Below are positions 1 to 36,380 of a DNA stretch of 36,380 nucleotides, piece by piece. Each line of letters starts with the position of its first letter. Position 1 is the first letter of the stretch. The position numbers and the translations under genes were made by a program. This DNA is from a virus: the IMG/VR virus record IMGVR_UViG_3300030102_003105, positions 1 through 36,380 of that record; one strand, given 5' to 3'. The notes beneath the pieces are model-generated. The model did no database searches, was not told where the DNA came from, and saw nothing but the letters and a program-made list of their open reading frames with translations.

Positions 1-95
1 TACCTTTATTCTCATATATCGAACTTAAAAAGTATGCAGTAGCAGTAGGCTGGATAGAAGAAGATGATAACAATTGGTTAATAGAAAAGAGGTAA
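1..95 (+). CDS. C-terminal fragment of a small protein (5' end outside window)
   Basis: A reading frame open from the left edge runs in the phase of position 3 and ends with TAA at 93-95. The visible 30 residues are rich in aromatic and acidic residues and end GWIEEDDNNWLIEKR. The next gene starts 2 bases after the stop, and its Shine-Dalgarno AAGAGG lies inside this frame, which suits the same tightly packed early operon. No family is recognised and the start is off the window. Confidence 0.6.
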   Translation, partial: PLFSYIELKKYAVAVGWIEEDDNNWLIEKR

Positions 96-97
96 AA

Positions 98-286
98 ATG
101 AACAAAATGACAAGTGATGAAAGATTGGAATTGTATGATAATTTTATTGAATTAGTTGAAAAAATTAATGAAACACATATTATATACAATGGTCAAACAG
201 GAAAATGGTTATTGGATTTAGCCACAATAGACAAAATTAAAATATGTGAAAACAAATTAAAAAACTTTTGGAGGACAGGAAAATGA
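98..286 (+). CDS. Small hypothetical early protein (62 aa)
   Basis: The ATG at 98 is preceded at good spacing by AAGAGG (87-92). An in-frame TTG at 74 lacks a comparable ribosome site, so 98 is preferred. The product is charged and probably helical, with a short acidic helix (residues 7-22) followed by YNGQTGKWLLDL. No domain is recognised. Its TGA overlaps the ATG of the next gene in an ATGA arrangement, so the two are probably translationally coupled. It belongs to a run of small genes at the left end, the type of region where phages carry host-takeover or anti-defence genes, but nothing here shows which. Confidence 0.65.
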   Translation: MNKMTSDERLELYDNFIELVEKINETHIIYNGQTGKWLLDLATIDKIKICENKLKNFWRTGK

Positions 287-636
287 AAATAGATAAAGCA
301 ATATTTATAATACATGGAGAAATACCAGAAAATATGCAATATGAGTTATCTAAAAAAATAGATGAAGTTGCTAAAAGTTTTGGTTTAGAGTCCTACCTAG
401 ATGATGTATGCGAGCATAATAATACTATAACTAGCGAGTGTTCAGATTGTAATGAGCAAGAATTGTATGATTTACTTTTAAGGCCCGTATTAAATAGTAT
501 AGTAGATACTTATGTTGGCGGTTGTAATAATAATTTAACTGATTTAATATATGATATACACGAAGGCGAAGCAGATTTAACTGATGAATTAGTTGAAAAA
601 ATAGAGGCAGATATATTAAGGAGGTTAAGTCTATGA
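283..636 (+). CDS. Hypothetical acidic early protein (117 aa)
   Basis: The ATG at 283 overlaps the previous stop (ATGA) and has GGAGGA at 270-275. An upstream in-frame TTG at 268 lies within that ribosome site and is rejected. The protein is acidic and begins MKIDKAIFIIHGEIPENM, with a predicted strand then helices. A cysteine cluster (CEHNNTITSECSDC, about residues 43-56) could bind a metal, although the spacing fits no finger I know. The C-terminal half is helical with many Asp and Glu. The gene ends in an ATGA overlap with the next gene. No family is recognised. Confidence 0.7.
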   Translation: MKIDKAIFIIHGEIPENMQYELSKKIDEVAKSFGLESYLDDVCEHNNTITSECSDCNEQELYDLLLRPVLNSIVDTYVGGCNNNLTDLIYDIHEGEADLTDELVEKIEADILRRLSL

Positions 637-917
637 GTGATACTATAAATACTTGGACTTATGTTCATTTTGATAAACAAAACACAGAAAAGCATATTAA
701 TGAGTTTATAGAAGAAAGTACGGATTGGGATTACGTTATTAATGTTAATGTTATATCTGATACTATAACTTGGAAATATGCAGATGAGCAAGGTAACAAA
801 GTAAAAAAATCTAAATCAAAATATTGTAATACTTATAGAGTATTATTTAACAGAAAAATAATAACTGACACTAAATCATTAGTTGAAGAATACATTAAAG
901 AAGATTGGTTTATATAA
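633..917 (+). CDS. Hypothetical early protein with an internal SDTI repeat (94 aa)
   Basis: The ATG at 633 overlaps the preceding TGA by four bases and has AGGAGG at 620-625. The protein carries two similar segments, SDTINTWTYV at the N terminus and SDTITWKYADEQ at about residues 43-54. At the DNA level both contain GATACTATAA. This suggests a small internal duplication of a strand-turn-strand unit. The middle is basic (KVKKSKSKY) and the end is a short acidic helix. No known domain is recognised. It is probably co-translated with its upstream neighbour. Confidence 0.7.
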   Translation: MSDTINTWTYVHFDKQNTEKHINEFIEESTDWDYVINVNVISDTITWKYADEQGNKVKKSKSKYCNTYRVLFNRKIITDTKSLVEEYIKEDWFI

Positions 918-942
918 TAACCAACAGAAAGGAAAGAACAAG

Positions 943-1122
943 ATGAGTATAAGCGAAATATCAAAATGGCTAGAAGAAAGTGGATTGGTAGCCATAGCAG
1001 GAGAAGACTTAGAACTAATCAAAGATTATATAGATGATAAATGTATAATCATAATACCAAAAAAATATTACAAAGAAGCCAGTTGGGACATGGGTTCAAC
1101 ACACATAGAGGAGGGAAAATAA
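943..1122 (+). CDS. Small hypothetical early protein (59 aa)
   Basis: The ATG at 943 has AAAGGAAAG at 928-936. A longer frame from a TTG at 883 would overlap the previous gene without a ribosome site, so the shorter product is chosen. The sequence starts MSISEISKWLEESGLVAIAGEDLE, two short amphipathic helices, then a strand-like DDKCIIIIPKKY. There is no recognised family. Its TAA shares one base with the ATG of the next gene (TAATG), a coupling arrangement used repeatedly in this genome. Confidence 0.65.
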   Translation: MSISEISKWLEESGLVAIAGEDLELIKDYIDDKCIIIIPKKYYKEASWDMGSTHIEEGK

Positions 1123-1355
1123 TGGCGAGATTTATATTAGATGTAAATTCAAAAAACTCTTATAAAATGAGTGAAAAACAAATTGATGAAATCTGTCAAT
1201 CAATAGATGAACAATTATTAAATGGCGAAATATTTAGAATTGTATGTATTGACGATACAACAGACAATCAATTTTACGAAACACAATCAAAAAACAAACT
1301 AAATAATAAACAGATTAATAATTATAATAAGCATTTAAAAGAAATGGAGGAATAA
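1122..1355 (+). CDS. Small hypothetical early protein (77 aa)
   Basis: The ATG at 1122 overlaps the upstream stop by one base and has GAGGAGGG at 1108-1115. The product begins MARFILDVNSKNSYKMSE, with a predicted strand and then a helix, followed by a strand (EIFRIVCIDDT) and an Asn/Lys-rich helical tail. The alternation of strand and helix suggests a tiny alpha/beta fold, but no family is recognised. The stop is again shared with the next ATG (TAATG), so the whole 98-1767 stretch reads as one coupled cluster. Confidence 0.65.
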   Translation: MARFILDVNSKNSYKMSEKQIDEICQSIDEQLLNGEIFRIVCIDDTTDNQFYETQSKNKLNNKQINNYNKHLKEMEE

Positions 1356-1498
1356 TGGACGCAAGAACTTCATATTTTAGTAATGAAATTAAAGACTTAC
1401 ACTTTAAGTTTAAATTATTGCGTAATGACCACGAAAAACTTAAAAAGAAACATGAAGAACTACAAAAACAAGTAAAAACCCTTATAGAGGAGGAATAA
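1355..1498 (+). CDS. Very small coiled-coil protein (47 aa)
   Basis: This is a short frame with ATG at 1355 overlapping the preceding TAA, AATGGAGG upstream, and TAA at 1496-1498 just before the next ATG at 1499. After about residue 14 the product is almost entirely helical and charged (LLRNDHEKLKKKHEELQKQ), with leucines at heptad-like spacing that suggest a short coiled coil and dimerisation. The tight fit between neighbours and the good ribosome site support it as a real gene despite its size. Function is unknown. Confidence 0.6.
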   Translation: MDARTSYFSNEIKDLHFKFKLLRNDHEKLKKKHEELQKQVKTLIEEE

Positions 1499-1702
1499 AT
1501 GAGAAAACCTGATTACGCAGAGATGAGACACATGTTGTCTTATAGAGAAGCAGAAGACATGACGTATAGAGACATACAAGAAATACTATTGTTTGGAACT
1601 AAGCCATATGCGGAGATTCCAGATGAAGATATTTTTGATATGTTTGTAGCAACATTTGGTACACACTATATACCAAAGAAAAAAGTAAAGGAGAATAAAT
1701 GA
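1499..1702 (+). CDS. Small hypothetical early protein (67 aa)
   Basis: The ATG at 1499 directly follows the previous stop, and GAGGAGGAA (1487-1495) provides the ribosome site. The protein is Met- and Tyr-rich, with a helical core (YREAEDMTYRDIQEILLFG) and a basic tail KKKVKENK. No domain is recognised. The stop TGA overlaps the ATG of the following 22-codon membrane peptide (ATGA), which implies coupled translation. Confidence 0.65.
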   Translation: MRKPDYAEMRHMLSYREAEDMTYRDIQEILLFGTKPYAEIPDEDIFDMFVATFGTHYIPKKKVKENK

Positions 1703-1767
1703 CAGAGATAGTATTGGGCGTAATGGTTCTATTTATTTTTTATGATTTTATTAGAAGATTATATTAA
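1699..1767 (+). CDS. Putative 22-residue membrane peptide
   Basis: The ATG at 1699 overlaps the TGA of the preceding gene and has AAAGGAGAA at 1687-1695. The frame closes with TAA at 1765-1767. The peptide is a single hydrophobic helix (VLGVMVLFIFYDFI) with an arginine pair near the C terminus, the layout expected of a one-pass inner-membrane peptide with a cytoplasmic tail. Phage peptides of this type can modify host membrane proteins, but no specific role is indicated. It is supported only by the start context and composition. Confidence 0.45.
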   Translation: MTEIVLGVMVLFIFYDFIRRLY

Positions 1768-1775
1768 AATAAATG

Positions 1776-1804
1776 TTGTTTATTAAACTAAGCATTAATA
1801 AAAT
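1776..1804 (+). promoter_or_regulatory. Weak sigma70-like promoter candidate
   Basis: TTGTTT (1776-1781) and TAAAAT (1799-1804) are separated by 17 bases in the only sizeable gap of the first 4 kb. The -10 matches consensus at five of six positions and the -35 at three. In DNA this AT-rich such matches arise by chance, so the support is mainly positional: it sits just upstream of the hairpin and the regulator-nuclease-SSAP genes. An 8-bp AT inverted repeat (1779-1786 with 1795-1802) overlaps it. Confidence 0.25.
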
Positions 1805-1812
1805 AAAGAACA

Positions 1813-1847
1813 ATATGTGGGGTAACTATAAAAGTTACCTCGCATAT
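1813..1847 (+). promoter_or_regulatory. Long RNA hairpin upstream of the recombination module
   Basis: The arms 1813-1827 and 1833-1847 pair over 15 positions (13 Watson-Crick, two G-U) around a five-base loop ATAAA. No T-run follows, so it is not a normal intrinsic terminator. The next element is AAGGAG (1855-1860), the ribosome site of the downstream ribbon-helix-helix gene, eight bases beyond the stem. The position suggests control of translation, mRNA processing, or a protein-binding site. A 17-codon frame (ATG 1815) overlaps the stem but is not convincing as a gene. Confidence 0.6.
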
Positions 1848-1869
1848 CAAAGTAAAGGAGATAAATAAA

Positions 1870-2040
1870 TTGATGAGAAATCATGAGAATCAAGAACAGA
1901 TTAAAACAAAAAAGAACGTAATCATTACAAACATGGATAAGAACTTATGGAATAAATTTAAAGGCACTTGCTACACAAAAGGAATGTCTATGAATCAAGC
2001 CATATCAGAACTTATTGAATCGTTTGTTTCTGAAAACTAG
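1870..2040 (+). CDS. Putative ribbon-helix-helix DNA-binding protein (56 aa)
   Basis: A short strand (KNVIITNMDK) is followed by a helix (NLWNKFKGTCYTKG) and a second helix (SMNQAISELIESFVSEN). That is the order and size of an Arc/MetJ/CopG-type ribbon-helix-helix regulator, which binds DNA as a dimer through the paired strands. Start choice: AAGGAG at 1855-1860 lies 9 bases from TTG 1870 and 12 from ATG 1873, so TTG is slightly favoured. It is the first gene after the hairpin and the promoter candidate and leads the nuclease-SSAP-SSB run, which fits an early transcriptional regulator. The family call rests on the predicted pattern only. Confidence 0.6.
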   Translation: MMRNHENQEQIKTKKNVIITNMDKNLWNKFKGTCYTKGMSMNQAISELIESFVSEN

Positions 2041-2048
2041 GAGAGTAA

Positions 2049-2870
2049 TTGAAAAGTAAATGTCCTGTTGACGTAGAGTCAATCTATAACGACCATATTG
2101 TTAGAAAAAACGAAGAGAACTATCAGAAAAGATATGTTGGTAAAGAGCAGTATTATCATGCTTCTGGTACAGGCACTTGTTCAAGAAAGTTGTACTACGA
2201 GTCTGTTGAACTTGCTCCCACTACAAATCCAGCAAATGAAAAGTCATCTAGGATTATGCGTTTAGGTACAATTGTACATGATGATTTACAGCAAGCACTT
2301 TCCGATACTACTATATATAGTAATACTATAAATAGTAATACTACATATGAAGAATCTATATATAGTAAAGAAAAAGATATATATAATATCCAAAAAGAAA
2401 GTTTTAAATATCATATTGAAGGCGAAGTTATTATCGAATCCTTGAACGTCAGAGGTTTTTATGACTTAGTGGCGGTTAGCGAAGTTGATGGTAGTGTTCA
2501 TTTGATAGATTTTAAAACTATGGCTAGTTATTCTTGGTCAAGAAAGTTTGGATATAAAAATAGAGACCCCTTGGCTTCAGTTCATCAAGAGATGCAACTA
2601 GGCACTTATGGGCTAGCAATTAAAGAAAAATTTGGTAGACTTGATAGTATGTGGTTGTACTACTACAACAAAGACAATTCACAAATGAGGTCATACCAAG
2701 TTCCAATGGTTATGCTTGATAGAGCAAAAGCCTTTTGGACAAACGTAAACGAAGAACATAAAAAAGGCCTTCCAATGTTTAGAGAAAGATTCAGTCCTGT
2801 TGAGGATTGGAATTGCAATTATTGTAGATTTCTAGACCATTGTAAACCGCCTTTTTATAAGAAAAAGTAA
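2049..2870 (+). CDS. Cas4-like PD-(D/E)XK nuclease with candidate Fe-S cysteines (273 aa)
   Basis: This is probably a RecB/Cas4-family exonuclease. A first cysteine (C44 in GTCSRKLYY) is followed by H77 (GTIVHDDL), D139 (GFYDLVAV), the D154-x-K156 core (LIDFKT) and QxxxY (Q183-Y187). Three more cysteines lie near the C terminus (C256, C259, C265 in WNCNYCRFLDHC). This is the 1+3 cysteine layout of Cas4/AddB-type 4Fe-4S nucleases. The start is TTG 2049 behind AGGAGAG; no nearby ATG exists. In phages such enzymes make single-stranded ends for an annealing protein, which is encoded next. Residues 86-110 form a repeat-rich Ser/Asn/Thr insert between the first histidine and the core. No CRISPR genes are nearby. 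Confidence 0.85.
   Translation: MKSKCPVDVESIYNDHIVRKNEENYQKRYVGKEQYYHASGTGTCSRKLYYESVELAPTTNPANEKSSRIMRLGTIVHDDLQQALSDTTIYSNTINSNTTYEESIYSKEKDIYNIQKESFKYHIEGEVIIESLNVRGFYDLVAVSEVDGSVHLIDFKTMASYSWSRKFGYKNRDPLASVHQEMQLGTYGLAIKEKFGRLDSMWLYYYNKDNSQMRSYQVPMVMLDRAKAFWTNVNEEHKKGLPMFRERFSPVEDWNCNYCRFLDHCKPPFYKKK
2317..2343 (+). repeat. Two-copy 15-bp tandem repeat inside the nuclease gene
   Basis: ATAGTAATACTA occurs at 2317-2328 and 2332-2343, a 15-base period, with related TATATAG tracts out to about 2368. Each unit contains the inverted repeat TAGTA-A-TACTA. In protein it reads as a five-residue repeat (YSNTI NSNTT), so the frame is kept. It may be simple slippage in a tolerated surface loop. The AT-rich iteron-like look also allows a protein-binding or replication element. 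Confidence 0.6.
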
Positions 2871-2881
2871 AGGAGATAAAC

Positions 2882-3430
2882 GTGAGTGTATTTCAAAAAC
2901 TAAAAGACGTTGACATCTCTAAATTAGCAGAGCAAAAAGGTAAGTTTGATTACTTATCTTGGGCGCATGCTGTAAGAGAGGTGTTAAAAGTATTTCCAGA
3001 AGCAACTTGGGAAGTACATGAATATGATAATATGCCTTATATGCAAACAAATACAGGCTATTATACCAAAGTAAGTGTAACAATTGAGGGTATTACAAGA
3101 ACTCAGATTCATCCTGTTCTTGATAATAAAAATCAAACTATTGATGCACCAAATGCTTTTCAGATAAATACATCTATTCAAAGATGTTTGGCAAAAGCAA
3201 TAGCGCTACATGGTCTTGGTCTTTCATTATTTGCTGGTGAAGATTTACCAGACAATATAACTGATAAGCAAAAGAAAGAAATAACTAAGTTTGCTAATCA
3301 AGTTAAAGACGAGGCTGTTAAAAAGTCTATGTTAGATGCTATTGAAAATGGCAAAGTAAACGAATCAAACTATGCAAAAAGTTTGGAACATTGTAAAACA
3401 ATTATTAAAAATCAAAAAGGAGATAAGTAA
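2882..3430 (+). CDS. Single-strand annealing protein, DUF1071/Sak3 type (182 aa)
   Basis: This is a predicted ssDNA-annealing recombinase (Rad52-like superfamily) that pairs complementary single strands in phage recombination. Family features are KFDYLSWAHAVREV at residues 21-34 and the conserved second half with TSIQRCLAKAIALHGLGLSL (97-116) followed by FAGEDLP. The C-terminal 55 residues are a Lys/Glu-rich helical tail. The start is GTG 2882 behind AAAGGAG. It sits between the Cas4-like nuclease and the SSB, the classical nuclease-SSAP-SSB grouping of phage recombination modules, and its stop shares a base with the SSB start (TAATG). Confidence 0.82.
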   Translation: MSVFQKLKDVDISKLAEQKGKFDYLSWAHAVREVLKVFPEATWEVHEYDNMPYMQTNTGYYTKVSVTIEGITRTQIHPVLDNKNQTIDAPNAFQINTSIQRCLAKAIALHGLGLSLFAGEDLPDNITDKQKKEITKFANQVKDEAVKKSMLDAIENGKVNESNYAKSLEHCKTIIKNQKGDK

Positions 3431-4056
3431 TGGCTAACGAAACAGCTAAAATGTTTGACGAAATGTTAAACGATACAGAAAGTTTCTTTGTTCCAGGCGA
3501 AGAGACAGAAGATTCAAAACCTAAGAACGCACCAAACGTAAGAGGTGAGTTTTATGGTCACATGCAAAACTCATCAAATAGAGAAGTATCATGGACAAAA
3601 GATGGTAAAACATTTAAGGCCCTAGTGTACAATTATGAGTTTGTAATTGATGGTAAAAACGAAGAAAATGAATATACAAAAGGTGATAATAAATATTCTG
3701 GCAAAGAGTATGTAGGAAGAACATATAGGTCTAATGGTATTTTTAGATTTTTAGAACCTAAAAAAGGTGATGACTTTGTTTCAAATTCTTCTGGCAATAA
3801 AAGATACTTTCAATTCTGTGAAACTTTAGGTATAGAGATACCTAGAAAAGTGGTAAAGATGAACGGTCAAGATGTTGAGGTTCAGGTGTTACCTCCACTA
3901 AAAGGCACAGATATTGATGGCGCTCCAGCAATTGCAATTATAGATGAGGGCAAATCTTATAAAAATAAAGACGGTCAAGAGAGAACTCCGTATGTTGTTA
4001 AGTTTGTTAAAAAGTGGGAAGGAGGAGTAAAGAAAGATGCAGACATCCCATTCTAA
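3430..4056 (+). CDS. ssb: Single-stranded DNA-binding protein (208 aa)
   Basis: The acidic N terminus precedes a predicted OB-fold-like beta core (about residues 37-195), and the protein ends with the charged tip KKDADIPF. That tip is very close to the DDDIPF tail that bacterial SSBs use to recruit partner proteins. The length is greater than a typical 150-180 residue SSB. The location right after the annealing protein supports the role. The core sequence is divergent from cellular SSB, so the assignment depends on the tail, context and predicted fold. The last 20 bases overlap the following HTH gene in another frame. Confidence 0.7.
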   Translation: MANETAKMFDEMLNDTESFFVPGEETEDSKPKNAPNVRGEFYGHMQNSSNREVSWTKDGKTFKALVYNYEFVIDGKNEENEYTKGDNKYSGKEYVGRTYRSNGIFRFLEPKKGDDFVSNSSGNKRYFQFCETLGIEIPRKVVKMNGQDVEVQVLPPLKGTDIDGAPAIAIIDEGKSYKNKDGQERTPYVVKFVKKWEGGVKKDADIPF

Positions 4057-4192
4057 AAGAAAATACACAAAAGTAGGATGGTCTAGAGAGTTTCTTATCA
4101 ATACCTTGTATGGTTTTGGTATGAAAGGCAAAAGAATAAGTAGAATTGTTGGTGTTTCACCAGCAACAGTCTACAGACACATTAAACGATAA
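4037..4192 (+). CDS. Small helix-turn-helix protein (51 aa)
   Basis: The ATG at 4037 lies inside the 3' end of the SSB gene (20-base overlap), with GGAGGA at 4021-4026. The C-terminal half, GKRISRIVGVSPATVYRHIK, is a clear resolvase/homeodomain-like helix-turn-helix: a helix, the turn residue G before VS, and a recognition helix PATVYRHI. The N terminus is basic. The size allows only the DNA-binding unit, so it is probably a regulator or accessory binding protein and not an enzyme. It is followed immediately by the structured region at 4197-4289, which could be its target or may be unrelated. Confidence 0.7.
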   Translation: MQTSHSKRKYTKVGWSREFLINTLYGFGMKGKRISRIVGVSPATVYRHIKR

Positions 4193-4196
4193 ATAA

Positions 4197-4289
4197 TGTG
4201 GGAGATTTTGTATATCGCGAGAATACATAGGTGGTTTGTTATGTGGTCCTCTCTACCACTGTTCTTTTCTACCTTTCAAGTCTCCCACA
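4197..4289 (+). ncRNA. Candidate structured RNA or leader element
   Basis: The ends TGTGGGAGATTT (4197-4208) and AAGTCTCCCACA (4278-4289) pair over 12 positions with one G-U. Inside are a GTAT/ATAC hairpin (4210-4213 with 4223-4226), a GTGGT/ACCAC hairpin with pyrimidine loop CCTCTCT (4243-4247 with 4255-4259), and AGGT/ACCT (4229-4232 with 4271-4274) that can enclose the second hairpin. This gives a closed multibranch fold. GC by hand count is about 42%, above the surrounding genes. ATTTT follows, and then the ribosome site AAAAGGAG of the next gene. It could be a free ncRNA, a 5'-UTR regulator or an elaborate terminator. I recognise no known family. Confidence 0.55.
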
Positions 4290-4308
4290 ATTTTAAAAGG
4301 AGAATAAT

Positions 4309-4467
4309 ATGCAATGTTGGCATTGTAAATCAGAATTAATTTGGAATGGAGACCATACGTATGAAGAGTATAGTAAAGAAGGAGAAGGTGTTGTTAGCAA
4401 CTTTACTTGTCCAGACTGTGAATCTTATTACGAATGTTATCTACCATTAGGAGGTCAAAATGATTAA
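4309..4467 (+). CDS. Small zinc-ribbon protein (52 aa)
   Basis: Two CxxC knuckles, CWHC (residues 3-6) and CPDC (about 34-37), are separated by about 27 residues, the spacing of a one-domain zinc ribbon. An extra cysteine follows (YECY). The start ATG 4309 has AAAAGGAGAA directly upstream. The stop region overlaps the next gene's ATG by eight bases. Small phage zinc ribbons often bind nucleic acid or host polymerase, but no partner is indicated here. It is the first gene after the structured element at 4197-4289 and so is its most likely regulatory target. Confidence 0.7.
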   Translation: MQCWHCKSELIWNGDHTYEEYSKEGEGVVSNFTCPDCESYYECYLPLGGQND

Positions 4468-4561
4468 TTGGTTAAACTTTATAGTCTACTCATCTATGTT
4501 TATTTTAGGTGTGGTTTGTTGGGCTTCAATAATTGTTTACGTTGTAGGTTATTTTAGATAG
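4460..4561 (+). CDS. Small single-pass membrane protein (33 aa)
   Basis: The ATG at 4460 overlaps the zinc-ribbon stop and has TTAGGAGG upstream (4448-4455). The peptide is one long hydrophobic segment (FIVYSSMFILGVVCWASIIV and beyond) closed by a single arginine. Composition and size fit a one-helix inner-membrane protein. It could be an early membrane-acting peptide or a small holin-like factor, but early position argues against lysis. No family is recognised. Confidence 0.5.
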   Translation: MINWLNFIVYSSMFILGVVCWASIIVYVVGYFR

Positions 4562-4569
4562 GAGAGGTT

Positions 4570-4713
4570 ATGAAAACTAAAAATCGTATGCACAGTAGAA
4601 TAAAAAAAATTAGAAGGGAACTACAAAAAAGCCCTAATGGTTGGCCACTTTGTGTAATGGTCGGAGCAGAGTATACATCCACTAGAACTTATAGGAAGAT
4701 GCGTGATGCGTAG
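4570..4713 (+). CDS. Small basic hypothetical protein (47 aa)
   Basis: The ATG at 4570 has TAGGAGAGG at 4559-4567. The N-terminal half is strongly basic and helical (KNRMHSRIKKIRRELQK), followed by PNGWPLCVMVGAEYTSTRT. The charge suggests nucleic-acid binding. No family is recognised. Its last bases overlap the beginning of the following gene, typical of this coupled early operon. Confidence 0.6.
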   Translation: MKTKNRMHSRIKKIRRELQKSPNGWPLCVMVGAEYTSTRTYRKMRDA

Positions 4714-5056
4714 AAATGAAATGCAAGCCTTGATGGGTAGGATAATGGATAAAATAGCAGAAACTCGCGATGCAGGTCAAAAAGAGTATGCAAGAGATGT
4801 AGATAATGTATTTGCTAATTTTGAAAGAGTCGCTTCTTTTTGTGGTGTTAACAGAGAGAAGGCATTACTTACTTATATGATTAAACATGTTGATGGGCTT
4901 TGCGCTTACTCAGATGGACATCATTCTCAAAGAGAAGATGTTAGAGGTAGATTAACAGATATTATAGTATATTGTATTTTATTTTGGGGTATGGTTGAAG
5001 ATAATGAAAGTATGTTAAACGACAAGCATTTTCCAGGATATGAAGACAAACTATAA
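4706..5056 (+). CDS. Conserved phage protein with an all-alpha MazG/DUF1599-like pattern (116 aa)
   Basis: The protein is all helical. NVFANFERVASFCGVNREKA, KHVDGLCAYSDG and SQREDVRGRLTDIIVYCILF resemble phage proteins of the DUF1599/nucleotide-modification and MazG-like type, where E/D/K-H residues on helices bind a nucleotide and metal. Here the candidate set is E in NFER, KHxD and RxxD. The start is ATG 4706; a GTG at 4703 gives one more residue. It overlaps the previous gene by eight bases and the HNH gene by 17. Nucleotide handling is an inference from resemblance and is not proven. Confidence 0.6.
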   Translation: MRRNEMQALMGRIMDKIAETRDAGQKEYARDVDNVFANFERVASFCGVNREKALLTYMIKHVDGLCAYSDGHHSQREDVRGRLTDIIVYCILFWGMVEDNESMLNDKHFPGYEDKL

Positions 5057-5519
5057 AAAGTGTAGACATTGTGAAAAAGTTTATAAAATATCCGATTTCC
5101 ATTGGAAAATTAAAAAGCAAGGCATTAGGTCTAATAAGTGCAAAACTTGTACAAATCAATACTCTAAGGCCCATTATGAACTACATAAGCACAATTACAT
5201 TGAAAGGTCTAGGGAGAATACTAAAAGGTATAGAAAGGATGCTCGGGACTTAATTTATGAGTTTAAACTTAGTAATCCTTGTTCTTCTTGTGGTGAAACT
5301 AATCCTATTGTCTTGGAATTTCATCATCTGGACCCGAAAAAGAAAAGAAATGATGTCTCGAATATGGCAACACATGGATATTCAATCGAAAGCATTGAAA
5401 AAGAAATCGAAAAGTGTATCATACTATGTGCAAACTGCCATAGGAGAAAGACAGCAAAAGAACAAAACTGGCACTCTCACAAACTCACAGAAAGGAGTAA
5501 ACAATGGGAAGAGCAATAG
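5040..5519 (+). CDS. Free-standing HNH endonuclease with zinc knuckles (159 aa)
   Basis: An N-terminal zinc ribbon (C8, C11, C34, C37) is followed by a basic helical linker. The HNH/McrA-type nuclease has C81-x2-C84, the EFHHLDP strand (H95, H96, D98), an N-helix region (residues 104-124) and the closing C130-x2-C133-H134 (LCANCHRRK). The His-Asn-His core uses the beta-beta-alpha metal fold to cut DNA. Phage enzymes of this form are often mobile homing endonucleases; others act at packaging. This one lies far from the terminase, wedged among early genes with a 17-base overlap into the upstream gene and a poor ribosome site, which favours a homing-type insertion. Confidence 0.85.
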   Translation: MKTNYKKCRHCEKVYKISDFHWKIKKQGIRSNKCKTCTNQYSKAHYELHKHNYIERSRENTKRYRKDARDLIYEFKLSNPCSSCGETNPIVLEFHHLDPKKKRNDVSNMATHGYSIESIEKEIEKCIILCANCHRRKTAKEQNWHSHKLTERSKQWEEQ

Positions 5520-5707
5520 ATATGGAAAACGATATATCCAAACTAAAGAAAGAAGTAGAAGATATAAAGAACGTATTGCAAGAAATTTTAAATGAGGTAA
5601 AGAAAGATGAAAAGAAAAAAACCAACGTCAAAAGAAGTTCAGACAGTAATAGAAAATCTAATTCTACAGGTGATGAATCTGGAGGAAAAGATACTAAGTC
5701 TAAGTAA
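5504..5707 (+). CDS. Small coiled-coil protein overlapping the next gene (67 aa)
   Basis: The ATG at 5504 has AAAGGAG at 5492-5498 and lies in the 3' end of the HNH gene. Residues 7-40 form a charged heptad-patterned helix (DISKLKKEVEDIKNVLQEIL), a likely coiled coil. The remainder is a Lys/Ser/Asn-rich disordered tail. The last about 100 bases (5607-5707) are also coding in another frame for the next protein, so the disordered tail may exist only because the neighbour's sequence is under selection. Function is unknown. The real end could be tested by conservation. Confidence 0.55.
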   Translation: MGRAIDMENDISKLKKEVEDIKNVLQEILNEVKKDEKKKTNVKRSSDSNRKSNSTGDESGGKDTKSK

Positions 5708-5828
5708 AGGTTTTATAGAATATATAGAATATAAAAAAGATTCTAAAAAATTTGACAAATATTTACAAAGAAAGGAGGATGAACTTGATAGACAAAAAGA
5801 TTCTAGAAAAAATACTAACAGAAAATAG
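5607..5828 (+). CDS. Small coiled-coil phage protein starting KPTSKE (73 aa)
   Basis: The ATG at 5607 is preceded by GAGG (5594-5597) and AAAG. After a basic start (MKRKKPTSKEV), the protein is one long helix with hydrophobic heptads (VIENLILQVMNLEEKIL), then YIEYKKDSKKFDKYLQRK and a charged tail. It reads like a genuine globular-helical product, more so than the overlapping tail of the previous gene, and has the general look of short coiled-coil proteins common in marine phages. It overlaps the next gene by about 45-50 bases. Function is unknown. Confidence 0.6.
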   Translation: MKRKKPTSKEVQTVIENLILQVMNLEEKILSLSKGFIEYIEYKKDSKKFDKYLQRKEDELDRQKDSRKNTNRK

Positions 5829-5961
5829 TTGGGGTTTATATCTAAAAGGTAGACCACTAGAAGAAATAAACACAAATGTTGGTGTGATATATAAGATATG
5901 TGAAGTATCAATTGAAAAACTAGTAGAAGGATATAATAGTTATTTAGAAAAAGAAGAATAA
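5785..5961 (+). CDS. Small helical hypothetical protein (58 aa)
   Basis: A very strong Shine-Dalgarno AAAGGAGG (5771-5778) touches ATG 5779 with no spacer, but lies six bases from the in-frame TTG 5785, so the TTG is preferred. The two choices differ by two residues. The protein is helical (KKILEKILTENSWGLYLKG, then EVSIEKLVEGYNSYLEKEE), with a possible short HTH-like turn around NTNVGVIYKICEVS. It is too divergent for a family call. It sits 13 bases upstream of the helicase gene and probably shares its mRNA. Confidence 0.6.
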   Translation: MIDKKILEKILTENSWGLYLKGRPLEEINTNVGVIYKICEVSIEKLVEGYNSYLEKEE

Positions 5962-5974
5962 AAAAGGAGATAAA

Positions 5975-7321
5975 ATGCAAGAGATAGCTGATGTTGCCAC
6001 AGAGGATGTGGTATTAGGGAGTGTTATCTTATACCCAAAAGAATACAGTAGAATAGCGCCATATGTACCAGATAGAAGAGTTTTTACTCAGATAAAGGCT
6101 AAAAACTTATGGGACAAACTAACTGATATGGTGAAAGAGAACAAAACTATAGATTTGCCGATACTTTGTTCATCTCTTACAAGAGAGGATAATTTAAACG
6201 GTATAACTACAGGATATTTAGTAGATATAACAACTGACACAGGCAGTTCTGGTATGATAGAGGCTTATGCTCAGATAATTTATGAGAAATATCTACTGAG
6301 AAAAATTGTACAGGAGACAGAAAGTATCAGACAAAACGCACTACACAAAGGTAGCGATGTTTATACTTTGATTAATCAGGCACATTCTCTTATGGGAGAA
6401 CTTATAAGAGTAAAGCCAGGTGAAAAATTTACTATTGATAAGGCTATGTCAGAGACCTTGAACACTATGCAAGAAGGTAACAAGAAGATGATTAAGACAG
6501 GCTTTAAAGAGATAGATGGACTTGCAGGAGGGCTAACAAGAGGTGAGATAAGTATAGTTGGCGGTAGACCGGGGCATGGTAAAACAACTTTTCTTGTCAA
6601 CCTCTTAGCCTCCCTGATAAAAGGCGGTTATAAAGTCGCTATGTTTAACAGGGAGCTGCCTAACAGTGAGGTTATAAAAAAATTAATATGCATAGAGAAT
6701 CCAAGATTAAACTATAGAGATGTTAGGAAAGGTATTGTTGATAAAACAAACGTAGGATTTATCAATGAACTTAAAAAAGCATCTAGGAAAATAGCTGATA
6801 TATATGGGGCAGACAATTTTATTATGTTTGATAGTATCAGAGATTTAACAAAAACTGCATCAGAGGTTAAAAAATTTGAACCAGATGTTATTATAGATGA
6901 TTACATACAACTTGTAACGCCAGCGGGAAGAGAAACTGAAAGAAGATTACAACTTGAACGTATCTGTAATGAGTATAAGTGGTTAGCAAAAGAATCAAAC
7001 TGTGCAGTAATATTAGCATCACAACTTAACAGGTCATTAGAGTCTAGAAATAAAGAAGCTAAAAGGCCACAACTATCTGATTTAGCAGAATCGGGAGCTA
7101 TAGAACAAGTAGCAGAGAATGTATTTTTTGTATACTATTCTTATAAAGTAGACCCGTCAATGCACTCAAAGAATGAGATAAGATTAATCGCAAGTAAAGT
7201 AAGATATGGAGAGTCATCTGAACTTACACTTCACTACAATGGTGATATATGTACAATTTATGATAACTGGTCCATACCACATGCAAAGGAACTAGATGAA
7301 ACAAAAGAATTACCATTCTAA
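5975..7321 (+). CDS. dnaB: DnaB-type replicative helicase (448 aa)
   Basis: This is a hexameric 5'-3' helicase at the phage replication fork. The N-terminal helical domain (about residues 1-140, beginning EDVVLGSVILYP) is followed by a linker and the RecA-like core: TGFKEIDGLAGGLTRGE, Walker A GRPGHGKTT (197-205), Walker B VIIDDY (305-310), the sensor stretch ILASQLNR (346-353) and LSDLAESGAIEQVAENV (367-383). The length of 448 is normal for DnaB. The start ATG 5975 has AAAAGGAG upstream. It overlaps the resolvase gene by 26 bases. The C-terminal end KELPF resembles the SSB tip. No primase fusion or intein is seen. Confidence 0.95.
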   Translation: MQEIADVATEDVVLGSVILYPKEYSRIAPYVPDRRVFTQIKAKNLWDKLTDMVKENKTIDLPILCSSLTREDNLNGITTGYLVDITTDTGSSGMIEAYAQIIYEKYLLRKIVQETESIRQNALHKGSDVYTLINQAHSLMGELIRVKPGEKFTIDKAMSETLNTMQEGNKKMIKTGFKEIDGLAGGLTRGEISIVGGRPGHGKTTFLVNLLASLIKGGYKVAMFNRELPNSEVIKKLICIENPRLNYRDVRKGIVDKTNVGFINELKKASRKIADIYGADNFIMFDSIRDLTKTASEVKKFEPDVIIDDYIQLVTPAGRETERRLQLERICNEYKWLAKESNCAVILASQLNRSLESRNKEAKRPQLSDLAESGAIEQVAENVFFVYYSYKVDPSMHSKNEIRLIASKVRYGESSELTLHYNGDICTIYDNWSIPHAKELDETKELPF

Positions 7322-7793
7322 AGCATTTATAGGTATAGACCCAGGAAAATCTGGAGGAATATGCTGTATTCAGGATAACAGATTATGGTCCTCTAAATGT
7401 CCAGATTCTGTACAAGGTATGTCAGAGCTGTTTCAGCGCATGCTAAAAGATATTAATACTCAGGACATAACATTGTGTATAGAAAAAGTATGGGCTATGC
7501 CACATGATGGTAAAAGTTCGATATTTAGTTTCGGTCAGAATTATGGCCAATGGGAGGGAGTTATAGCATCTTCCAACATAGTCCCTATATATGTAACTCC
7601 TTCCCTTTGGATGAAACATTTTGAAATACCAAAAGGATTAGATAAAAAAGATAGAAAGAACTTAATAAAACAAATGGCACAAGAATTTATTAACTCAAAT
7701 AACTATATGTCATATCAATGGAGAGGAGTCGCTACACTAGCAACAGCAGATGCTATTATGTTGGCGAAGTATGCAATTGATAAAACTGACTGA
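7296..7793 (+). CDS. ruvC: RuvC-like Holliday junction resolvase (165 aa)
   Basis: This is an RNase H-fold endonuclease expected to cut four-way junctions or branched replication intermediates before packaging. The acidic active site is visible: D15 in FIGIDPGKSGG, E63 in LCIEKVWAMP, and D152 in TADAIMLAKYA near the C terminus. SFGQNYGQWEG (78-88) is typical of phage and bacterial RuvC. The length of 165 is standard. The ATG at 7296 lies inside the helicase 3' end with AAAGGA at 7285-7290, so translation is coupled to the helicase. It completes the nuclease, annealing and resolution set. Confidence 0.88.
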   Translation: MKQKNYHSKAFIGIDPGKSGGICCIQDNRLWSSKCPDSVQGMSELFQRMLKDINTQDITLCIEKVWAMPHDGKSSIFSFGQNYGQWEGVIASSNIVPIYVTPSLWMKHFEIPKGLDKKDRKNLIKQMAQEFINSNNYMSYQWRGVATLATADAIMLAKYAIDKTD

Positions 7794-7851
7794 TATACAT
7801 GAAGTTTTTGGTAGCCTAAGTTTAATAACTAACAATGGGAGGAAAATACCT

Positions 7852-8244
7852 TTGGAATACGAAGAAATGAAAAAGTTTGACATAGACCTTGAGTTTGGTA
7901 AAATGGGCGAGGACTTTGTCAGAGACCTACAAAATGGAAACAACATGATAGAGGTTAAAACAGAGAGAGATATATGGAAGACTACAGGTAATATAGCTAT
8001 AGAGATAAGATGTAGTGGCAAACCTAGTGGTATATCTACTACAGGTTCTAACATATGGATTCACTTACTGTCTGATAATGGTAAGATTGTAGGCGGATAT
8101 ATATTCAGTGTTGACTATTTGAAGCAGAAAATAATAGACCTTAAAAAAGAAGGTAAACTAAAGATGACTATGGGCGGAGACTTTAATGCCAGTCAAATGG
8201 TGTTAATACCTAGAGAAGAGTTGTTTAAAGATTATAGAACATAG
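7852..8244 (+). CDS. PD-(D/E)XK-like nuclease family protein (130 aa, start uncertain)
   Basis: The core reads FGKMGEDFVRDL, then MIEVKTERDIW (E34-x-K36, numbered from TTG 7852), then a strand GNIAIEIRCSGKPSG and TGSNIWIHLL. That is the order of a small restriction-endonuclease-like fold, with E20 and E34/K36 as likely catalytic residues. TTG 7852 has GGGAGG nine bases upstream. ATG 7771 would add 27 residues overlapping the resolvase, and ATG 7867 would shorten the protein. The end of the gene overlaps the convergent late gene by 20 bases. It may process DNA branches or degrade host DNA; the specific role is inferred. Confidence 0.6.
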   Translation: MEYEEMKKFDIDLEFGKMGEDFVRDLQNGNNMIEVKTERDIWKTTGNIAIEIRCSGKPSGISTTGSNIWIHLLSDNGKIVGGYIFSVDYLKQKIIDLKKEGKLKMTMGGDFNASQMVLIPREELFKDYRT

Positions 8245-11200
8245 AATATTTTCTAAAATTATCACCGCCTGTAGCTGATGTTACAAGCTTTCTTTTTCTA
8301 TAGAAAAATTCATCTTTTGCTTTTTTATATTTAGCTCTAAGCTTATCATCTTTTAAATACTTCATAAACTCTCTGTCTGGGATTATACCTCTTTTTTCAT
8401 CATATCCTTCAGAAACTCTTGCTACAGAATATTGATTCAAGTGCGCATCCAAAGCTCTTTGGGCTTGTTTATGAATTTGGTGAGGAGATAGTCCCTGACC
8501 GTTATCTCTAAAGTCCTTCATAAAAGTTGTAGCAATGTAATTGTATGCAGACCAGTATGCTCTGTTAAAATCTTTTTGATTTCCATTATAAAACGCATTT
8601 CTTAAAGACCTGTAAAAAGGTGTTCTATCTGTTTGGCCATATGCCATTGGGTTATCTTTGTAACCATTTTCTGATTTCCATCTTCTTGCATAAGTTCCAA
8701 ACTCTTTGGCTGTTTTGTAAAGCTTGTCTTGTTTCCAGCTTAATCCAAAAGGTTCTTGAAAATTTTTACGGTACTGTGCATATAGCACGACAGTTTCATT
8801 CATATAATCATCAAGAGCTTGACCAACAGTTTTTCTTTTTTCAGTAAAGCCTAAAGCTGGCAAAAATGTGTGAGCGAATAAAGAACCAGCTGATATTAAG
8901 TTGCCCATAACAGCGCTGCCATACAAAGGATTAAAAGAACTAGCCATCATTTGGTCGTTATAATTTAAAACGCTAAATTTATCTTTCTTTGAAAATAAAC
9001 TTGCCCCGTATGGATTAAAAACAAAATCTGTTCCTAACTGCAAAAACTCAGACCTGAATAGATAAGAAGTCATTTGAGTTATTTTATCTTCATTTTCTAA
9101 TGGGTTTTTTGTATCAAATAAAGTGTCATACATAGCCCATAAAGCATAACCAGACATTAAACTTCCAACTGTTGCTCTAGCTAAAGGAGCAATATTACCT
9201 TTTTCTACAATTGGTTTTAATGTATTTTGATACATATCAAAACTTGTAGAGTATGCCATACGATAAAACAGTGACATAGGCTTCACATATTTGTTGTTCA
9301 TCCAAGCAGGCAATAGTTGCGGACCTGTACCACCTGATGTAGATACATGTGAGTAGTGAGATATTTTAGCTCTTATATAATCCATCTTACCAGTAGTTTC
9401 TATGTCTGCTAATCCATCTTGTATTTTACGGTAATTTTTTTTGTCTAACAAAAACTGCACTTCATCATCAGATAGTTTAAAAGTGTTTTTCCAAAATCTT
9501 TCTATTTGATTTTTAGGAGTTGTTGGTAAATAATTTTTAACACCATGAACCTTATCTAGTTGCAACTCAAACGTCATAAGCCCTGCTTGTACCTGAGCTA
9601 CCCTACCTATACCTTCTGTTCTGGTCATCAAATTAAAATCAAATAATTTTTCCATACTAAATTCACCAAGATTAAACGGTAACTTAACAGCTTTATCTTG
9701 TAGAGCTAGTGTTTTAGTTTGGTAGGTTGTAAAACCTTCTCTTCTAGCTTCATCCATTAATTGACCATAATTACCAAATAGTCTTACAAAACTTCTCATT
9801 GTATTAATAGCACCAAATGTACCTAAACTTCTTGGAATGGTAATTAATAAGTTTTTTACTCCTGATGTTGGAGATGATAACCCAGCCGCAGCTGATAAAG
9901 TAGAGGCTGTTGATAAAAAGTTTGTTACAGAATTAGATTGGTTATCAAGACCAAGCCCTAGTAATTCATTTATGTGTTTAGCTGCATATTGAGCTTCAGG
10001 GCTGCCGCTGGCCAGAGCAGGTTGTAAATCAGCTTTAGTGTTTGAGCTTAACTTATATTGTGTGCCAAACTTTGTAAATTCTGGGAAAAATTTTGTTGTA
10101 GCAATAAATTTAGAGCTAACTGTAGAATATCTATCCATAACACTAGCATAATCTTTAACATAAGTTCTTACCATTTTTTTTCTGTTAGTAATAGGCGTTG
10201 TAACTTCTATCTCATAAGGTAAAAGTATACCTCTTTCCTTAAAATGTTGATTAACAACTCTTGCAGGATTATATGTCATAATATTGTAAGCTTCTTCTTT
10301 TATACTATTTAAAAGATTTGTATCGTTTAAGTTTTTTTCATACTCAGCTTGCCATTTGTTAGGGTTTTCTTGTTTTTTAAATTTTTCAGAAGCTAATTCT
10401 TTTGACCTACTTTTTAATCTTTTATTAGCTATATCTACAATAATTTTGCTTTGTTCAGCATTTTTTGCAAGTTCTTGCAAGACTTCTCTACTTACTGCTC
10501 TAGTCATATAATTTTTAATATATTTTTCATCATACTCTTTTAGCCACTCTTCGTATTGAAATTTAGTAGATTTTGCTTTTACTTCTTGTTTAACTCTGTT
10601 CCAGTAAAAATCAGTCATCTGCTTATGATAATCTCTAGCAACAATATGTCTTTGTGTAAAATCATCTAGACTATCAAAACCTTCATCGTTCATATTCCAT
10701 AATTTTTTTGTTTTAGGATTAATTAAGTCAAACGCTTCAATAGCTTTTCTTTCATCAACAGTTAAAGGTCTTCCTGGTTGTGTACGCATTTCAGGTTCTA
10801 AAAGCTCCATATTATCTATATCTTTACCTAATACCTTTTTAACTTGTATAATAGTATCATCTGCAAAAGCTTTATCCTTTGTATATACTACGTCATAGTC
10901 TAGTAAATTGTTGGCTAATTTTTGTGATTTTTTACCACCTTTAGAAAGCACATAATAAACAGGCGCATAAAGCTTTCTCCAACGAAACCTGTCTATACCC
11001 TTTATTTCTTGAGCTAATTCTCTAAAACTTGGGCTATCAAAATTAGCATTTTCTGCAACCTTGTAACCTTCATAAAATTGTTTTACTAAGTCTATAGTGG
11101 CTTGTCCTGATATATTATTAATCTCACCACCTTCTACACCTATCTTTTTTAATAGCTCTACAGATTCAGAAGCAGGTATTTGTTTCTTTTTTCTTAACTC

Positions 11201-11272
11201 TTCTAAGTCAAACTTTGCAACGTAAAGTTCATCATCGTCTAACATATTTAAATTCAAACATGCTTTTGCCAT
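8225..11272 (-). CDS. Large internal virion/ejection protein candidate (1015 aa)
   Basis: This is the last gene of the late block. ATG 11272 shares a base with the preceding stop (TAATG) and has GGAG eight bases upstream; a GTG three codons earlier is less likely. The protein is mostly helical and charged in the first 440 residues. Hydrophobic glycine/alanine-rich segments follow at about 448-490 (STASTLSAAAGLSSPTSGVK), 694-719 and 782-808, with a basic C terminus. Large size, amphipathic membrane-active segments and position after the tail genes match the internal proteins that podoviruses eject to form a DNA conduit. No lysozyme or polymerase motif is visible. Confidence 0.55.
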   Translation of the reverse strand: MAKACLNLNMLDDDELYVAKFDLEELRKKKQIPASESVELLKKIGVEGGEINNISGQATIDLVKQFYEGYKVAENANFDSPSFRELAQEIKGIDRFRWRKLYAPVYYVLSKGGKKSQKLANNLLDYDVVYTKDKAFADDTIIQVKKVLGKDIDNMELLEPEMRTQPGRPLTVDERKAIEAFDLINPKTKKLWNMNDEGFDSLDDFTQRHIVARDYHKQMTDFYWNRVKQEVKAKSTKFQYEEWLKEYDEKYIKNYMTRAVSREVLQELAKNAEQSKIIVDIANKRLKSRSKELASEKFKKQENPNKWQAEYEKNLNDTNLLNSIKEEAYNIMTYNPARVVNQHFKERGILLPYEIEVTTPITNRKKMVRTYVKDYASVMDRYSTVSSKFIATTKFFPEFTKFGTQYKLSSNTKADLQPALASGSPEAQYAAKHINELLGLGLDNQSNSVTNFLSTASTLSAAAGLSSPTSGVKNLLITIPRSLGTFGAINTMRSFVRLFGNYGQLMDEARREGFTTYQTKTLALQDKAVKLPFNLGEFSMEKLFDFNLMTRTEGIGRVAQVQAGLMTFELQLDKVHGVKNYLPTTPKNQIERFWKNTFKLSDDEVQFLLDKKNYRKIQDGLADIETTGKMDYIRAKISHYSHVSTSGGTGPQLLPAWMNNKYVKPMSLFYRMAYSTSFDMYQNTLKPIVEKGNIAPLARATVGSLMSGYALWAMYDTLFDTKNPLENEDKITQMTSYLFRSEFLQLGTDFVFNPYGASLFSKKDKFSVLNYNDQMMASSFNPLYGSAVMGNLISAGSLFAHTFLPALGFTEKRKTVGQALDDYMNETVVLYAQYRKNFQEPFGLSWKQDKLYKTAKEFGTYARRWKSENGYKDNPMAYGQTDRTPFYRSLRNAFYNGNQKDFNRAYWSAYNYIATTFMKDFRDNGQGLSPHQIHKQAQRALDAHLNQYSVARVSEGYDEKRGIIPDREFMKYLKDDKLRAKYKKAKDEFFYRKRKLVTSATGGDNFRKYSMFYNL

Positions 11273-14200
11273 TACCTGCACTCCATATCATTTAATATTC
11301 TAGTTAAAATTGCCTCATCAACCATATCATCTTCTAAGCTTATTTTTTTCATTTTCTTTATATCTGCGTCAGTCATACCATATGTTTTTAATATAGACTT
11401 TAATTGTTTTTCATATTTTGCATCACCTAAAGCCATTCTAGAAAAATCTCCAAACCTTCCACCTGTCATAACTAATCTAGCCTTTACTTTTAAAGTGTTT
11501 AAATTGTCAGTAGAATTTTTAGTAAGAGAGTTTTTTCTTAGCCTATCTCTTGATTGGTACTCAATATTTATCTCTTCAAGTTTTACATCTTTAAGTGGGT
11601 TATCTAGTGTTGCTCCAAGATTTAATTTAGTTATTAGGCTTTTTAAAGCATCAGGCTGTAACGCTTTAACTTTACCACTAACAGGAATGTCGACCCTTCC
11701 TTTTTTAGCAAACAGCTCACCTATTCTTGCATTTGTTTCTAAATGTATTTTAAATGCACCTTCTAAAACATCTTTGTGTATTTTGTAAGAAACTTCAGAA
11801 ATATCTTTAGATAAGTCCCCTTTGTTTGTAAAATTAATAAAACCATCTTTGTCTGCAGCAGTCTTAATTTTTTCTATATTTTCAAAACCTTTTTTAAGAG
11901 TATAAATTGTTGGGACATTATCTTCTTCTAGTGCTTTAGGTTCTAAAAAATATTTTTTTAACTGTCCTGGTTTTTTGTCTGCTAATTGCTTTAACTGACT
12001 CGATGTTCTTTTGTCAAATACAAGTCCAAAATATTCTTTAGCTAGTTTTTTATACTTTATTTCAGTTGACTTTATCATACCGCCACTTTTGTCTTTTCTT
12101 AAATCAACCATGTAAGCTTTTGCTTCTTTAGTAGTTAGTTGAGTTCCATCATGACCAAGCCCAAATATTTCAACAATATTAGCCTCTTTAGATGCAACCC
12201 CATATTTTTCATTAACATAAGTAAAAAAACCTTTTCTAAAAGCTTTACCGTCAATACCAAAAAGACCTTTTGCTAAATCTGTAAGAGTGTCTGATTCTAT
12301 AGCTACATTTTGGAATTTATAACCTTTTTTTACATTACCAACTTTTTGTTTTGCAAAAAATACTACTTTATTAAGTTTACCGTCTCCACCTTTTACTTGG
12401 TTTGTCTTTTTATTAATAAGTTTTTTTATTTTAGTAATAACATTACCTACAGTAGTTACAAAAGGCAAAGATTTAGGTGCGCCTGCAATTTTAGGCATTT
12501 TCATATCAATACTGTTTTTATTAATCTGATTATCTCTAAGTCCTACAGGGTCGCCAGGGTCTATAGGTCTTGGGGTTTGTTTACTAATTTCCCCTGGTTT
12601 AGCAAGCCTTTTCAGGTCAACAGATAGTAAATCTTGAGTTTTTAGGTCGCCAAATAAATCTTGAACACCAATCCTTTTTGCTTCTGTCATTTTCCCAGTT
12701 ATCTCTAGAACAAAAGACTTGTTTAAATCTCTAATTTTTAAATCAGGACGCTCTTCAGCTATAGCTTTTACAAATTCTAACATACCTGTTAAACGTGCCT
12801 TCCTTGTGTCATTTATTAGTAATGGACCTGCTTTACCAACACCACCTTTCCTAGCTCTTTTAAGTAACCATCCATCTGAAGATATAAAAGTCTTAATAAT
12901 TTGATAGTTTGCTTTGATAGATTCTTTTTGTACGTCAGACAGATTTTTATTGTCAAGCTCATTTATAATATTATCTATTTCTTTTATAGTCTTTATATTT
13001 TCATTGTAAGACTCTATTAAACGCTTATCCTTTGGGTCAACATCTTTTAAAGACTCTTCAAGTTCGCCAACAGTTTTTTGAGTTTTAACGTAAGTTGATT
13101 CTGTTGCATCTAACCTTAAAGATTCTTTTTCTGTAGGAATATTAGATAATGTTTTTTCAGTTGAATCTAAAATTCTAAGAAACTCTTGATTCAATTCGTC
13201 ACCAGACAATCCTTTTTTATTTAACTCATTTTGTATATCCATTATTGGAACATCTTTAAAAGTTCCGTCTGCAAGTTCAATAGGTATAGTATCAGGTCTA
13301 CCTGCTTTTTCTAATCTTGTTCTGATTTGTGTTATTCTTGTAGAAATATTATCTGCAATAGAACCTCTTTGTATATTTAAAGATTTTGTTGCATTTTCTA
13401 AACCTTCATCCATCCATTTTTCAAGTCTAACCACATCGTCAAACATGATTTCAGCACCTTCTAAATAATCTTTTACCTCAGCAAACATTTCCATTCTTTT
13501 TTCGTAAAACTTTAATGCTTTTTTAGGGTCATCTATATCTTCATCAGCTAACTCTTTAAATGCTTTTACTTTTTCTTGGATTTCTTTAAAACGTAATCCT
13601 GCATCAGATTCCTCAAAAGCTTTTCTTCTATCATCAATATCTGACATATTTTCAAAAGAATTTTGTGTAGCTCTTTGTTCTGCATCAGTATCAAGTTGCT
13701 CTGTTGATTTAGAATTAACGCTATTTTGTACAGCTTCTTCTTTTTCTAACTGTCTTTTTCTTACGTCATATTTTTTTCTATATTCGTCTTGAGCTTTTTC
13801 AAGAGGCTCCATAACTACTTTATTTAAACCTAAACCAGCAAGTCTTGTTGCGCCTGCAAAACCTCCCATCGTTAAAAGGCTAGCCATCATTTCTTCAGCA
13901 GATTTTATTTGACCATAAGCAACAGCAGTACCTGTTATATCACCAAGCGTTAAACCTGCAACATCTGTTGCATATTGACCATATGCTCCAGTGTATTTCA
14001 TTGTGTTTTTTAATTTTAATAATGTGCTTTGACTTGTTCCAGAAAGTTTTTTTTGCATCTCTAAACGGTCAGTAACTTTTAACATTCTAGCATGTTTAGC
14101 GGCTAAAAATGGTCTAGCAGAACCACCCATAACGCCCATAATTCCACCATGAACAACACCTGCAAAAGTTTCTTTTAGTATGTCTTGAGATGAAAGAGGG

Positions 14201-14862
14201 TCCATATCGGGATTTCTCATATGCTCTGTTCTAGCAAACATATTTGCTTTTGCCCCTTCATATGGCACGTACATCATTTCAGAGCCTATAATATTTCTTA
14301 TAGAAGATTCTACAGCAGCTCTTCCGCCAGGTGATTTTGCCAAACTAGGAGCTACTTTTAATACTTTTTTAGATAAATAATTTGTTGCAGCCTTAGCTCC
14401 ACCTGTAGATAGTGCGGCTTTAGCAAATATACCACCACCAGCAAACAATGATAAAGCATCTAATGGCATAGCAAACGACATAATTCCAGCAACAGCTTCA
14501 GCAAATATTGAAGGTTGTTCATCAAATGTAAATTTAGGTTTACCTCTTAAAACGTCACTAGCCATACCTTGTAATGAGCGACTATATGCAAGTCTTGCTA
14601 AGTAAGAACTGTCCTCATCAATACCATACACATTAAGATGGTCTAAAAAAGTGTCTTCATCAGTTTTGTCAAGATATATATCAGTAGGGTCTTCTTTGAC
14701 TTTAGGTATACTTTTATAACCTATCTCTTGCCAGTCTTGTATTGGCGCATCAGGATATTTGTTACGAGCTATACGATAAACTTCTTCATCTGTAGCAAAC
14801 CTGTATTTGTCAGGAAAAGCGTCTCTTAACTGTTTAATAGCATTTTCGGGAGATATTGCCAT
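11272..14862 (-). CDS. Giant virion protein with tyrosine-recombinase-like segment (1196 aa)
   Basis: The N terminus has a small DUF-like domain (ISPENAIKQLRDAFPDKY), then membrane-prone Gly/Ala segments (about residues 120-165, 230-250 and 300-345), and a long coiled-coil region (350-660). Residues 660-930 resemble a tyrosine recombinase: a core-binding-like helical stretch (685-740), then K873-x2-R876 (AFRKGFFTYVNEKYG), IVEIFGLGH (H904) and Y917. A second echo is LETNARIGEL (1041-1050). The order of elements is not a complete canonical integrase, so catalysis is doubtful. Neighbouring genes and size indicate an ejected internal protein. The start ATG lies one base after the upstream stop. 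Confidence 0.55.
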   Translation of the reverse strand: MAISPENAIKQLRDAFPDKYRFATDEEVYRIARNKYPDAPIQDWQEIGYKSIPKVKEDPTDIYLDKTDEDTFLDHLNVYGIDEDSSYLARLAYSRSLQGMASDVLRGKPKFTFDEQPSIFAEAVAGIMSFAMPLDALSLFAGGGIFAKAALSTGGAKAATNYLSKKVLKVAPSLAKSPGGRAAVESSIRNIIGSEMMYVPYEGAKANMFARTEHMRNPDMDPLSSQDILKETFAGVVHGGIMGVMGGSARPFLAAKHARMLKVTDRLEMQKKLSGTSQSTLLKLKNTMKYTGAYGQYATDVAGLTLGDITGTAVAYGQIKSAEEMMASLLTMGGFAGATRLAGLGLNKVVMEPLEKAQDEYRKKYDVRKRQLEKEEAVQNSVNSKSTEQLDTDAEQRATQNSFENMSDIDDRRKAFEESDAGLRFKEIQEKVKAFKELADEDIDDPKKALKFYEKRMEMFAEVKDYLEGAEIMFDDVVRLEKWMDEGLENATKSLNIQRGSIADNISTRITQIRTRLEKAGRPDTIPIELADGTFKDVPIMDIQNELNKKGLSGDELNQEFLRILDSTEKTLSNIPTEKESLRLDATESTYVKTQKTVGELEESLKDVDPKDKRLIESYNENIKTIKEIDNIINELDNKNLSDVQKESIKANYQIIKTFISSDGWLLKRARKGGVGKAGPLLINDTRKARLTGMLEFVKAIAEERPDLKIRDLNKSFVLEITGKMTEAKRIGVQDLFGDLKTQDLLSVDLKRLAKPGEISKQTPRPIDPGDPVGLRDNQINKNSIDMKMPKIAGAPKSLPFVTTVGNVITKIKKLINKKTNQVKGGDGKLNKVVFFAKQKVGNVKKGYKFQNVAIESDTLTDLAKGLFGIDGKAFRKGFFTYVNEKYGVASKEANIVEIFGLGHDGTQLTTKEAKAYMVDLRKDKSGGMIKSTEIKYKKLAKEYFGLVFDKRTSSQLKQLADKKPGQLKKYFLEPKALEEDNVPTIYTLKKGFENIEKIKTAADKDGFINFTNKGDLSKDISEVSYKIHKDVLEGAFKIHLETNARIGELFAKKGRVDIPVSGKVKALQPDALKSLITKLNLGATLDNPLKDVKLEEINIEYQSRDRLRKNSLTKNSTDNLNTLKVKARLVMTGGRFGDFSRMALGDAKYEKQLKSILKTYGMTDADIKKMKKISLEDDMVDEAILTRILNDMECR

Positions 14863-14863
14863 A

Positions 14864-16621
14864 TTAGTTTTGCTCAGAAGCGTCTGTGGTTTCTATAATT
14901 TTATTGTATTGATTTAAAGCAGTATCGTAGGCACTTTTTTTACTATTATACTGCTTGAGGCTTCGCATTAAAAATGCTGTCATTTTTTTGTTTTCACCGC
15001 CTCCTATGCCCCATTTCTTTTTAAGCTCTCTTATTTTTAATCTTAACTGCTTAATGTTTTGCGCTGGCTCTGTAAGCGTTCCAGGAAAACCTTCTGACAA
15101 TCCAATTCCAGTTTCTTTTGCACCTTTTCTTTCAGAAGAAATCTGGTTTTGTAAATTCTCTATTTCTTTTATATCAGAATTATACATATTTTCAAGAGAA
15201 ATTAAATCTTGCTCATTTAAAACGTCTGAATCCTTACCAATTAAATTAGATAGTTTTTTAATTTTTGACCTATTAACTTTAGCAATACTTGTGTCTTCTA
15301 TTTTAAAATTTTTTATTTCTGTCTCTAATTTATTTACTTGATTTAATTTTTTTTCAGCAGATTTTGGGTATCTAGATAATCTAATTTTAGCTCTTTCTTG
15401 ACTTTTATCTAGACTAGCAACATCTCCTTCTGGCTGCTCAATAAAATCAGAAATTTCGTTTTTATTTTCATCTACCATTTCTGGAACATCAAATTCAAAT
15501 TCTTCTTCACTAGGGCCTTCATCCCAAGCCCACTGACCACTAGAGTTTAAACTTGGAGCATAAGACCTTTGGTTACCTTCTGTTTCGTATGCGTAACCTC
15601 TGTAAGCTAAATCTTTTTCTGTAATCTGAATCTTTAAACTTTCTTTTTGTTGATTTAAAGTATTTAATGCTTCTTCTTTGCTTCCGTAAGGTGTACCTTC
15701 AATAAAGTAAGTTTTATTTTTATCGTCATAATATGTAGGTTTTGTTTGGTCTACAATACTTTGATTGCTTGACAGCTTTGGAAATAAATCATTTTCAATT
15801 TGTGTAGTAAATGCATCTAAAGGTAAATAACTTTCATTGTAAAGTTCTTTCATTTCAGAAGCTAGTAAAGGCATAGTTGTTTTTGTAACTCTACCAGATG
15901 TATCATTATAATATTTTGTTAGAGCCGCATCAAATGTAGACTCAGTTATTCTACCATTTAGTAAGTCAGAGTAATATTGTTGTTCTACGTCATCAAATAT
16001 ACCAATTAAAGATTTAGGTAAAGCAGTTAGTACGCTAGTTGCATTTAGGACGTTTTCGCTCATTTCAAATGCTAAGTCTGGCATTATACTATTATATTCA
16101 CCTACTCTTGCTTTGTACCTGCTAATACTTTTTGATAAAGTCTGAAAATCTTCTTTAAACTTAGAGTTGCTACCATCTAATGCAACACCTTCGTCAACAC
16201 TTAATATTTTTTTATCTAATGTTTCTATCTGATTTAAGATTGTTTGTTTATCTCTGTTAAAATTTGTATGAATTTCTTTTACAGGATTAATCGTTGTAGA
16301 TAAAGCAGTACCATAGATAGCATCTATCTTGTCAACCATCCCAGGGTTTTCTGCAACAAATTGGTCTCTCATTTGTTTTAGTGAGCTTTCAGCTCCACTT
16401 ACACTAGACATACTAGATTTATCCATTGATGAAAGTGTGTTAAGCATCATTGTTTGGAAAGATTCTTCTTTGACCGCTTCACGTCTATCTCTTTGCAATG
16501 TGGCTTCATTCATAACGCCTTGCACTTGTGATGCAGTTTGTATAGTTTTTAGCAACCTATCAAATGGGTCATCACCTAAGTTTAAATTTACATTTGCTCC
16601 TGCGGGTAATATTTTAGCCAT
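14864..16621 (-). CDS. Coiled-coil internal virion protein candidate (585 aa)
   Basis: The protein starts MAKILPAGANVNLNLGDDPF and is then almost wholly helical with long charged coiled coils (residues 40-210 and 410-570). An acidic segment of about 40 residues lies near the middle (EEEFEFDVPEMVDENK). No hydrophobic membrane segment stands out. It lies between two other late proteins with gaps of 1 and 8 bases. The position next to the giant proteins and the rod-like composition suggest a structural or ejected component, comparable in placement to T7 core proteins, without detectable homology. Confidence 0.5.
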   Translation of the reverse strand: MAKILPAGANVNLNLGDDPFDRLLKTIQTASQVQGVMNEATLQRDRREAVKEESFQTMMLNTLSSMDKSSMSSVSGAESSLKQMRDQFVAENPGMVDKIDAIYGTALSTTINPVKEIHTNFNRDKQTILNQIETLDKKILSVDEGVALDGSNSKFKEDFQTLSKSISRYKARVGEYNSIMPDLAFEMSENVLNATSVLTALPKSLIGIFDDVEQQYYSDLLNGRITESTFDAALTKYYNDTSGRVTKTTMPLLASEMKELYNESYLPLDAFTTQIENDLFPKLSSNQSIVDQTKPTYYDDKNKTYFIEGTPYGSKEEALNTLNQQKESLKIQITEKDLAYRGYAYETEGNQRSYAPSLNSSGQWAWDEGPSEEEFEFDVPEMVDENKNEISDFIEQPEGDVASLDKSQERAKIRLSRYPKSAEKKLNQVNKLETEIKNFKIEDTSIAKVNRSKIKKLSNLIGKDSDVLNEQDLISLENMYNSDIKEIENLQNQISSERKGAKETGIGLSEGFPGTLTEPAQNIKQLRLKIRELKKKWGIGGGENKKMTAFLMRSLKQYNSKKSAYDTALNQYNKIIETTDASEQN

Positions 16622-16629
16622 ATAATTTC

Positions 16630-17337
16630 CTACATATTCATTGGCTCTATAATTGAACCATAATTTTCTAATTCAGAATATAGTTGCTGTAATGCATTTG
16701 CTCTTTGTTTATTTACATCTTCTATGATGGCTTGCGAACCTTCTGCAAATTGTTGCTCTGCCAAATCTTCTGCTACATTTCTACCGCCATAACCTGCAAA
16801 ACCACCACCTATTTGTGAAGCTTTTGCTCTTTGTCTAGCAAGAGAGTCTGCCAATGTACCTCTTTTCATAGAAGTCTCTTTAGCATAACTTCCAGGGTCT
16901 ATTGCTCTAAGGGTTGATAGTTCCATTGGTTTAGCCATTGCTGGGTCAAACTCAAAAACACCAGCTCTTTCAAAGCCTTCTGCTAATGATTGTCCTCCAA
17001 ATATATTAGGAGCAGAATATTTTTTTACTCCTTCTGAATCTGTTGATAAAAATTCACTTTCAAATTGTTCAGGAGTATATGCACGTAAAATATTACCAAA
17101 TTCATCTCTTTCCCTAATAAAACCGGTTCCAGGCATTCTTTCAAATAAACCTTCAGAAAGTTTTTTAGCAAAACTACTATCAACAGAATATCCTTGGTCT
17201 ATTAAATCTGAATAAGCATCATAGACTGAATCGTCTACATCTTCAAAAAAACCTTCATATTCAAAAGTTTTAGGTCTAAATGTAGTTTGAACATCTGACA
17301 TAAATGATTTTGGTAATAAATAATCTAATACGCTCAT
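16630..17337 (-). CDS. Hypothetical virion protein (235 aa)
   Basis: The first 90 residues are acidic with aromatic residues (TFEYEGFFEDVDDSVYDAYS). The second half contains a Gly-rich patch (SQIGGGFAGYGGRN) followed by a helical stretch rich in Gln, Glu and Ala (EDLAEQQFAEGSQAIIEDVN). It fits the late operon with 8-base gaps on each side, so it is almost certainly a real gene. The glycine patch followed by an amphipathic helix is seen in small ejected proteins, but no family is recognised. Confidence 0.5.
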   Translation of the reverse strand: MSVLDYLLPKSFMSDVQTTFRPKTFEYEGFFEDVDDSVYDAYSDLIDQGYSVDSSFAKKLSEGLFERMPGTGFIRERDEFGNILRAYTPEQFESEFLSTDSEGVKKYSAPNIFGGQSLAEGFERAGVFEFDPAMAKPMELSTLRAIDPGSYAKETSMKRGTLADSLARQRAKASQIGGGFAGYGGRNVAEDLAEQQFAEGSQAIIEDVNKQRANALQQLYSELENYGSIIEPMNM

Positions 17338-17345
17338 ATAAATCC

Positions 17346-18173
17346 TTAATATACTTTAGGAGCTTGCGCTCTTGTCATAACTGGTTCTTCTGGTGAACCT
17401 AATAAATAGTCTTGTAATAAATTTTGCAATATTGGAGCATACATTCCTGGTGTAGATAATGCTGTAGCCATTTTACCACCTTCAACTAATGGTGTTGTTA
17501 AGTTACCTACATTTAATAATCCTGATGTAAATGGTACTGCAGTTGACTCTACAGCAGACACTGCTCTTCCTAATTTAGTTGGACTGGTTATATTTTGCAT
17601 AACTTGCTGTTCAATACTTGATAAACCGCCTTGGTCCATAATAGTTTCTCCTGCTCCCGCACCAACCATTTTACTAGTAGTTTTTGTAAGAGGTAAAGTT
17701 TTTGCAGCAGACACAGCAGTTGGCACCATAGATATTAAATTAGTGATTAAATCAGCTTGCTTTCTGCCTTGCAAGTTTTGTTTTAATTGAGCTTGTCCGC
17801 TCATCATACCACCTGTAAGATAGTCTTCTAAAAATGTTCCTTTAAATCTTGCGGGTATGTTAACATCTTTACCTGCTTTTTTAATCATTCTTTTTAAATC
17901 TTTTTGAGACGTAGCGGTATCTAAACCCCCAGCAATTAAACCAGCTACAGGATTAATCATTCCAAGTCCTGTTTTAACTAATCCACCAAAGTCACCAAAA
18001 GTTTTATCAAAAAACCCAGTTCTTTTTGACGCTTTTTTTTGCATTTTTTCTAATTCTTTTTCAAGTAAATCAGTGGCCTCTCTAGCTCTTGCATCTAAAT
18101 AATCTTGTTGCGCTCTTTTTTGAGCCAATCCTACTTTTGATGCTAAATTTTCTAATGCAAATGGTTGTGCCAT
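17346..18173 (-). CDS. Putative ejected protein with hydrophobic segment (275 aa)
   Basis: A charged N-terminal helix (residues 15-50, QKRAQQDYLDARAREATDLL) is followed by a glycine-rich hydrophobic stretch (64-84, LVKTGLGMINPVAGLIAGG), a basic patch and a long Ala/Leu/Thr region with hydrophobic faces (140-260). The composition recalls the smaller podovirus core proteins that insert into the cell envelope, such as the T7 gp14 class, though sequence similarity is not established. ATG 18173 has AAGGAG upstream, after a 97-base gap that may carry its own control element. Confidence 0.5.
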   Translation of the reverse strand: MAQPFALENLASKVGLAQKRAQQDYLDARAREATDLLEKELEKMQKKASKRTGFFDKTFGDFGGLVKTGLGMINPVAGLIAGGLDTATSQKDLKRMIKKAGKDVNIPARFKGTFLEDYLTGGMMSGQAQLKQNLQGRKQADLITNLISMVPTAVSAAKTLPLTKTTSKMVGAGAGETIMDQGGLSSIEQQVMQNITSPTKLGRAVSAVESTAVPFTSGLLNVGNLTTPLVEGGKMATALSTPGMYAPILQNLLQDYLLGSPEEPVMTRAQAPKVY

Positions 18174-18270
18174 TATTCTCCTTACAGTTCTGTGTGTAAT
18201 TTATAAAAATATATTAAATATTCATAATAAATATTTTCTAATAATCCTAGTGTTTTGTGATATATTAATA
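18174..18270 (-). promoter_or_regulatory. AT-rich intergenic gap between fibre and ejection genes
   Basis: In a block where genes otherwise touch, this 97-base gap is unusual. It is extremely AT-rich. A perfect 6-bp hairpin TGATAT-ATTA-ATATCA (18258-18273) covers the fibre stop codon, and a ribosome site AAGGAG lies at the other end. Several TATAAA/TATAAT-like words are present in minus orientation, but none is paired with a convincing -35. No T-run follows the hairpin. A promoter for the downstream ejection genes is possible, without firm evidence. Confidence 0.3.
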
Positions 18271-19341
18271 TCATTTGTCTAATACAATCCATTCCGAACC
18301 TGTACAATAACAAGTAACACCACCTCTTGCAGTTATTGTAATATCGGACGCTCCACTTGTAAAAATTCTTTGACTTGCCCCTGCTGCTGGCGCTTCATCA
18401 TGCTCTACTATAACTCTAAAAGAATCTGCTGTTGATTTTAACACATGAATAATTTGGCCTTGTACGCCACCTGCAAAACCACCTACTCTAATATGCCCTC
18501 CTGATGTGTCGCACTCTAATACTGTTGTTGCTGATACGTTTATTGCATCTGATGATGCGGTTATTGTAGTATGTTTATATGATACAGTACCTTCTACGTC
18601 AAGTGTAGTAGTAGGGCTTGTAGTACCTATACCTACATTACCCATAATATAAGTTCCATTAGCATCTAAATTAAATATAGAATCATCAGCAAATGCGCTT
18701 CCAGTGTGTATTTTAAACCTAGAATCTGAAGTGGACCCATCTGCCTTTAAATGGTCATAACCTAAAATGTATTTAACATTTGCTCTTTCCATTAAACCTA
18801 AAACTGAGTCTCCTTCATCACTTACTAATGTAATTTTAGAATTGGCTGTTGAGTCTGGATTATGTAAATTTGCATAATTGACTAAACCTCTAGATTCTAA
18901 AAAATGGCTTTTAGAAGAAGAGTCATAATAGAATTGCCCCCAACCTTTACCAGAAGAATTGTTAGTTCCTATGTCAAAAGGTACAGCTTGTACTTTAGCT
19001 TCACCAGTATCATTAGAATTTCTAAATGCTATGTTGCCTGATTTATTTTGTATACCAACTGCTGATGTTCCGCCTGATTGTCTTAATAATATTTTATCTA
19101 CAACAGGAGTATTATTTGTTTTAGTAGACAGCTTTTTAACTTCGTCTTCTAATTTTCTAACAGTAGAAGCTATCTGTCTTAAATTTATACCAAGGTCTAC
19201 ACTATGCCATTTATTAGATTCTTTTACGTATAACTTTAGCCCTTTTCTAGATGAGCGTATTGTTATGTCTCCATTTTGGCCTTCAAGACGTTGTGGAGTA
19301 CCTTTACCTAAAGTTATTCCTCTTGATTGTCTAATAGCCAT
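18271..19341 (-). CDS. Tail fibre-like protein (356 aa)
   Basis: The N terminus contains GDITIRSSRKGLKLYVKESN, a motif seen in phage fibre-type proteins, followed by a short coiled coil (residues 52-74, INLRQIASTVRKLEDEVKKL). A beta-rich shaft follows with the repeat-like NVGIGTTSPTTTLDVEG (235-251), which is characteristic of trimeric fibre stalks in many tailed phages. The last 90 residues are a compact beta domain ending in TCYCTGSEWIVLDK, a plausible receptor-binding tip. No peptidase auto-cleavage site is seen. The ATG overlaps the upstream stop (TAATG). Host-receptor binding is inferred. Confidence 0.65.
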   Translation of the reverse strand: MAIRQSRGITLGKGTPQRLEGQNGDITIRSSRKGLKLYVKESNKWHSVDLGINLRQIASTVRKLEDEVKKLSTKTNNTPVVDKILLRQSGGTSAVGIQNKSGNIAFRNSNDTGEAKVQAVPFDIGTNNSSGKGWGQFYYDSSSKSHFLESRGLVNYANLHNPDSTANSKITLVSDEGDSVLGLMERANVKYILGYDHLKADGSTSDSRFKIHTGSAFADDSIFNLDANGTYIMGNVGIGTTSPTTTLDVEGTVSYKHTTITASSDAINVSATTVLECDTSGGHIRVGGFAGGVQGQIIHVLKSTADSFRVIVEHDEAPAAGASQRIFTSGASDITITARGGVTCYCTGSEWIVLDK

Positions 19342-20294
19342 TACTTAATACTTTTTTCTCTGTATACTATACTTATATCGTTTATTTGAAATGATGAATG
19401 TATGTACCCTAAATCATATGCAGTTGATAATCCTACTCCAAAAGTTAATGCTGAAGACAAGGTAGCAACTTTACTATCTTTATCATAAGCAGTAATTTTT
19501 CTTATTTGCCCTTGACCATTTCCGCTGTAAAAAAATATAGGCATACCATTATAATAATTGACAGTGTTAGAAGCATCCGATGCTAAAGTAATTGTAGAGC
19601 TTCCAGATGCACTGCCTGCAGTTAATTTTGAAACTTGACCTGCATTAGCATGACTAAACTGTAATGCTATTGAAAATACATTATTAATACTAGACGTTGG
19701 CTTTAGCCCTACTGTTATCCATTCATTTGTACTTGTTCCAGCATTGTATGCATCAAAACCTTTTGCGTTACTGTAATATGTAGTATCTTGAAATGTTCCT
19801 GTAAAATTATTAGAACCATTAGTTGCATAATTTACTTTAATACCTGATACATAACTTTGACACTTAAATGTTACATATATTTTATAAATCTTTTTTCTTC
19901 TACTAGGACCAGAGTAAGTGTTTGTTGTAGAAGATGTTCTTGTTAAATCAAAATCTTTTGTTCTTAGTTTAAATTTTTCTGCAGCCTTTGTATGATTCCA
20001 TACATCTCTAGCAGAATCATCCCATACAGATATATTTCCTAAATTTAATGCTTGGTCTGTTTGAGATAACATTATAAGACCACCATTTTTAGATACAATC
20101 ATATTACTTCTAAATATATTAGCAGGTTCTACAGGTATATTAGCATCATCTCCAGTGCTTTGTAACACAAGAGGTTGTCCAGGAATAGTAGAAGCAGCAT
20201 CAGAACCTGTATGAGGAATTGTAAATGCATCTGTTATAGGAACATTTAATCTTATTGAATTAAATGGTTTGCTTGACTCATCATTATTAGCCAT
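19341..20294 (-). CDS. Beta-rich tail or fibre-associated protein (317 aa)
   Basis: The protein is low in helix and high in Ser, Thr, Asn and Gly. An N-terminal segment (SIRLNVPITDAFTIP) leads to a beta region. A later small domain, STITLASDASNTVNYYNGMPIFFYSGNGQGQ in part, ends in RKITAYDKDSKVATLSSALT, a beta-barrel-like pattern common in phage tail proteins. It lies between the nozzle-like and fibre genes with one-base overlaps at both ends. A fibre connector or second receptor-binding component is the best guess. Confidence 0.5.
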   Translation of the reverse strand: MANNDESSKPFNSIRLNVPITDAFTIPHTGSDAASTIPGQPLVLQSTGDDANIPVEPANIFRSNMIVSKNGGLIMLSQTDQALNLGNISVWDDSARDVWNHTKAAEKFKLRTKDFDLTRTSSTTNTYSGPSRRKKIYKIYVTFKCQSYVSGIKVNYATNGSNNFTGTFQDTTYYSNAKGFDAYNAGTSTNEWITVGLKPTSSINNVFSIALQFSHANAGQVSKLTAGSASGSSTITLASDASNTVNYYNGMPIFFYSGNGQGQIRKITAYDKDSKVATLSSALTFGVGLSTAYDLGYIHSSFQINDISIVYREKSIK

Positions 20295-23200
20295 TATACC
20301 TCACTCTCTGAATTACCAAATACTACATCTCCTGGGTTAGATAATTGATACCAATTAAATAAATTGTCATGTTGAGTTACAGAACTGTTAGATATATCAT
20401 ATATATATCCACTGCTTGAAGCTCCTGAAATATTTGTTGTTAATATAATTAACTTGTTAGAGTATTTATCATAACCTACTATTACAGGCCTTTTAAAATC
20501 TTCATTAGTTAACCAATTGTCTATTCTAAATTTATCTGCACTTACATTACTTAATTTTTCACCATCATAATAATATATACCGTTTGAATTAACCCAAAAT
20601 ATACCATCACTAGACTTTGCTATTTGACATGGATTTTTTACACCTGCACCAGAAAATGTAGACACAAGCTCTTCGCCCTCAGATGTTACTTTAATAACAT
20701 ATGCAGTTTTTTCTTTGTACTGTATTAGTTTATCTCCTACAGATTCTAATGCTACAATACTTTCACCGTCAGACGTAGCTACATCAATAAAGTGTGTACC
20801 ATCATCTGGAAATGTGTCAAATTTATCTGTATCTGAACGTAACATTCTATCTGGAAATGTTTTGTCACCAATTTTTAGATTGCCTATATATACTTTTCTA
20901 TCTACAACAGCTACACATTTATATCTTGCTGCTAAGTTTGTATCAAATTTATATCCGTTTTCTGATTCATATGTAATAAGTGGAGGCGTTTTAATAGAGT
21001 CGCCTTTAACATTAGTTGTTACAAGCGCCCTTTGGTCAATAGAGTTAGTTGCGTTCCAGTTATGTGTATCAATATTGCCAAGAGTTAATTGTTCTAAATC
21101 ACTATCTTTTGCATGCATAATGTATGTACCCTCTTTTAGGTCTACATCATACAACATTGTCCACTCATCAGCAAGCCCGCCTCCAATAATATCTACTTGC
21201 TTCATGTATATTCTAAATCCTTCTATACGTTCATTCCATGAATTATTTGGAGTAATATCATCATAACTTCCATCCCTAGAATTGTTACACAAAAACATTA
21301 AATATGATTTTGCTACATCTTTTACTTGTCTAAAATCAAATGAATTGTCTGCTGACATTATTTCTAAATTCTTTTTAGTTACACTTATAGAGTGTAAAGT
21401 AACTAGTTCGCCACCAGCATCTCCAGCATTTCTGACTTGTATGGCTACTGGGACTGAAGCGTCTACACTTGAATGTGATGTAGCTGTTCCAGAAAACTCA
21501 ATTAATCCTGAAAAGCTAGAGGATGGTGCAGAAACTGTTAGAGGTGTTCCTGCGGCTGCAAGTTCAGTAGGACCTATTCCAACGTAAATTTTTATATCTT
21601 CAGTTGTTTCTCCTTTGTTAGTATAAGTAAGTGAGCCTGATATATAATATTCAGTGCTAGTATCTACAACGTCTGTATCAGCCTCATAAAATATCCAATC
21701 TGTATCAGAATCAGAAATAACTGTTCCAGGATTTTTAAACATAAAATTATTTGTAGAAATGTTTTGAAGTAGGTTGCTAGGGCTTCCAGTCATATTATCG
21801 CCACTTCCAGCTATAGTACGCCACCTAGCACCACTAGTAGCAACTTTAGGGAATGTACTATCTAGGCCTATTAAATTAGGAGCGTTACTAGTAAGCCCTG
21901 TAGTAACTCTTGACTCTTGCAGTGTAGAGCCACCACCATCATATAAAAACGACATTCCAAATATATATCTATTTTTTAAATTATCATCTATAAGTTCATC
22001 TTCTAATATTACAACTTCATCACCAGTCTGTGTATACCCAACAGTATCTAGGTCTGCAGCAATCTTAACTTCTCCTATACCGTCACCAAACCCTACAATT
22101 TCATGTACACCATTTAATGGAGCGCCTTCAGTAGTTGCTCCATCTATTGATATAAACTTACCAATAGCAAAATTATAAGTTGCATTTGTAACGTCTACTG
22201 GAGTTGTATTGTCTGCCTCACTAGCTAAAGTAATTGTAACAACCGTTTGGGTGCTAGTTGTATCTGAAGATACAGTATCTCCAACATGAAACCTTAAAGT
22301 TGAATCAGTTTCTACGGTATTTAATGATACACCAAGATTAACCTTTTCAGGTTTAGCTGGATATAAACTTCCATTTAATATTTTACTTCCATCATATCCT
22401 ATAATATTTGATTTAAATACAGTTAGTGCATCATACTCAGGAGCTTCTGGAACTTGTATATCTTGCACCCATCTATTAATAGTCGTGTTGGCGCCAGTCT
22501 TTTTAAGCATAGGACGTTTAATATGAGTAAATATTTTAGGTACATTTATTTTAAAAATATTATCACCATTAGCGTGTTTTTCAGTTTTAGTTGAAAACCT
22601 AGCTCTAATAACAGATATTGATGAAGCGCCTGTACTATTTACCTTCATTACTTCTGAGTTAATTCTAATATACTCGCCTACAATAAAATTTGTACCTGTA
22701 CCCGTAACATTTATGCTTACTTCATTTTCTTCATCTACTACTTCATTTGTAGTTTGAGCAGTTAATTCTTCACTAAAATTAGCGTCACAAACTCTTAATC
22801 CATTATCTGCTTTATAATAAACAGGCTTTACACTTTTTACATCTAATAAGTTTTCACTATTACCATCAGTGCCTGTATTATGTACAGTACCCATAGATAT
22901 AAGAGAATCTTTCCAAGGCCCATAATCTGTTCCTTCAAAATTATCTGTCCATATATCTATATCTGCCCCATCATTAACACATATAAATTCTGTATTAACT
23001 TCATTAGGGCCAGTATTATCAGCAACACTTGTATTATTAAAATCATAATCGTGTGTAAATGAAAATAGCCCATGACCTGACGATATGGGCGTTTCGTTAT
23101 CAAACCTATTTTGACCTTCACTATCTGTAGGACTTACAGGAACATTTTCTGCGTTTACTGTAACAAACGAAGATTTACCATTACCTGGCATTGTTACTCT

Positions 23201-23323
23201 ACCTACATTAGAAACATCTACATTAGTAGCTTCTACTAATTGATTGTCTTCTATATCTCTTGGGTCAGCCTTTTTGTTGATACCACCTTCAAAAGCTTTT
23301 ATATGGTATACTTGTTTAGGCAT
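20294..23323 (-). CDS. Large tail nozzle/stabilisation-like protein (1009 aa)
   Basis: The opening FEGGINKKADPRDIEDNQLV followed by EATNVDVSNVGRVTMPG matches the start of phage tail proteins of the T7 gp12/P22 gp10-related type, which form the tail nozzle or plug. The middle 600 residues are beta-rich and variable. The last 260 contain repeated blade-like units (YKCVAVVDRKVYIGNL, VALESVGDKLIQYKEK, GIFWVNSNGIYYYDGEKLS), a beta-propeller pattern. The size exceeds T7 gp12 (about 800). No signal peptide or enzyme motif is seen. It begins one base after the small gene upstream and is coupled to the next by TAATG. Confidence 0.65.
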   Translation of the reverse strand: MPKQVYHIKAFEGGINKKADPRDIEDNQLVEATNVDVSNVGRVTMPGNGKSSFVTVNAENVPVSPTDSEGQNRFDNETPISSGHGLFSFTHDYDFNNTSVADNTGPNEVNTEFICVNDGADIDIWTDNFEGTDYGPWKDSLISMGTVHNTGTDGNSENLLDVKSVKPVYYKADNGLRVCDANFSEELTAQTTNEVVDEENEVSINVTGTGTNFIVGEYIRINSEVMKVNSTGASSISVIRARFSTKTEKHANGDNIFKINVPKIFTHIKRPMLKKTGANTTINRWVQDIQVPEAPEYDALTVFKSNIIGYDGSKILNGSLYPAKPEKVNLGVSLNTVETDSTLRFHVGDTVSSDTTSTQTVVTITLASEADNTTPVDVTNATYNFAIGKFISIDGATTEGAPLNGVHEIVGFGDGIGEVKIAADLDTVGYTQTGDEVVILEDELIDDNLKNRYIFGMSFLYDGGGSTLQESRVTTGLTSNAPNLIGLDSTFPKVATSGARWRTIAGSGDNMTGSPSNLLQNISTNNFMFKNPGTVISDSDTDWIFYEADTDVVDTSTEYYISGSLTYTNKGETTEDIKIYVGIGPTELAAAGTPLTVSAPSSSFSGLIEFSGTATSHSSVDASVPVAIQVRNAGDAGGELVTLHSISVTKKNLEIMSADNSFDFRQVKDVAKSYLMFLCNNSRDGSYDDITPNNSWNERIEGFRIYMKQVDIIGGGLADEWTMLYDVDLKEGTYIMHAKDSDLEQLTLGNIDTHNWNATNSIDQRALVTTNVKGDSIKTPPLITYESENGYKFDTNLAARYKCVAVVDRKVYIGNLKIGDKTFPDRMLRSDTDKFDTFPDDGTHFIDVATSDGESIVALESVGDKLIQYKEKTAYVIKVTSEGEELVSTFSGAGVKNPCQIAKSSDGIFWVNSNGIYYYDGEKLSNVSADKFRIDNWLTNEDFKRPVIVGYDKYSNKLIILTTNISGASSSGYIYDISNSSVTQHDNLFNWYQLSNPGDVVFGNSESEV

Positions 23324-23509
23324 CTAGTCTTCTATTAAAGCTTCCTTAACTACTTCTTCAACAGAATCCCAGATAGCGTCTAATATTTTAGCTTCTGTTT
23401 TTTCTGATATAAATGGAATGTCTACATTCTCATTCATTTTGTTAATCATTTTTTCTTTCATTTCGTCATTGAATATATATCCAGCAACAATTTTACCAAA
23501 TCCTGACAT
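23324..23509 (-). CDS. Small helical hypothetical protein (61 aa)
   Basis: The ATG at 23509 overlaps the stop of the basic 36-residue gene (TAATG), and GAAGGAG is nearby. The product begins MSGFGKIVAGYIFNDEMKEK, with a short hydrophobic helix at residues 3-13, then acidic helices (ILDAIWDSVEEVVKEALIED). It lies in a cluster of tiny genes with the holin-like protein, so a role in lysis or in virion assembly is possible. No family is recognised. Confidence 0.55.
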   Translation of the reverse strand: MSGFGKIVAGYIFNDEMKEKMINKMNENVDIPFISEKTEAKILDAIWDSVEEVVKEALIED

Positions 23510-23619
23510 TAATAACTCCTTCTTTTAGCTTTCATAGGTTTTCTTTTAGTTTTCATAGACTTCTTTTTTGCTTTAGGTCTACCTTTTTTACTTCCATATG
23601 TTCCTTTACCCATTGGCAT
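23509..23619 (-). CDS. Very basic 36-residue protein
   Basis: A short frame with ATG 23619 and AAAGGAG upstream (its complement is CTCCTTT at 23626-23633) ends with TAA that shares a base with the next ATG. The product starts MPMGKGTYGSKKGRPKAKK, and nearly half its residues are Lys or Arg, with a repeated KPMKAK/KSMKTK unit. The composition suggests nucleic-acid binding, for example a DNA-condensing virion peptide, or a membrane-active basic peptide. The strong ribosome site and exact spacing support a real gene. Confidence 0.6.
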   Translation of the reverse strand: MPMGKGTYGSKKGRPKAKKKSMKTKRKPMKAKRRSY

Positions 23620-23635
23620 AGTATTTCTCCTTTGA

Positions 23636-23929
23636 TTACTCGTAATCTCTGTTTTTTAAAAATCTTTCTTTAAGACCATTACCACTTAATGCAGCAAGTA
23701 TTTCTACAATTGCTCTATAGCTTGCTTTAATATCTTTTTGTTCTAACTGCATTTGTTTTTGAGAATCTATAAGTTTGATAACAATACCTTCAAACCTATC
23801 ATTAGCCTCATCTAAATCTCTTTTTAAATCGTCTTGAATCCAGTTGTTTTGTTTCCATATAAAAAAACCAAATGCCATTGTCATTGCAACTGGCACTCCA
23901 AACTGTTCTATAACTTGTAGTATATCCAT
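23636..23929 (-). CDS. Holin-like membrane protein, BhlA/UviB-type layout (97 aa)
   Basis: A single N-terminal transmembrane helix (residues 10-25, FGVPVAMTMAFGFFIWK) is followed by a charged coiled coil (DDLKRDLDEANDRFEGIVIKL) and a short C-terminal helix. One N-terminal helix plus coiled coil and a length near 100 are the layout of BhlA/UviB holin-like proteins. The gene sits one base from its upstream neighbour in a cluster of tiny late genes. Holin is the favoured call, but no endolysin is found next to it. A membrane-anchored spanin or other function cannot be excluded. Confidence 0.5.
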   Translation of the reverse strand: MDILQVIEQFGVPVAMTMAFGFFIWKQNNWIQDDLKRDLDEANDRFEGIVIKLIDSQKQMQLEQKDIKASYRAIVEILAALSGNGLKERFLKNRDYE

Positions 23930-23930
23930 C

Positions 23931-24329
23931 TTACATTCTAGGAACTGATAAAGCTCTTACTCCACTTTTTCTATGAGGGTATTGTTTAATAGTTCTTTCA
24001 TATTTACTTCTATAGTAACCAGCTCTTTGCAGGTCACCCATATCTTCTAATAGTCTAGACTTTACATAATCTATTATTGAAGAATGTAATGAGGTATCTA
24101 ATCCAGAGTTAACTTTTAAATCATCTGTTACTTCTTCTACTTTACCATACTTAGAATGAGTGTGTATACGTAGACCGTTTGTAACGCTACTACCAGAATA
24201 TGTATCATACTTATCTATTACAGTTTCTGTTGTATCGTTAGATAATACTTTACATACAATAGCTAATCTATCATCATCATTATACCATGCAAAATAACTG
24301 TTAGGATAACTTCTTTTATTTGTAGCCAT
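23931..24329 (-). CDS. Late virion-associated hypothetical protein (132 aa)
   Basis: The N-terminal part is aromatic and beta-like (NSYFAWYNDDDRLAIVCKVL, then TYSGSSVTNGLRIHTHSK). The C-terminal part is helical and basic (IDYVKSRLLEDMGDLQRAGYY, ending RKSGVRALSVPRM). It lies between connector-region genes and the holin-like gene. The mixed beta plus helix composition fits a small head-tail completion protein, but no family is recognised. Confidence 0.5.
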   Translation of the reverse strand: MATNKRSYPNSYFAWYNDDDRLAIVCKVLSNDTTETVIDKYDTYSGSSVTNGLRIHTHSKYGKVEEVTDDLKVNSGLDTSLHSSIIDYVKSRLLEDMGDLQRAGYYRSKYERTIKQYPHRKSGVRALSVPRM

Positions 24330-24337
24330 TTATACTC

Positions 24338-24802
24338 CTATGTTGATGCAATAAAAATTTGAACATCAACAGCATTACTACCAGGATTAACTTGTATACT
24401 TGCAATATCAGCCATCGTTCCAAAACTAGGTGATGTGTCTGCTTCTGCTAACATTAAATCATCAGCACTACCAAGTATATGACTTTCACCTGCAGCTAGT
24501 TTTACCTGATAAAGTGTTGCTGCTCCAACTACTGCCAATTCAATAGCTTCTGCATCATCTAAATTAGTAATTCTTATATATTTGCTGTTTTGAATATCAA
24601 TTGCATTTGCTGCTCCATGAACATCTGCATTAAAACTAGCTATTGTAGTTGTTTGAGATGCGGTACAGCTAACTATTCTTTGAAATATATCAGAAATGCT
24701 AGTAATATTAAATGTATTAGTACTACCTTGGTTTTTACCATTTAGTGTTATTGACTCAGATATTGTAACTGTCATTGTTGAGGCTGTTACTGTACTTGCC
24801 AT
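24338..24802 (-). CDS. Beta-rich virion protein (154 aa)
   Basis: The Ser/Thr/Ala-rich sequence begins MASTVTASTMTVTISESITL and is predicted as a beta sandwich. The middle carries NSKYIRITNLDDAEAIELAV and the end IQVNPGSNAVDVQIFIAS. This pattern occurs in small structural proteins of tailed phages (tail completion or decoration). It follows the connector genes in the late operon, so a tail-interface protein is likely. No family assignment is possible by eye. Confidence 0.5.
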   Translation of the reverse strand: MASTVTASTMTVTISESITLNGKNQGSTNTFNITSISDIFQRIVSCTASQTTTIASFNADVHGAANAIDIQNSKYIRITNLDDAEAIELAVVGAATLYQVKLAAGESHILGSADDLMLAEADTSPSFGTMADIASIQVNPGSNAVDVQIFIAST

Positions 24803-24811
24803 TTTTTACTC

Positions 24812-25198
24812 CTATTTTAGTGAATCAGACGTTTCGTCTGTATCATCTTTTAATAATCTATGCGAATCTGCTAATAATGGTATTCTAGTATATCTGCCTT
24901 CAGGAACAGTCCAAGTGCCTCCGTTAGCTTCACAATCAGCTTGATTAGAATAACTACCAATACTGCAAAATGCATCTGATGGTGTAGAAAGAATTTCAAC
25001 TTTTGTAATATCTACAACAGAGTCATCTAATTTATACCATCTTTGTTTTGAATTTAAATTTTGTATTTTTTCTGTAGTATAATGTTGAACTTTACCTGAC
25101 ATATCCATTAGTGCGTCATTTATAAGTTGTACCATATACTGTTCGGGTTGCCTTCCCATTGTATATTCTATTTGTTGTATTAATTCTTTAACGGTCAT
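24812..25198 (-). CDS. Putative connector-region protein with paired-cysteine GGTW motif (128 aa)
   Basis: The start is ATG 25198 (MTVKELIQQIEYTMGRQPEQ) behind GGAGG, overlapping the upstream stop by 11 bases. A longer frame from 25255 would run back into the connector gene without a ribosome site. The N-terminal half is helical; the second half is beta-like and contains FCSIGSYSNQADCEANGGTW, two cysteines 12 apart closed by GGTW, a loop that suggests a disulphide or metal clip exposed on the particle. A head-tail completion role is inferred from its place after the adaptor. Confidence 0.5.
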   Translation of the reverse strand: MTVKELIQQIEYTMGRQPEQYMVQLINDALMDMSGKVQHYTTEKIQNLNSKQRWYKLDDSVVDITKVEILSTPSDAFCSIGSYSNQADCEANGGTWTVPEGRYTRIPLLADSHRLLKDDTDETSDSLK

Positions 25199-25853
25199 CT
25201 CTACCTCCACCAGTAGTAGCAGGAACTGCTTGTCTTGGAGCTTGAACACTTGCAACGCCCATCATCTGTAAAGCCTGCGTATAATCTTGTTTTAATGCTG
25301 TAATCATAGGAATATAAAGTTCTGTATCTTCTTCTGAAGCAAGTAAATATTCAGCCATTTTAATTGCGGCATATAAGACCACAATATACTCCATATCATT
25401 AGATAAATTAGCTATAGCACTATCACCATGCGCTATCTGTGTAAGTGGCAAAAATAACACTTCTGCAGTTTGGCTAGCAGTAGGGTCTGGAAACACATTA
25501 AGCACAGAGTTTTTAATAAAATATACTGGGTCTGTTTCTTTTGCATGCATTAAGTCATTTGTATCTGTAACTCTAGAAGCCAACACAGGAGACACTTGTC
25601 TACATATTTGATTAAAACCTTTTGAGTCTTTTCTTGTTACAGCCATTATAGGACCAATAGTATTTGTATTTAATGCAAGTGTAGAAGATGAATTGTTAAG
25701 TTCTGTATGCGTAACACATTCTAATAACTTATCAGGAGGTAAAACATTATACAGTTGTTTAAGACCATCTCTTAAAAATTGGTCCATAGCATCAGTATCT
25801 GTTGATATTGCTTCTCCTACTAAATCTTGTAATTGTGCATTAAATGTTGCCAC
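25188..25853 (-). CDS. Head-tail adaptor/connector candidate (221 aa)
   Basis: The protein is helical at the N terminus (FNAQLQDLVGEAISTDTDAM), with AMDQFLRDGLKQLYNVLP typical of phage adaptor proteins that form a ring under the portal. It is followed by a beta region carrying DPVYFIKNSVLNVFPDPT and a long C-terminal helix pair (MEYIVVLYAAIKMAEYLL). Domain order and position after the capsid genes support a head-tail connector. It couples to both neighbours (one-base overlap upstream, 11 bases downstream). Confidence 0.6.
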   Translation of the reverse strand: MATFNAQLQDLVGEAISTDTDAMDQFLRDGLKQLYNVLPPDKLLECVTHTELNNSSSTLALNTNTIGPIMAVTRKDSKGFNQICRQVSPVLASRVTDTNDLMHAKETDPVYFIKNSVLNVFPDPTASQTAEVLFLPLTQIAHGDSAIANLSNDMEYIVVLYAAIKMAEYLLASEEDTELYIPMITALKQDYTQALQMMGVASVQAPRQAVPATTGGGRDDR

Positions 25854-26050
25854 TATCTTCTATTCCTATCTGCTATATCTTGGTCTATAGTTGTTGTAGT
25901 AAACTCTACTTTAGTTTGTCCACTCCAAGTTTTTCTCATGTTTATATATTTACCTATATCTCCAGAGGTTTGATTAAAATTTTTTTTATGTTTACAACTT
26001 CCTGGTTTTACTGTTTTTTTACAGTCTTCACAGTATATAAATATAGCCAT
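25853..26050 (-). CDS. Small metal-binding protein (65 aa)
   Basis: The start carries IYCEDCKKTVKPGSCKHKKN: CxxC then CxH, a compact Cys3His-type zinc knuckle, followed by a basic and Thr-rich tail (TKVEFTTTTIDQDIADRNRR). The ATG at 26050 shares a base with the stop of the 10-codon gene just upstream. GGGAGA inside that mini-gene is its nearest ribosome site, at a long 11-base spacing, so translation coupled from the mini-gene is likely. A small late zinc protein could be structural. The role is unknown. Confidence 0.6.
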   Translation of the reverse strand: MAIFIYCEDCKKTVKPGSCKHKKNFNQTSGDIGKYINMRKTWSGQTKVEFTTTTIDQDIADRNRR

Positions 26051-26082
26051 TATATTTTAGTTCTCCCAATTGTTTTATCCAT
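26050..26082 (-). CDS. Ten-residue mini-gene between two late genes
   Basis: The frame runs ATG 26082 to TAA 26050-26052 and encodes MDKTIGRTKI. It has its own GGAGAG four bases upstream, overlapping the previous stop, and its stop is joined to the ATG of the zinc-knuckle gene (TAATG). It could be a real micro-protein or a translation-coupling leader that carries ribosomes onto the next gene. The arrangement is exact but the product is too short for composition tests. Confidence 0.35.
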   Translation of the reverse strand: MDKTIGRTKI

Positions 26083-26083
26083 A

Positions 26084-26437
26084 CTACTCTCCTGTAAAAG
26101 TGCTACTAGCTACTAGTGTTTGTGCTTCTGTTTTAGTTAATACACTAAAGTTAGGATAGTCTAGCCCATAACCTAGTTCCATAAGCTCTGTAAGTATACC
26201 ATCTTTCATAGACCATTCACCTTTAATAATAACATAAGACTTATCGTGTGAATATCTGGGCGGGCCTACTTTGCCACTCATTATAATATCATTCCATGTA
26301 GGTGCTGACATATAAGTTACTTCTTCAGTTTCTTCATTAACTGATTCTACTATAGGGTATAACCCTTTTATTTTGTCACCAACAGCACTATCAAATGCAC
26401 TGCTAGGTATACAAAAATACATTTCATAATGTGCCAT
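26084..26437 (-). CDS. Hypothetical late protein (117 aa)
   Basis: The ATG at 26437 shares a base with the stop of the large LamG gene. The sequence starts MAHYEMYFCIPSSAF, then PTWNDIIMSGKVGPPRYSHD, KSYVIIKGEWS and a helical LTELMELGYGLDY. It looks like a small alpha/beta domain with a strand-rich centre. Placement after the large LamG protein suggests a chaperone or assembly partner for it, but no homology is recognised. Confidence 0.55.
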   Translation of the reverse strand: MAHYEMYFCIPSSAFDSAVGDKIKGLYPIVESVNEETEEVTYMSAPTWNDIIMSGKVGPPRYSHDKSYVIIKGEWSMKDGILTELMELGYGLDYPNFSVLTKTEAQTLVASSTFTGE

Positions 26438-29400
26438 TATCTGTGACTCCTTTTACCTGCGTTATAATTTCTTAATACTTCATCTTCACTTAATTCTTTA
26501 TCATAAAAACATAAATCATCTAATTCACCGCTAAATGGTAAACCTTTATTAAATCTGCTTCCAAGATACAAATCTTGCGCACTGTTATCTAAAGCTACAC
26601 CATTAACATTTGTTCCTATATTAACAGCCTCAACATCTGCTGTACCTACATATATTTTCATATCAGCAGAAGTAGTAAGACCCTCATGTGTTCCTGATAC
26701 AAAATACCATGTACCTACTGTCATAGCTCCAGAAGAAAGCCCCCCATTATTACTGCTTCCTGTATTAACAGATACTTCAGTATTGTCTTTTTCTACAGTA
26801 AATACTGCTAATCTGCCTGATGAATGTTTAAATAAAAATCCATCGGTACCATCACCTCTATCAAATATAATAGTTGTTTGACTAGTATTTGGAGATTCTA
26901 ATTTTACCCAACAAGTAAATGAAAAAGCGCTTCCAATAAAATTAATATTATCGCCTGGACTTGTACCACTTCCTGTAGGAACAAGACCATAGTTGTTTTG
27001 AGGTGCTTCACCTAAAGGAGTTGTTAAATTAAAACTATTAGTAGTTCTTTGTCTATTCATAAAAAACCCTTGTGAATCTCTCGAGCTATCTACACCTGCT
27101 GTAATAAGCATTGTTTCTGTAATAAGCGTGCCAGGAGTACCATCATTAGTTCCAGGGTTTGCTAAGTTAGTCCATGTATTTCCGTATATGCCATTATTTC
27201 TCCAATATCCTGCTAAATTAGCAGTTCCTATAGAATGGTTTCTAGAGTCAATTGGAGTTCCTTCATTGTAAAGTTCTAACATTTCAGATTCTGACATATG
27301 TGCTTTAAAATAGCTTGCTTGTGCTATACATCCTGGCATAGAGTCATAATGAATCCCACCTCCATAACCAAGTCTAAAATCTTTTGCTGTAACGCCATGG
27401 TCTCCAGATGAGGTTGCTTGCTCATAATGACCATTTACCATCATTCTCATTGAGGTACCATTAACTTTAGGAATAACTACTGCTACATGATTCCATTCAC
27501 CTATATTTATTTTATTAGTAGATGTCATAGAATTAGAATTAGCAGTTCCAGATACTCTTCTTGTAATCACAATTTTATCAGTAGTACTTATAGTTACTCT
27601 AAATCCATAGCCACCTGTAGATGGGTCTGCATCATCTCCATTCCAAGCTATTTGGTCTAATAATCCTTGATTGTAGCCTAACTTTTGTGGAAAAAACCAA
27701 ATATCTAATGTTGTCCATGCTCCTGATGTTATAGAACCGCAACTTATTGAGCCACCAGCAGTATCTTTTGAACCATAACTAAAACCTAACTGATTATAAG
27801 ACTGCAATGCTGTTTGAGGTACATCAAGTTGTTGGTCTGCATCTGTCCATCCTGCTGCTACACCTACTTCTTTAACAGATACATTATCAACAGTAAAAAC
27901 ATTGTTACTTCCACTATTGTTAGTAGCTGAAGTACAATTTATTCTTAATGCTCCACTAGCGTCTCCTGCTACTATATCAGCATAATAAGTTTGTTCTGTA
28001 GTAGTTATTGTTCCATCACTAGGACTTCCATCACTAGCCTTTACAGCCACTCCTGTATTTCCTATAACAAAATTTATTTTTAAATCTGTATCAGAGCCTG
28101 ATATAAAATCTAAATCAGCTTGAACTCTATAAGTTCTTCCAGCAACTATTGAACTTCCCATATTTGCTAAAGTAAGTTGCGCTCCTTGTGCAGTTCCACC
28201 ACCATCTACTGTTATTTGCATTTTACCAGCCACAGCACTATTTACATCTACAGCTCCACTATTATAAGCAGTCCAATTACCACTACCTGCAAAAGTCCTA
28301 TTATTTGCAGTTGTACTTAATTCATCACCATAAAATACAGTTGTTGCGCTATTTTTATCGTTTATTGGAAATATTTTTACATCGCTAATAGTAAAATCAG
28401 CTGCTGCAGTACCGTCTCTTTCTATTCTAAAATCTAAATCTGTAACGCTATTTTCAGGACTAACAATATAACTATATGTTCCTACTTCTGAAACACTTAA
28501 ATATTCTGTAGTATTTTGTGGTCTTACTCTTACACTTCCATTTGTAAGTTCACTAACAGTAAATTCAAATTTATAAGTAGTGCCATATTTTAAAATTTCT
28601 GGAACATAAACTGCTTGTATATGACTTCCATCAGTACTTCTAATTCTTATAGTTTTATTATCATGGTCAAATGTACAAAATGTAGTAGAATTATCTGCAT
28701 TAGTAGTCCAGTCACCAAAATTACTAGTTGATGTTCCACTATCATTAAAAGTTGAACTCCAATTTACAATATCATCACCAATCCCTGTATTAGAAGCATC
28801 AAGTACAAAAGATTGGTCACCTCTATGACCTTCATTCATTGGGTACCATAGTTTAAGATTAGAGTTAGTTAGCGATGTACCACCTCTATTTAATGCTAAT
28901 TGTTCTGGATTAAGATAATCATATTCTGCATCAGCAGCTGTCCACACAGAGTTCCATATTTGAAAATCAGACATCATTCCTAAATAAAAATCTGAAGCAG
29001 CAGAACCATCCCATTCTTGACCAATACTAAATTTGGCACTACCTGATACTGTGTCTCGCAAAGTACTAGTTCCATTAGCAACACCATTTCTATAAAATTT
29101 TAAAGATGTGCCTTCTTTTGTTATTACAAGCCTTTCCCATGAACCTGACAAGGCTCCAGTTGTATTACTTAGGTCAGCACCAGAACTTGAATAAGCTCTT
29201 ATATTGTTATCTGAACCTGTTATATAAAAAAACAATCTATTATTAGCACTGCTATCATGAAATGAAAAAAGTATTCTTCCGCCAGGACCTCCAGTATAAC
29301 CATCAAGAGTAGGTTTAATCCATATAGCTACAGTAAAATCAGAGTCTGCAAGAGAAGCTACACCATCTGCTGTTAAATAATCAGTAACACCATCAAACTC

Positions 29401-29502
29401 TAATGCTCTACCTGAATATATTTGTGCGTTATTGTTGTTGCCAGAAGTATCTAATCCTCTAGCTCGTGTTGGTTTTAATATTGTTTGTATTGTAGCTGGC
29501 AT
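26437..29502 (-). CDS. Multi-LamG virion protein (1021 aa)
   Basis: Three concanavalin A-like LamG modules are visible at about residues 33-200 (FDGVTDYLTADG ... SDFTVAIWIKP), 570-770 and 815-1015 (SFTCWVKLES ... GELDDLCFYDKELSEDEVL). Two further beta-sandwich, carbohydrate-binding-like modules lie between them at about 244-380 and 385-547, both ending in a 'TISDVKIF / TVDNVSVKEV' strand. LamG and such modules bind glycans. A virion surface role, as head fibre or receptor-binding protein, is likely. No enzyme active site is visible. It is coupled by one-base overlaps to both neighbours and follows a shorter LamG paralogue. Confidence 0.75.
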   Translation of the reverse strand: MPATIQTILKPTRARGLDTSGNNNNAQIYSGRALEFDGVTDYLTADGVASLADSDFTVAIWIKPTLDGYTGGPGGRILFSFHDSSANNRLFFYITGSDNNIRAYSSSGADLSNTTGALSGSWERLVITKEGTSLKFYRNGVANGTSTLRDTVSGSAKFSIGQEWDGSAASDFYLGMMSDFQIWNSVWTAADAEYDYLNPEQLALNRGGTSLTNSNLKLWYPMNEGHRGDQSFVLDASNTGIGDDIVNWSSTFNDSGTSTSNFGDWTTNADNSTTFCTFDHDNKTIRIRSTDGSHIQAVYVPEILKYGTTYKFEFTVSELTNGSVRVRPQNTTEYLSVSEVGTYSYIVSPENSVTDLDFRIERDGTAAADFTISDVKIFPINDKNSATTVFYGDELSTTANNRTFAGSGNWTAYNSGAVDVNSAVAGKMQITVDGGGTAQGAQLTLANMGSSIVAGRTYRVQADLDFISGSDTDLKINFVIGNTGVAVKASDGSPSDGTITTTEQTYYADIVAGDASGALRINCTSATNNSGSNNVFTVDNVSVKEVGVAAGWTDADQQLDVPQTALQSYNQLGFSYGSKDTAGGSISCGSITSGAWTTLDIWFFPQKLGYNQGLLDQIAWNGDDADPSTGGYGFRVTISTTDKIVITRRVSGTANSNSMTSTNKINIGEWNHVAVVIPKVNGTSMRMMVNGHYEQATSSGDHGVTAKDFRLGYGGGIHYDSMPGCIAQASYFKAHMSESEMLELYNEGTPIDSRNHSIGTANLAGYWRNNGIYGNTWTNLANPGTNDGTPGTLITETMLITAGVDSSRDSQGFFMNRQRTTNSFNLTTPLGEAPQNNYGLVPTGSGTSPGDNINFIGSAFSFTCWVKLESPNTSQTTIIFDRGDGTDGFLFKHSSGRLAVFTVEKDNTEVSVNTGSSNNGGLSSGAMTVGTWYFVSGTHEGLTTSADMKIYVGTADVEAVNIGTNVNGVALDNSAQDLYLGSRFNKGLPFSGELDDLCFYDKELSEDEVLRNYNAGKRSHR

Positions 29503-30293
29503 TATGAAAGTGTCCCATGATTTGAACCATGATGGTCTTTTACACCGCCTGTACCGCTTTCTCCAGATGTATTTGTTTCAACATCTAAATTCCACCATGA
29601 TACTAAGTTTGTTTTTTCGCTGTCTGTTAATCCAGCATAATTCTTGTTCATTATTGATTTAATTTGTGGTTGTGTTAAGCATGAACTATAAGCAAACACG
29701 TTAGCTAAATAACAATTTGTATGGTAGTTGAAACTCCCACCTGATGCGTACCCTGCTCCAAAAGTTTTAAAAGTAAATTTAGTTGATTCTAAATGGTCAT
29801 TATTATCTTGACTACCATCTATACTATCTGTTGAATCTACTGTGATGGTCCCTAGTAAAGCTCCATCTATATAGCAATCAATCTTTGAAGAATCAGATGC
29901 AAAAACTAAATGTTTCCACGTATTTAATGGTAGATTACTATTACTACCAAATGAATAGTACCCCCCATCTTCTTCTCTGTAAAATATATGAGTACTACTT
30001 CTATTTATACCAAAGTTTTTAGTTGTAGCATTTGTACCAAATAACCAATCATAACTATCTTTAGTTAAGTAGTTTATCCAACATCCTACTGTATAAGTTG
30101 TTGCGCTTGTAAAAACATTAGATGACATTACTACATAATCATCAATACCATCAAAAAATGCAGCACCATCACTACATGGTACCACACTACCTGCATTGTA
30201 TTGATGTTTTAGTACGAGGCTATCTGTTACTATACCAGGTGTTATAGGTTTAGAAATTGCTCTTGATAAATTACTACCTAATCCTAAAGGCAT
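29502..30293 (-). CDS. LamG-domain virion protein (263 aa)
   Basis: A short N-terminal arm (MPLGLGSNLSRAISKPI) leads into one LamG-type jelly roll: AAFFDGIDDYVVMSS, TTYTVGCWINYLTKD, LNTWKHLVFASDSSKIDCYI, DGALLGTI, and the closing CLTQPQIKSIMNKNYAGL with WWNLD. The arm may anchor the protein to the capsid or tail while the lectin-like domain faces outward. It is a clear paralogue of the larger LamG protein encoded next. Its ATG lies two bases from the previous stop. Glycan binding is inferred. Confidence 0.72.
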   Translation of the reverse strand: MPLGLGSNLSRAISKPITPGIVTDSLVLKHQYNAGSVVPCSDGAAFFDGIDDYVVMSSNVFTSATTYTVGCWINYLTKDSYDWLFGTNATTKNFGINRSSTHIFYREEDGGYYSFGSNSNLPLNTWKHLVFASDSSKIDCYIDGALLGTITVDSTDSIDGSQDNNDHLESTKFTFKTFGAGYASGGSFNYHTNCYLANVFAYSSCLTQPQIKSIMNKNYAGLTDSEKTNLVSWWNLDVETNTSGESGTGGVKDHHGSNHGTLS

Positions 30294-30294
30294 A

Positions 30295-30597
30295 TTAACC
30301 TATATAAGCTATTACTGCACCAGAAGTTAAATCTATACTAGTCCAACGACCATAAATAGTCATTCCTGCTGGTATAGTTTCTGAAGCCATTGTGTTACCA
30401 TTATATGAACCTACACCATAACCATTTGTAGTATCTGCAGGTGTTAAGGCATTAAATACAGTATCTTCTACACATTGTATTGCTACAAAACTTCCTGAGT
30501 GTACAGAAGTGTCTGATATGAATTTAGCTCCAGCCTGACCTAAAGCAGCATTTTGTGCTTCTACGACTGAAAGTTTATGTAAACTTGAGTTTGCCAT
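30295..30597 (-). CDS. Small beta-rich virion protein (100 aa)
   Basis: The ATG at 30597 has AAAAGGAGAA upstream. The sequence starts MANSSLHKLSVVEAQNAALG and continues with strands (SGSFVAIQCVEDTVFNALTP, PAGMTIYGRWTSIDLTSGAV), ending IAYIG. The size and beta composition suit a small head or head-surface protein, here next to the decoration protein, capsid and LamG genes. No specific family is recognised. It begins a sub-block after a 143-base structured gap. Confidence 0.55.
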   Translation of the reverse strand: MANSSLHKLSVVEAQNAALGQAGAKFISDTSVHSGSFVAIQCVEDTVFNALTPADTTNGYGVGSYNGNTMASETIPAGMTIYGRWTSIDLTSGAVIAYIG

Positions 30598-30740
30598 TTT
30601 ATTCTCCTTTTGAGTGTACTTTAAGCTCTGGCATGAGCATGAACGTACTTGTTATAAAAAATTCTTAGTAGATTCGGGGCAAGCCTTTTATATGACATGC
30701 CCCATAGTTCTACAAAACTATTAAACCTTATTGTTTTGGT
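30598..30740 (-). promoter_or_regulatory. Structured late intergenic region with possible promoter
   Basis: Two hairpins stand shoulder to shoulder: ATAGTT/AACTAT (30704-30721, six-base loop) and GGGGCA/TGCCCC (30676-30703, 16-base loop). A GCTC/GAGC hairpin lies nearer the next gene (30625-30638). On the minus strand TTGTAG and TATAAA are 17 bases apart, a possible sigma70-like promoter whose -35 lies in the first loop and -10 in the second. The second stem has no T-run directly after it. Function may be mRNA processing, attenuation or boosted expression after the capsid genes. Confidence 0.4.
30621..30698 (-). CDS. Possible 25-residue basic peptide in the structured gap
   Basis: A frame from ATG 30698 to TAA 30621-30623 encodes a basic, His/Tyr/Leu-containing peptide beginning MSYKRLAPNLLRIF and ending HAHARA. 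It overlaps two of the hairpins. Only a weak GGGG precedes it, with no standard ribosome site. Codons such as GCC CCG are unusual for this genome. It might be a real small virion peptide, or the constraint may be at the RNA level. Confidence 0.25.
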   Translation of the reverse strand: MSYKRLAPNLLRIFYNKYVHAHARA

Positions 30741-31193
30741 TTATGAAACAGATATTCCACCATCAGCTTTAGTTTGTCCTGAAACGTAATAGTTAGAACC
30801 ATCACACCAAACGTCAATAAAATCACCTTTGATAGCTACGCCATCTGCAAAAGTAACTGTTGAACATCCAGTACTAGATACACCATCATCACTAGTATCA
30901 ACTTCTAATTCGTTAATACCGTTAACAATAATAACATTAGCATCAGAGCCTTCACCTTCTATAACAGTGTATGAACCACTAGAAGGAGCAGCTTTAACTA
31001 CAAACTTACAATACCAACCTGCACCTGCGTTAGCAACTGCTGGTAAAGTTGTTGCAAATTCTGTAGCTGAATTTAAAAGAAATATAGAACCAGAATCAGC
31101 TTCTGTTAATGTAGATGCTGCTAAAAGTTCTTTTACTTTTAATTTGTGAGAACCTGTAAAATTACTATTTTCATTTAAAAAATCACTTCTCAT
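30741..31193 (-). CDS. Capsid decoration/head protein candidate (150 aa)
   Basis: Directly downstream of the major capsid gene (one-base gap). The first 25 residues form a basic arm (NFTGSHKLKVKELLAASTLT), followed by a compact beta domain (SGSIFLLNSATEFATTLPAV, YCKFVVKAAPSSGSYTVIEG) ending DVWCDGSNYYVSGQTK. The beta domain has the same strand-ending style as the tip of the tail fibre (CDGSNYYV versus CTGSEWIV). Position and composition fit a decoration protein that caps capsid hexamers; the call is contextual. Confidence 0.6.
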   Translation of the reverse strand: MRSDFLNENSNFTGSHKLKVKELLAASTLTEADSGSIFLLNSATEFATTLPAVANAGAGWYCKFVVKAAPSSGSYTVIEGEGSDANVIIVNGINELEVDTSDDGVSSTGCSTVTFADGVAIKGDFIDVWCDGSNYYVSGQTKADGGISVS

Positions 31194-31194
31194 C

Positions 31195-32544
31195 TTACAC
31201 GTCCTCCAAGTTAATCAGTGCATGAGTTTCTGGTAGAGTTACTTCAAGACCTGCTTCTGTTAGAATCATATCTTTACGTAAATCTTCGTCTGCTTGTTGC
31301 ACGTTAGTTGTAATTGATGTATCTCTATTTAAACCGTTACCAACTAATGGTCTGTAAGCTACTTGGTCTAAATCAACAAAAGCCATATGTCCAGAAGCGT
31401 TGTTTCTAAATAGTGGCTCTGCTACCATAGATGCTGAACCATGTACAGTATCAACTGATAACACTGTGTGTCCAAATGCACCTTTACTAGATGGGAAATT
31501 ATATCTTTGGTCATCATTAGACAATGAATTAGAAATAAATCCACCGTTTAACTTATTGAAGTGAGACATAACTGGTCTTGATACTAAGCAAAGCTTTTTA
31601 TCAGAACCACCTCTAGCAGGGTCATACATTGTTTCAAATGCTGTTAATAAACCATCAAATGTTAATTCAGATGCAGAATAAGAAGCTAAAAATGGTGTAG
31701 ACTCAGCATAAGCACCAATACTACCATCGTCTGTTGCTGTTCCATTTTTAATAATATGACCAACTATACCATCAGTATATTGAATACCGCTTCTACTACC
31801 TTTCATACCAAAAAGCATTGCTCTTTCAATGTCAATTTTATGTTCTCTTAATTTAAGATTCCATATTCTATCCCATTCATCAGCATACCCTCTGTATACA
31901 GTAGCTCTAGCTGTGTTAGACATTTCACAAGCTGTTTTAAAGATTTGAGTGTAACCAAATCCATCATCTAACTTTTGTGAAAATACATCTGGTGCGCCAG
32001 AACCTTGCTCATATGATGTACCAATAATAACAGCTTCACCATTGTCGTCTAATGTTGTTGCGCCACCGCCAGAAGATTCAACTGTTTTTACAACAATTGA
32101 AGTATCAGATGCGCCATGAGAAACAGATTCAATTCTACCCATAGCTTGAGTAATAGCTTCTGTATCTGCTCCTGCAGTATTTACATTTTGCGCAAACTGT
32201 ATAACCATACCTTTAATTAAAAAGTCTACACTAGCGCCACCTGAAGTATCAACTAATAAAGTTGTGTTACTTCCTGGAGTAGCTAATGATTGAGCGCCTT
32301 TAATTAAGAAACTACGGTCTGTCATGTGAACTTTTGTTCTATCTTCTAAAAACCTAAACTGAGAATCAGTTGTAGGTACTTTTCCTACTTTTGACAAGTA
32401 TACAAAAAATGGTGACTCATCTGGAGCTAAATCTGCGATTCTATCGCTAAAGTCATACAGTCTTCTTGTACTTAAACTAGCACTGTCTGTAGTATTGCTC
32501 CCTGGAGTTCCAAAATTAACTTGCCCTTGATTAAATGTCGGCAT
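31195..32544 (-). CDS. Major capsid protein, SU10-like (449 aa)
   Basis: The sequence resembles the SU10 major capsid protein family (DUF5309-type HK97 fold). The N terminus is followed by RRLYDFSDRIADLAPDESPF, FFVYLSKVGKVPTTDSQFRF and LEDRTKVHMTDRSFLIKGAQ, and the C-terminal part carries FGHTVLSVDTVHGSASMVAE and RKDMILTEAGLEVTLPETHA. It lies after the scaffold gene in the conserved order portal, scaffold, capsid. AAAGGAG precedes ATG 32544. No protease gene or N-terminal cleaved domain is seen, which fits a separate scaffold. Confidence 0.85.
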   Translation of the reverse strand: MPTFNQGQVNFGTPGSNTTDSASLSTRRLYDFSDRIADLAPDESPFFVYLSKVGKVPTTDSQFRFLEDRTKVHMTDRSFLIKGAQSLATPGSNTTLLVDTSGGASVDFLIKGMVIQFAQNVNTAGADTEAITQAMGRIESVSHGASDTSIVVKTVESSGGGATTLDDNGEAVIIGTSYEQGSGAPDVFSQKLDDGFGYTQIFKTACEMSNTARATVYRGYADEWDRIWNLKLREHKIDIERAMLFGMKGSRSGIQYTDGIVGHIIKNGTATDDGSIGAYAESTPFLASYSASELTFDGLLTAFETMYDPARGGSDKKLCLVSRPVMSHFNKLNGGFISNSLSNDDQRYNFPSSKGAFGHTVLSVDTVHGSASMVAEPLFRNNASGHMAFVDLDQVAYRPLVGNGLNRDTSITTNVQQADEDLRKDMILTEAGLEVTLPETHALINLEDV

Positions 32545-32571
32545 GTTATCTCCTTTACCGTTTTATATTAT

Positions 32572-33294
32572 TTACAATACATTCGTACGACTACCAGCTT
32601 TTTGTATTCTATCCCACATAGAGTCTTCGTCACTTTTAGGAGTTTGAGGTGCTTGACCTTGTAATACTCCACCTTGTGCAGGTGTACCCTGCGTTTGACG
32701 AATACTATCAAGTGGTCTTTCTACTTGCTGATTGTCTCCAGACTCCATAACAGCTCTCCACATTTTAATAGCACCATCAACACCATACTCAGCAGGATTT
32801 TGTGCTGCAAAATTCATAAAAGAGTCTACTTCTTCTGGGTTTAACCCTCTTTGTTGTAGTTCGGTCTTTAACTGCATTTCGCCTTGACTTTTTTGAAGTC
32901 CCTGCATTTGTTGGCTAACAGCTCCATTTATAGAGTCCTGTAATTCTTGTTGTCTGAACTTGTACGATTTAGACTGCGGGTCATTATAGGCTTCCCATGG
33001 GTCAAATTCATCTTTATCTAAAGTTATACGTTCAGGTTCTGTTGGTTGACCTTGTCCTTGTACCATACCAGTTATGGTCTGGGTTATATCTGGACGAGAT
33101 TCCAATAGTTTTCCTATTTTTTCGTATTTCTTTAGCTGAGAGTTTTCCGCTGCGAGTTTGTCCTTTTCACTTTGGAAGTACTTTGCTTGTTCTTCCCAGT
33201 TTCCAGAAGTCTCTTGCGTATTAACACTTTCGTCTTGCCCTACATTATCAACGGTTTCACCTTCTTGATGTCCGTTTTCATATGCGTCACTCAT
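32572..33294 (-). CDS. Scaffolding protein (240 aa)
   Basis: An acidic, Gln/Glu-rich, largely helical and disordered protein: coiled coil at about residues 33-65 (EEQAKYFQSEKDKLAAENSQ), glutamine-rich middle, and a short C-terminal helix (DSMWDRIQKAGSRTNVL) of the type that scaffold proteins use to grip the capsid. Location between portal (3-base gap) and major capsid gene is the classical position. There is no protease motif. It is expected to guide procapsid assembly and leave before packaging. Confidence 0.8.
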   Translation of the reverse strand: MSDAYENGHQEGETVDNVGQDESVNTQETSGNWEEQAKYFQSEKDKLAAENSQLKKYEKIGKLLESRPDITQTITGMVQGQGQPTEPERITLDKDEFDPWEAYNDPQSKSYKFRQQELQDSINGAVSQQMQGLQKSQGEMQLKTELQQRGLNPEEVDSFMNFAAQNPAEYGVDGAIKMWRAVMESGDNQQVERPLDSIRQTQGTPAQGGVLQGQAPQTPKSDEDSMWDRIQKAGSRTNVL

Positions 33295-33297
33295 TAG

Positions 33298-35322
33298 TTA
33301 TCCTTCCTGCAATGTCTCGTCACCTTGTTGAGTTTGACTACCATTTATACGTAATCTCTCGGATTCAAGTTTCACTGCGTCTTTTAACCTACCTGTTGCC
33401 AATTTGTTAGCGGCACGAGATTCATACTTCTGCTCGGCCAGTTGGCTTTTAAATTTCTCAACTTCAGTACGTTTTCTAGCTGCAACACTTTCTCTGTCTG
33501 CAGTTTGTAAGTCGCCTGAAAGCTTTTTAAGTTGTTCTTGCGCCTGTGCAAGCATACCCTGTAATTTACTAACTTCGTCAGTTCTTTGCAATACTCCTTC
33601 TTTGTCAAAGATTTCAGTCTTTTTAAGTGCTTCTACTCTATCTATTAAGCCTGCTTGATAAGCTTCCATATATAATTGGAACTCACCATACTTATTAGAT
33701 GGTAGTGTGGAACCACCAAGTATTCGCACATCAAATTGACCTACTGTAATATCATTTTCAATTGACATCAACTCATTAGTTTTATCATCATATAAACGAG
33801 CATTTACTGTAAACTCACTTATATCATTATTAGGTTGTACTATTCTAAATGTTTTCTTAAACCTATAATGCTGTCTAGCCATATTATATACAACTTGACC
33901 TAATCTTTTCATTGACCCTTCAATATCTCTCAGCTTAGACTTTGAACGTCTTTGTCCAACATTTTCCATCATCATAGTAGCTGAGTATGTTCTAGGTGCC
34001 GCATCTGTGCTGCCTTGCATCATTTCAAATATACCAATGTTTAAATCAATATAACCTTCAATCATTTTAGGTAGTGTTAATATACTGCCTGATAATGGTT
34101 GTGGTGAAGGAAAGTGAGGCTCCCCAAAAGATGGGTCATATTCGATAGTAGCATTAGGATTCGCCCAATCTCGCTCTAGTTCTTCAATATCGCTAACACT
34201 ACCTTGGGGAACTAAAAGCTTCAAACCTGCTGAAGCCTGCGCGTGTGATGTAATGAGGGAAACCGTCTTGTTGAGGAACCTTTGAAATGCTTTATTTTTT
34301 CTAACGTCACTCATTGGGTATGGTGTGTTGGTCCATATGTTTGGTACTGGTATAACAGGATATATATCTGTATCACATATCATTTCATACAATACTATTT
34401 GACCAACAGTACATGTTAATTTAATTCTTGTTTGTGTTACTTCAACAAAATCAATAAGTCCAGATTCTATAGCTGCAGCAAAATCTCTATCTTCTGCCAT
34501 TGCAGCAAACTGTTCTTGAGTCATTATTCTTTCATCGCCAGTTCTGGCATCAACAACTCTATAATAAGGTACTCTTACCTTTTTGTAATGTTCAAGTAAT
34601 CTATACTTTTCAATATGATAGTCTTTATCTTTTGAATTGTCTGGCGTAAAGCTTTCCATAGTCGTTCTATTAGTTGCATCAGGATAGTCCTCCTCCTTGT
34701 TAAATGTTTCTATCTCATCTATTAATAATTTTTCTGAGTCTTCACTTATAGTTTGACTCATTTGTGGATATAAATCTATTAACTGCTGTCTTGTTAATAT
34801 AGTTGACACTATAATACCTGAAGCATCATCAAAATACTTATGTCTAGAATTAGGGTCTACATAAACTCTAAATGGGTCTACATAAGTAAATTTAACTTCA
34901 CCTCTACCAAAATCAGCATCTCTATCTAGATATGCATAAAAATAACCAAGACCAGTAACAGCATAATCATGAACAACTTGTTTGAATACTTCATTACCGT
35001 CTGATTTATCCCATACATATTCTAGTATAGTCTTCCATACGTTTGCTAATTTATTATCAGAGTCTTCTCTACCTACTGCGCTAAACTTAGGCTGCTTAGA
35101 TGTAACAATTGCTTTGAACTGTTCAATAGCAGCATACAGTCTATCCATAGGCATAGACGACTGATTGCGTGAATCTAACTCATCAAGCTCTGATTGTGAA
35201 AAATGATTACCTAAATAAAAGTCAATATCTTCTCTAGCGGCTACATCCCAGTCTTGCCTGGCGTCTCTCCATCTATCAAACAACTCATTTATTTCTTTTA
35301 CTCTTAAATCTTCTTGTATCAT
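33298..35322 (-). CDS. Portal protein, P22-like (674 aa)
   Basis: The N-terminal wing domain begins ELFDRWRDARQDWDVAARED, then FYLGNHFSQSELDEL and MDRLYAAIEQFKAIVTSKQP, typical of P22-type portals. The stem and crown regions follow (DPFRVYVDPNSR; YPVIPVPNIWTNTPYPMSDV; FLNKTVSLITSHAQ). The C-terminal 110 residues are coiled coil (AQEQLKKLSGDLQTADRESV), the barrel-like part of large podovirus portals. It forms the dodecameric DNA gate and binds terminase and adaptor. It lies 16 bases downstream of the terminase stop. Confidence 0.88.
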   Translation of the reverse strand: MIQEDLRVKEINELFDRWRDARQDWDVAAREDIDFYLGNHFSQSELDELDSRNQSSMPMDRLYAAIEQFKAIVTSKQPKFSAVGREDSDNKLANVWKTILEYVWDKSDGNEVFKQVVHDYAVTGLGYFYAYLDRDADFGRGEVKFTYVDPFRVYVDPNSRHKYFDDASGIIVSTILTRQQLIDLYPQMSQTISEDSEKLLIDEIETFNKEEDYPDATNRTTMESFTPDNSKDKDYHIEKYRLLEHYKKVRVPYYRVVDARTGDERIMTQEQFAAMAEDRDFAAAIESGLIDFVEVTQTRIKLTCTVGQIVLYEMICDTDIYPVIPVPNIWTNTPYPMSDVRKNKAFQRFLNKTVSLITSHAQASAGLKLLVPQGSVSDIEELERDWANPNATIEYDPSFGEPHFPSPQPLSGSILTLPKMIEGYIDLNIGIFEMMQGSTDAAPRTYSATMMMENVGQRRSKSKLRDIEGSMKRLGQVVYNMARQHYRFKKTFRIVQPNNDISEFTVNARLYDDKTNELMSIENDITVGQFDVRILGGSTLPSNKYGEFQLYMEAYQAGLIDRVEALKKTEIFDKEGVLQRTDEVSKLQGMLAQAQEQLKKLSGDLQTADRESVAARKRTEVEKFKSQLAEQKYESRAANKLATGRLKDAVKLESERLRINGSQTQQGDETLQEG

Positions 35323-35338
35323 AGTGTATAATATAGTA

Positions 35339-36380
35339 TTATTTCCTAGCTCCAGTCAACCAATTATATGCTTTACGTGGTTTTGTCCAAACGCCAGAAT
35401 TATTTTTATTTTTCTTTTTACGTTTAGGTTGACCTTTAGCAAACTGTGTAGCAAGCCAAAATGCGTCAATAGTATCATCATGACTTCCTTTTGGAAAATC
35501 AAGCAATTCACCTATAAACTCATGCATTTCTTTTTTAATGTGTACAGCGCCTGCTTTAAACATTGGTTGAAGCCCTTCAAATAATCTGTCCTTTTTCTTT
35601 TGATTGTAATTTTTAATACCCTTTTCTATGCCTGGTAAAAACATTCCTTCACTTTTACTACGTTTCATAACATAATCTCTTAACATTTCCTGATATGCAA
35701 TTGTTTCTATATTTATTCTTCGTATTGGCTGGTATCGTTTTGCGATTTCAAATATCTTGTCTGCACAGTCCATAGGTAAAACTCGTTCCCGCCAATATTC
35801 AATAACATAGTAATCATAGCTATCAGTAACGCCAATAACCATAATAACACTATAGTCGTTCCTAACACCAACTGTTGAGGCAGGGTCAACACCAATGTAT
35901 ATATTAACGTACTCTTTTCTCCCGTCATCCATCTTGATATACCAAGAATCATACTCTTGGTCGTATCTAGCATAACCTTTATACTGTGCATTATTTATAT
36001 CTTCCTCGCTAAATATTTGGTCTTCAGGCGATTTTGCCTGATTCATATACTCTTGGTAAAACTTTGCAGGTGTGCCTGAGTCTATATAAAACTGTTTACG
36101 TTCTTCTAATTTTTTAATAGGCCACCTAGAAGGCCATATAGGACTGCCATCCTCTATAGCTTTTCTAGTAAATACTTCCCATGCAAACTCTTCACCTGTT
36201 TTTTGACATTCTTGATGTTTAGTAACAAGTCCATTTAAAAAACTGTCATAATGAACAATAGTTCCATTACACCATAAAAATCCTTTTTTATCAAAATCAA
36301 TAGCTGGATATACCGCAGCTGTAACCCACTCTTTAATTTGACGTCTAGAGTCAGGAGTTTTAGTATTTAGCTCTGATTCA
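35339..36380 (-). CDS. terL: Terminase large subunit, C-terminal part (5' end outside window)
   Basis: The frame is open through the right edge, so the gene starts beyond 36380; the ATG at 36046 is internal because the reading frame continues upstream with typical terminase sequence (PIWPSRWPIKKLEERKQFY). Visible is the end of the ATPase domain and the RNase H-like nuclease: YIGVDPASTVG with the first catalytic Asp, RINIETIAYQEML with the Glu, and GSHDDTIDAFWLATQF with the final Asp pair. It ends in a very basic tail. It cuts and pumps genome DNA into procapsids. Gene order with portal supports the call. Confidence 0.93.
   Translation of the reverse strand, partial: ESELNTKTPDSRRQIKEWVTAAVYPAIDFDKKGFLWCNGTIVHYDSFLNGLVTKHQECQKTGEEFAWEVFTRKAIEDGSPIWPSRWPIKKLEERKQFYIDSGTPAKFYQEYMNQAKSPEDQIFSEEDINNAQYKGYARYDQEYDSWYIKMDDGRKEYVNIYIGVDPASTVGVRNDYSVIMVIGVTDSYDYYVIEYWRERVLPMDCADKIFEIAKRYQPIRRINIETIAYQEMLRDYVMKRSKSEGMFLPGIEKGIKNYNQKKKDRLFEGLQPMFKAGAVHIKKEMHEFIGELLDFPKGSHDDTIDAFWLATQFAKGQPKRKKKNKNNSGVWTKPRKAYNWLTGARK

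Follow-up and report, generated by a model that had tools for sequence, protein, structure and literature searches.

A conserved three-way-junction RNA in the early operon region of an uncultured phage family, with a possible C4-like antisense role

Introduction

Does a 93-nt intergenic stretch in the early region of an uncultured phage, which an initial annotation had singled out as a candidate multibranch RNA, encode a genuine structured RNA, and if so, what kind of RNA might it be? To our knowledge, the small structured RNAs described in phages come largely from model systems, and for most of them a function has yet to be assigned. The DNA analyzed here, referred to throughout as the window, is an IMG/VR record of 36,380 bases. 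We find that the candidate, hereafter called element A, is a conserved RNA of about 93 nt that is read from the + strand, that folds into a three-way junction of stems P1, P2 and P3 and that has early genes of the same orientation on either side in an uncultured phage family. Its structure is established from comparison of homologues, and for its function we propose several readings of differing likelihood.

Results

Element A folds as a three-way junction

The features of element A and its neighbors are collected in Table 1. In a comparison with dinucleotide-shuffled controls, a check that the initial annotation had proposed, the minimum free energy of the element is -31 kcal/mol versus -18.3 +/- 3.1 kcal/mol in the shuffles (z of -4.08), with 1 of 200 shuffles folding equally well. 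When folded within a 201-nt context, the three-way-junction fold of 4197-4289 is still the minimum. The closing stem of 12 bp described in the initial annotation is present, at exactly 4197-4208 with 4278-4289, and the two internal hairpins that had been fitted into one 93-base fold correspond to the P2 and P3 arms inside of P1. The further closing helix that had been proposed is also present, at 4229-4234 with 4269-4274, but it comprises 6 bp rather than 4 bp. The estimate that the GC content of about 42% exceeds that of the surroundings is likewise accurate, with 41.9% in the element versus 33.3% across the window, which places the element at the 96th percentile of 93-nt stretches. Finally, the short U-run and the ribosome site that had been described do follow the fold. 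Similarly strong 93-nt folds are found in the window at 6526-6618 (+), 2896-2988 (+) and 30121-30213 (-), where they lie inside of, or overlap, long ORFs.

Table 1. Coordinates of element A, its parts and its flanking features in the window
Feature	Position	Strand	Remarks
Element A, whole three-way-junction RNA	4197-4289	+	Fold z, homologues, covariation, G-U 53 versus A-C 4
P1 5' strand, UGUGGGAGAUUU	4197-4208	+	Pairs with 4278-4289, 12 bp
P1 3' strand, AAGUCUCCCACA	4278-4289	+	Fold and structure-blind covariation
P2 hairpin, immediately 3' of P1 5' strand	4209-4227	+	5 bp, bulged A4214, 2 bp, GCGA loop
P3 arm, whole	4229-4274	+	Inner stem 4243-4247/4255-4259
P3a 5' strand	4229-4234	+	6 bp with 4269-4274; two-sided changes in 6 of 6 pairs
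P3a 3' strand	4269-4274	+	Pairs with 4229-4234
P3 internal loop, U-rich 5' side, GUUUU-type motif	4235-4242	+	Aligned in A1, seen in A2
P3b hairpin, 5 bp	4243-4259	+	Apical loop CCUCUCU, 4248-4254
P3 internal loop, pyrimidine 3' side	4260-4268	+	UUCUUUU here, UCCUUUC in many relatives
SSB-like gene	3430-4056		Query for relatives
Upstream gene, 51-aa helix-turn-helix (HTH) protein	4037-4192	+	HTH_7 at 5.6e-5 and other HTH models, just below cut-offs
U-run	4291-4294	+	Present in window
Ribosome site of next gene, AAAAGGAG	4295-4302	+	Not consistently sequestered
Downstream gene, zinc-ribbon-like 52-aa protein (CxxC pairs)	4309-4467	+	ATG at 4309

In the main subfamily, termed A1, the P1 core GGGAGA is nearly invariant and its GGG forms the start of P1 in most members. 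The exceptions to this core keep the pairing intact, as observed with GGAAGA/UCUUCC in L011, with GGCAGAG/CUCUGCC in the second copy of L213 and in a further subfamily termed A2. The P2 hairpin is capped by a GCGA tetraloop of the GNRA type (4217-4220), and this loop is GCGA or GUGA in every A1 member that was retrieved by way of a protein. The internal loop of P3 is asymmetric and U-rich, and its pyrimidine strand (4260-4268) is complementary to Shine-Dalgarno-like sequence, a complementarity that may contribute to what the RNA does. The CCUCUCU apical loop of P3b is kept among close relatives only and is variable across the wider family.

Homologues define two subfamilies

Searching IMG/VR with the SSB-like gene recovered 13 close relatives, with a wider alignment bringing the set to 21 loci in all. 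Element A is located immediately after the HTH gene in all of the SSB-type relatives that have downstream DNA (20 of 20), with the 21st locus, L289, ending too early. The element is present in one copy per record and rarely in two. A covariance model trained on 12 close sequences (R1) also finds diverged copies in L043-L048, with scores of 37-42 bits and E values of 1e-6 to 2e-5; these loci were retrieved solely by way of a different neighboring protein of 117 aa. A pattern scan together with R1 and a further model, R2, adds L098, L121, L149, L153, L160, L190, L212 and L213. As the scans fix the letters GGGAGA, CGYGAGR and TCTCCC, these pattern-only members, along with a set of Prevotella loci described below, cannot serve as independent support for the conservation of these letters. 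Pattern matches in Corynebacterium and Planctomycetes that are without the P2 hairpin were taken as chance.

Subfamily A2 was found by R2 in L051, L053, L057, L071, L092, L251 and L253, and by sequence in L262. In these members the P1 strands are AUGAGCAGUA/UACUGCUCAU or a close variant, which replace GGGAGA/UCUCCC, while the GUGA hairpin and a GUUUU/UCCUU-type internal loop are retained. The A2 scores are modest at 20-39 bits, and these members are probably, rather than certainly, related to element A. The second copy in L213 scores weakly with R1 and is scored by R2, to whose training set it belongs. In L072, L256 and L263 the P2 helix of the A2 element has an insertion of about 36 nt relative to L071, with the surrounding element intact. 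No relative among named phages was found by DNA, using 3400-5100 of the window and elements A and B of L044 (element B is described below), or by the SSB or portal protein.

Compensatory changes support the helices and the active strand

In a structure-blind MAFFT alignment (A5), two-sided changes are observed in 10 of the 16 P1 and P2 pairs, including 5 of the 6 tested pairs of P2, and 91% of the cells are paired. None of 500 shuffles match what was observed, and slid controls reach at most 5 pairs. A model-fitted alignment (A6) exhibits two-sided changes in 23 of 27 pairs with 94% of the cells paired. We also used a tree-based null in which the substitutions of each branch are re-placed randomly along the tree. 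Relative to this null, there are 14 compensatory events in A5 versus 1.5 expected (null maximum 6), 42 in A6 versus 3.1 expected (null maximum 8) and, among the protein-retrieved loci alone, 15 versus 1.2 expected (null maximum 5). Broken pairs are far below the same null. An all-pairs R-scape-style test, which has low power with 16-25 sequences, gives 4 significant pairs in A6, with none outside of the structure, and 0 in A5. A lack of compensatory changes in homologues had been named in the initial annotation as a ground for refuting the RNA, and strong compensatory change is observed. The pair types further show 53 G-U pairs versus 4 A-C mismatches on the + strand, and this large excess of G-U pairs indicates that the active molecule is the + strand RNA. 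The + strand also outfolds the - strand in 31 of 32 members, with L262 left out of this count.

The element overlaps a 47-codon frame from ATG 4196, and strong coding conservation of this frame had been named in the initial annotation as grounds for discarding an RNA. Such conservation is not observed. Five of 11 sequences (L002, L005, L006, L010 and L018) lack the ATG at 4196, indels of 1-2 nt shift frames between close relatives, and every frame is stopped in some relative. By its coordinates this frame is also in frame with the HTH gene, and readthrough of the HTH stop into it was considered and rejected, since in L002, among other relatives, this frame runs into a UGA inside of the element.

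Neighboring genes vary while the RNA is retained

Element A is surrounded by a replication module that includes a Sak annealing protein, the SSB-like gene and a DnaB helicase. In the window the stop codon of the HTH gene is 4 nt upstream of P1, and the element is followed in turn by genes for the 52-aa CxxC protein, for proteins of 47 and 117 aa and for an HNH protein; no antirepressor-like gene was matched among these genes by Pfam or PHROGs. The start of the 52-aa CxxC gene is 20 nt from the element in the window and in close relatives, and this gene does not adjoin the element in L011 or in distant members, with L043-L048, L149, L153, L160, L098 and L212/L213 having other downstream genes. 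Across the family the neighbors include HTH and HNH genes, RuvC with a small ORF, a Zn-type protein, tRNA-Cys and tRNA-Arg, and this variation favors a standalone RNA. Since the neighboring genes (HTH, HNH, RuvC, tRNA) change, and the RNA stays in each of the loci just listed where the zinc-ribbon gene is absent or replaced, we rejected the reading that element A is a leader belonging to the zinc-ribbon gene alone.

The position of the element relative to gene ends follows its context. When preceded by an HTH gene, P1 begins a few bases past the stop codon, and when preceded by an HNH gene, P1 overlaps the stop codon. A copy in L213 is located about 10 nt 3' of a tRNA-Cys gene, and a candidate element in L152 is located 1-2 nt 3' of a tRNA-Arg gene. 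Region 389-627 of L213 is a small cluster with a strong hairpin (389-438), tRNA-Cys (445-517) and the second copy of element A (526-627). Other, unrelated-looking structured elements are found in the same slot at the HTH or HNH stop codon in L042 (after 3570), L084 (after 946; = L269) and L068 (after 1147). The slot at gene ends may thus be a place for standalone RNA modules of early operons.

Relation to known RNA families

None of the 4227 families of Rfam 15 reached its gathering score in the window, and relaxing the search to E<=10 brought up nothing beyond noise, as would fit a new RNA; the relatives gave only tRNA plus one c4-2 RNA elsewhere in a Prevotella-type phage (L184). The absence of an Rfam match, taken with the strong compensatory change in homologues, bears out the suggestion of a new phage ncRNA made in the initial annotation. 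A preQ1-II riboswitch match (RF01054) at 4214-4311 was rejected as noise, having 17.7 bits versus a gathering score of 47 and an E value of 1.2, and its pairing does not track the covarying helices of element A.

The nearest plan in Rfam to that of element A is the C4/c4-2 clan (CL00128). Both have a P1 stem that closes a three-way junction of P1, P2 and P3, and in both P2 directly follows P1 and has a bulge on its 5' side, a short stem and a GNRA tetraloop. Both are also small phage RNAs that have a P3 with an accessible loop and that are embedded, presumably so for element A, in a longer operon transcript. The c4-2 consensus has a P1 of 10 bp, a P2 composed of 4 bp, a uA bulge, 3 bp and a GAAA loop, and a P3. 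Element A differs in having a GYGA rather than a GAAA tetraloop, a 1-nt bulge in A1, the GGGAGA core of P1 and the GUUUU/UCCUUUC internal loop of P3. In addition, unlike C4, it has no ant/icd-type target gene downstream and occurs in one copy, rarely two. Neither the C4 (RF01695) nor the c4-2 (RF02944) model matched the element, even at E<=10, when run on the record of the window and on 19 others with related copies; the sole match across those 20 records is the known c4-2 RNA of L184, which in turn is not matched by R2. Because the plan matches but the C4/c4-2 models score nothing, element A is better regarded as an RNA that may work like C4 than as a C4 RNA.

Among other phage RNAs, the putRNA of HK022, a nascent-RNA antiterminator, is about 70 nt long, has two stem-loops and is found immediately 3' of early promoters (PMC9378689). 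It resembles element A in being a structured RNA that a phage encodes in an early operon and in its length, and it differs in having two adjacent stem-loops versus a three-way junction. GOLLD and ROOL are also phage-encoded structured RNAs, the role of which is unclear. Both are far larger than element A, and neither was matched by Rfam here; their names and structures follow PMC12286853.

Discussion

The C4 RNA of phages P1 and P7 has three stem-loops in about 77 nt, and RNase P releases it from a longer transcript by cleaving at a GGW at the 5' end of P1 (PMC5320573). It represses by means of a loop b' that partly covers the ribosome site, with a loop a' giving specificity (PMC5320573). Because the pyrimidine strand of P3 and the variable apical loop are the same two kinds of loops, we tentatively prefer, at somewhat less than an even chance, the reading that element A is an excised, stable RNA of the early operon that acts like C4 in trans on ribosome sites. 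Element A would be transcribed as part of the early operon, would fold after the ribosome clears the stop codon upstream, and would then be cut out by host processing enzymes to give a stable small RNA. The constant core, consisting of P1, the bulged GYGA hairpin P2 and the junction, would serve as a scaffold, and the pyrimidine strand of P3 together with the apical loop would pair with ribosome sites that are rich in purines, on mRNAs of the phage or of its host, and this pairing would lower translation of the target mRNAs. The heptamer AGAGAGG, which is complementary to the CCUCUCU loop, is found at several early start codons; its start-codon count (9 of 42) ranks 35 of 128 purine heptamers and does not rise above the background set by the purine richness of ribosome sites. 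This lack of start-site enrichment counts against C4-like action, as do the absence of any C4/c4-2 score and of an ant gene.

Nearly as likely is that element A is a cis-acting intercistronic element of a polycistronic early mRNA, which could protect or mark an mRNA end, guide processing, or modify the elongating RNA polymerase for put-RNA-like readthrough into the accessory gene cassette. Such a role is in keeping with the location of P1 at, or a few bases from, the upstream stop codon in both HTH and HNH contexts, with an orientation that is invariably sense relative to the flanking genes, with the other structured elements that occupy the slot in L042, L084 and L068, and with conserved unpaired loops that suggest a bound protein or tertiary fold. 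However, the element also follows tRNA genes, which have no stop codon (L213 copy 2 and L152), a terminator-like U-run is not conserved, and the putRNA of HK022 has its two stem-loops, about 70 nt in length, near early promoters (PMC9378689). A broader and still tentative reading, which we regard as possible, is that element A represents a widespread undescribed class of phage RNA in which the core of P1 and a bulged GYGA hairpin is reused in unrelated phages at gene ends and tRNA genes, often with element B and possibly repeated in Prevotella-phage leaders, and which would act in trans by an undescribed mechanism.

The remaining explanations appear improbable to very different degrees. A riboswitch, attenuator or thermosensor for the adjoining zinc-ribbon gene is unlikely; the 20-nt spacing to the start codon, which the window has in common with close relatives, would suit such a role, and the UCUCC at the 3' side of P1 could in principle pair with the GGAGA of the ribosome site. 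Nevertheless, the RNA is retained in L011, L043-L048, L149 and L160 where the downstream gene differs, and a P1 of 9-12 bp is too stable for a switch helix. The ribosome site is also mostly open in the ensemble, with the pairing observed in L005 and L010 not being common to relatives, and sequestration was therefore rejected. The alternative pairing of GTGG (4231-4234) with CCAC (4256-4259) from which the initial annotation had derived a switch is possible in this sequence, but it is lost in relatives such as L011 and L044, the latter having GGAGUG versus AGCCCA in P3. We thus abandon the switch as well as the attenuator that had been suggested, the latter given that the U-run is not conserved and that the RNA persists next to differing downstream genes. 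Even less probable is that the element acts at the level of DNA, folding in single-stranded form as, for example, an origin of replication or a site of recombination. The location in a replication module with Sak, SSB-like and DnaB genes and at module boundaries is consistent with such a site, and the frequent G-U pairs and rare A-C mismatches, as well as the better folding of the + strand, argue against it; on the G-U and A-C counts we rejected both a DNA fold and an antisense strand. Lastly, single sequences from AT-rich genomes can fold by chance, and a U6 run follows P1 in L002 and L010, as an intrinsic terminator would have. The covariation, the frame-breaking indels of 1-2 nt and the lack of a U-run in L007, L012, L043 and L044 leave next to no likelihood for chance structure, protein-coding sequence or a plain intrinsic terminator.

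For phages without a cultured relative, this work supplies a covariance model and a defined core, together with several subfamilies, a partner RNA and a fixed genome place at an early-gene stop codon. If element A is C4-like, then antisense control of superinfection or early-gene silencing would extend far beyond P1 and P7. If it is not, then early operons of phages would contain a new class of RNA.

Additional structured elements

The partner RNA, element B, is a second undescribed RNA with the form GGUAA..UUACC-CUCGUCGAAAAGAGAA-(variable GC stem)-GACUC that ends at the ribosome site of the next gene. It follows element A in many A1 and A2 members, being located directly after it in L043, L044-L048, L121, L057, L071, L092, L251, L253 and L262, and it occurs alone in L252, L260, L261, L267, L268 and L270. 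Its 16-nt core is present in 27 IMG/VR stretches, at least 2 of which (L258 and L266) are unrelated coding-type sequence, and no Rfam match to element B was obtained among the loci scanned.

Prevotella-type phages (L097, L109, L140, L150, L184, L193, L197 and L198) have a large multi-hairpin leader that precedes a small ORF, and the Prevotella MAG loci L226-L229 also matched. The leader contains tandem modules of P1 plus a GYGA hairpin and is not in Rfam; the likeness of these modules to element A may be convergence, since much of the sequence they have in common was imposed by the search pattern. The sequence GCUAAAC-N6-UAG is present upstream and again beside the start codon, with its complement between the two. 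As judged by eye in L097, L109 and L193, the N6 differs between phages and matches within each, a pattern that suggests mutually exclusive pairing or an immunity-type switch.
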